Assembly: GCA_902610995.1 (NCBI GenBank)
Contig: CACLXU010000004.1
Coordinates: 1 to 64,000, forward strand
DNA from: an uncultured SAR86 cluster bacterium
GTDB lineage: Bacteria; Pseudomonadota; Gammaproteobacteria; Magnimaribacterales; TMED112
Direction: 5' to 3'
DNA: 64,000 nucleotides
The notes under the pieces were generated by a model. That model saw only the letters and a program-made list of their open reading frames with translations. It was not told where the DNA came from and ran no database searches. Made by a program: the position numbers and the translations under genes. Position 1 is the first letter of the stretch. Each line of letters opens with the position of its first letter. Positions 1-64,000 of this stretch are shown here, one piece after another.

Positions 1-2453
1 AAGCCAAAACTATTGGTAAATACCTCGGGAGCGATTTCATTGTGAAATCAAGTGTAGGGCATGTCAGAAGACTTTCAAAAGGCAGCAAAGCAATCAACCA
101 GAATGATTGGTCAATTTGTTATGAAATTGATCCAAAAAAAGAAAAAGTCGTAAAAGACTTAAAAAAATCTGCGAAAGGTATAGAAAATATATATCTAGCA
201 ACTGACTTAGACCGCGAAGGTGAGGCGATAGCATGGCATCTCAGAGAGATCTTGGGTAAAAAATTCAATTATTCTAGAGTAAGGTTCAATGAAATTACTA
301 AAGGTGCAATCAAAGAAGCTTTTGATACTCCTGGAGATCTTGACCAAGGCTTAATAAATGCACAGGCAACAAGAAGAATTCTTGATCGTATATTTGGTTA
401 TGGTTTGTCAGGAATACTTTGGAAAAAGATAGGAAGTTATGGAAAGTTATCTGCCGGCAGAGTTCAATCAGTTGCTGTAAGACTTGTTGTTGAAAGAGAA
501 AAAGAAATTAATTCTTTTTCCCCTGAGGAATATTGGGAGATAGAGATTGCTGTTAGGCATGATGAGAGAGATATTAATTTCAAACTCAATACAAAAAAAT
601 CCAATCTTGAAATTAAGTCAGCAAAGGAAGCTAATGATCTTGCCGAGTCTTTGCAGGATACAGAAATTGAGATATTTGAAAATGAAAAAACAAAAAGAAA
701 GATCCCAGTAAAGCCGCCATTTATTACTTCAACATTGCAACAAACTTCAAGCTCATTTCTTGGATTTAGCTTATCTAAAACAATGAAGCTTGCACAGGAT
801 CTTTATACTGGTGGATATATATCTTACATGCGTACTGATTCACCTAACATAAGCGTCCTTGCACAAAATAATTGTAAGCAGTACTTGCTTGATACCTTTG
901 GGGAAGCGTACAGTTCTCCAAAAAATTATGCTTCTAAAGCATCTAATACTCAGGAGGCACATGAAGCTATAAGACCAACTGATGTAACATTTAAAGCAGA
1001 AGAGTTATCTCTGAGTCAAGACCACAAAAAACTTTACAATCTAATCTGGTCCAGATTTGTTGCTTCTCAAATGCCTCAGCCTGAAATAATTGTCAATAGC
1101 ATAAAAGCTAAATCTGGCTCAAGAATATTCGAGACCTCCGTCAGCAGCGTAAGCTTTGATGGTTTTTATAAAGTAATGCCCCCAGGGAAATCAAGTGGTT
1201 ATGTTGATTTTGATTTAGAAAATCTTACAGTAGGGCTTTTCAAAAATATTTCGAAGGTTGAAAAATCCCAACATTTCACCAAACCTCCTTCAAGATACTC
1301 AGAGGCAAGCCTCGTAAAAGAGCTTGAAAAGAGAGGTATTGGAAGACCTTCTACTTACAATGAAATTATTACGAACATTCAAGATCGAGGCTATGTCAAA
1401 AGCGAAAGTAGAAGATTATATGCAAATAAAATAGCAAACCTAGTTTGCGATAGGTTGTCAAATGCGTTCCCTGAAATAATGGATTATGGATTCACCGCAG
1501 ACATGGAAAGGAGCTTGGATAGCATTGCTGAGGGGGAGCAAGACTTTAAAAATTTTCTGACAGCTGCCAATACACAATTTGAAGGCTCACTACTTAATGC
1601 TGAGCAAAAAATGGAACCAAATCTACCAATTGAGACAGAGGTCAATTGCTCCGAATGTGACTGCAATCGAAAAATGCTTTTAAGAACTAATCAAAATGGT
1701 CAATTTCTTGGTTGCGAAGGATATTCTAATGAAGGCGATGATAAGTGTAAAAAGACTTATTCACTAATATCAGACGAATTACTTGCTGATAACGACGATA
1801 AGGAAGCAGAGAACATCTTTAAAAAAACTAAGTGTGATGTTTGTGGTGCTAGTATGCATGGCTACATTATTGATGATCACAGGAAGCTATACATTTGCTC
1901 AAAGTCACCAATCTGCAGTGGAACTAAGCTGGAAGAAGGAAAATTTATAAAACCAAAGAGTGGTGAGGAAGAATTGATTGATTGCCATAAATGTGAGTCA
2001 AAAATGGAACTAAAACTTGGTAGATTCGGAAAATACTTCAGTTGCCAATCAGATTCATGCACTGCAACTAGACAGCTTATGAAAAACGGTACATTAAAAC
2101 CTGTCTTTATGGACCCAATAAAGCTTGAGCACTTAAGGTGTCAAAAATGTGATGACTTTTATTTATTAAGAGACAGCCTAAAGGGTTTATTTTTAGCTGC
2201 TTCTCAATTTCCTAAAAACCGAGAAACACGAGCTCCTTTTGTTCATGAGATTAAAAGTGTCATAAATGATTTGCCAGAAAAATATCATCACTTTAGAAGC
2301 GCACCAGAAAAAGATTCAGATGGTGATAATCTTGTAATTAGATTTAATAGGAAAGACGGTTCACATACTCTGTCATCAGAAAAAGATGGTAAAAAGAAAA
2401 AGTCTTTTTTTATTCACAAGGACGAAATCTGGAAAGAAAAAGCAAGAGATTAG
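1..2453 (+). CDS. topA: DNA topoisomerase I, 5'-truncated by window edge
   Basis: Type IA topoisomerase that relaxes negative supercoils. The ORF track begins at a GTG at 42, but the same frame is open back to base 3 and reads AKTIGKYLGSDF, the usual TopA N-terminus, so the true start lies upstream of the window. The Toprim acidic motif DLDREGE is near track residue 55. The catalytic tyrosine is in GYISYMRTDS (about track residue 262). The HEAIRPT and RGIGRPSTY motifs of the gate domain are present. The C-terminal third holds several four-cysteine zinc-ribbon units (for example CSECDC and CDVCGASM) and a basic tail. The next gene lies 44 bp downstream on the same strand. Identity is certain; only the start is missing. 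Confidence 0.97.
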   Translation, partial: AKTIGKYLGSDFIVKSSVGHVRRLSKGSKAINQNDWSICYEIDPKKEKVVKDLKKSAKGIENIYLATDLDREGEAIAWHLREILGKKFNYSRVRFNEITKGAIKEAFDTPGDLDQGLINAQATRRILDRIFGYGLSGILWKKIGSYGKLSAGRVQSVAVRLVVEREKEINSFSPEEYWEIEIAVRHDERDINFKLNTKKSNLEIKSAKEANDLAESLQDTEIEIFENEKTKRKIPVKPPFITSTLQQTSSSFLGFSLSKTMKLAQDLYTGGYISYMRTDSPNISVLAQNNCKQYLLDTFGEAYSSPKNYASKASNTQEAHEAIRPTDVTFKAEELSLSQDHKKLYNLIWSRFVASQMPQPEIIVNSIKAKSGSRIFETSVSSVSFDGFYKVMPPGKSSGYVDFDLENLTVGLFKNISKVEKSQHFTKPPSRYSEASLVKELEKRGIGRPSTYNEIITNIQDRGYVKSESRRLYANKIANLVCDRLSNAFPEIMDYGFTADMERSLDSIAEGEQDFKNFLTAANTQFEGSLLNAEQKMEPNLPIETEVNCSECDCNRKMLLRTNQNGQFLGCEGYSNEGDDKCKKTYSLISDELLADNDDKEAENIFKKTKCDVCGASMHGYIIDDHRKLYICSKSPICSGTKLEEGKFIKPKSGEEELIDCHKCESKMELKLGRFGKYFSCQSDSCTATRQLMKNGTLKPVFMDPIKLEHLRCQKCDDFYLLRDSLKGLFLAASQFPKNRETRAPFVHEIKSVINDLPEKYHHFRSAPEKDSDGDNLVIRFNRKDGSHTLSSEKDGKKKKSFFIHKDEIWKEKARD

Positions 2454-2497
2454 GCGATTCCTCTTTATATATTTACAAAAGAACCTAATATAAAACT

Positions 2498-2761
2498 ATG
2501 TCTAAATATTTAGAGTTAGTTGAAATTTCTGATGGCGTTATAGTTTTAAGACGGTCAGATTCTAAAGAGTCTCCTCTTGTAAAAATTGAATTTTCTAAAG
2601 AAGTTAAAAATCTTTTAAATGGAATGGAATTTGATGTTGCCAAAGAGATGATCAAATCGGGCATAGAGACATTAAACACTGATATTGATATTGAAAGTTT
2701 TGACGATGAACTTACGGAACATTTGTTAGACCGAGAAAACACCAATAGAGTGGTACACTAA
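2498..2761 (+). CDS. Small conserved protein between topA and lexA
   Basis: An 87-residue acidic soluble protein with no signal peptide or membrane segment. It starts with MSKYLELVEISDG and has a strand-rich first half followed by a helical second half. From memory, pseudomonads carry a similar small uncharacterised protein in the same topA–lexA neighbourhood, so I treat it as a real, syntenic gene rather than a chance ORF. Its stop codon is interlocked with that of lexA: the four bases CTAA serve both strands. The function is unknown. It does not resemble the cell-division inhibitor SulA, which often sits beside lexA in this group. Confidence 0.75.
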   Translation: MSKYLELVEISDGVIVLRRSDSKESPLVKIEFSKEVKNLLNGMEFDVAKEMIKSGIETLNTDIDIESFDDELTEHLLDRENTNRVVH

Positions 2762-3348
2762 TTTAGATTTTCCCTTACGATACCAACTGCTATTCCTTCG
2801 ATTGTTAGATCCATTGATTCGTCGATAAGAAGATCTTTAAAATTTTTATTTTCTGCAATCAAGTTGACTTTGTTGCCATCTTTTTTAAATCTTTTCAAGG
2901 TTACCTCATCTTCAATTCTAGCCACAACAATTTGGCCATTTTCTGCATTTGAAGATTTTTTTACCCCAACAAGATCATCCTCTAGAATCCCAGCATCTAT
3001 CATGCTTTGTCCTTTTACTCTGAGAAAAAAATCGACATGTTTGTTTAAAGGGTTTGGGATATTTTTTTCGACATTCTCCACAGCTGTAATTGGCAAACCT
3101 GCTGCAACACTACCTATCAGAGGAATTCCCGCAAGGTCTTCAACTAGTCTAATCCCCCTAGAGGAACCTGGCACTTTTTCTATTACACCTTTTTTTACAA
3201 GTGCTTTAATATGAGATTCTGCTGCATTTACTGATTTAAAATTTAATGTTTTTGCTATTTCTGCTCTTGTAGGCGGGTAGCCATTAATAGTTAAATGGTT
3301 TTTAATAACATCAAAAACTTTTATTTGTTGACTTGTAAGGTTTAACAT
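2758..3348 (-). CDS. lexA: LexA SOS repressor
   Basis: Transcriptional repressor of the SOS regulon that is inactivated by RecA-stimulated self-cleavage. The 196 residues align end to end with E. coli LexA. An N-terminal winged helix-turn-helix (PPTRAEIA about residue 25; NAAESHIKAL about 41) is followed by the Ala83-Gly84 cleavage site in SVAAGLP. The S24 catalytic dyad is intact: Ser115 in KGQSMIDAG and Lys152 in EVTLKRF. The start is fixed because MLNLT matches E. coli MKALT. A LexA operator touches the start codon and contains the -10 element, so autoregulation is near certain and the mRNA is probably leaderless. The gene is divergent from the 5'-nucleotidase gene. Confidence 0.97.
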   Translation of the reverse strand: MLNLTSQQIKVFDVIKNHLTINGYPPTRAEIAKTLNFKSVNAAESHIKALVKKGVIEKVPGSSRGIRLVEDLAGIPLIGSVAAGLPITAVENVEKNIPNPLNKHVDFFLRVKGQSMIDAGILEDDLVGVKKSSNAENGQIVVARIEDEVTLKRFKKDGNKVNLIAENKNFKDLLIDESMDLTIEGIAVGIVRENLN

Positions 3349-3367
3349 ACTGTAATTATATACAGTA
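3348..3367. promoter_or_regulatory. LexA operator between lexA and 5'-nucleotidase gene
   Basis: The sequence is TACTGTAATTATATACAGTA, matching the gammaproteobacterial LexA consensus CTGT-N8-ACAG with its flanking TA dinucleotides. Its last base on the lexA side is the complement of the A of the lexA start codon. It ends 21 bp before the divergent 5'-nucleotidase ATG, so one operator could control both genes. Confidence 0.9.
3355..3360 (-). promoter_or_regulatory. Predicted -10 element of lexA (leaderless)
   Basis: On the minus strand the order is TATAAT, six bases (TACAGT), then ATG. With standard -10 geometry the first transcribed base is the A of the start codon. The hexamer lies inside the LexA operator. 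A TTGTAT sequence 18 bp upstream is a possible -35. No Shine-Dalgarno is possible in this arrangement. Confidence 0.65.
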
Positions 3368-3388
3368 AAAAACTAAAAATACAATAAT

Positions 3389-4267
3389 ATGAGCATTTTA
3401 AAGATAGCAATTAGTTCTAGAGCACTTTTTGATTTAAATGAAAGTCATAAAGTTTTCAAAGAAAAAGGGATTGAGAAGTATTCTAAATTTCAAAAAAAAC
3501 ATGAAGATGATCTTCTTAAAAAAGGTGTTGCCTTCCCACTAGTTGAAAAGCTCCTAAAAATGAATTCCAAGAATTCAGATTTTGTTGAAGTCATTCTTTT
3601 GTCAAGAAATAGCTCAGATACAGGATTGAGGATTTTTAATTCTATTGAAAAATATGATTTAAATATTTCCAGAGCAGTTTTTTCAGGGGGGGAAAGCCCC
3701 TTTCCTTATGTTGATGCATTAGATATAGATCTTTTTCTTTCTGCTGATGTAAAAGATGTGCAAACAGCGATTGAAAATAATATTGCGTCAGCACATATAT
3801 TTACAGATAAGTTAAATTTTTCTGAAAGCAATCAGTTAAGAATTGCTTTTGATGCGGATGCAGTAGTTTTTTCTGATGAATCCGAAGTGGTCTATAAGAA
3901 AAAAGGATTAAAAAAGTATCTTAAGCAGGAGGGTGAATCAAAAAAACCAATGTCTCCAGGTCCTTTTAATACATTCCTAAAAAAACTAAATATTATTCAG
4001 TCGAAATTTGATGCCAATAATTGTCCTATAAGGATTGCTCTAGTCACTGCGCGAGCTGCTCCTGCTCATAAAAGAGTTATAAATACCCTAAGAGATGAAA
4101 ATATTAGAATTGATGAGACATTTTTTTTAGGAGGCTTGCCAAAGGGTAAGTTTCTTAAAGGGTTTTCAGCTGATATATTTTTTGATGATCTAGCTGAGAA
4201 TTGTGAAGAAGCAACTAGCCATGTTTCCACAGGTCATGTACCATACGGGATAAATAACCCTAAATGA
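3389..4267 (+). CDS. Cytosolic 5'-nucleotidase family protein
   Basis: The 292 residues resemble the bacterial 5'-nucleotidase family (Pfam 5-nucleotidase type, related to cytosolic 5'-nucleotidase I), which dephosphorylates nucleoside monophosphates. Visible family features are the opening LKIAISSRALFDL, VEVILLSRNS about residue 67, FSGGESPFPYV about 98, an acidic FDADAVVFSD motif about 154, and a late FLGGLPKGKFL segment followed by FFDD. There is no signal peptide, so it is cytoplasmic. It opens a co-directional run with thrH (ATGA-type overlap) and queH. Upstream sits the lexA operator, so it may belong to the SOS regulon. There is no Shine-Dalgarno before the ATG. The exact substrate cannot be read from sequence. 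Confidence 0.85.
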   Translation: MSILKIAISSRALFDLNESHKVFKEKGIEKYSKFQKKHEDDLLKKGVAFPLVEKLLKMNSKNSDFVEVILLSRNSSDTGLRIFNSIEKYDLNISRAVFSGGESPFPYVDALDIDLFLSADVKDVQTAIENNIASAHIFTDKLNFSESNQLRIAFDADAVVFSDESEVVYKKKGLKKYLKQEGESKKPMSPGPFNTFLKKLNIIQSKFDANNCPIRIALVTARAAPAHKRVINTLRDENIRIDETFFLGGLPKGKFLKGFSADIFFDDLAENCEEATSHVSTGHVPYGINNPK

Positions 4268-4851
4268 AAATACTTTGCAGTGATCTTGAAGGCACTCTTG
4301 CTCCAGAAATATGGCAAGAGATAAGCAACGAATTTGATATTCCCGAATTGAGATACACCACAAGAGAGATTTCAGATTTTGATGAACTTATGGACACTAG
4401 AATGAGGGCATTAAAGAGCAACACAATAAGCTTTAAAGAAATTAAAAATTTTGTAAAAACAATCAAACCATTTGAAGGTGCAAAAAACTTTCTAAGCTCT
4501 CTAAAGGAAAAGTATCAAATAGTAATTGTTTCAGATACATTTTATGAACTTGCATTACCCGTTGTAGACAAGTTGGGAGGCTATCCCATACTATGCCATC
4601 ACCTTGATATTAAGAACAACTACATTTCTTCCTATAAAAAGAGACAGGACTTGCCAAAAAAACAAGTAGTAAAAGGATTTGCATCAATGAACTTTGAATG
4701 CTTTTGTATTGGAGATTCTCATAATGACATTCAAATGATCGAAGAATCTGAAGGTGCTCTAATTTTTGCACCAGAGGAAATTAAATCCTCTTATCCTGAT
4801 ATAATGAGTTTCACCAATTACAATGACTTGCAAGATTTTTTATTAAAATGA
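4264..4851 (+). CDS. thrH: ThrH phosphoserine phosphatase/phosphoserine:homoserine phosphotransferase
   Basis: HAD-superfamily enzyme of 195 residues. The nucleophile motif is SDLEGT (Asp7), where Pseudomonas ThrH has LDLEG, and PEIWQ follows as in that protein. HAD motif II is VIVSDTFYE about residue 90, and motif III/IV is [10 protein letters not shown] about 150. In Pseudomonas aeruginosa, ThrH moves phosphate from phosphoserine onto homoserine or hydrolyses it, linking serine and threonine synthesis. It overlaps the 5'-nucleotidase by four bases and queH by four, so the three are probably co-translated. Full length for the family. It could also be the main serine phosphatase if no serB exists elsewhere. 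Confidence 0.9.
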
Positions 4852-5516
4852 ATCCTTATAGTTTACAAAATTTTCAAAGGCCTCAGCTTAAGATGCCTAA
4901 TGGCACGAAAAGACTATTAATGCATAGCTGCTGCGCTCCTTGTGCTGGAGAGATAATGGAGGCAGTTGCTGCTTCAGATATAGATACAACTATATTCTTC
5001 TATAATCCGAATATTCATCCAAAAGAAGAATACGAAATCAGAAAAAATGAGAATATTAGATTTGCAGAGAAGTTAGGGTTTGATTTTGTAGACGCAGACT
5101 ATGATAAAGAGAATTGGTTCGAAAGAATCAAGGGTCTAGAGGATGAGCCTGAAAGAGGTGAGAGATGTACCGTATGTTTTGATATGCGTTTTGAAAGAAG
5201 TGCCTTATTCGCTTATGAAAATGGATTCGACGTCTTTGCTACAACACTTGGAATATCGAGGTGGAAGGATCTTAATCAGATCAATAACTCTGGCTTAAGA
5301 GCTGCAAAGAGGTATAATAGCCTCACATTTTGGGATTATAATTGGAGGAAGCAAGGCGGATCCTCGAGAATGCTAGAAATCTCTAAAAATGAACAATTCT
5401 ACAAGCAAGAATATTGTGGCTGCGTCTATAGTCTTAGAGATACAAACAGATGGAGAAAATCAAACGGCCGTGAAATAATTAAACGAGGAATAAATTTCTA
5501 CGAGATAAAATCATGA
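4848..5516 (+). CDS. queH: Epoxyqueuosine reductase QueH
   Basis: A 222-residue QueH (former DUF208) enzyme, which reduces epoxyqueuosine to queuosine in tRNA anticodons. The metal/Fe-S cysteine signature is complete: the HSCCAPC motif with Cys28, Cys29 and Cys32, a later [10 protein letters not shown] pair, and a C-terminal CGCVYS motif. [10 protein letters not shown] and NWRKQGG match the family core. It is the non-homologous replacement for QueG. It overlaps the preceding thrH and the following prpC by four bases each, with no functional link evident beyond transcription. Confidence 0.95.
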
Positions 5517-6628
5517 AAAAATTAGAGGGGGCAGGCTTAAGAGGCCAAAATGCTGGTCAAACATCACTATCTACAGTTGAACAAGAGGGCAGCTTAAGAT
5601 ACCTTGGTTATAGCATCGAGGATCTTGCTGATAACGCATCCTTTGAGGAAGTAGCATATTTGTTATTGCTTGGCAAGTTGCCTACATCCTCTGAACTTTC
5701 TAAATTCGAAGACGATTTAGCTGGCCAAAGAAAAATGCCTGACTCTTTAATTGGTGTCGTAGAATCAATTCCAGCCTCAGCACATCCAATGGAAGTGATC
5801 AGAACAATTATTTCTTACATGGGAGTGATTGAACCTGAATTATCATTTGATGATCAGCTAGCAGTCGCAAAAAGATTAATAGGAGTAACTACTACGGCCA
5901 TTGTTTATTGGTATAACTTTTCTCATAAAGGTTTAAAGGTAAATCAGGAATCCAACGAAAGGTCAGTGGCAGGCCATTTTCTTAAATTACTAAGACAAGA
6001 AGAAATTCCTGAACTTGATAAAAGGACATTAGATGTGTCTTTGACCTTATATGCAGAACATGAGTTTAATGCCTCCACTTTTACTGGGCGAGTGTGTGCC
6101 TCTACTCTTTCTGATCTTCACTCATGTTTGACAGCTGCAGTTGGAAGTTTGCGAGGGCCTTTACATGGTGGAGCAAATGAAGAAGCAATGAAAATGCTTC
6201 AAGAAATAACTTCGGTTAAAGAGGTAAAAGCCTTTGTTGACGAAAAAATTGAAAACAAAGATAAAATTATGGGCTTTGGGCATGCTGTGTATTCGATAAA
6301 AGATCCAAGAAGCAATATTATTAAAAGATTTTCAGAAGAGCTTTCCATTGATCATAAAGATAAGTTGTTACATGAAGTAGCAAAAGAAATGGAAATATAC
6401 ATGTGGGACAAGAAAAAATTATTTCCAAATACGGATTTTTTTATGGCTCCAGCCTATCATTATATTGGCATTCCAACAGACTTATTCACTCCATTATTTG
6501 CTATAGCTAGAATAGTTGGATGGTCGGCTCATGCTTTTGAGCAAAGAAGCAACAACAGAATAATTAGACCAAGTGCAGAATATATTGGCCCAGAGGATAG
6601 GGAATGGGTTGATATTGAATCAAGGTAA
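5513..6628 (+). CDS. prpC: 2-Methylcitrate synthase (citrate synthase family)
   Basis: Condenses propionyl-CoA with oxaloacetate to give 2-methylcitrate. At 371 residues it fits short-form PrpC rather than the longer housekeeping GltA. Family motifs: [13 protein letters not shown] near residue 26, [10 protein letters not shown] about 86, [12 protein letters not shown] about 218 (catalytic His region) and [14 protein letters not shown] about 252 (second His). A C-terminal [10 protein letters not shown] follows. Its stop overlaps the start of prpD by one base, and this pairing is the main reason for choosing methylcitrate over citrate synthase. No prpB (methylisocitrate lyase) or regulator prpR is beside it. 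Confidence 0.9.
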
Positions 6629-8010
6629 TGTCTAAGTTTGATCCACTAATTCAAAAAATCACAGATTTTGCTCAAAGCTTTGAGGCAAATGATAATACCT
6701 TAAAAGAAGCTAAAACTTGTTTTTTTGACAGTATTGCTTGTGCATTCCTAGCGTTAGAACATGAAAAAGTGCAAAATTTTTGCTCTCTTCCATACATAGC
6801 AGACTCATCAGGAAGTGTTGGCGTAATTGGAACAGATATTAAAACCAATGTTGTAGATGCGACTTTTTTAAACGGTACGCTCATTCGTTGGCTTGATTTT
6901 AACGATACTTGGCTTGCAAAGGAGTGGGGACATCCATCAGATAATTTATCTGTAATTTTGGCATTGGCTGATTATTTAAAAGTGAAAAAAAATAAAACTT
7001 TTTCATTCAAAGAAATACTTAATCTAATGGTCATTGCGCACGAAATACAAGGAACATTAGCTATAGAAAATAGTTTTAATAAGAAGGGTCTTGATCATGT
7101 TGTGCTCGTAAAAATTGCGTCAGCAGCTGTTGCTTCAAAAATGCTTGACCATAATCATCAACAAATGAACGCTGTAATTAGCAATGCATTAGTAGACGGC
7201 CAAAGTTTAAGAACATATCGTCATTTTCCAAATACTGGAGCAAGAAAAAGCTGGGCTGCAGGAGATGCCAGTGCAAGAGGAGTAAAGTTAGCTTTCATTA
7301 CAGAAGTTAGTAATGAAAATTACCCAACAGCAGTTTCAGCTGAAACATGGGGCTTTGACGCAGTCTTAATGGGAAAAGACCCTGTGAAATTAAGTCGCTC
7401 ACTAGAATCTTATGTCATGGATAATATTTTATACAAAGTAAATTTTCCTGCTGAGTTTCATGCACAAACTGCAGCTGAAGCTGCTATTAAGTTACACTCA
7501 AAATTTAGTTTTGATGAAATTTTAAATATTGAAATTCAAACTCAGGAGCCGGGAGTAAGAATTATTTCTAAAAAAGGCCCCTTAACAAACTATGCCGACC
7601 GTGATCACTGTATTGAGTACATTGTTGCTTGGTGCTTGTTACACGGAGGTTTGGATGCTAACTCATATACAGACGAGGCTGCGACTGATTCAAGAATTGA
7701 TAAACTTAGAGACGTAACCTTAACTTCAGAGAACAAGGCCTACACTGAAAGGTATTATGATCTTGATGAGCGTGCCATCCCAAATAAGGTTATAGTCACT
7801 CTCAAAAATGGTGATATTTTTGAAGAAGAAGTTATTTATCCGTTAGGCCACAGAGAACGAAGAGATGAATCAAAACCTTTTTTAAAAGATAAGTTTAAAA
7901 ATAGCTTAAATAATACTGGTCTAGACACAGTTTTTTTGTCAAAAGCATATGAAATTGAAGATTTAGATAGAGTTGAAATTTACGATATTCTAACGAAAAT
8001 ATATAAATAA
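6628..8010 (+). CDS. prpD: 2-Methylcitrate dehydratase (MmgE/PrpD family)
   Basis: A 460-residue MmgE/PrpD-fold protein that dehydrates 2-methylcitrate to cis-2-methylaconitate. Recognisable stretches are FFDSIACAFLA near residue 31, LRWLDFNDTW-like RWLDFNDTW about 88 with the HPSDN that follows, MVIAHEIQG about 132, SNALVDGQSLRTYR about 189 and RKSWAAGDASARG about 210. It starts on the last base of the prpC stop (TAATG), so the two are translationally coupled. The downstream isomer-hydrating step could be done by the AcnB encoded 5 kb away. aroC follows after two bases. Confidence 0.92.
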   Translation: MSKFDPLIQKITDFAQSFEANDNTLKEAKTCFFDSIACAFLALEHEKVQNFCSLPYIADSSGSVGVIGTDIKTNVVDATFLNGTLIRWLDFNDTWLAKEWGHPSDNLSVILALADYLKVKKNKTFSFKEILNLMVIAHEIQGTLAIENSFNKKGLDHVVLVKIASAAVASKMLDHNHQQMNAVISNALVDGQSLRTYRHFPNTGARKSWAAGDASARGVKLAFITEVSNENYPTAVSAETWGFDAVLMGKDPVKLSRSLESYVMDNILYKVNFPAEFHAQTAAEAAIKLHSKFSFDEILNIEIQTQEPGVRIISKKGPLTNYADRDHCIEYIVAWCLLHGGLDANSYTDEAATDSRIDKLRDVTLTSENKAYTERYYDLDERAIPNKVIVTLKNGDIFEEEVIYPLGHRERRDESKPFLKDKFKNSLNNTGLDTVFLSKAYEIEDLDRVEIYDILTKIYK

Positions 8011-8012
8011 TT

Positions 8013-9086
8013 ATGTCTGGAAATACTTTTGGAACAATATTTAAATTAACTACTTTTGGAGAAAGTCATGGTGAGGCTATTGGAGCGGTAATCGATGGAT
8101 GTCCACCTAATATACCTTTGACTCCTAATGATATCCAGAATGAATTGGATAGAAGGAAGCCTGGACAATCAAAATTTGTAACTCAGCGGAAAGAGCAAGA
8201 TATTGTTCAAATTATCTCAGGTGTATTTGAAGGCAAGACAACCGGAACGCCCATAGGATTAATTATTCAAAATCAAGATCAAAAATCCAAAGACTACGAA
8301 AATATCAAAGATAAGTTTCGTCCAGGTCACGCTGATTACACGTATCAGCAAAAATATGGCATTAGAGATTATCGTGGTGGAGGGAGAGCAAGTGCAAGGG
8401 AGACTGCAATGAGAGTTGCTGGAGGTGCGGTCGCAAAGAAAATTCTTTCCATGCTTGATGTAGATATATCCGCTGGTGTAGTTCAGATTGGTCATATTGC
8501 TGCTGAAAAAGTATCAACCTTCGAAGCGGCAAATAATGAATTCAATTTTGTAGACAGTAAAAAAATCCCAGACCTTGAAGCTTTTTTCAATCAACTTTTA
8601 AAAGAACAGGATTCTGTAGGTGCAAAAATATTAGTAAGAATCTCTGGTCTCATGCCTGGGGTAGGTTCGCCAGTTTTTTCAAAACTCGATGCAGAGTTGG
8701 CAAAAGCAATGATGAGTGTCAATGCTGTTAAAGCAGTAGAGGTTGGATCTGGAACTGGTGTTGTTAACATGAAGGGATCGCAAAATAGAGACTTGATGGC
8801 AGCAGATGGATTCCTCTCAAATAATTCTGGAGGTATTCTTGGAGGCATATCCAATGGAGAGGATATTGATATTTTTGTTTCTTTAAAGCCTACATCTAGC
8901 ATTTCTCAAAAAACCACAACAGTTGATAAAAATAATGAAGAAGTAAATCTTCAGGTTAAGGGCAGACATGATCCGTGTGTTGGTTTAAGAGCTGCTCCTA
9001 TTCTGGAAGCTATGGCAGCTATGTGTTTATTAGATCAAGTGCTTCTTGACAAGGGACAATGTTTTAATGTCGATAGAAACTCTTAG
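8013..9086 (+). CDS. aroC: Chorismate synthase
   Basis: Last step of the shikimate pathway: EPSP to chorismate, using reduced FMN. It has 357 residues, normal length. The signatures are all present: TTFGESHGEAIG near residue 13, the RPGHADYTYQQKYG motif, the GGGRASARETAMRVAGG motif, and a late GRHDPCVGLRAAPI. It lies two bases after prpD and its 3' end overlaps the next gene. The pairing with prpCD looks like packing, not a shared pathway. Confidence 0.97.
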   Translation: MSGNTFGTIFKLTTFGESHGEAIGAVIDGCPPNIPLTPNDIQNELDRRKPGQSKFVTQRKEQDIVQIISGVFEGKTTGTPIGLIIQNQDQKSKDYENIKDKFRPGHADYTYQQKYGIRDYRGGGRASARETAMRVAGGAVAKKILSMLDVDISAGVVQIGHIAAEKVSTFEAANNEFNFVDSKKIPDLEAFFNQLLKEQDSVGAKILVRISGLMPGVGSPVFSKLDAELAKAMMSVNAVKAVEVGSGTGVVNMKGSQNRDLMAADGFLSNNSGGILGGISNGEDIDIFVSLKPTSSISQKTTTVDKNNEEVNLQVKGRHDPCVGLRAAPILEAMAAMCLLDQVLLDKGQCFNVDRNS

Positions 9087-9474
9087 AGATTTCCTCTCAA
9101 ATACTAATTTTTGGCTTCTTTTGCAGAATCCATCATTATTTTTTGAAAAGTATCTTGATATAGAAATTTCAAATATTGAGTTTTCAGTAATTATTGGATT
9201 GTTCTGCTTATTTTTAATCGAACTAAAGATTAAAAATGATAATAAGAAATACTTAGGAAAAGAAATTATTAGGGATGAGCCAGCACCCAAGCTTGATGAA
9301 AAAAATGAAATTAGCTCGGATCCTATAACTCAAAAGATTGATTTAGCCATTGCTTACTTAAATATGGGTAGCACAAGAAAAGCTAAATCACTCTTAGGGA
9401 AATTAAAACAACTTAAGATTTCAAAAAAACAACTCCAACAAATTGATGGTGTGCTAGCAGACATTAAAAAATGA
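9067..9474 (+). CDS. Miniature FimV-like protein (TM segment plus FimV C-terminal domain)
   Basis: The ORF track starts at TTG 9046, but I prefer ATG 9067 (135 residues), which follows AAGGGA and overlaps aroC by only 20 bp. There is one hydrophobic segment (SVIIGLFCLFLIEL). The C-terminal part, DPITQKIDLAIAYLNMGS and its continuation, matches the TPR-like C-terminal domain of FimV/HubP polar proteins. FimV normally sits just before truA, and so does this gene. Usual FimV proteins have roughly 700-900 residues with a LysM periplasmic domain; here that part is absent. It is most likely a reduced inner-membrane scaffold. The assignment rests on one domain plus synteny. Confidence 0.65.
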   Translation: MSIETLRDFLSNTNFWLLLQNPSLFFEKYLDIEISNIEFSVIIGLFCLFLIELKIKNDNKKYLGKEIIRDEPAPKLDEKNEISSDPITQKIDLAIAYLNMGSTRKAKSLLGKLKQLKISKKQLQQIDGVLADIKK

Positions 9475-10256
9475 TCAGATATTTTGTTCAGCTTGAATAC
9501 GATGGCACCAATTATTTTGGTTTTCAGAAGCAAAAACATACAAGAAATACTATTCAAAACAAAATAAACAAAGCTCTAGCTAGCATAGCAAATCATAAAG
9601 TAAAAACAGTCTGTGCAGGAAGAACTGATTCAGGCGTTCATGCATTGAATCAAATAATTCATTTTGATACAAATTCAAAAAGAACCATTAACTCATGGAT
9701 TAAAGGTACTAATACATATTTGCCCGGAGATATTGCTGTAAAAGGTTTCTATAAGGTGGATAAAAACCTTCATGCACGATTTGATGCTAGCTCAAGAACC
9801 TATAAGTATTTTATAAAGCAATGCTCAGAAAAGATTGCTATAGAAAGAAATAATTGTTTGTGGGTAAAAGAAAAGCTCAATGTTGAGCTTATGAATAAAG
9901 CTTGTAATTATCTGTTAGGTGAAAAAGATTTTTCGTCATTTCGGGCATCAAGGTGTCAATCTGCTTCAGCAATAAGAACAGTTCATCAAGCTTTCTTCAG
10001 ACAAAAGGGCAAATATTTAGTTTTTGAGATTTCAGCAAATGCTTTTCTATTGAATATGATAAGGATTTTAGTAGGGACCCTCATTGATGTAGGTAAAAAA
10101 GAAATTTCAATTAAAGCTTTTCAAAAGATCATTAATAGTAAAAAAAGATCTAGTGCGGGGAAGACGGTTTCACCAAATGGATTGTATTTCTATGGACCGG
10201 AGTATAATACCTTTAAATATATTAAAAATTTGAGTTTTATAGATGAATTGGATTAA
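9471..10256 (+). CDS. truA: tRNA pseudouridine(38-40) synthase TruA
   Basis: Isomerises uridines 38-40 in the anticodon stem of many tRNAs. It has 261 residues. The catalytic Asp53 is in CAGRTDSGVHALNQ, DGTNYFGFQ opens the protein, and ARFDASSRTYKYFI and FLLNMIRILVGTLIDVG are typical core motifs. It overlaps the mini-fimV gene by four bases and accD by fourteen. The fimV–truA–accD order is that of pseudomonads, but trpF, normally between truA and accD there, is missing. Confidence 0.96.
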   Translation: MIRYFVQLEYDGTNYFGFQKQKHTRNTIQNKINKALASIANHKVKTVCAGRTDSGVHALNQIIHFDTNSKRTINSWIKGTNTYLPGDIAVKGFYKVDKNLHARFDASSRTYKYFIKQCSEKIAIERNNCLWVKEKLNVELMNKACNYLLGEKDFSSFRASRCQSASAIRTVHQAFFRQKGKYLVFEISANAFLLNMIRILVGTLIDVGKKEISIKAFQKIINSKKRSSAGKTVSPNGLYFYGPEYNTFKYIKNLSFIDELD

Positions 10257-11103
10257 AGATATTATTCCAAATATAAAAAGGAATTTAAGCCAAACATTTG
10301 GGGAGGATAGGCAAAGCAAGGTTCCTGAAGGCCTTTGGCGTTCATGTGAAAATTGTGGTGCGATACTTTACATACCAGAGCTTAAAAAGAGCTCATATGT
10401 ATGCTCTAAATGTGGGCACCATTTCAAAATTGATGTATCAGAAAGAATAGAAGTTACATTTGATGAGGGCTCTTATAAATCACTAAATTTAAAAGAAGAT
10501 TTCGAAGACAAGTTAAACTTTTTTGATACAAAAAAATATAAGGATCGTTTTATTGCTGCAGCAAAAAAATCTGGTTCAGATGAAGCTATTTCAATAGGGT
10601 TGGGAAAAATTAAAGGAAAAGAAGTTGTTTGTGCAATATTTGAATTTGATTTTCTTGGTGGCTCAATGGGGGCGGTCGTAGGAAAAAGGTTTGTGGATGC
10701 AGTTAATCACTCAATCAAAAAGAAATTGCCTCTAATTTGTTTTTCAACAAGTGGTGGAGCAAGAATGCAAGAATCTATGATTTCATTGTTTCAAATGGGA
10801 AAAACATCAGCAGCTGTTAAAAAACTGAAAAAAGCAAAACAACCATTTATTTCTATTCTCATTGATCCTTGCTACGGAGGTGTAACTGCAAGCTTGGCAA
10901 TGTTAGGAGATCTTGTAGTAGCCGAACCTAAGGCAAGAATAGGCTTTTCAGGTAAACGAGTGATACAAGATACAGTTAAAGAAGAACTACCTGATAACTT
11001 TCAAACAGCAGAGAAACAGCTTGAAAAAGGTTTTCTTGATAAAATTGTTGATCGCAGAAACCTAAGAGATTTTTTAGAAAAAATACTCACTATAATGGAA
11101 TAA
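10243..11103 (+). CDS. accD: Acetyl-CoA carboxylase carboxyltransferase subunit beta
   Basis: Carboxyltransferase beta subunit that, with AccA, transfers carboxyl from biotin to acetyl-CoA for fatty-acid synthesis. It has 286 residues. An N-terminal four-cysteine zinc ribbon (CENCG...CSKCGHH) is followed by the crotonase-like core with GGSMGAVVGKRF, STSGGARMQESMISL and DPCYGGVTAS. The start MNWIKDI matches other AccD N-termini despite the fourteen-base overlap with truA. folC, its usual next neighbour, is absent and the SPOR protein follows directly. Confidence 0.97.
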   Translation: MNWIKDIIPNIKRNLSQTFGEDRQSKVPEGLWRSCENCGAILYIPELKKSSYVCSKCGHHFKIDVSERIEVTFDEGSYKSLNLKEDFEDKLNFFDTKKYKDRFIAAAKKSGSDEAISIGLGKIKGKEVVCAIFEFDFLGGSMGAVVGKRFVDAVNHSIKKKLPLICFSTSGGARMQESMISLFQMGKTSAAVKKLKKAKQPFISILIDPCYGGVTASLAMLGDLVVAEPKARIGFSGKRVIQDTVKEELPDNFQTAEKQLEKGFLDKIVDRRNLRDFLEKILTIME

Positions 11104-11105
11104 GA

Positions 11106-11564
11106 TTGAAAGAATTTTTTAAAAACATAATTGCTGCATTGATACTTCTTACACTTGCCTATGTAATTTTTGTTGCCACTAATGTTTATATTTTTGTTAA
11201 AAGTGACGAGTCTAAACTTACTCCTGCTCAATACTCTGAACAGATAAGTTTATTAAAAGAGGAGCTTGAAACAGCCAAGGCAAAATTCTCACAAAACAAT
11301 ATTAAAGACTCCTCTGAAAACTTAAATATTAATTATGACGGCACACCAATTGTTTGGGTTATTGAGTTAGATCAGTCAGAATTTAAAGTTCCTCTTAAAA
11401 ATATTGAAATTGATTTATTTAATCAGGGATTTATGACTTTTATGGCTGAGGATAAACTATTTGTTGGCCCATACATTGATAAATCAAATTTTGATTTTAT
11501 CCAAAATTTCCTGAAACAAAACTATGGTATTTCACCAAGGGAAATTATTAAATGGAAGAACTAA
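11106..11564 (+). CDS. SPOR-domain membrane protein, DedD-like
   Basis: A 152-residue protein read from TTG two bases after accD. An N-terminal transmembrane helix (IIAALILLTLAYVIFVATNVYIF) is followed by a short charged linker. The C-terminal domain of about 75 residues has SPOR shape: WVIELDQSEF opens it, FNQGFMTFM is mid-domain and LFVGPYIDKSNFDFIQNF closes it. SPOR domains bind denuded peptidoglycan at division septa. The position before cvpA and purF is that of dedD in gammaproteobacteria. The repeats are divergent, so the DedD name rests partly on context. Confidence 0.7.
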   Translation: MKEFFKNIIAALILLTLAYVIFVATNVYIFVKSDESKLTPAQYSEQISLLKEELETAKAKFSQNNIKDSSENLNINYDGTPIVWVIELDQSEFKVPLKNIEIDLFNQGFMTFMAEDKLFVGPYIDKSNFDFIQNFLKQNYGISPREIIKWKN

Positions 11565-12016
11565 CATTTAGCATCCTTGATATATTATTGGCAACTGGAT
11601 TGCTTTTATTGCTTGTAAGAGTAATGAAAAATGGCATTTTAAAGGAGCTAGTTTTTACATCATTTCTTCTAACTTTTTCATATATAAGTTTGAATAACAT
11701 TCAGGAGGTCTATGATTTTTTCTTAGACTTAGGGTTTGGATTCGGCAAGGAGTTTTCAAACTTTCTTGTATTGCTAATAGCTTTGGCCGGATTGCCGCTT
11801 CTAAATTTTGCAAGCGGGCTATATGTCCCAAAGTTTGAGGGCAACTTAAGTATAATTGGAGGAATTTTAGTTGCTATAATTCGTTATTTGCTATTACTTT
11901 TCTTAATAATACAAATATTCCCCGCTTTAATAGAAAATTCTTTAGTGTATGATTCTTTTATAGTAAATATAATGCTTACTTACTTCGGCAATATATTTAG
12001 TTACCTTTTATATTAA
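11552..12016 (+). CDS. cvpA: CvpA family membrane protein
   Basis: A 154-residue hydrophobic protein with about four membrane segments, opening ELTFSILDILLATGLLLLLVRVMKNGILKELVFTS in the CvpA manner (quoted here as residues 3 onward in part only). CvpA is linked to colicin V export and envelope homeostasis, with its mechanism unsettled. It overlaps the SPOR gene by thirteen bases and purF follows with no gap, the classic cvpA–purF pair. Confidence 0.85.
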   Translation: MEELTFSILDILLATGLLLLLVRVMKNGILKELVFTSFLLTFSYISLNNIQEVYDFFLDLGFGFGKEFSNFLVLLIALAGLPLLNFASGLYVPKFEGNLSIIGGILVAIIRYLLLLFLIIQIFPALIENSLVYDSFIVNIMLTYFGNIFSYLLY

Positions 12017-13465
12017 ATGTGTGGAATTGTTGGAATAGTTCAAAAAGATAATTGTTTTACAGAACTTTATGATTCTTTAATTATGTTGCAGCACAGAGGG
12101 CAAGATGCAGCTGGAATTACTGTATGCGAAAATGGTCGTCTAAATTCAAGAAAGGCTAAAGGCCTTGTGAAAGAAGTTTTTAGTCAGCAACATTTTGAGA
12201 GATTAAAAGGTAATTATGGTATTGGGCATGTTAGATATCCAACAGCTGGAGGAAATTCAAAGGAATATGCTCAACCAATGTATGTGAATTCCCCATATGG
12301 CATTTCTTTGGCCCATAATGGAAATTTATCAAATACTTCTGATCTTGCAGAAGAGTTATTTCATAGTGACCTAAGGCATATTTCAACCGATTCTGATTCA
12401 GAAGTTCTATTAAATATTCTTGCACATGAGATTTCAAAAAGAGGCGAAAATGAGCCTAGTCCTGATACTTTTTTTGATGCTGTTGAAACGACTTTTCAAA
12501 GATGTGAAGGCAGCATAAATGTCGTCTCAATAATAACTGATTATGGTTTATTGGCATTTAGAGACAAATTTGGCATAAGGCCTCTTTCATTAGGGTGGAG
12601 ACAAAATAGTGATGGCAGTAATGAATATATGGTTGCATCAGAGAGTTGTGCATTTGCCTCTTCAGGCTATGAACTAAAAAGAGACATAAAACCAGGTGAA
12701 GCTATCTTTATTACTTTTGATGGAGAACTTTATTCTAGAATGTGCTCAAATTCAGCTTCTCTAAATCCATGTCTTTTTGAGTATGTTTACTTTGCAAGAC
12801 CAGATTCTATTATTGATGGCGTAAGTGTTTATCAAGCAAGACAACTAATGGGAGAAAAATTAGCAAACAAAATTAAAAAAGAAATTCCTGATGAAGACAT
12901 TGACGTTGTAATTCCAATACCAGAAAGTTCAATAACGAGTGGAACAAAAGTTGCCAGAATATTGAACAAAGACCTGGCATATGGATTCGTTAAAAACAGG
13001 TATGTTGGAAGAACATTTATTATGCCTGAACAAAGACTTAGAAAAGAATCTGTTAGAAGAAAACTAAATCCCATAAATGACGAATTTAAAAATAAAAATG
13101 TGTTACTTGTAGATGATTCAATTGTTAGAGGTACAACCATGAAAGAGATTGTCGCAATGTGTTTTAAAGCAGGAGCAAAAAAAGTTTCTGTTGCATCTGC
13201 TGCATCAGAGGTAAAGCATCCTAATGTTTATGGAATTGATATGGCTGCACGCAAAGATTTAATTGCAAGCTCAAGAACACTCGATGAGATAAGAGATTTC
13301 ATAGGTTGTGATAATCTTGTATACCAATCATTAGAAGATCTTATCCAATCAGTACTTGAGTTAAACCCAGATTTAAAGGGTGTGGAAAAATCAATCTTTG
13401 ATGGTAAGTACCTTACAAATATTTCCAAGGAATATTTAGATATTCTTGAGCAGAAAAGGGGTTAG
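12017..13465 (+). CDS. purF: Amidophosphoribosyltransferase PurF
   Basis: First committed step of purine synthesis: PRPP plus glutamine to phosphoribosylamine. It has 482 residues. MCGIVGIV gives the N-terminal nucleophile Cys2 after Met removal. LQHRGQDAAG and GIGHVRYPTAG complete the glutaminase site, and the PRPP-binding loop is VLLVDDSIVRGTT about residue 364. As in E. coli PurF there is no propeptide. It is directly adjacent to cvpA. Its stop codon abuts the stop of convergent acnB with zero bases between. Confidence 0.97.
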   Translation: MCGIVGIVQKDNCFTELYDSLIMLQHRGQDAAGITVCENGRLNSRKAKGLVKEVFSQQHFERLKGNYGIGHVRYPTAGGNSKEYAQPMYVNSPYGISLAHNGNLSNTSDLAEELFHSDLRHISTDSDSEVLLNILAHEISKRGENEPSPDTFFDAVETTFQRCEGSINVVSIITDYGLLAFRDKFGIRPLSLGWRQNSDGSNEYMVASESCAFASSGYELKRDIKPGEAIFITFDGELYSRMCSNSASLNPCLFEYVYFARPDSIIDGVSVYQARQLMGEKLANKIKKEIPDEDIDVVIPIPESSITSGTKVARILNKDLAYGFVKNRYVGRTFIMPEQRLRKESVRRKLNPINDEFKNKNVLLVDDSIVRGTTMKEIVAMCFKAGAKKVSVASAASEVKHPNVYGIDMAARKDLIASSRTLDEIRDFIGCDNLVYQSLEDLIQSVLELNPDLKGVEKSIFDGKYLTNISKEYLDILEQKRG

Positions 13466-16045
13466 TTAGTCTTTAATTTCTTCAATATCTAAATGAGATA
13501 TATCCATATCTCTTACTTTCCTGAGGTAATCTTCAATTTCGTTGAAATTCATATACCGGAACACTTCTGAAGACATTGTATTTAGATCTTTCATATAATC
13601 TTGATACTCCTCTAAATTTGGAATTTTTCCAAGAAGAGATGATATTGCAGTTACCTCTGAAGATGCCAGGTAGACATTGCAACCATCACCCATTCTATTT
13701 GGGAAGTTCCTTGTAGAAGTTGATACCATAGTTGTTCCATCTGCTGCTCTTGCTTGATTGCCCATACATAATGAACAGCCGGGGATTTCAACTCTTGCTT
13801 TTGAGTTTTCAAAAATTTTGTAATAACCTTCTTGTTTAAGCTGATGCTCATCCATCCTTGTTGGAGGAACTATCCATAACCTCGTATTTGCTTCCCCATA
13901 TTTTTCTAACAGTTTTCCTGCAGCACGAAAATGACCAATATTAGTCATACAGGATCCAACAAATGTCTCATGAACTTTATCTCCAGCCACTTCTGAGAGA
14001 GTTTTCACATCATCTGGATCATTTGGACAGCATAGAAGTGGTTCAGTTATTTCATCCAAGGAAATATCAATAATTGCGGCATACTCTGCATCTACATCTG
14101 CTTCCATTAAGTCAGGATTTTTAATCCAGTCTTCCATCTCTTTAGCTCTTCTTTCTAAAGTTTTAGGATCATGGTATCCATCTGAAATCATCCATCGCAA
14201 TAATGTCACATTCGATTTTAAATATTCAATTATTGGCTCTTTGTCAAGTTTTACTGTACACCCCGAAGCTGATCTCTCAGCTGACGCATCAGATAACTCA
14301 AATGCCTGTTCTATTTTTAAATCAGGAAGTCCCTCTATTTCAAGACATCTTCCAGAAAAAATATTTTTCTTATTTTTTTTATCTAGTGTTAGAAGACCAT
14401 CCTTCATTGCAAAATAGGGAATTGCGTGAACAAGATCTCTTATTGTTATACCTGGATTCAGTTTTCCTGAAAATCTTACCAATACACTTTCTGGCATTTC
14501 AAGGGGCATCACTCCCAGAGTTGCAGCAAAAGCAACCATCCCCGACCCTGCAGGAAAACTAATACCTATTGGAAATCTTGTGTGGCTATCACCTCCAGTT
14601 CCAACAGTGTCAGGCAGTAACATTCTGTTAAGCCATGAATGGATGATGCCATCCCCAGGCCTCAAAGAAATGCCTCCTCGGTTAATAAAAAAGTCAGGAA
14701 GTGTTCTATGGGTAATTTCATCTACTGGTTTTGGGTATGCAGCTGTATGGCAAAATGATTGCATTACTAAATCTGCTGAAAAACCAAGACATGCCAGTTC
14801 TTTAAGCTCATCTCTTGTCATTGGGCCAGTTGTATCTTGTGATCCGACAGTTGTCATACGTGGTTCACAGTACTGTCCAGCCCGAACACCTTTTAAGCCA
14901 CAAGCTTTACCAACCATTTTTTGAGCTAATGTGAACCCTTTGTCTTTAGAGCTTTTCTCTCCGTACCTTTGGAAAACCTCTGAAGGTTTTAAGCCAAGTT
15001 TCTCTCTTGTTTTATCTGTTAATTGCCTACCAATTATAAGGTTTATTCTTCCGCCTGCTCGAACTTCATCAAATATTACATCACTCTTTAAATCAAATGA
15101 GATAAGCTCTTCTTTACTTTTAGCATCATAAATTTTTCTTTCATAAGGTTTAAGAATAATTTCTCTACCATGAGTTAATGAATCTACATCAAGCTCAATG
15201 GGGAAAGCACCTGAATCTTGTAAGGTATTGTAGAAAATTGGCGCTATTTTATTTCCAAAACAAAAGCCGCCGGTTTTTTTAGCTGGAACAAATGGGATGT
15301 CTTCTCCCATATGCCAAAGCATAGAATTAGCAGCAGATTTTCTTGATGATCCAGTTCCAACTACATCTCCAACAAATGCTAACTTTTGATTATCACATTT
15401 AAGCTCAGATAGTTTTTCTAGTGGATCATCAATGTTTTCTGACCATTTTAAAAAAGCCTGAGCATGTAAGGGAATATCGGGTCTTGACCAAGCCTCTTTT
15501 GCAGGAGAAAAATCATCTGTATTAGTCTCACCACTCACTTTATAGACTGTTAGTTGAATTTCCTCTTCTAACTCAGGCTTATTTGTAAACCATTCAGCAT
15601 TTGCCCAAGAGTTAAGGATTTCATCAGCATATTTATTCTCAGAACGTAAATTAAATATATCGTTGAAAGAATCATAAACCAGAATTGTATTTTTCAGAGC
15701 ATTCACTACTTGGGGACCAAATTTATTTGCTTTTAAAATTTCTACCAATGCCTCCACAGAATACCCTCCCAGCATAGTGCCCAAAAGTTCTATTGCTTTT
15801 GCTGGAGAAATTAATTCAATTTCAATATTTTCAAGTGCAATATCTTTTAAGAAAGCTGCCTTAACATATGCTGATTCATCAACTCCAGGAGGAACCTGAT
15901 TTATTAAAAGATCAAGACAAAATTCGTCAGCTACACCGTTTTCAAAGATTTTTACTAACTCTTGTGTTTGGCTCGCATCTAAAGGGAGTGGTGGAAGACC
16001 TTGCTCCTGTCTTTCTTGTTTGTGTTTTTGATAATTTTGTAACAT
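13466..16045 (-). CDS. acnB: Aconitate hydratase B
   Basis: Bifunctional aconitase B: citrate/isocitrate in the TCA cycle and, in several bacteria, hydration of 2-methylaconitate to methylisocitrate. The 859 residues match the usual length of about 865. The N-terminal HEAT-like domain starts MLQNYQKHKQERQEQGLPPLPL. The swivel domain has GDVVGTGSSRKSA, and the Fe-S cysteines appear in VGSCMTNIGHFRAAGK and CSLCMGNQARA near the end. Upstream an AGGG lies just before the ATG in a short leader. With prpC and prpD nearby it could complete methylcitrate conversion if acnD and prpF are absent. Confidence 0.97.
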   Translation of the reverse strand: MLQNYQKHKQERQEQGLPPLPLDASQTQELVKIFENGVADEFCLDLLINQVPPGVDESAYVKAAFLKDIALENIEIELISPAKAIELLGTMLGGYSVEALVEILKANKFGPQVVNALKNTILVYDSFNDIFNLRSENKYADEILNSWANAEWFTNKPELEEEIQLTVYKVSGETNTDDFSPAKEAWSRPDIPLHAQAFLKWSENIDDPLEKLSELKCDNQKLAFVGDVVGTGSSRKSAANSMLWHMGEDIPFVPAKKTGGFCFGNKIAPIFYNTLQDSGAFPIELDVDSLTHGREIILKPYERKIYDAKSKEELISFDLKSDVIFDEVRAGGRINLIIGRQLTDKTREKLGLKPSEVFQRYGEKSSKDKGFTLAQKMVGKACGLKGVRAGQYCEPRMTTVGSQDTTGPMTRDELKELACLGFSADLVMQSFCHTAAYPKPVDEITHRTLPDFFINRGGISLRPGDGIIHSWLNRMLLPDTVGTGGDSHTRFPIGISFPAGSGMVAFAATLGVMPLEMPESVLVRFSGKLNPGITIRDLVHAIPYFAMKDGLLTLDKKNKKNIFSGRCLEIEGLPDLKIEQAFELSDASAERSASGCTVKLDKEPIIEYLKSNVTLLRWMISDGYHDPKTLERRAKEMEDWIKNPDLMEADVDAEYAAIIDISLDEITEPLLCCPNDPDDVKTLSEVAGDKVHETFVGSCMTNIGHFRAAGKLLEKYGEANTRLWIVPPTRMDEHQLKQEGYYKIFENSKARVEIPGCSLCMGNQARAADGTTMVSTSTRNFPNRMGDGCNVYLASSEVTAISSLLGKIPNLEEYQDYMKDLNTMSSEVFRYMNFNEIEDYLRKVRDMDISHLDIEEIKD

Positions 16046-16097
16046 TTGCCCTAAAAGTTGATCATAATTCTACAACTAAGTTATCTTAATAGGAATA

Positions 16098-16556
16098 ATG
16101 AGTAATAACTTTCTTACTAAAACACCCTGCATTGGAATTTGTTCCACCACCTATGGAGATGAAATTTGCCGTGGCTGTAAAAGGTTCTCTCATGAAGTAA
16201 CCTCTTGGATTAAATATACTGATAGTGAAAAAGATAACGTTAACAGAAGGTTACAAAAGTTTAAAAAACTTATACTCTCCGACAAATTTTCTATTATCGA
16301 TGAACAACTTCTCAGAAAGTCTCTTGATGATGCCAAAATTATGTATAACGATAAACTTGAACCTATATGTTGGTTATTTGACCTTTTCAGAGCTCTGTCC
16401 CAAGAATCTCTTAAACTATCTGCCCTAGGTATTGCGTTGAAACCCTCATATTCAAAGCATTCTATTTCAGAGCTCAAAGAGCTCATCAACAAAGAGTTCT
16501 TCGAGCTGTCAACGGCCCACTATCAAAGATACATCAAAAATATAAAAGCTACCTAG
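16098..16556 (+). CDS. DUF1289 (YdhL-type) cysteine-cluster protein
   Basis: A 152-residue protein. Its first 45 residues, with [19 protein letters not shown] and a later EVTSW, carry the four-cysteine signature of DUF1289. Most DUF1289 proteins are short, about 60-90 residues; here about 100 further residues of helical, uncharacterised sequence follow. The function is unknown, and the cysteines suggest metal binding. AGGA lies just before the ATG. The gene is divergent from acnB and its 3' end overlaps convergent umuC by eight bases. Confidence 0.8.
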
Positions 16557-17811
16557 TTACAGGGATTTCCTCTATTCTTGTTGTGTACCTCTTCGATTTA
16601 ATCTGTCTTTTCATCTTCCAAGTATTTCTATAGCCTTGATTCCCAAAAAATATATTCGAGATATCTCGAATATTTATATAATCCACTGTTCTCATCAGAT
16701 CATCTGACTTTTTGCTATCGAATGATTTATCAAAAAGATTCATTTGATATCCAAGTTTTTCAGTAAAATTGCTTAAAAGTATCCCTGCTTTTGAGTACTC
16801 AAAACCTTCTCTGTAAATCTTCTCTAGAATTTTATTAGCGGTTTTTATAATTATCCTTGAATCACTGGTTGCATGAATAATTTCCATAAAATCTGAGGAG
16901 TAGATTTGTCTGATTTGTTTATTAAAGGGGTTAGAGCGTATAAAAACTGTTATTGTTCGGCATTTCTGCCCTTCAAATCTAAGTTTTTCTGCAGCTCTTC
17001 CAGCATGAAAACTAACAGCTTCACGTAATATTTCCTTTGATTTTATAGATCTTCCAAAACTTCTGCTAACCATAATTTGTTTTTTAGGCTCTAGTAAATT
17101 ATTGGTTTCAATGCATGCCTGGCCTCTTAACTCTCTTACTGTTCTTTCGAGAACAACGCTAAAGTTTGAGCCTATTGTTCTTGGATTGACTTCACTAAGC
17201 TGAAGAGCATTCTGTATGCCTAGATCATTTAATTTTGCTGACATTCTCTTACCAATTCCCCATATATTCTTTATCTCTACTGATTTCAAAAAGTGCTGAA
17301 TGATCTTTTTATCTTTAAGAATAACTGCTCCGTCAAACCTGCTATCCTCTTTCGCAACTCTATTAGCTAATTTTGCTAAGGTCCTGGTTGGGGCTATTCC
17401 AATGCTGACCGGTATGCCCACCCAGTCTTTTATTCTGTTTTTACAATCAAAAGCAAATTGAACCAGATTAATATTATTTTTATATGAAGATAGGTTAAGG
17501 AAGGCCTCATCTATACTGTAGATATCAATTTCTGGACATAGCTCTGTCAGCACATTCATTACTCTATTGGATATATCTGCATAGAGCTCATAATTGGAAG
17601 AGAAAACTATACCCCCATTGTCCAAGTAATTCTTCTTTACCTGATACCAAGGTTGCCCCATTATTAATCCCATTTTTTTTGCTTCTGATGATCTTGCTAT
17701 CACACAACCATCATTATTGCTCAACACAACAACTGGATGATTTTTTAAATCCGGTCTGAATATTCTTTCACAAGAAGCATAGAAGCTATTACAGTCAATT
17801 AATGCGTACAT
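16549..17811 (-). CDS. umuC: Translesion DNA polymerase V catalytic subunit UmuC
   Basis: Y-family polymerase of 420 residues. Catalytic acidic residues are visible as Asp6 in [16 protein letters not shown] and the Asp-Glu pair in [11 protein letters not shown], and the steric-gate position Tyr11 is kept. A little-finger domain follows, and near the C-terminus is a beta-clamp motif, QMNLFDK, equivalent to E. coli QLNLF. The gene begins on the last base of umuD (one-base overlap), so the two are coupled and should share the LexA operator before umuD. The polymerase looks fully functional, unlike its UmuD partner's protease site. Confidence 0.96.
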
Positions 17812-18212
17812 CAGTAAATATTGATTGAAGAGGTGACAGTCCCCAGTATTTCAAAGTCTATTATCTTTTCTATATCTAAGAATTTATTCTTATGGCAGTC
17901 TGTGTTTAATGCCATTCTCTTGCCTATGAGAATTCTTCTACATATAAATTGGCCTTCAACCGAAGCAACAATAATGCTATTGTTCTTTGGTTTTACACTT
18001 CTATCTATAACCAATATGGCATTATTTTTTATTCCTGAATAGATCATTTCGTTACCTTTATAACGCATCAAAAAAGTAGAGCTAGACCTTTTGATTAATA
18101 GATCATTTATGTTTATAGGATTTTCAATGTAGTCATTTGCAGGACTAGGGAAGCCTGAATGTTTTTGGTTTTTATGGAGAAAACTATCCTCAATCTCACT
18201 TTTAAGATCCAT
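17811..18212 (-). CDS. umuD: UmuD-like protein with both catalytic residues replaced
   Basis: 133 residues, clearly Umu[13 protein letters not shown] and NINDLLIKR align without gaps to E. coli UmuD from Gly25 to Leu99. The cleavage site Cys24-Gly25 is Ser19-Gly20 here. The catalytic serine (E. coli Ser60, GDSMIDGGI) is Glu55 in GNEMIYSGI, codon GAA. The catalytic lysine (Lys97, FTVKKL) is Arg92 in FICRRI, codon AGA. No self-cleavage by the S24 mechanism is therefore expected. The reading frame is intact and coupled to umuC, so this is not an obvious pseudogene. It may act as a fixed UmuD partner for UmuC, or be uncleavable and inhibitory. No Shine-Dalgarno is visible. Confidence 0.93.
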
Positions 18213-18219
18213 AATAAAG

Positions 18220-18239
18220 TACTGTATATATATACAGTA
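18220..18239. promoter_or_regulatory. LexA operator of umuDC, perfect palindrome
   Basis: TACTGTATATATATACAGTA is a perfect 20-bp palindrome identical to the idealised E. coli LexA operator. It lies 7 bp before the umuD start and 15 bp after the lpxH stop. The central TATATA runs can also act as the -10, so LexA binding would occlude the promoter. Confidence 0.95.
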
Positions 18240-18254
18240 TTTTATATTAAATAT

Positions 18255-18965
18255 TTAGATAACGAAAGATCTAAGTTCAAAATGTTCGGGGCTATATTCA
18301 AAAACCCAGCCCTTATCTTCCCAGCTTCCTAAAACAACCTTGATTGAACCGTCTTCAAAAGTTTTAATCTCTGGGCGATGGGTGTGCCCATGGATAAGAA
18401 TGTCGATTTCATTATTTTTGATACAATCTAAAATTGCTTTAGAGTTAGTATCCATGATATTTTCAGGCTTATTGCTGCTAGCAGATTTGCTTCTTGAACG
18501 CATATCATTAGCAATAGAAAGCCTCTCATCTAAAGGTTTCTGTAAAAAAGAATTTATCCAAGAACTATTTCTAGTTTCAAGCTTAAATTTTTGGTAATCA
18601 ACATCGTCAGTGCAAAATGCATCGCCATGTGAAAGCATAATTTTTTTGCCATAGAAGTTAATTACATCCATATCATCAAGAATTTTTATATTTGATTCAG
18701 AAGCGAATTTGTCACCTATGAGGAAATCTCTATTGCCGTGAATAAAAAAGAGACTAACCCCTTTTTGCGAGAGCCTATATAGACTTTGTTTGATCTGGAG
18801 GATAACTGAGCTATCGTCATCGTCGCCAATCCAATATTCAAATAGATCTCCAAGAATATAAAGTGATTCATACTTTTGTGAGACTTCTTCCAAGAAATTA
18901 TAAAAAGCTTGCGTTCTGTCGTTATCAAGTGGCTCAAGATGAAGATCTGAAATAAAACCAAGCAT
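18255..18965 (-). CDS. lpxH: UDP-2,3-diacylglucosamine diphosphatase LpxH
   Basis: Calcineurin-type phosphoesterase of lipid A synthesis that cleaves UDP-2,3-diacylglucosamine to lipid X on the cytoplasmic face of the inner membrane. It has 236 residues. The metal-binding motifs are ISDLHLEP near the start, LGDLFEYWIGDDDD about residue 40, FIHGNRDFLIG about 75, LSHGDAFCTDD about 112 and LIHGHTHRPE about 193. It confirms a Gram-negative envelope. umuDC lies downstream in the same direction but is separated by its own LexA-controlled promoter. Confidence 0.96.
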   Translation of the reverse strand: MLGFISDLHLEPLDNDRTQAFYNFLEEVSQKYESLYILGDLFEYWIGDDDDSSVILQIKQSLYRLSQKGVSLFFIHGNRDFLIGDKFASESNIKILDDMDVINFYGKKIMLSHGDAFCTDDVDYQKFKLETRNSSWINSFLQKPLDERLSIANDMRSRSKSASSNKPENIMDTNSKAILDCIKNNEIDILIHGHTHRPEIKTFEDGSIKVVLGSWEDKGWVFEYSPEHFELRSFVI

Positions 18966-19016
18966 AATAAGTGATAATAACTGTTTTTGCTGGTTATGGA
19001 AGGACCAAAAAAAGAA

Positions 19017-19022
19017 TAAAAT
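19017..19022 (+). promoter_or_regulatory. Predicted -10 of S9 peptidase gene (leaderless)
   Basis: TAAAAT, six bases, then ATG: five of six matches to TATAAT at the exact distance that places transcription start on the A of the start codon. No Shine-Dalgarno precedes the gene. Confidence 0.5.
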
Positions 19023-19028
19023 AATGCT

Positions 19029-21116
19029 ATGAAAAGAAAAAGTTTAATTTTTTTAATTACGTTAGCATTGATTGGCTGTGGAACTAGCAACAACGGAGAG
19101 ATTAAAGTGGAAGATCCTTATTTATGGTTAGAAGAAGTTGAGGGCAAAAAAGCTCTGGAGTGGGTTGAATCTCAAAATAAATTAACTAAAGAAAGATATA
19201 GCAATAATCCAAGATTTAATGAGACATATAGCTATCTTCTAGAAGACTACAATTCTGTAGATAGAATACCCTACCCAAGCATTAGGGGCGAGTATATATA
19301 CAACTTCTGGAGAGATAAAAATAACATCAGAGGCTTGTGGAGGAGAGCAAGTATCGATTCGTATAAGTCTGAGAATCCAAAGTGGGAAACAATCCTAGAC
19401 ATAGACTTATTGGCAGAGGCTGAAAATAAAAACTGGGTATGGAGAGGGTCAGATTGTCTTGCACCTGATTTTACAAAATGTTTAATTAGTCTTTCAAATG
19501 GTGGCAAGGATGCATCAGTAGTCAGAGAATTTGATATCACAACAAAAAGCTTTGTTGAAGGTGGATTCATCTCACCTGAAGCAAAACAAAACTCTTCTTG
19601 GCTTAATGAAAATCAATTGTTGATAGCAACAGACTTTGGGCAAGGCACAATGAACGAATCAGGCTATGCTCGACAGGTAAGGGTGTGGACACGTGGGGAA
19701 GAACTACAAAACGCAAAACTTCTTTTCGAGGGAAATTATGAGGATATATTTAGCTTTCCTTTCTCGGAAATAAGACCAGATGGTAATTACTATGGTGTCT
19801 TGGAGGGCCCCACATTTTTTACCAAAGTTTTACATATTTATCATAATAATGAACTTATTAAGCTAGACCTTCCGTTAAAGATGGATATATACGGAACATA
19901 TAAAGATCTTTTAATTATTTCAATTGCACAAGAGTGGTTGGGGTTTCCAGTAGGATCACTTTTGGCTGTAGAGATCGAAGATGCATTAAAAGGAAATATT
20001 GTTAGTAATTCAATAAAAATGCTTTTTAAGCCATCAGAAACAAGCTTTCTTAGGAACGTTTCAATTGGTTCAGATCAAATTCTAGTCAATGTATTAGATA
20101 ATATTAAGGGCAAAATAATTCACTTTGAGAAAATTGGGAAAACTTGGTTTGAAAGCAATATTAAGGGTTTTGATGAGGATATGCTTTCAGTAGCAGGATC
20201 TGATAATTGGTCAAATAGATCTTTCTTAGAATCTGAAAGCTTTACACAGCCCACAGGCTTATATTTTTCAGAAAATAGCAAAGAATACAAAAAAATTAAA
20301 TCTTTGCCGCAAAAATTTGATCCCACAAAATATGAGGTTGAACAGTTTTTTTCAGAATCTAAAGATGGAACAAAAATTCCGTATTTTCAGATCTCTAGGA
20401 AGGATATGATTGCTAACTCAAAAAATCCCACTCTCTTATATGGTTATGGGGGCTTTGAAATCTCATTAACACCATCTTACTTGAGTGCCTTCACAACAAA
20501 ATGGATTGATGATGGAGGAGTTTATGTAATTGCAAACATCAGGGGCGGTGGAGAGTATGGACCCAAGTGGCACCAATCCGCCCTTAAAGCAAACAGGCAA
20601 AGAGCTTACGATGATTTTATTTCTGTAGCAGAAGAGCTTATCGAAAGGGAGGTAACATCACCTAGAAACCTTGGTATAAGAGGTGGATCGAATGGAGGTC
20701 TTCTTGTTGGAGCGGTATTTACTCAGAGACCTGATTTGTTTAATGCAGTTATTTGTGCTGTTCCTTTGCTAGATATGTACAGATATGACAAGCTTTTAGC
20801 AGGAGCATCATGGGTTGATGAATACGGCGATCCAGACAACGAGGATGAATGGGAATATATCCAGAAATACTCGCCATATCAAAACGTTTTTTCAAATCAG
20901 GACTACCCAGAGGTTTATTTTTACACATCTACAAAAGATGATAGAGTGCATCCTGGACATGCCCGCAAAATGGCAAAAAAAATGCTTGATCAAGGACATG
21001 AAGTAATCTACTACGAAAATGTTGAAGGAGGGCATTCTGCTGCATCAAATTATGAGCAATCTGCCTTTATGTCTTCATTGCAACTCGAGTACTTAATAGA
21101 CAAGTTAAAAAATTAG
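19029..21116 (+). CDS. Prolyl oligopeptidase family (S9A) lipoprotein
   Basis: A 695-residue serine peptidase with a lipoprotein signal (LIFLITLALIGC, lipobox cysteine about residue 17), so it is exported and lipid-anchored. The N-terminal beta-propeller starts at DPYLWLEEVEG, typical of S9A. The C-terminal alpha/beta-hydrolase domain has the nucleophile in GGSNGGLL, the aspartate in STKDDRVHPGH and the histidine in EGGHSAASN. The oxyanion-side RGGGEYGPKWHQSA is also present. It probably degrades proline-containing peptides at the cell surface or in the periplasm. The ATP-grasp gene follows after two bases. Confidence 0.95.
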   Translation: MKRKSLIFLITLALIGCGTSNNGEIKVEDPYLWLEEVEGKKALEWVESQNKLTKERYSNNPRFNETYSYLLEDYNSVDRIPYPSIRGEYIYNFWRDKNNIRGLWRRASIDSYKSENPKWETILDIDLLAEAENKNWVWRGSDCLAPDFTKCLISLSNGGKDASVVREFDITTKSFVEGGFISPEAKQNSSWLNENQLLIATDFGQGTMNESGYARQVRVWTRGEELQNAKLLFEGNYEDIFSFPFSEIRPDGNYYGVLEGPTFFTKVLHIYHNNELIKLDLPLKMDIYGTYKDLLIISIAQEWLGFPVGSLLAVEIEDALKGNIVSNSIKMLFKPSETSFLRNVSIGSDQILVNVLDNIKGKIIHFEKIGKTWFESNIKGFDEDMLSVAGSDNWSNRSFLESESFTQPTGLYFSENSKEYKKIKSLPQKFDPTKYEVEQFFSESKDGTKIPYFQISRKDMIANSKNPTLLYGYGGFEISLTPSYLSAFTTKWIDDGGVYVIANIRGGGEYGPKWHQSALKANRQRAYDDFISVAEELIEREVTSPRNLGIRGGSNGGLLVGAVFTQRPDLFNAVICAVPLLDMYRYDKLLAGASWVDEYGDPDNEDEWEYIQKYSPYQNVFSNQDYPEVYFYTSTKDDRVHPGHARKMAKKMLDQGHEVIYYENVEGGHSAASNYEQSAFMSSLQLEYLIDKLKN

Positions 21117-21118
21117 TT

Positions 21119-22009
21119 TTGCACGATATCACTCTGGTAACTTGTAAAAAGTACTTTCAGCCAAGGAGAGTAAATGATTACATACTCAACATTCAAAAAG
21201 AAGAAAATTTAATAAGAGATGCTCTACAAAATAATGGCCTTAGAGTAGATGTTGCTTATTGGGATGATGTGAATTATGACTGGTCAAAAACAAAAATTGC
21301 ACTGATTAGAACAACTTGGGATTACTACCAGCATATCTCAAAATTTATTAGTTGGATTGATAAGGCATCAGAACAAACAACACTGGTGAATTCAAAAAAG
21401 CTCTTGAAATGGAATTTAGACAAAAGTTATTTATTCGATTTAGAAAAAAGTGGGGTTCGGATTATACCTACGGTAATTGTCAAAAAAAATAATTTTAAAA
21501 CTCTAATAGAAATTACCAATGAAAAACAGTGGGATGAAATAATAATCAAACCAGCAATATCTGCAGCTGCTTATCATACATATAGATTGAAAAAAGAAGA
21601 ATTTAAAAACTTTGAGAACAAATTCTCTGACCTGGTAAAAAATCATGACATGCTTATTCAGCCATTTTTCGCCTCAATACTAAATCAAGGGGAAGCATCT
21701 TTAATGTTAGTGAATGGACATTTTACTCACTCTATCTTAAAAAAGGCTAAGGCCGGAGATTTTAGAGTACAAGACGATTTTGGTGGCATGGTCTATGAGT
21801 ATGAAGCATCCAAAAATGAAATAAATCTTGCTGAAAAGGTTTTTTCTAGTTGTGATGAGATACCACTTTATGGGCGAGTAGATATTATGTGGGATGATGT
21901 AGGCTTACCAACCGTTTCCGAGCTAGAGATCATAGAGCCAGAAATATGGATGAGAAATTATCCAAAATATGCGGAATATTTAGCAGATGCTATAAATAAA
22001 ACTTTATAA
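21119..22009 (+). CDS. ATP-grasp protein of the DcsG-like (cyclo-ligase) type
   Basis: 296 residues, read from TTG two bases after the peptidase. The pattern fits the ATP-grasp family that includes O-ureido-D-serine cyclo-ligase DcsG: an N-terminal RTTWDYYQHISKFISWID about residue 62, a lysine in NLDKSYLFDLEKSGV, a central IIIKPAISAAAYHT, FRVQDDFGG about 218, and a metal-binding ELEIIEPEIWM near the end. Such enzymes join a carboxylate to an amine or similar group using ATP. No cycloserine pathway genes are nearby, so the substrate is unknown. Co-transcription with the S9 peptidase suggests a peptide-related product, which is speculative. Confidence 0.75.
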   Translation: MHDITLVTCKKYFQPRRVNDYILNIQKEENLIRDALQNNGLRVDVAYWDDVNYDWSKTKIALIRTTWDYYQHISKFISWIDKASEQTTLVNSKKLLKWNLDKSYLFDLEKSGVRIIPTVIVKKNNFKTLIEITNEKQWDEIIIKPAISAAAYHTYRLKKEEFKNFENKFSDLVKNHDMLIQPFFASILNQGEASLMLVNGHFTHSILKKAKAGDFRVQDDFGGMVYEYEASKNEINLAEKVFSSCDEIPLYGRVDIMWDDVGLPTVSELEIIEPEIWMRNYPKYAEYLADAINKTL

Positions 22010-22026
22010 TCTTAAAAGGAGATCTT

Positions 22027-22371
22027 ATGAGTTTAGAAAAAATACAAAGCGTAGTTGAGGTTTATATCGATTCAATGAAAGAAGCGAGCGCAGAAAAAGT
22101 AAAAGAAGCTTTTCACCCGAACGGTTCAGTTGTTGGTCATTTGCATGGAGATTTTTTAGAAATGAGTACGGATGATTTTGCTGGTTTTGTTTCATCACAA
22201 GAGCCGTCTGATGTTGAATTTGAAATTTTATCAACTGAAATTCACGGAACAACAGCTTCTGTGAAAGTAAGAGATAAATATTTAGGTATAACATTCCTTG
22301 ATACTTTATCTCTTATAGAAATTGACAATGAATGGAGTATATATAGCAAACTCTTCCATGTTGAAGAATAG
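22027..22371 (+). CDS. NTF2-like (lumazine-binding-2/SnoaL type) small protein
   Basis: A 114-residue cystatin-like-fold protein: an N-terminal helix (VVEVYIDSMKEA), a HPNGSVVG segment, and three C-terminal strands ending in WSIYSKLFHVEE. This is the outline of NTF2-like/putative lumazine-binding proteins, which include enzymes and ligand binders of many kinds. It has a clear Shine-Dalgarno (AAAAGGAG, about 7 bases before ATG), unlike many neighbours. There is no signal peptide. Specific function unknown. Confidence 0.7.
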   Translation: MSLEKIQSVVEVYIDSMKEASAEKVKEAFHPNGSVVGHLHGDFLEMSTDDFAGFVSSQEPSDVEFEILSTEIHGTTASVKVRDKYLGITFLDTLSLIEIDNEWSIYSKLFHVEE

Positions 22372-22401
22372 CTTTCTCTTAATAGATACATAACTATAAA
22401 G

Positions 22402-22477
22402 TGGCTCCCCGAACTGGGCTCGAACCAGTGACCCACTGATTAACAGTCAGTTGCTCTACCAACTGAGCTATCGGGGA
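22402..22477 (-). tRNA. tRNA-Asn (GTT)
   Basis: A 76-nt cloverleaf on the minus strand. The acceptor TCCCCGA pairs with TCGGGGA, the anticodon loop is CTGTTAA with anticodon GTT, and the T-loop is GTTCGAGC. The discriminator is G, and the 3' CCA is encoded. It occupies most of the gap between the NTF2-like gene and uvrB. Confidence 0.97.
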
Positions 22478-22518
22478 ACGAATAGGAATTATAAACAACT
22501 ATTACTAAATAAAAAACA

Positions 22519-24522
22519 ATGTCAGGTTTTAAAGTTATAGCAGATTTTAGTCCAACCGGCGATCAGCCGAATGCGATCAAAAAAATTACCGAAAATTTAA
22601 ATGATGGTTTATTAAACCAAACACTGCTTGGAGTAACAGGTTCTGGTAAAACATACACCATTGCAAAAGTTATCGAAAAAACCCAGCGCCCAGCAATTAT
22701 CATGGCCCCAAATAAAACATTAGCAGCACAGCTATATGGAGAGTTTAAAGACTTTTTCCCTGATAACAGGGTTGAGTATTTTATTTCATATTATGATTAT
22801 TATCAGCCTGAGGCCTACGTGCCATCTTCAGATACATACATAGCTAAAGATGCGAATATTAATGAACACATTGAACAAATGCGTTTATCTGCAACAAAAG
22901 CTTTGATTGAGTCTTCAGATACAATTGTAGTGGCGTCTGTATCTTCGATCTATGGACTTGGTGATCCAAGATCGTATCTAAAGATGATTTTAAACCTTAG
23001 TCGAGGAGAAATTGTAAATCAGAGAGAAATATTAAGACAGCTATCAACAATGCAGTACACAAGAAATGACCTTGATTTTCAAAGATCGAACTTTCGTGTT
23101 AGAGGTAACGTAATTGATATCTTTCCAGCTGAAGCTGAAAAGGAAGCTGTAAGAATTGAATTGGAAATCGACAAAGTTCAGACAATCTCTTTCTTTGACC
23201 CATTAACTGGTGCAATCATCAATGAAGTTCCAAGAGTTACTATATATCCTAAAACTCACTATGTAACTCCAAAAGAAACTATCCAAAATGCAATTGGTGA
23301 CATTAAAGAGGAGCTTAAGATTAGGTTAGCTGAACTAAAGGAAAACAATAAGCTTCTGGAGGCACAAAGACTTGAGGAACGAACGAACTATGATCTTGAG
23401 ATGTTGGGTGAATTAGGATTTTGTAACGGAGTTGAAAATTATTCAAGATACCTTTCGGGCAGAAAGCCGGGAGAGGCTCCACCCTGTTTATTTGATTACA
23501 TTCCAAAAAATGCCATCGTTTTTGTTGATGAGTCACATGTTTCGGTTCCACAGATTGGAGGAATGTTCAAAGGTGACCGCTCTAGAAAAGAAACTCTTGT
23601 TGAATATGGTTTTCGTTTACCTAGTGCATTAGATAATAGGCCTCTAAGGTTTGAAGAATGGGATAGCATTGCACCACAGAGAGTTTATGTTTCTGCAACT
23701 CCTGGCAAATGGGAAAACGAAAACTCGGATGCAAAAGTAGAATTACTTGTGAGGCCTACAGGTTTGGTAGATCCATTTGTAGATGTGAGGCCAGCAAAGT
23801 TTCAAGTTGAGGATGTTTTAGAGGAAGTATTTAAAACAACAGATAAGGGATTTAGAACATTAATTACTACTCTGACTAAGAAAATGTCAGAGGATCTAAC
23901 TGATTTTATGCACGAAAAAGGCATAAGAGTTAGGTATATGCACTCTGATATTGATTCTGTTGAAAGGGTAGAAATTCTTCGAGATCTTAGACTTGGTGCA
24001 TTTGATGTTCTTATTGGCATAAACCTTCTCAGAGAGGGTCTTGATCTTCCTGAAGTTGGCTTAGTTGCAATATTAGACGCGGATAAAGAGGGTTTTTTAA
24101 GATCCGAGGGTTCATTAATCCAAACAATTGGAAGAGCTGCAAGAAATATTCAAGGAAAAGCAATTCTCTATGCAGATAAAGTTACAGGTTCGATAGAAAG
24201 AGCAATTAAAGAAACAGACAGAAGAAGAAAAATACAAGAAAAATACAATCAAAAAAATAATATTTCTCCAAAAACAGTTACATCCCGTATCAAGGATGTT
24301 ATGGAGGGAGCAAGATCAGTTAAAAAAGAGAAGAAAAGTTCAAAAACAATAAGTGATGAGTATGATATCTCGGAGGTGAATTACCATAATATAGGAAATG
24401 AAATTAAAAAAATTGATAAACTCATGAGACAATCTGCAAAAGAATTAGATTTTGAAAAGGCTGCTTACTACAGGGATTTAATTAAGGAGCTGAAAGAGAG
24501 GATTTTAATTAAAAAAGCATAA
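22519..24522 (+). CDS. uvrB: UvrABC excinuclease subunit B
   Basis: Damage-verification helicase of nucleotide excision repair, 667 residues. Walker A is [10 protein letters not shown] about residue 39, the damage-probing beta-hairpin region is [12 protein letters not shown] about 93, DESH is the Walker B box, and YVSATPG and IGRAARN are helicase motifs. The C-terminal UVR domain ([18 protein letters not shown]) contacts UvrC. I find no LexA operator in the 41 bp between tRNA-Asn and the start, although uvrB is SOS-controlled in E. coli. Its stop shares one base with the purL start. Confidence 0.97.
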
Positions 24523-27500
24523 TGCCAAAAAAAATTATTTTCCTGGAAGGGATTAAAGAATTAAACCAAAGAGATCTAAGAAAAGCCTTTAGCGCAAAAA
24601 ATAATTTTTCATCTAAATACATTTTCTGTTTAGAGTTCGATAAATCGCCAAAAGATGATGAAATTAAAAAAATATGTCAGGCACTATCAGGCAAACAAAA
24701 TACATTTAAACCAAATCTGGTAATTACTCCAAGGTGGGGAACGCAAAGCGCCTGGTCCTCGAAAGCGCATGATATCTTTAGAAATATAGGAATTAATTCT
24801 GTAGTTGGAGTTGAAAGATTTAAAGCTTTCACAGTTCAAAGCGCTAATAATACAAGTTTGATTGAAAAATTATTAGATAGAATGACAGAATCTCATTTCC
24901 AGAGTCTTGAGGCGGCAAAGGAAATTTTTTCCCCAAAGAAGAGAAAACAATCAAATAATTTTCCTATTCATAAGAATAATAAATTGCTTTCAGATTTAAA
25001 TGAATCTTTAGGTTTAGCACTGAATGATTCTGAAATGAAGTACCTAAATTCTGTTTATCAAAAACTTGATAGAGCAATCACAGATGCAGAGTTGATGATG
25101 TTCTCACAAATAAATTCTGAACACTGTAGACACAAAATTTTTAGATCTAGGTGGAAGACCGATATTCCCTTTTCACACGACACTTTATTTGATGCAATTA
25201 AATCAACCACTAAAGAAACCTCCACCCATGTTCTCTCAGCATATAAAGATAATTCTGCAGTAATTAAATCACATGGTTCAAGGCAATTAGAGCCTTCAGG
25301 AGAAAATATTTATAAAAATTTTGAGGACAAGGTGCACACCACTATAAAAGTTGAAACACATAACCATCCAACAGGCATTTCTCCATTTGAGGGTGCTGCA
25401 ACAGGAAGCGGAGGTGAAATTCGGGATTGCTCTGCTACGGGTAGAGGCGCTAGACCAAAAGCTGGCTTTGTTGGGCTTAGCCTCTCCCATCTAAGATTAT
25501 CTGATAATTTAGAATCTTGGGAAACTCCTCTGAATAAACCAAAACATATGGCCTCACCTAAAGACATTATTTTCGAGGCACCCATCGGTTCTGCAACATA
25601 CAATAATGAGTTTGGAAGACCTTCAATATTTGGCTACTTCAGAACACTGGAGTATAAAGATTATGGTTTTCATAAACCAATTATGCTTGCAGGGGGAATT
25701 GGGTCTATAAAAGAGAGCCTTATTAAAAAATCAAACCCGAAACCTGGAGATTTAGTGATTGTTTTAGGTGGCCCCTCTATGTTAATTGGATTGGGTGGTG
25801 GGACTGCTAGCTCTATAAAGGGACAATCAAATTCGGACTTGGACTTTAGTTCAGTTCAAAGATCAAATCCAGAAATGCAAAGAAGGGCACAACAAGTTTT
25901 AGATAAATTTAATTCAAGAAATACAAAAACTCCAATTTCCTTTATTCATGACGTTGGAGCGGGAGGCATCTGCAATGCAATCCCAGAACTTGCAAAAGAT
26001 TGCAATCTCGGAGTAAAGATTAATTTAGCTAATATTGATTGCCATGACGCAACAATGTCGCCAATGGAGATGTGGTGCAATGAATCACAAGAGCGTTATG
26101 TTTTTACAATTTCAAAGAAAAAACTACCAGCATTGAAACATATTAGTGATTTGGAAAGATGTCCATTTTCTGTTGCTGGACACTTGACTGAAGAAAAAAT
26201 AATTCATGTTGATTTTGAGGGAGAAGAAATAGTAAATCTTGCTTTAGATGATTTATTTGGAGATATTCCACTTCCTGAACTGATAGCAAGCAACTCTGAC
26301 AGAACTTTACCTATGGAAGAGCTTCCTCACGATAATGTTTTAAAGCATCTACATAATGTGCTTCTATTTCCAGCAGTCGCATCCAAAAAATTTCTTATTA
26401 CCATTGGAGACAGAACGGTGAATGGGCTTGTGTATCGTGATCAATTAATAGGCAACAAGCAGGTTCCTGTTAGTGACTATGCGGCTACTCTTGATCAGCT
26501 AAATGCATACAGTGGTCAAGTATTTTCAATTGGTGAAAAGCCGAGTATTGCAATTTCAAATCCAGAAGCATCAACCAGGATGGCAATGGCAGAGGCAATT
26601 ACCAATGTATGTGGAGTAGTTCATGATTCCATTGACCACTTGACTTTTTCAGCAAACTGGATGAGTTCAACAAAATTGCCTGATGAAAGAGGAGATTTAA
26701 TGAGAGGTGTTGAATCAGTTGTAAATCTTGCTGATGAGTTGGGAATATCTATACCAGTAGGAAAAGATTCTTTATCAATGAAAGTTAGCTGGAAAGACAA
26801 TTCTGATAAAGAGATAACCTCACCAATGACACTAAATATGTCAGTTTTCTCAAATGTAAAAGATTTGCGCCAGAGTGTAACTCCAGAGCTTTCAAATAAA
26901 GATTCGACTCTTCTGCACATTTGGATGAATGATAGTGATTTTAGAATGGGGGGGAGTTGCTTATACCAGACTTATGGTCTTTATGGAGGTGAATCGCCAG
27001 ATATTGAGAAACCTGGACAACTCAAAAGATTATTTAATTCCACACAAAAGCTGCTAAGAAATAATAAAATTCTTGCCTTACATGACATTTCAGATGGAGG
27101 ACTCATTACAACACTGTTAGAAATGGCTTTTTGTAGTAATTGTGGCCTGGATATAAACTTGAATTTATCTGACAAAAGCAAAATCATTCCAAAGTTATTT
27201 TCCGAGGAAATAGGCTTGGTTGTTGAGGTGTCTAATGATTCATTAAAAGAAGTTAAAGATTATTACAAAGAAAAAGAACTTTTCTGCGAGGAGGTTGCCA
27301 AAAAAAATAGTGGTTCAAAGATAAAATTAACCAACTTTAGTGAAGATCTATTTGAAATTGAAGTAAATCGATTATTTAAATCCTGGGATAGTGTGTCTCA
27401 TAAGATTCAATGTGAAAGGGACAATAAATCCTGTGCTGATGAGGAGCAAAGCAACTTCATGAAGTTTGCAAAATACATCACACCCAAATTTGAATTTGAA

Positions 27501-28292
27501 ACTCCAAAAATTTCCAATTCATTTTTTGGAAAGAAACCAAAAGTAGCTTTGTTGCGAGAGCAAGGAATTAATGGCCATTACGACATGGCTGAGGCCTTGA
27601 TGTTTACAGGCTTTGAGGTAGAGGATTTACATATGAGTGAGCTTGGAGGGAGAGTAAAAGATCTTGACAGCTATAGTGGCTTAATTATACCTGGAGGCTT
27701 TTCTTATGGAGATGTAATGGGAGCAGGACATGGAATGGCAAATTCAATTTTATTTCGCCCAAAAATTAGAAAAATATTTAAAAAATTTTTTGAAGACGAA
27801 AAAAAGTTTGCTTTTGGTGTTTGCAATGGATGCCAATTCTTATCGAACTTAGTTGAAATAATTCCTGGAGCAGAAAATTGGCCAAGTTTTGAAAAGAATC
27901 TTTCAAACCAGTATGAATGTCGTCTTGTTCAGCTAAAAATTGAAGAATCCAAATCAATTCTTTTTCAAGGAATGGAAAATAGTGTTCTACCAGTAATGGT
28001 TTCACATGGAGAAGGAAGAGCAGCCTTTATTGATGAAATTGCAAGCTCTGTGATAGCAAAATATGTTGACCCAAAACATCAAACAGCAAAAAGTTATCCA
28101 TTCAATCCAAATGGCTCAAAAGATGGAATAGCAGGAGTCTGTAATAGCGATGGGCGCATTTCGGTGATGATGCCTCATCCAGAGAGGACATTTTTAACCA
28201 AACAATATTCCTGGGCACCAAAGGAATGGGGGGAAGAGTCACCTTGGTTTAAAATGTTTGATAATGCTTATCAATTTGCAAAAAAAAGCTAG
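24522..28292 (+). CDS. purL: Phosphoribosylformylglycinamidine synthase, large single-chain type
   Basis: Purine pathway enzyme that converts FGAR and glutamine to FGAM. At 1256 residues it is the fused proteobacterial form. An N-terminal PurS-like part comes first, then two AIR-synthase-like halves (NSEHCRHKIFRS, VETHNHPTGISPFEGAATGSGG in part) and a C-terminal glutaminase with the nucleophile in FGVCNGCQFLSNL and the catalytic pair in MMPHPERTF. It overlaps uvrB by one base. Its stop is interlocked with that of the convergent Nudix gene through the palindrome CTAG. Confidence 0.97.
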   Translation: MPKKIIFLEGIKELNQRDLRKAFSAKNNFSSKYIFCLEFDKSPKDDEIKKICQALSGKQNTFKPNLVITPRWGTQSAWSSKAHDIFRNIGINSVVGVERFKAFTVQSANNTSLIEKLLDRMTESHFQSLEAAKEIFSPKKRKQSNNFPIHKNNKLLSDLNESLGLALNDSEMKYLNSVYQKLDRAITDAELMMFSQINSEHCRHKIFRSRWKTDIPFSHDTLFDAIKSTTKETSTHVLSAYKDNSAVIKSHGSRQLEPSGENIYKNFEDKVHTTIKVETHNHPTGISPFEGAATGSGGEIRDCSATGRGARPKAGFVGLSLSHLRLSDNLESWETPLNKPKHMASPKDIIFEAPIGSATYNNEFGRPSIFGYFRTLEYKDYGFHKPIMLAGGIGSIKESLIKKSNPKPGDLVIVLGGPSMLIGLGGGTASSIKGQSNSDLDFSSVQRSNPEMQRRAQQVLDKFNSRNTKTPISFIHDVGAGGICNAIPELAKDCNLGVKINLANIDCHDATMSPMEMWCNESQERYVFTISKKKLPALKHISDLERCPFSVAGHLTEEKIIHVDFEGEEIVNLALDDLFGDIPLPELIASNSDRTLPMEELPHDNVLKHLHNVLLFPAVASKKFLITIGDRTVNGLVYRDQLIGNKQVPVSDYAATLDQLNAYSGQVFSIGEKPSIAISNPEASTRMAMAEAITNVCGVVHDSIDHLTFSANWMSSTKLPDERGDLMRGVESVVNLADELGISIPVGKDSLSMKVSWKDNSDKEITSPMTLNMSVFSNVKDLRQSVTPELSNKDSTLLHIWMNDSDFRMGGSCLYQTYGLYGGESPDIEKPGQLKRLFNSTQKLLRNNKILALHDISDGGLITTLLEMAFCSNCGLDINLNLSDKSKIIPKLFSEEIGLVVEVSNDSLKEVKDYYKEKELFCEEVAKKNSGSKIKLTNFSEDLFEIEVNRLFKSWDSVSHKIQCERDNKSCADEEQSNFMKFAKYITPKFEFETPKISNSFFGKKPKVALLREQGINGHYDMAEALMFTGFEVEDLHMSELGGRVKDLDSYSGLIIPGGFSYGDVMGAGHGMANSILFRPKIRKIFKKFFEDEKKFAFGVCNGCQFLSNLVEIIPGAENWPSFEKNLSNQYECRLVQLKIEESKSILFQGMENSVLPVMVSHGEGRAAFIDEIASSVIAKYVDPKHQTAKSYPFNPNGSKDGIAGVCNSDGRISVMMPHPERTFLTKQYSWAPKEWGEESPWFKMFDNAYQFAKKS

Positions 28293-28816
28293 TTATCAAG
28301 AACTCTATTAAAAAATGAATTTCTCCCATGCTCAAGATATTGCTCTATAGTTAGTTTTACTGTTCTAAAAGCGAGTTTATCCCAAGGTATATTATCGACA
28401 TGAAAAAGTTTAACTTCACTGCTTTCAGGGGTTGGGCCAAAATCTGTATTTGCAATTTCTCCAATGAAAAAAGAATACACTTGATTTATCTTAGGCACAC
28501 TAATTACTGTGAATAGTTTAACGTTATTTACTTCGAGTTTTGCTTCTTCTCTTGTTTCTCTTAATGCGCCTTGCTCAATGCTTTCACCATTTTCCAGAAA
28601 TCCAGCTGGGAGTGTCCAGAAACCTGACCTTGGTTCAATAGATCTCCTGCACAAAAGTATTTCGTTTGCATCATTGATTGGAAGAACTCCTGTAACTACA
28701 TTTGGATTACTGTAATGAATCTCACCACAATCTTGACAGACATATCTTGGAAGAGTGTCACCCTCTGGTATTTTTTTTTCAATCCTCGCAGAGCCGCACT
28801 TAGAACAAAAATTCAT
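28289..28816 (-). CDS. Zinc-ribbon Nudix hydrolase
   Basis: 175 residues. An N-terminal four-cysteine zinc ribbon (FCSKCGS...VCQDCGE) is followed by a Nudix domain. The Nudix box GFLENGESIEQGALRETREEAKL fits GX5EX7REUXEEXGU except that the penultimate Gly is Lys. The layout resembles NudC/NADH-pyrophosphatase-related proteins but is shorter than NudC. It probably hydrolyses a nucleoside diphosphate derivative such as NADH or ADP-ribose; the substrate cannot be fixed from sequence. It is divergent from the carbonic-anhydrase-like gene across a 29-bp gap holding a symmetric ATTATAAT. Confidence 0.88.
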   Translation of the reverse strand: MNFCSKCGSARIEKKIPEGDTLPRYVCQDCGEIHYSNPNVVTGVLPINDANEILLCRRSIEPRSGFWTLPAGFLENGESIEQGALRETREEAKLEVNNVKLFTVISVPKINQVYSFFIGEIANTDFGPTPESSEVKLFHVDNIPWDKLAFRTVKLTIEQYLEHGRNSFFNRVLDN

Positions 28817-28833
28817 AAAATGTATTAAATAAT

Positions 28834-28839
28834 TATAAT
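28834..28839 (+). promoter_or_regulatory. Predicted -10 of gamma-CA gene (leaderless)
   Basis: TATAAT, six bases (AGACAT), then ATG, placing transcription start on the start codon. The palindrome ATTATAAT (28832-28839) also gives a TATAAT on the minus strand for the divergent Nudix gene. Confidence 0.6.
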
Positions 28840-28845
28840 AGACAT

Positions 28846-29370
28846 ATGATATACAACCTTGGTGAATTAAAACCTAAAATAGACAAAAAAACAGTATGGA
28901 TTGCAGATTCTGCCGACATTATTGGAGATGTAGTTTTAGAAGCAAATGTTTCTGTCTGGTTCAATGTGACTATCAGAGGAGATAACGATACTATTTTAAT
29001 TGGCCAGGGATCAAACGTTCAAGACAATACGGTCATCCACACTGATTTAGGTATAAAAGTTACTATTGGGAAAAACGTAACTATTGGCCATAAAGTTATT
29101 CTGCATGGCTCTAAAATTGGAGAAAATAGCATTATTGGAATGGGCAGTGTTTTAATGAATAATTCAATTATTGGTGAAAATTGCATTTTAGGAGCCAACT
29201 CATTAGTGACTGAGGGCAAACAATTCCCAGCAAATAGTCTTATAATGGGCAGTCCAGCAAAAGTAGTAAGAGAATTATCAGAAGATGAGATTCAGTTTTT
29301 AAAACTTAGTGCTGAACATTACGTAGAGAAATCAAAATTATTTAAACAAGATTTGAAACATGAGACTTAA
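28846..29370 (+). CDS. Gamma-carbonic anhydrase-like hexapeptide-repeat protein (YrdA family)
   Basis: A 174-residue left-handed beta-helix protein with many I-G-x-x hexapeptide repeats. Three histidines sit in the pattern of gamma-class carbonic anhydrases: VIHTDLG, TIGHKVILHG. YrdA-type proteins bind zinc, but measured carbonic anhydrase activity varies, so I do not claim the reaction. Its 3' end overlaps alaS by eleven bases. There is no Shine-Dalgarno and a perfect TATAAT six bases before the ATG. Confidence 0.88.
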   Translation: MIYNLGELKPKIDKKTVWIADSADIIGDVVLEANVSVWFNVTIRGDNDTILIGQGSNVQDNTVIHTDLGIKVTIGKNVTIGHKVILHGSKIGENSIIGMGSVLMNNSIIGENCILGANSLVTEGKQFPANSLIMGSPAKVVRELSEDEIQFLKLSAEHYVEKSKLFKQDLKHET

Positions 29371-31921
29371 TGAACTGAGAAAAAAATTTTTAAATTTCTT
29401 TGAAAAAAACAATCACAAAATCGTTGTATCGAGTAGTCTTGTTCCGATTGGTGACGAAAGCCTGCTATTCACAAATGCAGGCATGGTTCAATTTAAGGAT
29501 ACCTTTCTAGGAGCAGAATCAAGAGATTACTCTGCAACATCATCACAAAAATGTTTGCGTGTTGGTGGGAAACATAATGATTTAGAGAATGTTGGTTTTA
29601 CCACAAGGCATCAGACATTCTTTGAAATGCTAGGAAACTTTAGTTTTGGAGAATATTTTAAGACTGGTGCTATTGATTTTGCATGGCAGTTTTTAACAGA
29701 AGAACTAAATCTCCCAAAAGAAAAGCTTTGGATCACTGTATATAAAGATGATAAAGAGTCAGAAGATTATTGGCTAAATAATATTGGCATTGATCCAAAC
29801 AGGCTATCAAGGCTTGGAGAAGAAGATAATTTTTGGGCTATGGGTGATACAGGCCCATGTGGTCCGTGTTCAGAAATTTTCTATGACTATGGACCTAAGC
29901 ATAAGGGGAGTGCACCTGGCAAGGGTGATACTGGTGAAAGATATGTAGAAATTTGGAATCTAGTGTTTATGGAATTTAACAGAGACAATACAGGGAACCT
30001 TCATCCACTTCCAAATAAATGCGTTGATACAGGAATGGGTTTAGAAAGAGTTTGCTCAGTCATGCAAGGTGTTGGTTCAAATTTTGAGATTGATTTTTTT
30101 GCAGATCTAAAAAATCAGATGAGAACATTTTTTCCTGATCCCAATGAGCAGTCTTTAAACGTTATTGCTGATCACATAAGAGCTATTTTTTTCCTAATGG
30201 CCGAGGGGATTTACCCTGCCAACGAGGGAAGGGGTTATGTTGTTCGCAGATTATGTAGAAGAGCGATTAGGCATGGCTATAAAATGGGAGTGAAAGAACC
30301 ATTTTTAGCTGACCATCTAGTATATCTAGAGAGTCTTCTTTCTCATGACTTTGTAGAAGAATTCAAGCAGATGGATCTAGTTAAAGAAAAATTAAAAGCT
30401 GAGGAGAACGCATTTTTTAAGACACTTTCTGCAGGGGTAAAAATGTTTGAACAAAATATTCCGAATAAAGGTAAAGCCATGTTTGATGGTGAAATTGCTT
30501 TTAAATTACATGATACATATGGATTCCCAATTGATTTGACAACTAGCATGGCTTTCGAAAGAGATTTAAAAGTCGATTTAATGCGTTTCAATGAACTCAT
30601 GGAAATTCAAAAAGCAGGATCAAAAAATAACTCCATGTTTGATGTTAAAGATATTGTTGTTGACCATAAACTTAAATCTGATTTCATAGGATATGATCAA
30701 TTTAATGCTGAGAGCAATTGCATTAAACTTTTTAATTTAGAGGGAAGAGAAGTAGAAAATATATCTGAGGTTGGTTTTGGAATATTCTCTGAAACACCTT
30801 TTTATGCAGAATCAGGAGGACAGATTGGAGATACTGGCACTATAAGAAACAAAGATTGCTATGCAGAGGTTAGAGATTGTAAAAAAGTAGGAGATTTCCA
30901 TCTCCACGAGATTAATGTTTTAGATGGACAATTAAAAGTTAATAAAAAATATTCTCTTGCAGTAAATGAGGAAAGAAGAACAAACATTGTGAGAAACCAT
31001 TCTGCTGCTCATCTGTTGCATTCTGCATTGAGAATGACATTAGGCGACTCTGTTCAGCAGAGAGGATCATTAGTGAGTGAAGAAAAGCTAAGGTTTGATT
31101 TTTCATATGAAAAAAAGCTTACCGCAGAGCAAATTCAAGACATAGAAAATCTTGTAAATGATCAAATTGAAAAAGAGGTTCAAACAAAAATTAGATTAAT
31201 GTCCTTTGAGGATGCAAAAAAGACAGGTGCTTTAGCTTTTTTTGGTGATAAGTATGGTGATAATGTTAGAGTTTTAAACATTGGTGGTGATTTTTCTGTA
31301 GAATTTTGTGGAGGAACACATGTTAAAAATACAGCTGAAATTGGAGGGCTGTTAATATCTAACGAGACATCAGTCTCTGCAGGTGTAAGGAGGATAGAAG
31401 CAATTACAGGTTCGAATCTAGTAAAAAAGTCAAAGCAAGCAATAGAATTGTTAAAAAAGATTGAAGGCATTTTAAATGCCCCAGCTGAGGAATTGCCTGA
31501 AAAGGTACAAAACTTAATAAAAGAAAATAAAAGCCTTAAGTCTAGTAAAAAATCTGAAAAAAGCTTGAATGCCACGACTATTGAAACAGAATCATTTAAG
31601 CTGGAGGGCTATAATGGTGAATTGATTGTTCAAGAAAATGCCTCAATGGAGATGTTGAGAAGAGCTGCAGACAAATCACATAATAATAAGGAAAATATTT
31701 TTTCCATACATGTCAGTAATGAGGGAGATAAAGTCTCCTACATTGTTACCTCCAAAAGTAAATCTCTTACAGCAAAAAAAATCATTCAACTTGTAAATGA
31801 ATCATTTAATGGAAGGGGCGGCGGCAGAGATGATTTTGCCCAGGGAGGCAGCCCTGAACCAAATAAAATTAAAGAAAAGACAAAGATTCTTACAAAAATG
31901 ATTTTAAAGGAAATTGAATAG
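29360..31921 (+). CDS. alaS: Alanyl-tRNA synthetase
   Basis: Charges tRNA-Ala and edits Ser/Gly mischarging. It has 853 residues. The class II core opens with MRLNELRKKFLNFFEKNNHKI, and contains SSLVPIGDESLLFTNAGM and GDTGPCGPCSEIFYD. The editing domain has the HSAAHLLHSALR zinc motif (HxxxH) and CGGTHV (C...H). The C-terminal DHHA1-like domain ends FNGRGGGRDDFAQGG. Editing residues are therefore present. The stop overlaps the GTG start of the esterase gene. Confidence 0.97.
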   Translation: MRLNELRKKFLNFFEKNNHKIVVSSSLVPIGDESLLFTNAGMVQFKDTFLGAESRDYSATSSQKCLRVGGKHNDLENVGFTTRHQTFFEMLGNFSFGEYFKTGAIDFAWQFLTEELNLPKEKLWITVYKDDKESEDYWLNNIGIDPNRLSRLGEEDNFWAMGDTGPCGPCSEIFYDYGPKHKGSAPGKGDTGERYVEIWNLVFMEFNRDNTGNLHPLPNKCVDTGMGLERVCSVMQGVGSNFEIDFFADLKNQMRTFFPDPNEQSLNVIADHIRAIFFLMAEGIYPANEGRGYVVRRLCRRAIRHGYKMGVKEPFLADHLVYLESLLSHDFVEEFKQMDLVKEKLKAEENAFFKTLSAGVKMFEQNIPNKGKAMFDGEIAFKLHDTYGFPIDLTTSMAFERDLKVDLMRFNELMEIQKAGSKNNSMFDVKDIVVDHKLKSDFIGYDQFNAESNCIKLFNLEGREVENISEVGFGIFSETPFYAESGGQIGDTGTIRNKDCYAEVRDCKKVGDFHLHEINVLDGQLKVNKKYSLAVNEERRTNIVRNHSAAHLLHSALRMTLGDSVQQRGSLVSEEKLRFDFSYEKKLTAEQIQDIENLVNDQIEKEVQTKIRLMSFEDAKKTGALAFFGDKYGDNVRVLNIGGDFSVEFCGGTHVKNTAEIGGLLISNETSVSAGVRRIEAITGSNLVKKSKQAIELLKKIEGILNAPAEELPEKVQNLIKENKSLKSSKKSEKSLNATTIETESFKLEGYNGELIVQENASMEMLRRAADKSHNNKENIFSIHVSNEGDKVSYIVTSKSKSLTAKKIIQLVNESFNGRGGGRDDFAQGGSPEPNKIKEKTKILTKMILKEIE

Positions 31922-33678
31922 TGAAGCTTACTCTGAAACTCTCTATTATCTTTTTATTCTTAACCTCATGTACTAATACTATCTTAGAGATTGAAGATAG
32001 GGATTATATCAAAGTTGATGCACCACAAGTTTCTGTTGTTGGTGAAGAGCATGAAGATTATTTTTCTTTTAAAGGAATTCCTTACGCTCAACCTCCAGTT
32101 GGGGATTTAAGATGGAAAGCTCCTGTAGCTTACAGTTCTAGTGAGGTTGTAGATGGATCAAAATTTAAAAATGAATGTGTACAGCCAAAAGTGGAAAGCT
32201 CCTTTATTGATAGAAGAACTATAAGTGGTAATGAGGATTGCTTATATCTAAATATATATGTACCAAAAAATAATGTTGATTTTGAAAAGAATGATTTGCC
32301 TGTGATGTTTTGGATACATGGGGGATCAAATATTTGGGGATCAGGTAGTTCCTATGATTTTTCAAATCTTGCAAGAAAAAGAGATGTCATTGTCGTAACA
32401 ATAAATTATCGTCTAGGAGTTTTTGGGTGGTTTTCATCGGATTTTATTCGTGAGACATCTTCTGGGTTAGATAAAACTTCAAATTTTGGACATTTAGATA
32501 TAATTGAGGCGCTGAATTGGACTAATAGGAATATCAAATCTTTTGGGGGCAATCCAGATAATATAACTGTCTTTGGTGAATCTGCTGGAGGACATAATGT
32601 ATTAACGTTATTGGCATCACCTTTGGCCAAAGGATTATTTGAGAAGGCAATCAGCCAGTCGGGTTACGTGCAAACACATTCTGTAGACTTTGCCACAAAA
32701 AATTCTGAACTATCCTCAGAAAAAATATTTGAAGAAGATATTAAATATTTAACTGATACCCAAGAAATTGTTTCATTTCTAAGAAATTTAAGTTCTGAGC
32801 AGGTATATAACAAATATATTTCTACTGCAGAAGCACACCCTTATCCAATTACCCCAATATCGGTCAGAGATGACATAGTAATTCCAAAAGAGGGGCTTTA
32901 TAAATCATTAGAAAATATAGATCCTAACCTTGTGGTAATTGCAGGCACAAATAGAGATGAAATGAATTACTGGTACATAAGATCTGATTACTTTTTTGAC
33001 ACAACACTGGAGTTAAGAAGAAGTCTTCTCAGAAGTGAAGAAAATTTTAAGAGCTGGAATAAATATAGAAGTGATATCTGGCGATATAGGGGAGCGGAAG
33101 AGCCTTTAAGAAGAATGGCTAAATCAAATGCTAATTTATATTCATACAGATTTGATTGGGATGAACAAAGAGATGGACCTCTTGGGGACTATAGTCTTTT
33201 CTTGGGAGCGGCACACGGTTTAGAGATTCCATTTATAGCACAAACTTTTAATATGGAGCAAATTCCATGGTATGTGAGGCCCATTCTTTTCCCAGATTCC
33301 TCAGCAGCTGGTCGTAATTCTCTGAGCGAACAAATGATGACTTTTTGGTCAAATATTGCGAAGTATGGAAACCCAAATGCATTTGGAAAACAAAAAAATT
33401 GGGAGAAATTCTCTCTTGATAGCCAATCATATTTAAGGCTAGATAATCCAAATGACAACCTGATCCAAATGGTCAACGATCCAGTGAATCCAGTAGATTT
33501 AATCAACGATTTAAAATCAGACTCAACTTTAGAAATAAAAGAGCGTTGTTTATTAGGCTGGATAGCTGTAAGACAATTTTCTGAATTTGAAAATCCCGGC
33601 CCACCTTACAACTTTTGCAGCGACTTTTCAGAAGAACAATTATCATTATTCCGAAGAGAGGTCGAAGGAGCAGAGTAA
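31921..33678 (+). CDS. Type B carboxylesterase lipoprotein
   Basis: 585 residues starting at GTG (TAGTG overlap with alaS). The lipoprotein signal LSIIFLFLTSC has its cysteine about residue 17. The core is esterase/lipase type B (COesterase): YFSFKGIPYAQPPVGDLRW, EDCLYLNIYVP, and the nucleophile in FGESAGGHN. The histidine lies in GAAHGLEIPF and an Asp/Glu in AGTNRDEMNYW is consistent with the acid. It is exported and lipid-anchored. The substrate is not predictable. It is followed by tRNA-Ser. Confidence 0.93.
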   Translation: MKLTLKLSIIFLFLTSCTNTILEIEDRDYIKVDAPQVSVVGEEHEDYFSFKGIPYAQPPVGDLRWKAPVAYSSSEVVDGSKFKNECVQPKVESSFIDRRTISGNEDCLYLNIYVPKNNVDFEKNDLPVMFWIHGGSNIWGSGSSYDFSNLARKRDVIVVTINYRLGVFGWFSSDFIRETSSGLDKTSNFGHLDIIEALNWTNRNIKSFGGNPDNITVFGESAGGHNVLTLLASPLAKGLFEKAISQSGYVQTHSVDFATKNSELSSEKIFEEDIKYLTDTQEIVSFLRNLSSEQVYNKYISTAEAHPYPITPISVRDDIVIPKEGLYKSLENIDPNLVVIAGTNRDEMNYWYIRSDYFFDTTLELRRSLLRSEENFKSWNKYRSDIWRYRGAEEPLRRMAKSNANLYSYRFDWDEQRDGPLGDYSLFLGAAHGLEIPFIAQTFNMEQIPWYVRPILFPDSSAAGRNSLSEQMMTFWSNIAKYGNPNAFGKQKNWEKFSLDSQSYLRLDNPNDNLIQMVNDPVNPVDLINDLKSDSTLEIKERCLLGWIAVRQFSEFENPGPPYNFCSDFSEEQLSLFRREVEGAE

Positions 33679-33699
33679 TTCCTGTATTATATTTGGTCC

Positions 33700-33789
33700 G
33701 GAGAGGTGGCTGAGTGGTCGAAAGCGGCACCCTGCTAAGGTGTTAGACGGGCAACTGTCTCGAGGGTTCGAATCCCTCTCTCTCCGCCA
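33700..33789 (+). tRNA. tRNA-Ser (GCT)
   Basis: A 90-nt class II tRNA. The acceptor GGAGAGG pairs with TCTCTCC (last pair G:U), and the anticodon stem-loop CACCCTGCTAAGGTG carries GCT. There is a long variable arm, then GGGTTCGAATCCC as T-arm and an encoded CCA. It sits 21 bp after the esterase gene. Confidence 0.97.
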
Positions 33790-33797
33790 TTAATTTT

Positions 33798-34097
33798 TTA
33801 AGGATTAATTGAAGATTTTATAAAGCCACTTCGTGGTTCAGTTACCCCTAGGTCATCAGATAGCTCCTCCAGCAAATCCCTGATACTATCGAGGTTTCCT
33901 ATCATTTCTGATCTTGCATTAATGAGACTCTCTTCAGAACTCCAAACTCCAAAAAAGATATATTCTCTATCCCCTGTTTTTACCGTGTATGCACGCTCTT
34001 GGCCCTCAGCCATACCCCAACTGTTCACCATCTCTAGATATTTTTCTTCGCAACCTTCTCTAACACAGCATCTTACACAATTCGCAAATTTTTCCAT
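33798..34097 (-). CDS. Antibiotic-biosynthesis-monooxygenase-like small protein
   Basis: The ORF track starts at 34181, but ATG 34097 is preceded by AAGGAGAG at ideal spacing, so the protein is 99 residues. It looks like a dimeric alpha/beta-barrel (ABM/EthD-like) fold: MEKFANCVRCCVREGCEEKY, then YIFFGVWSSEESLINARSEM. Three cysteines cluster at residues 7-15, which is unusual for that fold. No enzymatic role can be assigned. It is divergent from the TonB receptor gene and ends nine bases from tRNA-Ser, in convergent orientation. Confidence 0.65.
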   Translation of the reverse strand: MEKFANCVRCCVREGCEEKYLEMVNSWGMAEGQERAYTVKTGDREYIFFGVWSSEESLINARSEMIGNLDSIRDLLEELSDDLGVTEPRSGFIKSSINP

Positions 34098-34168
34098 AAA
34101 GCTCTCCTTCTGCTTATATTCGTTAATGTTCTTTTTCTTGGAAACCAAAATAAAGAAATTTAAGTTTA

Positions 34169-34198
34169 TTGTTAATCTCAAGAAATGTGAAATATAAT
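34169..34198 (+). promoter_or_regulatory. Promoter of the TonB receptor gene
   Basis: TTGTTA and a perfect TATAAT (34193-34198) separated by 18 bp. The start would be near 34205, giving a leader of about 25 nt that contains AGGGGG before the ATG. This leadered, Shine-Dalgarno-bearing unit contrasts with the leaderless ones in the window. Confidence 0.6.
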
Positions 34199-34229
34199 AG
34201 ACTGCATAAGTTTTTAATTAGGGGGCTAC

Positions 34230-36506
34230 ATGAAAAATTTAATCAAAATCTTTTTATCATTTACACTCTTTTACGTTTTTGTAGAGCAAAATGTTGTTCA
34301 CGCGCAAGACGAAAGAGCATCAGTATTAATTGAAGAAGTAATAACAACAGCACGTAAAAAAGAGGAATCCGAACAGGAAGTGCCTCTGGCTGTGACTGCG
34401 CTTTCTTCTGAGCAGCTTGAAGTTCAAAAAGTAAGAAATATTACCGAACTTGTCTCTGTTCCTAACGTATCACTTGATGACATAGGAACTCAAAGAGGTG
34501 TACCAAACTTTCAAATAAGAGGTCTAGGCCATAACTCTTCCATAGCTTCAATCGAATCACCTGTTGCAATGATAGTTGACGGAGTATACGTAGGAAATGG
34601 AACAGTAATGGATAGCTTCGATTTGGCCAGTGTGGAAATTCTTAGAGGACCACAAGGCACAATAATCGGAAAGAATGCTATTGGAGGAGCGGTTCTTCTT
34701 AACTCCAAAAATCCTGGCGATGAATGGGAATCACAAGTTAGGTTAGCAATGGACGGATTTGGTAGCCCTGGTGCAACCAACAGCATGATGCAATTTGCAT
34801 CAGGCGGACCTGTTTCAGACATTATTAAGGTTAGAGGTGTCCTATATATCAATGATAACCAGGGCTGGTTTAATAACAGCTTTGATAATACTCATCATGG
34901 GGCTCACGAAAATACAATGTTCAGAGGCACTGTTGTAGCCGACCCAACTGATAGTTTAAATATCAATGTAAAATATTCCACGCAAGAAACATCTGGAGAT
35001 GGAGTCTCTTCTCAGTGTTTCTCTCTGGTGCCTACAGACCTTCAATGTTTTGGGCTTATTCAAGATAGAGATTCGTTTGATCTTAGCATCAATGAGAAAG
35101 GATTTATTGAACAAGATACAGAAACACTTACGATAAAAGCAGTTCAGGATGTCATGCTTGGAGATGGCCAAATCACTTACCTATATGGCTCAAGCACTAC
35201 TGAAAGTGAAGCTATGGGCGATATAGATGGTACAAGACTATTTATTTTTCACGCCCCTGCAAAAACTCAAGACGAATCATCAACATATGAAATTAGGTTT
35301 AATGGCAGTTTTGGCAATATGGATCTTCTTGCTGGATATTACTCTTATACAAGAGATTTAACTTACCATGAGATGCGTATCTTACCTAATACCCTTGGCG
35401 GAACCGAGTGGAATGGTGGTGGAGATCTGAGTGTTGATTCAACAGCGTTCTTTGCAACTGCAGAGTTTCCAATTGGAGATAATTTAGTTTTGGATCTAGG
35501 CATTAGAAGCACTGAAGAAGATAAAAATGTATCAGTGGCTTCATTGTCTGCAGGAGCAGCAGCTCTAGCAGCAGGAATTCTTGATGCACCAAGAAATATT
35601 TATTTTCTTGCAGGCAGAGACCCTTCACTAATTCAAAGAACGTCAGATGCTAGTTGCCAAATATTTCTAGGAGGCTGTGTCAGAGATTTCATAGATAATG
35701 ATTCATGGAGCAGTACATCACCAAGGATTGGTCTAACATATTTTCCTGATGATAATACAACGATATATGGATACGTTGCAGATGGTTATAGATCTGGTGG
35801 TTATAACATGAGAAATACTGCAATTCTTCAATTAACCCCAGATAAAGGGCCTGGACCATTTGACCAAGAAAAATTACAGACTTTAGAAGTTGGAATGAAG
35901 AGAATCTTAAATAATGGAAGACTAAATCTTGCATTTTTCTCTTCTGAGCTTACAGATATGCAAAGAACTCTAAATGAAGCTGGGCCTGCAGGACCAGTTC
36001 AGTATATTAAAAATACAGGAGACGCTACCATAAGTGGTTTCGAAGCAGATGTAGTCCTTCTTCTTCAAAATGATTTTGTATTTAATGCTTCACTTGGAAC
36101 TCTTGATGCAGGCTATGATGAAGTGGTTTATGACATCTCACAAGATGGGGTTGTTGACTCAGTAGACCTTAACCTTATGCTTCCAAGAGCTGCTGATTTA
36201 ACTTATTCGCTTGGATTATCAAGGGATTTCATGGTTGCAAATTGGTCAGCAAGTGCAAGAGTTGCATATTCTTATAGGGATGAGGTCGCTTACTCGGACA
36301 ATAATTTAGGAATGATTGGCGAGCAAAATATTCTAGATTTAGGCGTAGATTTCTATTCGCCATCCGAAAACTTTAGTTTTGGTTTTTATGGTAAGAATTT
36401 GAATGATTCTGTTAAGCACGGAAATGTTAGCCCGGTAAGTTGGGGTTCTTTTTCGCCACTAATGCCTGGAAAAATTATTGGAGTTGAAGCGGTTCTATCC
36501 TTTTAA
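34230..36506 (+). CDS. TonB-dependent outer-membrane receptor
   Basis: 758 residues with a Sec signal peptide ending VVHA-QDE about residue 25. A TonB-box-like IEEVITTARKKEES follows, then the plug domain (PNVSLDDIGTQRGVPNFQIRGLG in part, and DGVYVGNGTVMDSFDLASVEILRGPQGTIIGKNAIGGAV in part). A long beta-barrel follows that ends in Phe (VEAVLSF), as outer-membrane proteins do. The ligand cannot be inferred; related receptors take up polysaccharide fragments, siderophores or other large solutes. Single gene with its own promoter and strong terminator. Confidence 0.95.
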   Translation: MKNLIKIFLSFTLFYVFVEQNVVHAQDERASVLIEEVITTARKKEESEQEVPLAVTALSSEQLEVQKVRNITELVSVPNVSLDDIGTQRGVPNFQIRGLGHNSSIASIESPVAMIVDGVYVGNGTVMDSFDLASVEILRGPQGTIIGKNAIGGAVLLNSKNPGDEWESQVRLAMDGFGSPGATNSMMQFASGGPVSDIIKVRGVLYINDNQGWFNNSFDNTHHGAHENTMFRGTVVADPTDSLNINVKYSTQETSGDGVSSQCFSLVPTDLQCFGLIQDRDSFDLSINEKGFIEQDTETLTIKAVQDVMLGDGQITYLYGSSTTESEAMGDIDGTRLFIFHAPAKTQDESSTYEIRFNGSFGNMDLLAGYYSYTRDLTYHEMRILPNTLGGTEWNGGGDLSVDSTAFFATAEFPIGDNLVLDLGIRSTEEDKNVSVASLSAGAAALAAGILDAPRNIYFLAGRDPSLIQRTSDASCQIFLGGCVRDFIDNDSWSSTSPRIGLTYFPDDNTTIYGYVADGYRSGGYNMRNTAILQLTPDKGPGPFDQEKLQTLEVGMKRILNNGRLNLAFFSSELTDMQRTLNEAGPAGPVQYIKNTGDATISGFEADVVLLLQNDFVFNASLGTLDAGYDEVVYDISQDGVVDSVDLNLMLPRAADLTYSLGLSRDFMVANWSASARVAYSYRDEVAYSDNNLGMIGEQNILDLGVDFYSPSENFSFGFYGKNLNDSVKHGNVSPVSWGSFSPLMPGKIIGVEAVLSF

Positions 36507-36523
36507 TTAAAGGTAATTTTTTA

Positions 36524-36550
36524 GGGCAAGCTTTCGCTTGCCCTTTTTTT
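36524..36550 (+). terminator. Rho-independent terminator after TonB receptor
   Basis: An 8-bp perfect stem GGGCAAGC/GCTTGCCC around a TTTC loop, followed by seven T. It is the only clear intrinsic terminator I found in the window. Confidence 0.93.
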
Positions 36551-36592
36551 ATATAAAATAAAATTAAATATGTTTTAAGATATTTGTGGGCC

Positions 36593-38962
36593 ATGAAACG
36601 AAAATACATCTCCAAATTTTCTGATATATCTTTAGATGATATTGATAAGGTAGGAGGAAAAAATGCATCTCTTGGGGAGATGATCAATAACTTATCAGCC
36701 CTTGGTATAAATGTGCCTGATGGCTTTGCAACCACTTCAGAAGCATACAAATTATTCATTGAATCAAATAATATCGATGACAAAATTCAAAAAATCCTTA
36801 ATGAACTTGATTTAGATTCTATAAAAGATTTAGCTAATGCAGGAAAAGCAATTAGAAGATTAATTCTTAAAGCAACTATTCCGGAGGAGCTTGAGGAGCA
36901 AATTTTTCAAGCTTACAAAAATTTAACTAAAGGGTCAGAATTATCATTTGCCGTTAGATCGTCTGCAACAGCCGAAGACCTTCCGTCTGCTTCTTTTGCA
37001 GGTCAGCAAGAAACCTATTTGAATATTACCGGATTTAAAAATTTGCTAGATGCAATGCAAAAGGTTTATGCATCTCTTTACACTGACAGAGCTATATCTT
37101 ATAGAGCTCATCAAGGTTTTGATAACTTAGATGTATCTATTTCTGTCGGATTTCAGCGTATGGTTCGGAGTGATCAGGGTGCATCAGGTGTAATGTTTAC
37201 CCTAGACACTGAATCAGGATGTGAAGATGTAGTTTTTATAAATTCATCATATGGTCTAGGAGAAACAATAGTTCAAGGTTCAGTAAATCCTGATGAATTT
37301 TATGTTTTCAAGAAAGCTGTATCAAATGGTAAATTTCCAATAATCAGAAAGAACCTAGGAGAAAAATCAGAAAAAATGATTTTTGCAAAGGGGAGGAAAG
37401 CTGAAGCATCTGTCAAGACTATTAAAGTTTCAAAAAGCGATCAAGGCCGATTCTCTTTAACAGATAAAGAAATAATTAATTTATCTAAATCTGCCATGAT
37501 TATTGAAAAGCATTACAAAAAACCAATGGATATTGAGTGGGGCAGGGATGGAGTGGATGGAAAAATTTATATCCTTCAGGCGAGACCCGAGACGGTGCAT
37601 AGCAAAAAGGAGACAATGCTCTCGCAATATATTCTGAAAGAAAAAACAAAAATTTTAATAACTGGCAGAAGTATTGGACAAAGGATTGGCTCGGGAAAAG
37701 CTAAAATTATTAACGATCCTAGAAATATGCATCAAATTAATGAGGGTGACGTTTTGATAGCAGATATGACTGATCCTGATTGGGAGCCGGTAATGAAAAA
37801 AGCTTCGGCAATAGTAACTAATCGTGGAGGAAGAACATGCCATGCAGCAATTATCGCTAGAGAACTTGGCATACCAGCCATTGTTGGCTCAAATAATGCA
37901 ACAAAAGTTTTAAGGAATGACCAAAGCATTACAGTATGTTGCTCAGAGGGAGAAGTTGGAAAAGTATATGAGGGATTGCTGGATTTTGAAATTTTAGAAA
38001 CAGAGATTTCAAACCTTCCAAAGATTCCAACAAAATTAATGATGAACGTTGGCAACCCTGATAGGGCATTCACTTTTTCAAGAATTCCTAATGAGGGAGT
38101 AGGGCTGGCTCGACTGGAATTTATCATCAATAAAATGATTGGTATTCATCCAAAAGCATTGACATCATTATCTGATCTGGACAAGAAACTTAGAACAGAA
38201 ATTAATAAACGAATATCAGCATATAAAGGACCAGTAGATTTCTATGTGCAGAGACTATCTGAAGGTATTGCCACAATAGCAGCAGCTTTTCATGCTAAAC
38301 CTGTCATTGTCAGAATGTCAGATTTCAAATCAAATGAATATGCAAATTTACTGGGGGGCAAAATTTTTGAACCCAAAGAGGAAAACCCAATGCTTGGTTT
38401 TAGGGGTGCTGCAAGATATATATCAGAATCTTTTAGAGAATGCTTTGAATTGGAATGTATGGCTATTAAGAGAGTCAGAAATGATATGGGTTTAAGAAAT
38501 GTGCAAATAATGATTCCATTTATCAGGACTCTTGATGAGGCTAAGGAAGTAATAGAGCTTTTAAAACAGAATGATCTTGAATCTGGGAAAGATGATCTAA
38601 AGATTATTATGATGTCAGAATTGCCATCAAATGCGGTACTTGCAGATGAGTTTTTAGAATATTTCGACGGTATGTCAATCGGCTCTAATGATATGACGCA
38701 ACTAACTCTAGGTCTTGATAGAGATTCTTCCTTAGTTGCTGATGTGTTTGATGAGAGGGATGATGCAGTTAAATCTATGCTTTCAATGTCAATCAATGCT
38801 TGCCATAAAAAAAATAAATATATTGGAATTTGTGGTCAAGGCCCATCTGATCATAGTGATTTAGCTCTATGGTTGTTAGAGCAAAATATTGGGTCAATGT
38901 CATTAAATCCTGATACAGTAATTGAAACTTGGCTAATGTTGGCTAAAATTAATGAAAATTAG
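36593..38962 (+). CDS. ppsA: Phosphoenolpyruvate synthase
   Basis: Converts pyruvate and ATP to PEP for gluconeogenesis. The ORF track starts at TTG 36584; ATG 36593 (789 residues) is more natural. The N-terminal nucleotide-binding part has VGGKNASLGEMI, AVRSSATAEDLPSASFAGQQET in part and SYGLGETIVQG. The phosphohistidine is in GGRTCHAAIIARELG about residue 410. The C-terminal PEP/pyruvate barrel ends with GICGQGPSDHSDLALWL, which carries the catalytic cysteine. The presence of pyk nearby allows a PEP/pyruvate cycle. The regulatory protein PpsR is not in the window. Confidence 0.96.
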   Translation: MKRKYISKFSDISLDDIDKVGGKNASLGEMINNLSALGINVPDGFATTSEAYKLFIESNNIDDKIQKILNELDLDSIKDLANAGKAIRRLILKATIPEELEEQIFQAYKNLTKGSELSFAVRSSATAEDLPSASFAGQQETYLNITGFKNLLDAMQKVYASLYTDRAISYRAHQGFDNLDVSISVGFQRMVRSDQGASGVMFTLDTESGCEDVVFINSSYGLGETIVQGSVNPDEFYVFKKAVSNGKFPIIRKNLGEKSEKMIFAKGRKAEASVKTIKVSKSDQGRFSLTDKEIINLSKSAMIIEKHYKKPMDIEWGRDGVDGKIYILQARPETVHSKKETMLSQYILKEKTKILITGRSIGQRIGSGKAKIINDPRNMHQINEGDVLIADMTDPDWEPVMKKASAIVTNRGGRTCHAAIIARELGIPAIVGSNNATKVLRNDQSITVCCSEGEVGKVYEGLLDFEILETEISNLPKIPTKLMMNVGNPDRAFTFSRIPNEGVGLARLEFIINKMIGIHPKALTSLSDLDKKLRTEINKRISAYKGPVDFYVQRLSEGIATIAAAFHAKPVIVRMSDFKSNEYANLLGGKIFEPKEENPMLGFRGAARYISESFRECFELECMAIKRVRNDMGLRNVQIMIPFIRTLDEAKEVIELLKQNDLESGKDDLKIIMMSELPSNAVLADEFLEYFDGMSIGSNDMTQLTLGLDRDSSLVADVFDERDDAVKSMLSMSINACHKKNKYIGICGQGPSDHSDLALWLLEQNIGSMSLNPDTVIETWLMLAKINEN

Positions 38963-39743
38963 AACTCTTTTTATACTTATAATCCTTGTTGGGTGCGAGT
39001 CACTTCAAAAAAAGCAATCAGTTGACTACCTTGACGAATTTAAAGGATATTCAGGACATATTTTATACATTGATGACTATCCAAATGCTGAGGGGTATCT
39101 TATCAAAAAGAATGGGAGCGATTATAGAGCCATTGGATTGCCATATGTCACACAAGAGACAATATTTGAATTTGGAAATCAAAAAATAAAAGTTTTTCCT
39201 CTAGATTATGGAGAATCAAGAATAACAATCGAAGATGAATCTTTAGTAAATCTAAGTCCTGAGGACGCTGAAAGAGCTAATAATGAGGCTAGACTAGTGC
39301 GTGAACTCGTTTCTAAAAATTCACCTCAATTGGATTTTACATTTAAATTTATATCTCCAGTTGATAATTACATAACAAGCAAGTTTGGGAAAAAAAGATA
39401 CATAAATGATCAGCCTCGCTCTCCACATCTAGCACTAGATATTGACGGGGTGGAGGGAGATCCAGTTATAGCTCCAATGGATGGAACAGTGATACTTGTT
39501 GATCAACATTTTTATAGTGGTAAATTTATTATTCTTGATCATGGTGGTGGCTTATTTACTTCGTATAGCCATTTAAATAAATGGCTTGTTGAGGAAGGTG
39601 AGACTGTTTTAAAAGCTGAAAAAATTGGAGAAGTTGGCTCAACAGGTAGAGTTACAGGACCACACTTGCACTGGGTTGTTTACCTAAATACAAATAAAAT
39701 AAATCCAGAGTTGCTAGTTAAACTTGAGGAAGCTCAGGATTGA
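38952..39743 (+). CDS. M23 (LytM-type) peptidase lipoprotein
   Basis: 263 residues with lipobox IILVGC near residue 15. The C-terminal LytM domain keeps the zinc ligands: SPHLALDIDG (HxxxD) and GPHLHWVVYL (HxH), with the SYSHLNKW motif between, so it should be an active peptidoglycan endopeptidase. The ~130-residue N-terminal part is strand-rich and unassigned. It overlaps ppsA by eleven bases. The 3' end overlaps convergent pdxH by ten bases. Confidence 0.92.
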   Translation: MKIRTLFILIILVGCESLQKKQSVDYLDEFKGYSGHILYIDDYPNAEGYLIKKNGSDYRAIGLPYVTQETIFEFGNQKIKVFPLDYGESRITIEDESLVNLSPEDAERANNEARLVRELVSKNSPQLDFTFKFISPVDNYITSKFGKKRYINDQPRSPHLALDIDGVEGDPVIAPMDGTVILVDQHFYSGKFIILDHGGGLFTSYSHLNKWLVEEGETVLKAEKIGEVGSTGRVTGPHLHWVVYLNTNKINPELLVKLEEAQD

Positions 39744-40336
39744 AGAAAAAATTTACGCCACTCACCTTGTTCTAAAGAATAACACTCACGATAGTTTAAT
39801 CTGTCATTATTAGCTTCCCAAAATTCAAAGTAGCTAACGGAGATTTGAAAACCACCCCAGTCTTCAGGTCTAATTTCGTCTATTCTTCCTTCTTCTATAT
39901 CGCTTTTAATTTTTTCATATTTTGCTTCAAGCACTTCATAGGATTCTATTTCTCTTGATTGATTAGACACAATTGCAGCTATGTTTTTTCCAATCTCTCT
40001 TCCATAGAAATGTTCGTCTGAAAATTTTACCGAGCATTTTGATATTTGTCCTTCGAGCCTTATCTGAACATTTGTATTTGACCACCAAAAATTTATTGCT
40101 ACGTTTTGATTTAACTTAAAGTCTTCAGCTTTATTACTGCTATAACTTGAAAAGAAAATAAGATTATCTTCAAAAAAATATTTGAAATTTACAAAGCGTG
40201 AATGTGGTTTTCCATCTTTGTCTACAGATGAAATGCAGCCAGCCTCAGCAATGGGCTGGTTATTATTTTCAGCATCTTGATAGTATTGTTCAAAAAGCTG
40301 GAAGGGTGCTTGATCTGGAAGATTTTTGAATAACAT
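39734..40336 (-). CDS. Pyridoxamine 5'-phosphate oxidase-like flavoprotein
   Basis: A 200-residue PNPOx-fold protein close to PdxH: SRFVNFKYF, SSNKAEDF and RPEDWGGFQIS line up with FMN-contact segments of E. coli PdxH. Differences: the substrate motif RLHDR (E. coli Arg197, His199) reads RLNYR, so His199 is Asn. The N-terminal lid segment with the REYTKGGL motif is absent, and the C-terminal RLAP reads FFLQ. It may be an impaired or altered-specificity PdxH, or a paralogue. It sits one base from the pyk stop on the same strand (shared base at 40336), suggesting co-transcription. Confidence 0.75.
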   Translation of the reverse strand: MLFKNLPDQAPFQLFEQYYQDAENNNQPIAEAGCISSVDKDGKPHSRFVNFKYFFEDNLIFFSSYSSNKAEDFKLNQNVAINFWWSNTNVQIRLEGQISKCSVKFSDEHFYGREIGKNIAAIVSNQSREIESYEVLEAKYEKIKSDIEEGRIDEIRPEDWGGFQISVSYFEFWEANNDRLNYRECYSLEQGEWRKFFLQS

Positions 40337-41733
40337 TAATTTAGAAACCTTACTTGTATTGCGTCTGCATATATATCAGAAAATACACCTGAAATGACAA
40401 CAAACTTACTATTCTTTTTAAAATTAAAGTTCTTTTTAATTTCTAAAAAAGCAGATTCAATTGTTTTTTCATGATTTTTTTGAAACCTCAAGTGAATGTT
40501 TTGTACAGATGAGCATATTGATAAACGAGAGTGCGTATCGCTGTCATTTGTAACTGCAAACACTGGCAACTTCGGTTTTGCAAGAGAAATTAAGTTAGCT
40601 GTAAAACCACTTCGAGTTAAAACTAAAATTGCATCCGCATTTATCTTTTCAGCAAGCTTTACAGACGTAGATGCAAGAATATGCCAATCAGTTTTTTGCT
40701 TGGTCAATGATGGAAAAAGAAGTGTTTCAGACCGCTCTGCATTAATTGCAATATCCTTCAAATAAGCTACACAAGCGTATGGATGTTGGCCAATACCTGT
40801 CTCAGCAGAGAGCATAAGTGCATCTGCGCCTTCATATACTGCATTTGCAACGTCAGAAACCTCTGCTCTTGTAGGGTGTGGATTATATATCATTGACTCA
40901 AGCAACTGAGTCGCAACAATCGATTTTTTCCCGTGTTTTGCAGCCACTTTTATCATTTTTCTTTGAGTATATGGCAGGTTAGTTATATCAGTCTCTATAC
41001 CCAAGTCCCCTCTTGCTACCATAATCCCATCTGAGCTACTAACTATATCCTCAAGATTTGATAACCCTTGTTGATCTTCAACTTTTACAAATAACTCAAT
41101 TTCTTTTTTAAAGGACTTCAAAGTTTTTTTAAGATCATTAATATCATTTTTAGTTCGGCAGAATGAAAGAGCAACAAAATCCACGCCTAAAGAAGCTGCA
41201 AATTTTAGATCTCTTTTATCTTTATCTGTTATTGTTGGGAGACTAATTGTTGCCCCAGGAAAATTCACATGTTTTCTTCCACTAATCTGACCATTATCCA
41301 GAACATCGCAATATATTTTTTCTTTGGAGGCTCTTGTTATTTTCAAGTCTATTGATCCATTATCAAGAGATATTCTTCCATTTTTCTTAATCCCTTTTAC
41401 ATACTTCAAATTATCAATTTGAAGAGATTTCTTCATATCTTTTGTTTTCTTTGAGCTTAAGATGATTTGTTCACCCTTAACAAGCTCTAAAACCTCAGAG
41501 TTTTTAGCTGTTCTGATTTCAGGCCCCTGTGTATCAACCATTATTCCAATGGCACACGTAAGTGATTTATTGATAAACCTTACATTCTTGACTATTTCTT
41601 CAAGCTCTTGATGTGATGCATGAGACATATTTACCCTCACAACATTCATACCTTGTTTATAAAGTTTTAGTATTGAATTTTTTGACTTTGTTGAGGGGCC
41701 AATTGTTGCAATAATTTTTGTTCTTTTTAGCAT
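40336..41733 (-). CDS. pyk: Pyruvate kinase
   Basis: Glycolytic PEP to pyruvate step, 465 residues. RTKIIATIGPSTKS opens it, VRVNMSHA follows, and the signature FVKVEDQQGLSNLEDIV reads with the catalytic lysine where most enzymes have KIEN. MVARGDLGIETD binds metal and substrate, and TRAEVSDVANAVYEGADALMLSAETG in part is also present. The C-terminal domain (ILVLTRSGFTA) is complete. It is divergent from kbl across a 35-bp gap with a symmetric ATTATAAT that offers a -10 in both directions. Confidence 0.96.
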   Translation of the reverse strand: MLKRTKIIATIGPSTKSKNSILKLYKQGMNVVRVNMSHASHQELEEIVKNVRFINKSLTCAIGIMVDTQGPEIRTAKNSEVLELVKGEQIILSSKKTKDMKKSLQIDNLKYVKGIKKNGRISLDNGSIDLKITRASKEKIYCDVLDNGQISGRKHVNFPGATISLPTITDKDKRDLKFAASLGVDFVALSFCRTKNDINDLKKTLKSFKKEIELFVKVEDQQGLSNLEDIVSSSDGIMVARGDLGIETDITNLPYTQRKMIKVAAKHGKKSIVATQLLESMIYNPHPTRAEVSDVANAVYEGADALMLSAETGIGQHPYACVAYLKDIAINAERSETLLFPSLTKQKTDWHILASTSVKLAEKINADAILVLTRSGFTANLISLAKPKLPVFAVTNDSDTHSRLSICSSVQNIHLRFQKNHEKTIESAFLEIKKNFNFKKNSKFVVISGVFSDIYADAIQVRFLN

Positions 41734-41756
41734 GCGCAGTTTTTTGAGTTTTTTAT

Positions 41757-41762
41757 TATAAT
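41757..41762 (+). promoter_or_regulatory. Predicted -10 of kbl-tdh (leaderless, GTG start)
   Basis: TATAAT, six bases (CTGTTT), then GTG. Standard spacing puts the first transcribed base on the G of the start codon. The surrounding ATTATAAT palindrome also gives pyk a TATAAT on the other strand. Confidence 0.6.
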
Positions 41763-41768
41763 CTGTTT

Positions 41769-42956
41769 GTGACTAAAAGTTTTTATTCCTCAATCAATAA
41801 AGAGGTAAAAAGTATTAAATCTGATGGCCTTTTTAAAGAGGAAAGGCTAATTTCATCACCCCAAGGCACAAAAGTCACTTTAAATGATGGGTCTGAAGTT
41901 TTAAATTTCTGTGCAAATGACTATTTAGGTCTAGCAAGCAACCAAGATGTAATCATGGCTGCAAAAAATTCCCTTGATGAAGATGGTTATGGGATGGCTT
42001 CGGTAAGATTTATCTGTGGAACAAATAATGCTCATACACGACTTGAAAAAGAACTGAGTGAATTTCTTGGCTACGAGGATTGCATTCTCTATGTCGCTTG
42101 CTTTGATGCAAATGGAGGAATATTTGAACCATTATTTGGACCAGAAGATGCAATTATAAGCGACTCTCTGAATCACGCCTCAATTATCGACGGAATTCGG
42201 CTTTGTAAAGCTAAGAGGTTCAGGTATGAACATAGTGATATGGTGAGCCTTGAAGAAAAATTAAATGAAGCAAAAAATTCTAGATACAGAGTAATTGTTA
42301 CTGATGGGGTATTCTCGATGGACGGAACTTACGCAAAGCTGCCAGAGATTGTTGAGCTCGCTGAGAGGTATGAGGCTCTTATAATGGTGGACGATTGTCA
42401 TGCGACTGGATTTGTAGGTAATTCGGGTAAGGGATCAGCTGAACATTTTGGATTGGAGGGAAAAATTGATTTTCTTACAGGGACGCTTGGCAAAGCGCTT
42501 GGTGGTGCTTCAGGGGGATTCATCTGTGCAAAAAAAGGTGTTGTTGAATTATTAAAGCAGAAATCGAGACCATATCTTTTTTCAAATGCACTTTCCCCAT
42601 CAATCGTAAAAGCAACCTTGAAAGCACTTGAGCTAGTTAGAGAGCAGCCAGAAAGAAGACGAAGAATTTTCAAAAACACCATTTATTTTAGAAAGCAGAT
42701 GAAATCATTGGGATTCAACATTTTAGGTGATGAACATCCAATTACTCCTGTAATGCTTGGTGACGCAAATGTTGCACAAAGAATGTCTAAAGAACTATTA
42801 AATAATGGCATTTACGCTGTTGGGTTTTCATTCCCTGTTGTTCCTAAGGGGATGGCTAGGATTCGCTTACAAATAAATAGCGAACATACTGTAGAAGAAC
42901 TTGATAAAGCAATTAAAATATTTAAAAAGGTTGGGACAAATTTAAAAGTCATATGA
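41769..42956 (+). CDS. kbl: Glycine C-acetyltransferase (2-amino-3-ketobutyrate CoA ligase)
   Basis: PLP enzyme that splits 2-amino-3-ketobutyrate with CoA into glycine and acetyl-CoA. It has 395 residues and starts at GTG. Features: LNFCANDYLGLASN, GMASVRFICGTNNAHTRLE in part, VDDCHATGFVG, and the PLP lysine in LTGTLGKALGGASGGF. It overlaps tdh by four bases (ATGA), so the pair forms the threonine-degradation operon seen in E. coli. Confidence 0.96.
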   Translation: MTKSFYSSINKEVKSIKSDGLFKEERLISSPQGTKVTLNDGSEVLNFCANDYLGLASNQDVIMAAKNSLDEDGYGMASVRFICGTNNAHTRLEKELSEFLGYEDCILYVACFDANGGIFEPLFGPEDAIISDSLNHASIIDGIRLCKAKRFRYEHSDMVSLEEKLNEAKNSRYRVIVTDGVFSMDGTYAKLPEIVELAERYEALIMVDDCHATGFVGNSGKGSAEHFGLEGKIDFLTGTLGKALGGASGGFICAKKGVVELLKQKSRPYLFSNALSPSIVKATLKALELVREQPERRRRIFKNTIYFRKQMKSLGFNILGDEHPITPVMLGDANVAQRMSKELLNNGIYAVGFSFPVVPKGMARIRLQINSEHTVEELDKAIKIFKKVGTNLKVI

Positions 42957-43975
42957 AAGCATTAGTTAAGGAAAAAGCAGAAATTGGATTACATCTTAAA
43001 GATGTTGAGGTGCCAAAGGTTGGCGACAATGACGTACTCATAAAAGTAAAATCGACGGCCATTTGTGGAACAGACTTGCACATATGGAATTGGGACTCTT
43101 GGGCAAGCAAAGCGATAAAACCTCCTCTTACTCTTGGACATGAATTCATGGGAACTATCCATAAAGTTGGAACTAATGTTGATAGATTTAGAATTGGTGA
43201 ACGTGTATCTGTTGAGTCACATATAGTAGGCAATAGGAGTAGAAATGCTAGAGCTGGGAGGTTGCACCTAGATCCTGATACTATTAATTTGGGTGTTGAT
43301 AGAAATGGAGCTTTTGCTGAATTTGTATGTGTTCCTCAATCTAATATTGTTCCACTGCCTGATGAGGTTAATGATTCAATTGGATCAATTCTTGATCCAT
43401 TTGGAAATGCAGTTCATGCTTCTTTATCTTTTGATCTGGCTGGTGAAGATGTGCTAATAACTGGTGCCGGGCCAATTGGAATAATGTCAGCTGCAATAGC
43501 TATTCATGTTGGAGCTAGAAATGTGCTCCTTACAGATATAAATGACGAAAGGTTAAAATTAGCAAAAAAAGTTTGTGCAACTGAAGTTTTAAACCCATCA
43601 AAATCAAGCATTAAAGATAAGATGGAGGAAATGGGCTTAAGAGAGGGTTTTGATGTAGGTCTTGAAATGTCAGGATCAGAGATAGCTCTTAAAGATATGA
43701 TACAGAACATGATGATGGGTGGTAACATTGCACTTCTTGGCCTTCCAAGCACCCCAATTAATTTGGATATTTCTGAAATTATTTTCAAAGCCTTAAATAT
43801 CAAAGCAATTTATGGAAGGGAAATTTTTGAAACTTGGTATAAAGGCTTAGCTCTACTTCAATCCGGGCTTGATATAAAAAATGTAATAACACATGAGTTT
43901 CATTACAGTGATTATGAGAAAGCTTTTGATTTGTTAAATCAAGGTAAAGCAGGAAAGGTTATTTTAAAGTGGTAG
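42953..43975 (+). CDS. tdh: L-threonine 3-dehydrogenase lacking the structural zinc site
   Basis: Oxidises threonine to 2-amino-3-ketobutyrate with NAD. It has 340 residues and aligns gaplessly with E. coli Tdh in the first 125. Catalytic zinc ligands are kept: Cys38 in AICGTDLHIWNWDSWA, and His63 and Glu64 in LGHEF. The four structural-zinc cysteines (93, 96, 99, 107) are Gly, Ser, Ala and Asp here, in HIVGNRSRNARAGRLHLD. The Rossmann motif is VLITGAGPIGIM. Dehydrogenase activity is still expected from the intact catalytic site. Its end overlaps the convergent serine hydrolase by seventeen bases. Confidence 0.93.
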   Translation: MKALVKEKAEIGLHLKDVEVPKVGDNDVLIKVKSTAICGTDLHIWNWDSWASKAIKPPLTLGHEFMGTIHKVGTNVDRFRIGERVSVESHIVGNRSRNARAGRLHLDPDTINLGVDRNGAFAEFVCVPQSNIVPLPDEVNDSIGSILDPFGNAVHASLSFDLAGEDVLITGAGPIGIMSAAIAIHVGARNVLLTDINDERLKLAKKVCATEVLNPSKSSIKDKMEEMGLREGFDVGLEMSGSEIALKDMIQNMMMGGNIALLGLPSTPINLDISEIIFKALNIKAIYGREIFETWYKGLALLQSGLDIKNVITHEFHYSDYEKAFDLLNQGKAGKVILKW

Positions 43976-45137
43976 TAGATTCCCCTAAACCAAAAAAGAG
44001 ATCTTGTATTTTGCTCACCCCATAACATTCATCTGGAGCAGTAAAAGGACAATTCAGCTCAGAGACCCCTAGAGATTTTGTGTCTGGAAAATTTATGCTT
44101 GGATCGTCAACCGGTTCCACTCCTGGAGCGGTCTCCGCAGCAACCAAGGTAGTTATATATTTTATCCATGAGTATGGCATCCATAATAAGTATTCCAAGG
44201 GACCAAACTTAACTTGATGTCCTTTATCGGGGTTATGGAAGTATTTTGTGAATCTCACCATAGCCAACCGCTCTTCTGGTATTAGGAACATCGTTTGTCC
44301 ATCTGTAACCTCCAGCCCCACAAGAGTTTTACTTTCATTAAATTTTCTAACACTCCAATGTAGACCAAACCATTCACCAGTTCCCCTTGAGATAGGCTGG
44401 ATTGAATCAAACATGAACTTTTCATCAATGATCTGTACGCCATTTTGTTTTCCTTTATTCATTACAAGGTGAGCAAATTTCATAAAGTCGATTGGCCTTA
44501 AGTCAACACCATAATAAGTCATATCATTGCCAGCAGAATCTTTCCAGAGGCCATAATCCTTGATATTTAAAGGATTAAAGATTTCAGAAATTAAAACTTC
44601 ATGTGGTGTAAGACCAAAAATAGACTCAATTATGGGATTTAGAAGCATTGTGTTTACATTGTTATATTCATAAACATTTCCTTGCTCTTCTTTTGGATCT
44701 ACATTCATTGCAAAATCTAAGTTATTAATAGAGAAAAACATTTCTTCATTTAAATACTCGGTAATTTCAAGTCCTGTTTTCATTGCTAGGATGTTATAAA
44801 GGGTGATGTCAGATTTTGAATCAAGTTTAAGTTCTGGTACAAAGTAGCTGATCGGTTTTTCTAAATCAGAGTAATCAATTAGGTCTTGTTGAATAGCTAC
44901 TCCAATGAGAGCGGCATAAAAAGTTTTAGCAATTGACCAAGAGGTTGCTAAATTATTCTGGCTGTAATTATTTGCATAATATTCGTGAATAATTCTTTCA
45001 TCATTCGAAATAATTAATGATTGTGTTGCACTATCATTTTCAAGTAATTGTATCAATTGATCTAAGACTTCGTTATTTATTTTTGTATCAGCATGAAGCC
45101 AACCGATAGTTCCAAATAAGAGGAGAAGTCTTTTCAT
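43959..45137 (-). CDS. Class C beta-lactamase-like serine hydrolase (copy 1)
   Basis: 392 residues with a short signal peptide (LLLLFGTIGWLHA-D). Motifs of the serine beta-lactamase/esterase fold: SxxK in TSWSIAKTFYAALIG about residue 68, and YxN in YEYNNVNTMLL about 160. A LHWSVRK segment and DGQTMFLIPEERLAM come later in place of the KTG region. It is clearly a paralogue of the next gene (shared SWS-AK-FYAALIG, NNVN-ML, W-DSAGN-TY). It has a C-terminal tail of about 60 residues with a cysteine pair. It is probably a secreted esterase or peptidase, and drug resistance should not be assumed. It is co-directional with copy 2, 3 bp apart. Confidence 0.88.
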   Translation of the reverse strand: MKRLLLLFGTIGWLHADTKINNEVLDQLIQLLENDSATQSLIISNDERIIHEYYANNYSQNNLATSWSIAKTFYAALIGVAIQQDLIDYSDLEKPISYFVPELKLDSKSDITLYNILAMKTGLEITEYLNEEMFFSINNLDFAMNVDPKEEQGNVYEYNNVNTMLLNPIIESIFGLTPHEVLISEIFNPLNIKDYGLWKDSAGNDMTYYGVDLRPIDFMKFAHLVMNKGKQNGVQIIDEKFMFDSIQPISRGTGEWFGLHWSVRKFNESKTLVGLEVTDGQTMFLIPEERLAMVRFTKYFHNPDKGHQVKFGPLEYLLWMPYSWIKYITTLVAAETAPGVEPVDDPSINFPDTKSLGVSELNCPFTAPDECYGVSKIQDLFFGLGESTTTLK

Positions 45138-45140
45138 TTA

Positions 45141-46328
45141 TTAATCTTCAAGATCAGCCATTGCTTCAACAATTTCTACATAGTTTTCGTAAAACTCATT
45201 AGATTCACCCTCTTCAAGAGTATATGGAGTTTGAACACTCCCATCATTAAAGCTAATCAAACCTAGGTTATATAAAACTCTTGAAACACCTATGGCAGCA
45301 TTCACGCTTCCAAGAAATTTTAGGTAAGAAAGAGCACCAAATTTTTGGACCTCACCTCCACTAGGATAATATTTTGTGATTCTAGTAAAAATAATATCTC
45401 TTTCTTTATCTATGAATACAAACTGTCCAAATTTTCCGCTGGTGTTATATATCTTTGCATCGTCGTCATATTTTGATATCCACCACTGCAAGCTATAGCC
45501 TCGTGTATCACTGTGACTCCAACCCATACTTGGTGTTTTTCCCCAATAAAGTTGTAAAGATTCTTCAACGTAATCCTCTGAGATAATCTGATTATCATTC
45601 CATCTACCATCTCGTGAAAAAAGTAAGCCAAATTTTGAGTAATCTCTAGCTGACATATCTAAGCAGCAGTAAGTTAATGTATTACCAGCACTATCTACCC
45701 AAGCTGTATAGTCTCTAATACCTATTTTGCTAAAGATTCTTTCATCTATGAGTTCTTTTGCAGTTTTACCGGTTGCACTTTTTAAAATTTCCCCCATAAG
45801 CATTGAATTAACATTGTTATACTGGAATTTTTCTCCTGGAGTACTCTCAACTCCAACTTCAAGAGCATACTCAAGGTGATTTTCTTCAAAAAACATCATT
45901 TCGTGCTCGTGACTTGGAAACTCAAGCCCACTTGTCATGTTCAGGATTTGTCTAATTGTAATATCCTCTTTCCCATCGCGGTTATATGAATCAATGTAAT
46001 TTCCAACTGGTTCATCTAGACTTTGAATCTCACCCTTATCAAGAGAAATTCCAATTAATGCAGCATAGAAACTTTTTGCAGTTGACCAAGATGTTCCATA
46101 TGAATTTTTATCAAACCCTTCTGCATGCTTTTCTTTAACGATGTAACCGTCTTTAATAAGTACTGCTGACATAGTTGCAGAATCTTCAAAAGTTAATTTG
46201 AAAAGTTTATCAATTTTAGCTTCATCAAGACCCAAAGAACTTCCATCTCGTACTTCCCAATTATCATCAGGAAAATAGTCATTTGCGAACACAGAAAATG
46301 TCAGTAAATAAATTATTATTAATCTCAT
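45141..46328 (-). CDS. Class C beta-lactamase-like serine hydrolase (copy 2)
   Basis: The ORF track starts at 46367, but ATG 46328 (395 residues) has AGAGGG just upstream and begins a signal peptide, MRLIIIYLLTFSVFA. The active site is SxxK in TSWSTAKSFYAALIG, the second motif is FQYNNVNSMLMG, and the third is the TSGKFGQFVF region. It is the first gene of a two-gene tandem with copy 1. The mature N-terminus, DYFPDDNWEVRDGSSLG, resembles other exported beta-lactamase-family esterases. Substrate unknown. Confidence 0.9.
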   Translation of the reverse strand: MRLIIIYLLTFSVFANDYFPDDNWEVRDGSSLGLDEAKIDKLFKLTFEDSATMSAVLIKDGYIVKEKHAEGFDKNSYGTSWSTAKSFYAALIGISLDKGEIQSLDEPVGNYIDSYNRDGKEDITIRQILNMTSGLEFPSHEHEMMFFEENHLEYALEVGVESTPGEKFQYNNVNSMLMGEILKSATGKTAKELIDERIFSKIGIRDYTAWVDSAGNTLTYCCLDMSARDYSKFGLLFSRDGRWNDNQIISEDYVEESLQLYWGKTPSMGWSHSDTRGYSLQWWISKYDDDAKIYNTSGKFGQFVFIDKERDIIFTRITKYYPSGGEVQKFGALSYLKFLGSVNAAIGVSRVLYNLGLISFNDGSVQTPYTLEEGESNEFYENYVEIVEAMADLED

Positions 46329-46349
46329 GTGACCCTCTTTTATAATTGA

Positions 46350-46355
46350 ATTATA
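46350..46355 (-). promoter_or_regulatory. Predicted -10 of serine hydrolase pair
   Basis: TATAAT on the minus strand, 21 bases before the ATG. The resulting ~15-nt leader includes AGAGGG, so this unit is leadered. It lies in TATAATTGAATTATA, a near-palindrome that also gives a plus-strand TATAAT. The rest of the 159-bp gap before ccmA shows no gene. Confidence 0.45.
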
Positions 46356-46487
46356 AGATAATAACATAGGAGAAGTTTGGGGCTACGAATATTTTTGAAA
46401 ACATTGATTTTTAGCGGATTAGCCATATTTAATGGTATATAAAAAGTATTAAGGTTCGACCCATTTTCTTTCGAATAATTTATAACT

Positions 46488-47057
46488 ATGAAAGCTCTAA
46501 CAATAATTAATAATCTAAATTACAAGGTTGATGAAAGGTGTATTTTTAAAAATTTTAGCTTGAGGGTGAATATAAATGAGATCACTGAGATTAGAGGAAG
46601 AAATGGCTCAGGTAAAACAACAATACTAAAAATAATCTGCCGAGAAATATCAAGCAATCTGTATAATTCAAGCTCACAAGATAATGCAATCGCCTATTTG
46701 GGACATCAAAATGCCCTAATAGAGGAACTTACGTTTAAGCAGAATTTCTCATTGAACTCATTAGATATTGATAAACCGCTTGCAAAACAGATGAATATTT
46801 TTCATTTGAGAAATCAAAAGATAAATAATCTATCTTTTGGAGAAAAAAGAAAAATAGCATTATTAAGAATTTTTCAATCTCAAACAAAATTATGGATTAT
46901 GGATGAACCTTTTTTAGGACTTGATGCAGATTCTGTAAATACAATTAAGGAATTATTTTTCCAACATATTGAAAATAAAGGAACAATAATTTTAAGCAAC
47001 CATCAAGAAACAATCAGTAAAAGCGCTAAAGTTCAGTTGGAGGACCTAAGTGAATAA
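46488..47057 (+). CDS. ccmA: Cytochrome c maturation ABC ATPase CcmA
   Basis: ATPase of the CcmABCD heme-handling complex, 189 residues. Walker A is GRNGSGKTT about residue 38, the ABC signature is the variant LSFGEKRK (usually LSGGQ), Walker B is LWIMDEPFLGLD, and the switch histidine is in LSNHQE. It heads a chain of thirteen overlapping or abutting genes. There is no Shine-Dalgarno. TAATTT lies six bases before the ATG, a weaker version of the leaderless pattern. Confidence 0.94.
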   Translation: MKALTIINNLNYKVDERCIFKNFSLRVNINEITEIRGRNGSGKTTILKIICREISSNLYNSSSQDNAIAYLGHQNALIEELTFKQNFSLNSLDIDKPLAKQMNIFHLRNQKINNLSFGEKRKIALLRIFQSQTKLWIMDEPFLGLDADSVNTIKELFFQHIENKGTIILSNHQETISKSAKVQLEDLSE

Positions 47058-47667
47058 TTTTTTAAAAAGAGAATTTCTCTTATTTTTTAATATTCCAAAA
47101 AATATTTACTTACCCTTATCAATTTATTCAATATTATTTGTAATTTTTATTGCTTTAGGTTTACCAGATAACTTTAAATTTGCAAACGTATTCATCTCTT
47201 CGTTTATAACAGTGTTCATAATTTCAGAATCATCATATAAGGACGATTTTGAAAGCGGAGCTATAGAACAAATGATATTAGAAGATAAAAATCTAATAAG
47301 TTATGTACTATCAAAATTATTCATACAAACTGTTTTTGTTTTTATCCCTATGTTGATAATTGGCCTTTTATTCAGTGGCTTGCCTCAAAATCTTTCTTTA
47401 ACACAGTTTTCAGCTTCCTATTTGGCATGCCTTCTTACTCTTAGTCCTTTTTTTAATTTGGGTAGTATCGTCTCAATTAGAAAAAACAATTCTTTAAATG
47501 CCCTTATTATTATTCCATTTCTTGTTCCTTTTATTTTTCTAATTGAAGGCTTATTCATTAGCGGTCAGTGGAATCCAAATTTCTACTTTTTGATGGCATA
47601 TTTTGTTTTTTCGATCGTGTTCATAAATTTATTAATTGTTGAGGTAATAAAAATACAAATTAGATAA
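47050..47667 (+). CDS. ccmB: Heme exporter membrane protein CcmB
   Basis: 205 residues from a GTG overlapping ccmA by eight bases. Six hydrophobic segments and the early FLKREFLLFFNIPKNIYLPL are typical of the CcmB permease that pairs with CcmA. FESGAIEQMILEDKNL, a cytoplasmic-loop motif seen in CcmB proteins, is present about residue 67. Its role is to release holo-CcmE from CcmC in System I. Confidence 0.93.
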   Translation: MNNFLKREFLLFFNIPKNIYLPLSIYSILFVIFIALGLPDNFKFANVFISSFITVFIISESSYKDDFESGAIEQMILEDKNLISYVLSKLFIQTVFVFIPMLIIGLLFSGLPQNLSLTQFSASYLACLLTLSPFFNLGSIVSIRKNNSLNALIIIPFLVPFIFLIEGLFISGQWNPNFYFLMAYFVFSIVFINLLIVEVIKIQIR

Positions 47668-47669
47668 CA

Positions 47670-48398
47670 ATGTACAAGTATGTAGCAAAATATTTTTTAC
47701 TAGAAAGGGTTTATAGGTTTTGTAATTTCTTCGCAAATAAAGCTCTTCTTATAGGCTTATTTGGATTTTTTATAATGAGCTATATTTGTTTAATTATATT
47801 GCCGTCCGATAGTGTTCAATCAGAGGTTTACAGAATACTTTTTGTGCATGTTCCAAGTGCAATAATGTCAGAACTAATATATTTATTTCTTGCTGTTAAT
47901 GGTTTCATTTACTTAGTTTGGAGAACAAAAATTTCTGCAATCTTCTTGAATTCAGCTATTAGTATCGGTCTTATCTTTACTGCTCTTGTTTTAATTACGG
48001 GATCAATTTGGGGAAAACCTACCTGGGGGACTTATTGGGTATGGGATGCAAGAATTACATCAACATTTATTTTATTGATTCAATATGTTTGCCTTCTAGC
48101 TTTGAAAACATCTTTTACAACAAGACAAATTGCAGATCAAATAATCTCGATATTGAGTATTATTGGCGCAATAAATATTCCAATAATTAAGTTTTCTGTT
48201 AATTGGTGGAACACCCTTCATCAAGGTCCAAGTATTACCACTTCTGGTAGCAGCATTGATGGTGAAATGTTATATGCCTTGCCACTAATGCTTATCGCTT
48301 TTATGTTTATCTCACTATCAATTTTTTTGCGAAATATACAATTTGAGATTTTATTGAGAGCTCCATCAAAAAAAGAAATTTGGAGGGATCATGGATAG
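47670..48398 (+). CDS. ccmC: Heme-handling protein CcmC
   Basis: 242-residue membrane protein that attaches heme to CcmE. The tryptophan-rich WWD domain is GKPTWGTYWVWDARITS about residue 112. Two conserved periplasmic histidines are in VHVPSAIMSE and LHQGPSIT. About six transmembrane helices are visible. It overlaps the ccmD start by eight bases. Confidence 0.95.
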   Translation: MYKYVAKYFLLERVYRFCNFFANKALLIGLFGFFIMSYICLIILPSDSVQSEVYRILFVHVPSAIMSELIYLFLAVNGFIYLVWRTKISAIFLNSAISIGLIFTALVLITGSIWGKPTWGTYWVWDARITSTFILLIQYVCLLALKTSFTTRQIADQIISILSIIGAINIPIIKFSVNWWNTLHQGPSITTSGSSIDGEMLYALPLMLIAFMFISLSIFLRNIQFEILLRAPSKKEIWRDHG

Positions 48399-48519
48399 TC
48401 TTGAGCTTGTATTTATCTGCTATGCGATTACATTACTTGCTATGTCGATCCTTGTTGTCGTCTCCAGAGGTACACTTTTTAATAAGTTAAAAGATTTAAG
48501 AGATGAGGAACATGATTAG
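48391..48519 (+). CDS. ccmD: CcmD, 42-residue membrane peptide (missed by ORF track)
   Basis: ATG 48391 to TAG 48519 encodes 42 residues: MDSLELVFICYAITLLAMSI opens it, one transmembrane helix continues into VVVS, and a charged cytoplasmic tail (KLKDLRDEEHD) follows. Size, topology and position between ccmC and ccmE match CcmD, which is needed to release holo-CcmE from the CcmABC complex. It overlaps ccmC by eight bases and ccmE by seventeen if ccmE begins at 48503. Confidence 0.9.
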   Translation: MDSLELVFICYAITLLAMSILVVVSRGTLFNKLKDLRDEEHD

Positions 48520-48931
48520 AAGAAATAGAGCAAATAAAATTTATTTGATACTGCTATCTTTGGCATCAGTTGCTTTGATAGTCTTCTTTATAATCAAGGC
48601 TTTAGAAAAAAATATAGATCTCTATTTAACCCCAACTCAAATTTTTTCAGGAGAATATAATACTGTTCAAAAGTTTAAGTTAGGAGGCATGGTGGAGAAA
48701 GGAAGTTTGCAGAGAGTTGAGGGGGAAGATCTTGTAGTAACTTTTACTGTTACGGACTTCCAAAATTCGATTGATGTTGTTTACGTCGGTGTCTTGCCAA
48801 ATTTATTTAAAGAAAATAGCGGTGTAGTGGCTAGTGGATACTTAACTGAGGGTAACGCCTTTTGGGCGGTAGAGATCTTGGCGAAACATGATGAGAACTA
48901 TATGCCAGTAAAGCTTGAAAGTTATGACTGA
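48503..48931 (+). CDS. ccmE: Periplasmic heme chaperone CcmE
   Basis: 142 residues if read from 48503; the in-frame ATG at 48512 (MIRRNRANK) is equally plausible. An N-terminal signal anchor (IYLILLSLASVALIVFFII) is followed by an OB-fold domain: YLTPTQIFSG, then KFKLGGMVEKGSL. The heme-binding motif HxxxY is intact: LAKHDENY with His129 and Tyr133. It carries heme from CcmC to CcmF/H. Confidence 0.95.
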   Translation: MRNMIRRNRANKIYLILLSLASVALIVFFIIKALEKNIDLYLTPTQIFSGEYNTVQKFKLGGMVEKGSLQRVEGEDLVVTFTVTDFQNSIDVVYVGVLPNLFKENSGVVASGYLTEGNAFWAVEILAKHDENYMPVKLESYD

Positions 48932-50747
48932 TATATCAGTAGATTTCGTTGGTAATGCGTTGCTTTGGGGTGCAACAATAGGATCTTTTCTAGGGGCCTT
49001 TCTCTCCTTTCTTCATAAACATGAACTTGCAAGACGCCTCATATTTCTCATTTCGGTAGTTTTGCTCACAGCTTCAGCCTATTTGGTGATTCAGTTCCTT
49101 AATGATAATTTTTCATTCTTATATGTTGCACAAAATTCAAATGTTCTTTTGCCTGTTTATTATAAAATTTCAGCTTTTTGGGGAGCTCACGAAGGATCAT
49201 TTTTATTAATGATTGTGCTTTTAAGCTTATCGATAACTTTTTCAAATTATTTTATTAGAAATAAGAATCAGATAATGCAATCAAATTTTTATGCACTATC
49301 AATTCTCTTTTTGTATTTATTATTTATTGTCACAGCTTCTAATCCTTTTTACATCCTCTCTAATCCTCCAATCAATGGAGCAGACTTAAATCCTTTGTTA
49401 CAAGATCCCCTTCTGGCAATACACCCGCCTTTAATATTCTCAGGGTATGTTTTTTACGCCGTAACATTTTGTTTTGTAATGTCTGGAGCTTCAGGAGTTT
49501 TTTCAAAAGAATTATTTTCAATCATTAAGGTATGGTCAAGCATCTCATGGTTTACGCTTACGCTCGGAATTCTACTAGGATCAATTTGGGCGTATTATGA
49601 GCTAGGGTGGGGTGGATACTGGTTTTGGGATCCTGTAGAGAATGTGTCCTTGATGCCTTGGATTGCAGGTACAGCTTTTTCACATAGCCTTATATATAGC
49701 AGAACAAAAATTATGCTTTCTTGGATGGTCTTCCTCTCAATAATTACTTTTTTACTTTCTGTATTTGGGTCCTTTATTGTGAGGTCAGGCATTCTCAATA
49801 GTGTGCACTCTTTTGCAGCAGATCCAGATAGAGGGATTTTTCTTTTAGGAATTCTCTCAATTTTTACCCTTGCCTCATTTATTGTATTCTTTAGATCAAA
49901 AGATATATTCAAAGGCAATTGGCCTAAATTTGGATCGATCAATTACCTTTTACTTTTGAACAATATTCTCTTGATGACAATATTGCTGATTATATTATTA
50001 GGAACTTTATATCCCATATTCACTGAGGTAATTTTTGAATCAAAACTTAGCATTGGGCCAAATTATTTTTCAGAACTAATTACTCCACTAACAATAGCTT
50101 TAATTGGTCTGTTTACATTTGAGCAGTTCTTAAGATTAAAAGGAAAAGTATTTTTCTTGTCTGCTTTATCTCTAGTTGTACTCTCTACAGGAGTATACTT
50201 TTTCTTTGAACAAATGATTTTTCTATCTCTAATTACAGCAGGAGTTTTATGTATAGTTTTATTCTTTAATCTATTTATTTCTATTTTGAATCATCAAACT
50301 TCCTTACGAATGCACAAACTTTTTGGCCACTTATCAGTTGCGGCCCTAACATTTTCAGTCTTGTTTAACCACAATTTTTCAGAGAGTGTAGACATTAAGG
50401 TCTCCGAGGGTGACCAAATGAATTTATTAAACTCTAAGATTTTTTTCGAAAAAGTTGAGATTGTCACAGATAGCAATTTCAACGGTGTAAGGGCTAAGTT
50501 TGTGATTGATGAAGAATACCCCCTTCTTCCTGAGAAGAGGGTCTACAAAGTAGGGGGCCAAATTACTTCTGAAACTGCTGTAAATTCAACGTTGTTAAAG
50601 GATTATCTTATTGTGCTTGGTGATAGGTTTCAGGATGGCTCATGGTCAGTAACTTTTTCAAAGAAATATGGTATTTTAATGATTTGGATGTCGTCATTTG
50701 CGCTGCTATTGTCTATATTCTATGGAGGACTTAGAAGACAACTATGA
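48924..50747 (+). CDS. ccmF: Heme lyase subunit CcmF
   Basis: Large membrane protein that ligates heme to apocytochrome c. The ORF track starts at TTG 48915; ATG 48924 (607 residues) overlaps ccmE by eight bases and gives MTDISVDFVGNALLWGA. The WWD motif GWGGYWFWDPVENVSLMPW is about residue 230, with the conserved AIHPPLIFSGYV and HSFAADPDRGIFLL about the flanking histidines. Many transmembrane helices run its length, with a periplasmic domain near the C-terminus. Confidence 0.95.
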   Translation: MTDISVDFVGNALLWGATIGSFLGAFLSFLHKHELARRLIFLISVVLLTASAYLVIQFLNDNFSFLYVAQNSNVLLPVYYKISAFWGAHEGSFLLMIVLLSLSITFSNYFIRNKNQIMQSNFYALSILFLYLLFIVTASNPFYILSNPPINGADLNPLLQDPLLAIHPPLIFSGYVFYAVTFCFVMSGASGVFSKELFSIIKVWSSISWFTLTLGILLGSIWAYYELGWGGYWFWDPVENVSLMPWIAGTAFSHSLIYSRTKIMLSWMVFLSIITFLLSVFGSFIVRSGILNSVHSFAADPDRGIFLLGILSIFTLASFIVFFRSKDIFKGNWPKFGSINYLLLLNNILLMTILLIILLGTLYPIFTEVIFESKLSIGPNYFSELITPLTIALIGLFTFEQFLRLKGKVFFLSALSLVVLSTGVYFFFEQMIFLSLITAGVLCIVLFFNLFISILNHQTSLRMHKLFGHLSVAALTFSVLFNHNFSESVDIKVSEGDQMNLLNSKIFFEKVEIVTDSNFNGVRAKFVIDEEYPLLPEKRVYKVGGQITSETAVNSTLLKDYLIVLGDRFQDGSWSVTFSKKYGILMIWMSSFALLLSIFYGGLRRQL

Positions 50748-51253
50748 AACGATTGTTATTCTTAATTTTTTTAGGTTTCTTTGCTGGTTTCATCTACTTT
50801 TTTTCACTAAGTCTTTCAAAGCCAAAACTCTCTGATATAACTTTGCAAGAGGGTAAGATGCTGCCTTCTATTCAAGAATTGGTTGATTTAAACGGAGATA
50901 TTATCGATGAACGGAGCCTCTCAAATGGCAAAGTCCTGCTGAATGTTTGGGCTAGCTGGTGCATAACGTGTTTAGTTGAACATCCTTTTCTGAGCAAACT
51001 CTCCAAAGGTGAAGATTTAATAATCATAGGAATAAACTACAAAGATGACCTAAGTAAAGCAAAAAATTATTTGGATGAAAATGGCGATCCTTATAAATTT
51101 TCTATCTTTGATTACAAAGGCTACTATGCATTGAAGCTTGGTGTGACAGGTGCCCCGGAAACATTTTTAGTAATAGATGGCAAAATTGTAAAGCACAGAA
51201 TTGGGGAAATTAATCAAAAAGTTTGGAATGATGAATTTAAAGTATTTTTTTAA
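50744..51253 (+). CDS. ccmG: Thiol:disulfide interchange protein CcmG/DsbE
   Basis: 169 residues: a membrane anchor (LIFLGFFAGFIYFFSLSLS) and a periplasmic thioredoxin fold. The active site WASWCITCLVEHP has the CxxC pair, and the cis-proline loop TGAPETFLV is present. It reduces apocytochrome and CcmH cysteines. It overlaps ccmF by four bases. Confidence 0.95.
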   Translation: MKRLLFLIFLGFFAGFIYFFSLSLSKPKLSDITLQEGKMLPSIQELVDLNGDIIDERSLSNGKVLLNVWASWCITCLVEHPFLSKLSKGEDLIIIGINYKDDLSKAKNYLDENGDPYKFSIFDYKGYYALKLGVTGAPETFLVIDGKIVKHRIGEINQKVWNDEFKVFF

Positions 51254-51611
51254 GCTAATTGCTTTATTTTGTTTACTGGCTAATTCAGAGCTACTCTACA
51301 AAAATCTTTCAGAGGAGCAACTAGTCCGACTAAATTATCTGTCTGACAATATTAGATGCCCAAAATGTTCATATGGCAATGTATCAAGTTCTAATGCTCC
51401 AATTTCGAAGGATATAAAAAATGAAATTGCAACGCTAATTAAAGATGGTTACTCTGATGATGAAATATTTGAATTAATGAAAAATCGTTATGGAAACTAT
51501 ATTTTGTTGAATAGTGGCGAGGACAAAATGCCAATTTATTTAATACCACTGATTGCTTTAATTATATCCATATTGGCAGTAACGACTTATACTATTAAAA
51601 AATCTAAATGA
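51231..51611 (+). CDS. ccmH: CcmH (CycL-type), short form
   Basis: The ORF track begins at ATA/alternative codon 51201, but ATG 51231 (126 residues) starts the signal peptide MNLKYFFKLIALFCLL. The redox motif is NIRCPKCSYGNVSSSNAPIS (RCPxC kept). A C-terminal membrane helix follows. This is the CcmH N-terminal module only; the TPR module that is fused in E. coli or separate as CcmI elsewhere is not in the cluster. smc follows with a four-base overlap. Confidence 0.92.
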   Translation: MNLKYFFKLIALFCLLANSELLYKNLSEEQLVRLNYLSDNIRCPKCSYGNVSSSNAPISKDIKNEIATLIKDGYSDDEIFELMKNRYGNYILLNSGEDKMPIYLIPLIALIISILAVTTYTIKKSK

Positions 51612-53811
51612 GACTTAAAAGCTTAAAATTAGCAGGATTTAAAAGTTTTGTTGATCCAATTCAAATTGAATTCCCAGGGATTATGTGTGGCATTGTTGGT
51701 CCAAATGGATGCGGCAAATCTAATATTATTGATGCCATAAAGTGGGTAAAGGGCGAACTTTCAGCAAAAAGTCTTCGAAGTGAAAGCTTGCAAGATGTAA
51801 TTTTTAATGGTTCTGATAATAGAAAACCAGTCAGCCATTGCTCTGTGGAGTTGGTTTTTGATAATTCAGAAAATTTTCTTGGTGGAGAGTACCTTAAATT
51901 TGAAGAGGTGAGTGTTAAACGAGAAATGGGAAGAGATGGACAATCTACTTACTTTATCAATAATGCTGTTGCTAGAAGAAGAGATGTTCAGGATCTGTTC
52001 TTAGGAACCGGACTAGGCTCAAATAGTTATGCAATTATTGAACAGGGCATTATTTCAAGCCTAGTGGGTGCAAAACCAGAAGAACTTAGAAGTTATGTTG
52101 AAGAAGCAGCAGGCATTACTAAGTATAAAGAAAGAAAAAGGGAAACAGAGTCGAGAATTAGAAGGACTGCAGAAAATATTGCCAGACTTAAAGACCTAGA
52201 GGATGAGGTAAAAAGATCAATTCGAAGGCTAAATGCTGAAGCTAACCTAACTACAAAGTACAAAAAACTCAGAGAACAAGAACAGCAGTTTCAGAAATTT
52301 CTTATTAGTGCCGAATTAAAAGAGCTTGAAGAAAGAAAGAAGGCTTCGGAGAAAGAGAATAAGTCAATAGATACAGATATTGAAGGCATCGATGCAAAAA
52401 GAATTTCAGTGATTTCTAAAAGAGATGTTGCTAAAACAAAACTTATGGAAGGCCTCAAAATCTTGGAAGATGAGCAAAGAAAATTCTTTGAAACTGGAGC
52501 AAAAATATCTTTGGTGGAAGAAAAAGATAAATCCATTAAAAATAAGATAGACGATTTAAATTTAGAGAAGGATAAAATCATAAAAAACCTTTCAAACCTA
52601 AAAGATTCAGAAAAATCTGAGAGTGAAAATAAAACCGATGTTCCAAAAGATTACGAAGGTGACCTTAAGTTAAAAGTGCAGAATGAAGTTTCAAATCTAA
52701 AAATAAAGAGTGAAGAGGTTAAAAAAGAAGTAGGACAATCTCTAGGAAATTTTTGGAAAGACGGATATAAGTTTGGGCTTGGACAAGCTTCTGAAAGCAC
52801 GGAGACACTATCGGTACTAAAAAAGCAATTTGAAGAGCGACTTGTCTCAATAGAGTCTGAAATTATCAAAATAACAAATGAAAATGAGTCTGAGAAGTCA
52901 GGATTAGCCGATCTGGTTCAGGCGCGGAAAGACTTAGAGCTAAAAGTAATTGATCATCGTGCGCAACAAGATAAATCCAATGAGGAGCTACGCAATTTAG
53001 AGGGAGAAATATCCAAGCTTGAAACTCAGAAAGATACAATTATCCAAGATAGAAATGAAAAGGAACTCAATAAAAGAAGTATTGAAATCGAGGTAAATGA
53101 AAAGGTCGATCGACTTAAGACTTTTTCAGAGGTCAAAGATATTGAGGGCGAGGTTATTGATATAACTCAGTCTTTAGAAAAATTACAAAATAAAATTATG
53201 AATTTAGGTCCCATAAATTTTGCTGCGCCTGAAACCCTTGAGGCTGAAAAGAAACGAAAGGAAACTCTATCAGAACAAATTAATGAGCTAGAAACCTCAC
53301 TATCTAAATTAGATGAGGCTATAAAGAAAATTGATAAAGAATCAAATAAAACATTTCATGAGTGCCTAAACTCAGTAAATAAGTTTCTTGAAGAAATGTT
53401 TCCAAAATTATTTGGTGGTGGGTTCTCAAAGTTAAATCTGTTAGATGATTCCGAAGATAGTGGTTTAGTTTTAATGGCTAGACTTCCAGGAAAGAAAAAT
53501 ACAAAATTATCGCAACTTTCTGGAGGTGAGAAAGCACTTACCGCTCTTGCTTTGGTGTTTTCTTTATTCTCAATTAACCCTGCACCATTTTGTTTGCTGG
53601 ATGAGGTTGATGCTCCTTTAGATGATGATAATACTCTTAGGTTTATTAATCTTGTTTCTGAAATGTCTGCAAAAGTGCAATTCATTTTCGTAACACACAA
53701 TAAAATTTCTATGGAGAAAAGCTCTCACTTGCTTGGAGTAACAATGAGAGACCTTGGTGTTTCAAAAGTTGTATCTGTAGATGTAGAGCAAGCAATGGAG
53801 TTAGCGCAGTC

Positions 53812-53815
<4 letters not shown>
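51608..53815 (+). CDS. smc: Shortened, hinge-less Smc chromosome-segregation ATPase
   Basis: 735 residues against about 1150-1200 for bacterial Smc. The N-terminal head is normal: LKSLKLAGFKSFVDP, Walker A GPNGCGKSN (residues 31-39), then GTGLGSNSYAIIEQG about 133 and YVEEAAGITKYKERK about 163. The C-terminal head is normal: NLGPINFAAPE about 532, signature LSQLSGGEKAL about 634, Walker B CLLDEVDAPLDD about 662. The ~355 residues between are charged coiled coil around a short middle (SLGNFWKDGYKFGLGQASES, 378-397); no recognisable hinge. The frame is unbroken. It is followed by zipA and ligA as in pseudomonads. scpA and scpB are not in the window. Confidence 0.93.
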
Positions 53816-57030
<3,215 letters not shown>

Positions 57031-57032
57031 AA

Positions 57033-58223
57033 TTGAAAAGAAGAGATTTTCTTAAGATCTTAACTCTTTTGGCATCATCCAGTTTGCTCGGAGTAAGCGG
57101 AAGTAAACCAAAAGAGAAAATTTTAGTTGTTGGGGCAGGAATTGTTGGAGTTACTATCGCATATGAGCTTTCTAGGGCTGGTGTGGATGTTCATCTCATA
57201 GATAAAAAATATCCAGGTTCTCAAGCAAGTGGAAATTCATTTTCTTGGATAAATGCAACGTACCCAAAACTACCCTTTAACTATAACTTTTTCTCACAAA
57301 TGGGTATAGAGGCTTACAAAGTCCTATCGAAAGAGGTCAATTTAAAAATAAAATGGAGTGGTTCTTTAGAATGGTTTGAAGACAATGAAATTGAAAGCGA
57401 TTCATTTGTAAAATTAGAGAAACTTATGGGGTATAAAAAATATACTCCCGTAGAGGTAATTAATAGTAAGCAAGCAAGCAAGCTAGAACCGTCTATCACT
57501 TTTGGAGATAGCAGGAGAATAATCTTTTCAAAATCTGATGGCGCTATTGATACTGACGCTGCTATAGAAGAACTGACAAAAAAGATTTTAATGTACGGAG
57601 GCAAAATTTCTTTCCCATGTGAGTATTTAGCCTCAAATATAAAAAGTGGGAAGCTATTTTCTATTGATTCCTCTCTTGGCGAAATTGAAGCTACTAAAAT
57701 TATTTTCGCCGGAGGTATTGATTCAAATGCATTGGTTAAGAAAACAGTTCTCAAGGAGCCCACCCCTGGAATCATCTTACGCTCAAAATCATTTAAAAAA
57801 ATAATAGACAGAATGGTGATAGGGCCAGGAATACACATGCATCAACAAGACGATGGTGTAATTTATTTTGGAGAACAAGATGGAGCTCCACCCACACATA
57901 AAGAGAGATTATCTAATAAACCCAACAATATTCCTGATTTCTATAAAGTACAACACATCAATAATATGCTTGAGAAAACAAGAACATTTGTGAAAAATAT
58001 TTCAGATATTGAAATTGATAAAATTTCTGTGGGGTGGAGGCCTTTGCCGCTTGATGGATTACCGGTGATTGGATGGCTACCAAACCAAAAAGATACTTAT
58101 ATTGCTACGATGCATAGTGGCATAAGTCTTGCAGCTATTGTGGCAAAACTTGTTGCCCAAGAAGTATTAGAGGGTACGAGCAGTAGCTTATTAGATGAAT
58201 TTAGGCCAACTAGATTCGTTTAA
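57033..58223 (+). CDS. FAD-dependent amine oxidoreductase (DAO family) with Tat-type signal
   Basis: 396 residues from TTG two bases after the SLT gene. The N-terminus KRRDFLKILTLLASSSLLG carries a twin-arginine motif, so export of a folded flavoprotein is likely. The dinucleotide fold is ILVVGAGIVGVTIAYELSRAG about residue 29 (quoted in part), with SQASGNSFSWINATYPK following. SVGWRPLPLDGLPVIGW near the end is the typical DAO C-terminal flavin-contact motif. The substrate is probably an amino acid or amine, not identified. It is the last gene of the ccm-headed chain and overlaps the convergent M16 gene by fourteen bases. Confidence 0.88.
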   Translation: MKRRDFLKILTLLASSSLLGVSGSKPKEKILVVGAGIVGVTIAYELSRAGVDVHLIDKKYPGSQASGNSFSWINATYPKLPFNYNFFSQMGIEAYKVLSKEVNLKIKWSGSLEWFEDNEIESDSFVKLEKLMGYKKYTPVEVINSKQASKLEPSITFGDSRRIIFSKSDGAIDTDAAIEELTKKILMYGGKISFPCEYLASNIKSGKLFSIDSSLGEIEATKIIFAGGIDSNALVKKTVLKEPTPGIILRSKSFKKIIDRMVIGPGIHMHQQDDGVIYFGEQDGAPPTHKERLSNKPNNIPDFYKVQHINNMLEKTRTFVKNISDIEIDKISVGWRPLPLDGLPVIGWLPNQKDTYIATMHSGISLAAIVAKLVAQEVLEGTSSSLLDEFRPTRFV

Positions 58224-61092
58224 TTAAAAACCCTTCTTCAGAAGCTTTTTTCTCAAGATTTGGATTGATTATAGAAAAAAGGCTTTTTGATTGACCTTTA
58301 AGGTTGTTTGCTGCCTCAACTACTTCATCTTTTGAAACATCAATAATTTGCTTTCTATACAAGGTTCTAATTTTCTGATTTTTGCCTTCAATATTAAATC
58401 GGTAATCCTTAAAAGCTTCACCTGCAGGAGAAGAGGGTTTGTCATGGTCAGACAAAACTGAAAGTTTTCCCTCAAGCATTATTTCATCATCAAAATCACC
58501 TTGAGCAGCCCATTTGAACGATTCTTCAAAATCTTCAAATGTCTCTAAAAATCGAGGATCTCTATATGAGAATAGCTTGAATGATCCTGCAAATGGGTCA
58601 TATATAGCTCCACCTCCGTATGCACCACCTTGCTCTCTTACTTTTCTGTGCAGAAATTCATTTCTAAGAATACTAGAAAGTACCAAATATTTTGCTGAAT
58701 CTTTGGGATCATAAAGGGGAGCATCCAGTGACATAGCAGAAAAGTTAACCTGTGTATTTATAGGCATTGCAACTCTTGAGAATTCTTTCTTAAAGTCAAA
58801 TGCAATATTTGAGTCTCCGTCTTTTTTAAAACTTAATTCTTTAAGCTTTGATAATTGTTCTTTAGAAAGTTTTACATTTGATACAAATGCCAGCTCATTT
58901 GCATTATTTTGAAGTTTCTCTTTTAAATTTGTTATTTGTTGAATTTGTTTTTTTGTTGCTTCATCATTATTGGAGATAAAAGGAGTAAACTGAAAAAGCG
59001 AACTAAGTCCGCCCGATATTTCATGAATTTGCGCTAACTTATTATGAGTTGCTGATGCTGCTAGCATGGCGAATCTATGTCCATTCTCAACAATCGACTG
59101 TTGAAGACCCATAAAGTTTTGAAACATTAGTTCCTTTACTCTTTTGTCATCTTCAAAGGAAGAAGTATTTAATATTTCAAACATAATCTCAGAAATTTCA
59201 GATGAGTTTTCTGGAAGAAATTTTGATGATAGTGATAATCTTCCTTTAATTTCACCATTGTTGTCGTAATAAAAATGTGTTGAAGCAGAAATACCACCAG
59301 AAATTTTTGAGATTCTCTCCTGAAGTTGCAAGTAATCAAAGTTCTGTATGCCAACCTTGCCTAATAAATTTGACAACAGCATTAAGTCTCCAATTTCATT
59401 AGTTGAATTTAAATCTAATGATCTGGAGATGTTGTTATATGTTAAGCCATTTGTCGCTTCCTCATAAAAGACTGGGCTATATCCAAATGTAGATAATTTT
59501 TTTGCTTTGGGATAATTGCTGTCATTTGGAACATCAGATAATTCAAGCTTTGGTAAAAGGTTTTTATCAGGCAAAGCCTCCTGTCGTTCAGCAAGAGCTT
59601 TGGAATCATTTACAAGCTGATGCTTCTCTTTGCTGCTCATAGAAGATTTAATTTTTTCTAGGGTTTTCGTAAAGTTATTTTCTCTGTTATTAATAAGATC
59701 CATATCAGGAACCATTTCTAAGTTAACTCTATGTGGATTATCAATAAAATACTTATTAATAAGTTGTGAGAGGAAATTTTTTTCTTTAATTTTTTCTTTG
59801 AGCTTTTTCAAAGCTTCGTCTACGTTTGATAAAGCGAGGGGGTCAGCCTTATAGAGTGCACCTGGGGCTAAAGAAAGCAATACCTGAAGACCATAAGGCA
59901 AAGATCCTGATGATATTTCTCTTCTGCTTAGCTCTAGCTGATAGAATGCAGCATCAATCTGATCCTGTGAAAAACCATTTTTAGCAATATCCTTAAAGGT
60001 GGAATCGATAAGTTTTATGAATTTGTCTTGTGATTTTTCATCGGAACCTTCAATCCCGCAAATAAACATTAAATGTCTCATGCTATCCTCAAGACCCAGT
60101 ATCTGAGCAGGCGATTTTCCAATATCATTCGATTCTAATACTTTATAGAGTGGAGATGCCGAATTTCCAAGTAAGAGCAAAGATACTAAGTGAGCCTGTA
60201 ATAATTCATCAATATTGAAGCTTTCTCCTAAGACCCATGCTGTATAATTTTGGTATCCCGATTGCTCTTTTGAAACAGGTGTGAAAGGCTCCGCCGATTT
60301 AACCGGCGCACTAAATGCTTTCTGTTTTTCTACATATTCTAATTTTTCAGGATCAACTTTTTGAAATTTTTTCTCAATTTTTGAATTTATAAACTTTTGG
60401 ATTTCTTTTGCATCAATATCTCCCCATGTAAAGTAAGTTGCATTAGAGGGATGATAAAATTTTTCGTGGAAACCCTTCAGGTAATCATGTGTTAGTTCAA
60501 GAATGGTCTCAGGATCTCCACCACTATTATGTCTATACGTTAGATCTGGAAATAAACTTTTAGTAAGAGCTTGCCATGTTATGCTCTGAATATTGCTCAT
60601 CGATCCTTTCATCTCATTGAAGACAACCCCTTTATACTCAAGAGGCGAGTTGCTCTTATCGTATTTTGAGAACTCTATTCTGTGGCCTTCTTGCTTAAAG
60701 TCTTCTTCAGCAAGTATTGGAAAATATACTGCATCCAGATAAACGTCGAGAAGATTAAAAAAATCTTTTTTGTTTTGCGTAGCAAATGGATATGCGGTCC
60801 AATCACTCGCAGTAAATGCATTCATAAAAGTACTCATTGACCTTCTAAGCATCATGAAAAAAGGATCTCGTACTTTGTAATTTTCTGAACCACAAAGAGT
60901 AGTATGCTCGAGGATGTGGGCTACTCCTGAAGAACTCTCTGGTATTGTTCTAAACATTACCATAAAAACAATTTCTTTAGAGTCATTTTTTAAATGAATA
61001 TGTTCAGAACCATACTCATCAAGCTCATATCTTTCTGCATTAAATCCAAGCGAAGGATTATGCTTTTTATCTATAAGTTTAAAACTTTGCAT
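58210..61092 (-). CDS. M16C zinc metallopeptidase (presequence-protease/PreP-like)
   Basis: 960 residues, no signal peptide. The inverted zinc motif HxxEH is in GVAHILEHTTLCGS about residue 57, followed by FMNAFTASDWTAYPFATQN, typical of the presequence-protease branch. The downstream glutamate ligand is expected in the KGVVFNEMKGSMS region about residue 133. Four homologous halves and an M16C-associated middle domain fit the length. It probably degrades short peptides such as cleaved signal or transit peptides in the cytoplasm. Single minus-strand gene. Confidence 0.93.
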   Translation of the reverse strand: MQSFKLIDKKHNPSLGFNAERYELDEYGSEHIHLKNDSKEIVFMVMFRTIPESSSGVAHILEHTTLCGSENYKVRDPFFMMLRRSMSTFMNAFTASDWTAYPFATQNKKDFFNLLDVYLDAVYFPILAEEDFKQEGHRIEFSKYDKSNSPLEYKGVVFNEMKGSMSNIQSITWQALTKSLFPDLTYRHNSGGDPETILELTHDYLKGFHEKFYHPSNATYFTWGDIDAKEIQKFINSKIEKKFQKVDPEKLEYVEKQKAFSAPVKSAEPFTPVSKEQSGYQNYTAWVLGESFNIDELLQAHLVSLLLLGNSASPLYKVLESNDIGKSPAQILGLEDSMRHLMFICGIEGSDEKSQDKFIKLIDSTFKDIAKNGFSQDQIDAAFYQLELSRREISSGSLPYGLQVLLSLAPGALYKADPLALSNVDEALKKLKEKIKEKNFLSQLINKYFIDNPHRVNLEMVPDMDLINNRENNFTKTLEKIKSSMSSKEKHQLVNDSKALAERQEALPDKNLLPKLELSDVPNDSNYPKAKKLSTFGYSPVFYEEATNGLTYNNISRSLDLNSTNEIGDLMLLSNLLGKVGIQNFDYLQLQERISKISGGISASTHFYYDNNGEIKGRLSLSSKFLPENSSEISEIMFEILNTSSFEDDKRVKELMFQNFMGLQQSIVENGHRFAMLAASATHNKLAQIHEISGGLSSLFQFTPFISNNDEATKKQIQQITNLKEKLQNNANELAFVSNVKLSKEQLSKLKELSFKKDGDSNIAFDFKKEFSRVAMPINTQVNFSAMSLDAPLYDPKDSAKYLVLSSILRNEFLHRKVREQGGAYGGGAIYDPFAGSFKLFSYRDPRFLETFEDFEESFKWAAQGDFDDEIMLEGKLSVLSDHDKPSSPAGEAFKDYRFNIEGKNQKIRTLYRKQIIDVSKDEVVEAANNLKGQSKSLFSIINPNLEKKASEEGFLIKRI

Positions 61093-61133
61093 CTTGAATT
61101 AATTTAATGGGAACTAATATATATAATTAAAGT

Positions 61134-61139
61134 CATAAT
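61134..61139 (+). promoter_or_regulatory. Predicted -10 of DUF4136 lipoprotein gene (leaderless)
   Basis: CATAAT (five of six to consensus), six bases (TGTATT), then ATG, the same geometry as the other leaderless candidates. Confidence 0.5.
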
Positions 61140-61145
61140 TGTATT

Positions 61146-61664
61146 ATGTTTAAAAAGTTTTTTCTTACATTTTCTTCACTAATTTTCATAGCTGGCTGCA
61201 GCATGAATCCAATAAGCACTCAAAAAGTAGCTGCGTTTGATATTTCAGACTACAGTTCATTCAACATTTCACTTTCTGATGCATCTGATGAAGTAAGAGT
61301 TAGCCCCTTCACAGCTACTGGGCTGAAAGATGAACTAAGGAATCAGTTGGAAGGTTTGAGTTTAGTTTTTACTGAAGAGTCTCCAGATGTTGTATTTAAA
61401 ATTTCACTAGCAATTGAAGAAAACGAACGATTCAGGTCAAGAGTAGTTTACAGCCGAGGCAACTATTACTACAACGATCCCTTTTACAATTTTTATGATG
61501 ATGACGACAGATCATTCATAAGAGTGACTGCTGAAGACTCTGAAGGCAAACCACTTTGGACAGGCCTTAGATCAATCAAATACGTCAGAACACAGTTGGT
61601 TTTATCAGAAGAAGAAATAAGCAAGTACGTTCAAAGCTTTATTGATGAATTGATAGGCTCTTAA
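61146..61664 (+). CDS. DUF4136-type lipoprotein
   Basis: 172 residues with a lipoprotein signal (FSSLIFIAGC, cysteine about residue 19). The mature part has the DUF4136 pattern: FDISDYSSFNI near the start, then a variable region of aromatic and acidic residues (YYYNDPFYNFYDDDDRS) and a strand-rich end, PLWTGLRSIKY. The function of the family is unknown; it is probably an outer-membrane lipoprotein. Its stop is interlocked with that of the convergent gene through TTAA. Confidence 0.75.
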   Translation: MFKKFFLTFSSLIFIAGCSMNPISTQKVAAFDISDYSSFNISLSDASDEVRVSPFTATGLKDELRNQLEGLSLVFTEESPDVVFKISLAIEENERFRSRVVYSRGNYYYNDPFYNFYDDDDRSFIRVTAEDSEGKPLWTGLRSIKYVRTQLVLSEEEISKYVQSFIDELIGS

Positions 61665-62239
61665 GGTACAAGCCAAAAACTTTGAAGTTTGCCATTGCTC
61701 CACTCAAACTTACACCTTCGATGGCCTGACCTTTGAAGATAAAGAAATTCAAGGCTATTAAAATAAAAATATAAGATTGAAAAATTTTCATAGCCATCCT
61801 CAAGAGCTACATCTTTTATATGAAAATCATGTGAAGATGGCGTTGATATAATCGAAGTTGATCCATCTTTGACTGAGTAACATTTTTTTGAGATATCCTG
61901 CGATTTTTCCCAGGCTGCAAGTGTGTCTTTATTTTTATGGGACGATTTAAGGAACCCTTTTAACCTAATCTGTATTTTTTGTACTGGATCATAACCAATA
62001 ACTGATGAGATCAGACTAATGCCTAAATCTTTTATTTTTTTTGATCTAGCATCTGTATGAAATCTTAATCGTCTCTCCTTTTGGTTAAACTCTCTAAGAA
62101 CCATAACTCTTGAATCAATACTCTCACCATCAAATGTGCTTAGAGTTAGAGTATGAAAAAGGGAATCTCTATTTTTTACACCATCTTTAAGCACTTCAAA
62201 TGCCTTTTTCTTAATTTCACTCTTACTATCAAAGTCCAT
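61661..62239 (-). CDS. Pyridoxamine 5'-phosphate oxidase family flavoprotein
   Basis: 192 residues with a PNPOx-like split barrel: SRVMVLREFNQKERRLRFHTDARSKKIKDL in part, then IQIRLKGFL. The C-terminus ends LYLQRSGHRRCKFEW, a motif of the Alr4036-like/PNPOx-related group. It probably binds FMN. It differs from the pdxH-like gene at 39.7 kb and is unlikely to be its duplicate. Cellular role unknown. Confidence 0.78.
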   Translation of the reverse strand: MDFDSKSEIKKKAFEVLKDGVKNRDSLFHTLTLSTFDGESIDSRVMVLREFNQKERRLRFHTDARSKKIKDLGISLISSVIGYDPVQKIQIRLKGFLKSSHKNKDTLAAWEKSQDISKKCYSVKDGSTSIISTPSSHDFHIKDVALEDGYENFSILYFYFNSLEFLYLQRSGHRRCKFEWSNGKLQSFWLVP

Positions 62240-62245
62240 AAAATC

Positions 62246-62251
62246 AGTTTA
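62246..62251 (-). promoter_or_regulatory. Predicted -10 of PNPOx-family gene (leaderless)
   Basis: On the minus strand, TAAACT, six bases (GATTTT), then ATG. It keeps the key A at position 2 and T at position 6 but is the weakest hexamer of the set. Confidence 0.35.
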
Positions 62252-62283
62252 AATGATATTTACTTCTTCTTGAATCTTTGGAT

Positions 62284-62289
62284 TACAAT
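62284..62289 (+). promoter_or_regulatory. Predicted -10 of alkyl sulfatase gene (leaderless)
   Basis: TACAAT (five of six), six bases (ACATTA), then ATG. No Shine-Dalgarno is present. Confidence 0.5.
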
Positions 62290-62295
62290 ACATTA

Positions 62296-64000
62296 ATGCG
62301 AATATTAAATGTTACTTTACTAATCTGCTTATTGGTTGCTTGTTCTGATCACAGTGATCAAATTGAAAACAGCATAAAGCTCAAAGACGTTGATGCTGGA
62401 GAAGATTTACAACTTTTGCGTAAGGATTTTCAAGAACAAGTCTTAAATCCTCACCCAGATGTATATGTTGTTGTTGGTTATGGGCTGGCAAATTCAATTC
62501 TAATAAAAGGCAAAGATGAAGATTTAATAATCGATACCATGGGGGGAATTGAAACTGCGGAGAGAATCATCGAAGAATTTGAAAAAGTATCCAGCAACAC
62601 AAAAAAAACTATTGCATACACCCATTTCCATGCAGATCACATTTTAGGAGCGCAGGCTTTTACAGAGAAATATGATGTAGACAAAATTATTTCCCATAGA
62701 TCTACAATCGAAGAAGTTGAAAAATTTTTTGGCATTAAGCGTGATGTCATTGGACCAAGATCACTCAAAATGTTCAACTCAATTTTAAAGGAAGAGGATA
62801 AAGGCATCTCTAATGGAATTGGAATTAAACTCGAGGCTGGCAGAGACAAGCCGGGCTATGTAAAACCAAATACCCTTTTTGATAAAACATTAACACTTAA
62901 CGTCGGAGGTAATAAAATAGATTTTTACCACGCTCCAGGAGAAACAGATGATCAAATTTTTGTGTGGTATGAGAAGGGTAAAGTCCTATTTCCTGGTGAT
63001 AATATTTATAAGGCCTTCCCAAATATTTATACCATTAGAGGAACCTCATACAGAAGCTTTAGGTCATGGTATCAGAGTCTTGAAAAGATGATGGCTCTCG
63101 AACCTGAGGTTTTGGTCCCAAGTCATGGCGTTCCGATTGTAGGCGCAGAAAATGTGAAGACTATTCTTAGCACCTACAGAGATGCCATCAAATATGTTCA
63201 TGATCAAACTATGAGAAATATAAATAATGGTTTGTCGCCATTAGATTCTGCAAGAGCAGTTAGGCTTCCAGACGCTCTTAAAAGTGACCCACACTTATTT
63301 GAACTCTATGGTACTGTTGAATGGAGTGCTAGAAATTTATTTAACGGATATTTTGGTTGGTTTGATGGTAATCCAACTAACCTTTTTCCTAACGATGATG
63401 CCTCGACCGCAACAAGATTATTAGAACTCATTACACCTGAAAAGTTAAATAAAGAGCTGCTTGATTCCGTGGCAAAAAAAGATCATCAATGGACATTATA
63501 CGTTACAGATATTCTTATTAATTCTGGTAATGAAACTGATGAGATTCGAAAATTTCGATCACAAGCACTTAATGAGTTAGGAGACCAAGCATATAATCCT
63601 AATGCTCGCAGTTACTATAAAAGCTCTTATGCTGAGCTTGCTGGTGAGTTAAATTCAGACAGTTTTATAGATGAAGACAATGAGATGGAAGACAGCGTTT
63701 TATCAGAGCTTTCAATAATAATGTTCTTCGATACTGCTGCTATTAGACTTGATCCTTCCAAAGTTGATGGAAAAGAGCTTAGAACGGTTGCTCACTTAAC
63801 TGATCTTGATGAATATTGGGAGCTGACACTAAAAAATAATGTGTTTACTTATAGGATCATAGGTGAAACCAAAGCACCGGATATTGTGTTGAGCTCTTTA
63901 ACTCTTAAACAACTAATGACAGGCAACATAAATCCCATAACTGGCGTCCTTCTCTCTAATCAAAACGCAACGGGAGAAAATAAAAGGGGTTTCCTTGAGT
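62296..64000 (+). CDS. Alkyl sulfatase-type metallo-beta-lactamase lipoprotein, 3'-truncated by window
   Basis: Not in the ORF track because it runs off the end; the frame is open from ATG 62296 to base 64000 (568 complete codons). The lipoprotein signal is LLICLLVAC. The metallo-beta-lactamase motif is YTHFHADHILGA about residue 115, and SHGVP-type VPSHGVPIVG lies about residue 276. A dimerisation region follows, then the start of an SCP2-like domain (DTAAIRLDPSKVDG). This is the arrangement of SdsA1/BDS1 alkyl sulfatases, which cleave sulfate from alkyl chains. The exact substrate is unknown. Confidence 0.88.
   Translation, partial: MRILNVTLLICLLVACSDHSDQIENSIKLKDVDAGEDLQLLRKDFQEQVLNPHPDVYVVVGYGLANSILIKGKDEDLIIDTMGGIETAERIIEEFEKVSSNTKKTIAYTHFHADHILGAQAFTEKYDVDKIISHRSTIEEVEKFFGIKRDVIGPRSLKMFNSILKEEDKGISNGIGIKLEAGRDKPGYVKPNTLFDKTLTLNVGGNKIDFYHAPGETDDQIFVWYEKGKVLFPGDNIYKAFPNIYTIRGTSYRSFRSWYQSLEKMMALEPEVLVPSHGVPIVGAENVKTILSTYRDAIKYVHDQTMRNINNGLSPLDSARAVRLPDALKSDPHLFELYGTVEWSARNLFNGYFGWFDGNPTNLFPNDDASTATRLLELITPEKLNKELLDSVAKKDHQWTLYVTDILINSGNETDEIRKFRSQALNELGDQAYNPNARSYYKSSYAELAGELNSDSFIDEDNEMEDSVLSELSIIMFFDTAAIRLDPSKVDGKELRTVAHLTDLDEYWELTLKNNVFTYRIIGETKAPDIVLSSLTLKQLMTGNINPITGVLLSNQNATGENKRGFLE

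Follow-up and report, generated by a model that had tools for sequence, protein, structure and literature searches.

Bacteria of the SAR86 order carry an Smc protein that has no hinge, the domain regarded as a defining and necessary part of Smc. We describe the protein from a 64,000-nucleotide stretch of DNA (hereafter the window) belonging to an uncultured SAR86 bacterium, and find that the absence of the hinge is a trait of the whole order. The explanation that we favour, and consider probable, is a smaller working Smc-ScpAB ring whose dimer contact lies in a short helical tip and no longer in a hinge; the contact between tips is one that we infer. An abundant ocean order thus appears to run an essential machine without a part long held necessary.

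The smc gene and its identity

The assembly that carries the window amounts to 0.86 Mb in 21 contigs and is 80% complete; the nearest SAR86 group of its source genome includes TMED112-A1 (CP097968.1). In the window smc is a single intact open frame (51608-53815, + strand), which begins with an ATG at 51608, ends with a stop codon at 53813-53815 and encodes 735 residues. The N-terminal head covers residues 1-169 (51608..52114, + strand), with Walker A (GPNGCGKS) at residue 31 and EEAAG at 165. It is followed by the N-terminal arm strand, a single continuous predicted helix (residues 170-337; 52115..52618, + strand), by a tip at the place of the hinge (residues 338-396; 52619..52795, + strand) and by the C-terminal arm strand, which runs as far as the joint (residues 397-532; 52796..53203, + strand). 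The joint motif NLGPINFAAPE occupies residues 532-542 (53201..53233, + strand), and the remainder, stop codon included, consists of the neck helix and of the C-terminal head, which carries LSGGE at 637 and Walker B (FCLLDE) at 661 (53234..53815, + strand). The split ABC head is complete: Walker A, the signature and Walker B are all in place. An earlier note, made from the letters alone, had described just such a continuous frame of 735 residues with heads and joint intact, and every motif that it named was located.

Several lines of evidence bear on the identity of this protein. Against the NCBIfam model SMC_prok_B (TIGR02168) it scores 721 bits, where the curated cut-off is 567, and the match is split around the absent middle. 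Smc is its best profile match, with Rad50/SbcC, RecN and ASRP far weaker. The heads match solved Smc heads, the neck and joint of SAR86 Smc are in register with those of ordinary Smc, and in a comparison within Pseudomonadota the SAR86 proteins match gammaproteobacterial Smc better than the Smc of other Pseudomonadota. Immediately downstream, zipA (53812..54462, + strand; ZipA_C, 1.5e-08) overlaps smc by 4 bases, and ligA, the gene for NAD-dependent DNA ligase, lies at 54452..56434 (+ strand). The order smc-zipA-ligA is retained at this SAR86 locus, and this synteny identifies the gene as the orthologue of ordinary smc. Judged by the curated profile and the gene neighbourhood, the window protein is a true SAR86 orthologue of bacterial Smc.

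What sets it apart is its length. Ordinary gammaproteobacterial Smc has a mean of 1167 residues (about 1165-1200), and subtraction of motif positions gives about 790-805 residues from EEAAG to the joint. The same distance is 365-369 residues throughout the window genus. The earlier note had put it at about 355; the shortening stands, and the figure for the window protein becomes 367, start to start.

Absence of the hinge

A Pfam search of the window protein found no hinge domain, and a six-frame search of 26 SAR86 genomes gave zero matches to the hinge model PF06470, even at E <= 1. A hinge moved to a separate gene was therefore ruled out. The sensitivity of PF06470 is incomplete (191/232 genomes sampled from the class), as it misses some ordinary gammaproteobacteria, and for this reason we made a profile specific to the class, using 14 gammaproteobacterial hinges. 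Control Smc proteins from other gammaproteobacteria were matched in 27/27 cases, all at E <= 3e-44. Among 140 SAR86 Smc sequences, a partly overlapping set, the profile matched none, and the best E was 1.7. In the AlphaFold2 model of the window protein the N-strand helix is unbroken over residues 170-337, two helices follow at 347-363 and 369-390, and the C strand starts at 397; there is no beta structure in the tip and no hinge fold at residues 330-410. The earlier statement that no hinge fold is recognisable is thus borne out by Pfam and by a prediction that places only two short helices in this region.

Distribution across SAR86

Within the genus, smc encodes 733-739 residues in the 17 relatives where it was found, apart from one open frame of 759, at 72-86% protein identity. 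We found smc in 174/199 SAR86 genomes, and every complete frame listed is shorter than about 1010 residues. Open frames measure about 729-749 residues in families f1 and f3, 809-851 in f2 and f4, and 998-1010 in part of f3, the proteins from annotated starts being slightly shorter. All four of the four sampled families are hingeless (730-1010 residues), and the hingeless gene is present in single-cell genomes, in metagenome-assembled genomes (MAGs) and in a complete chromosome. In the class and phylum outside SAR86, the full-length frames listed are about 1140-1440 residues long, mostly 1160-1250, and shorter ones come mostly from fragmented assemblies. The earlier note had written of a miniature Smc in one organism: a miniature hingeless Smc it is, and the single organism has given way to the order.

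These relatives also dispose of one explanation for a short gene. The window genome is an incomplete MAG of 0.86 Mb, in which an assembly deletion or a pseudogene might be suspected. Against this, the genus relatives have the same length, single-cell and complete genomes included, and the dN/dS of smc is about 0.035; we regard the chance of such an artefact as negligible, the shared short form having already refuted it. As the earlier note had proposed, relatives served as a check, and the full-length gene with a hinge that would have told against it was not seen in them, single-contig and single-cell genomes included. In a codon comparison of a close pair, dN/dS is 0.035 overall; the heads have about 0.01, the arms 0.03 and the tip 0.25-0.30, values that place the heads under strong purifying selection. 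The argument against decay made at the outset is strengthened by this selection, by the retained ScpA, ScpB and ParB (see below) and by the smc-zipA-ligA synteny.

Arms and tip

Alignment to ordinary gammaproteobacterial Smc is free of gaps on the N side up to about residue 315-330, and on the C side from about 120-135 residues ahead of the joint. The N strand is shorter by about 163 residues and the C strand by about 170, figures that are arithmetic from helix limits, with the hinge of ordinary Smc assumed to span residues 500-660, and not a separate measurement. On these figures the loss is balanced between the strands, as the pairing in an antiparallel coiled coil demands.

In part of family f3 the arms have become longer again. 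The 995-residue Smc found there holds a duplicate of the entire hairpin nested inside the first, with its own N strand, C strand and joint motif, and the protein has one tip. A BLAST self-match shows nothing of this internal duplication, which becomes clear through pairwise alignment with relatives: aligned to residues about 221-551 of the short forms, the insertion scores 519-627, and shuffles score at most 128. The predicted structure runs from the N strand (170-335) through the second N strand (343-456) to the tip (463-485), and back through a C strand with the joint copy (615-657) and the outer C strand to the true joint (758-798). Exactly one tip is kept, at the end of the hairpin. This protein occurs at L147:3001-5985, L059 and L200-L206, with joints always at 649 and 792, and the head tree has the long form at three positions (g9 with g21; g17; part of g15). 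A single origin followed by several losses, or else transfer, seems to account better for the equal length and joint positions than would three separate origins of identical forms.

The tip of the window protein has about 55 residues and a predicted helix-loop-helix form, with the conserved pattern FWxxGYxxGxG. The glycine/aromatic stretch that the earlier note had singled out here is real, with W383 conserved in 94% and G386 and G392 in 100% of 18 genus sequences. In all four of the four families a tip insert, predicted or read as helical, is retained between the strands; profile comparison detects no homology that would indicate a common origin of the family tips, and the matches fall on the adjoining arm. 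A Pfam search of the tip found no known domain. Weak PDB profile matches of the window-type tip to insect pheromone-binding protein (best E 0.007) were taken as chance, and those of the f3 tip, mostly to designed helical bundles, as an effect of composition.

Partner proteins

ScpA and ScpB were found in 25/26 SAR86 genomes sampled across 16 genera, and ParB in 12/12. The genome search suggested by the earlier note located scpA and scpB in the window genome, adjoining and both full-length. MukB (PF04310) was absent from 12 of 12 SAR86 genomes searched, and a second smc or MukB as a substitute was rejected. Four genomes, from families f2 and f4, have sites that resemble parS with 0-1 mismatch; at 0-1 mismatch to the consensus none was found in the window genus, though ParB is present.

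The C-terminal part of ScpA normally binds the Smc head. One single-contig relative from the genus (L217:9211-9717; G012:C1, about 895.2-895.7 kb) has an ScpA without this part, in which 169/278 residues align, and its ScpB begins at the end of the shortened ScpA; this may be real erosion of the kleisin or an assembly fault. In a second single-contig genome, CP097968.1 (G007), neither ScpA nor ScpB was matched. The gyrA-scpAB block that precedes the syntenic stretch in the window genome was not found in 810-830 kb of CP097968.1, and around 812-832 kb the edge gene aligns over only 200/401 residues. The missing block and the half-aligned edge gene make an assembly or rearrangement cause likely, and for the same reasons we have not accepted a biological loss of ScpAB. 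We count both gaps against a working Smc-ScpAB complex.

A probable smaller ring and its rivals

That a hingeless Smc dimerises another way, as the earlier note proposed, is on the sequence evidence the likeliest explanation. We envisage that on the SAR86 stem matched shortening removed the hinge together with the outer portion of each arm strand, and that the arms would now meet at the short helix-loop-helix tip, most likely a minimal dimer contact standing in for the hinge. Two Smc with ScpA and ScpB would then form a closed, smaller ring, with arms of about 170 residues and an estimated 25 nm, as against about 50 nm. As elsewhere in bacteria, ATP would still drive the heads to engage and ParB would still assist loading. 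We infer that SAR86 Smc dimerises at the tip, closes the complex and moves or loops DNA. Work on Bacillus subtilis favours such a ring. Smc(Zh), in which the hinge has been exchanged for the zinc hook of Rad50, allows normal growth on rich medium, therefore the fold of the dimer domain is exchangeable, and arm length counts more than that fold (Buermann et al. 2017, PMC5344682). The natural arm lengths of prokaryotes have modes at 238, 341 and 515 residues and a possible minor mode at 163, near our rough estimate of 170 (PMC5344682).

The main rival, which we hold to be possible and rather unlikely, keeps the tips apart. ATP and a ScpA bridge from neck to cap would hold two Smc together at the heads alone, as a V or clamp rather than a ring that closes at either end, and the tip would merely cap the coiled coil. 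Heads and ScpAB are indeed retained, and the tip evolves fast, without a known dimerisation motif. It is the fastest-changing part of the protein, with a mean pairwise identity of 28% across the genus, its model confidence is moderate (block pLDDT about 53-74), no CXXC zinc hook lies between residues 171 and 540 in any of 43 SAR86 Smc proteins, and the tips of the different families show no detectable homology; we count all of this against dimerisation at the tip. A clamp of this kind does not sit well, however, with a tip insert between the strands in all four families, with purifying selection on the tip, with its invariant glycines and near-invariant tryptophan in the window genus, or with the single terminal tip that remains after arm doubling, which we count in favour of a tip dimer. 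We think it rather unlikely that a whole order has a condensin joined only at heads and kleisin, without contact from tip to tip, which moves DNA with neither hinge nor closed ring. Another rival, that SAR86 Smc no longer acts as a condensin, having turned for example to RecN- or Rad50-like repair or tethering, and has lost loop extrusion, appears improbable. The half-length arms and non-hinge tip do recall RecN, Rad50 and the archaeal ASRPs, and the two single-contig genomes with shortened or unmatched ScpA and ScpB point the same way, but the two partners in nearly all genomes across 16 genera, the retained ParB with the parS-like sites of f2 and f4, the match to Smc above the curated cut-off and the smc-zipA-ligA synteny all speak against such a change of role.

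Comparison with known systems

Our literature search, with most subscription papers outside its reach, found no description of the SAR86 hingeless Smc. The closest natural parallel is a group of 'hinge-less' SMCs from ocean data, placed in Actinobacteria (Sussfeld et al. 2025, PMC12153180). Like the SAR86 protein these are abundant in the ocean, have neither hinge nor zinc hook and are known from sequence only; they belong to another phylum, and partners, tip and arm loss are not described in the parts of that paper available to us, and the paper makes no mention of SAR86. The retrieval used there demanded 80% length cover against seeds, so the SAR86 forms of 735-830 residues should have escaped it. 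Taken together, the two cases suggest that the hinge was lost more than once among ocean bacteria.

Rad50/SbcC, RecN and the archaeal ASRP (ClsN/Sph) share with SAR86 Smc the ABC heads, an antiparallel coiled coil and the lack of an SMC hinge. They have no ScpA or ScpB, whereas SAR86 keeps both, and Rad50 and ASRP dimerise via a CXXC zinc hook (PMC9389158), which SAR86 Smc does not have. The Smc(Zh) and Mini-Smc of B. subtilis likewise carry an unrelated domain for the hinge, or shortened arms, and function at certain lengths; these are engineered and use a zinc hook, whereas the SAR86 protein is natural and has none, and the shortest arm region found to function is 253-267 residues (PMC5344682), as against about 170 in SAR86. 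Close SAR86 relatives have natural arms of about 170, 210 or 300 residues, and with a hinge lost across the order while heads, ScpA, ScpB and ParB are intact, they offer a set of proteins for asking which parts of the ring loading and loop extrusion require; the 735-residue form would be an unusually small natural Smc, useful for structural and single-molecule work. Set beside the canonical Smc of Smc-ScpAB (TIGR02168), SAR86 Smc has the same heads, neck, joint, inner arms, ScpA/ScpB and zipA-ligA synteny, and differs in its missing hinge, in about 165 fewer residues per arm strand and in a helix-loop-helix tip of about 55 residues.
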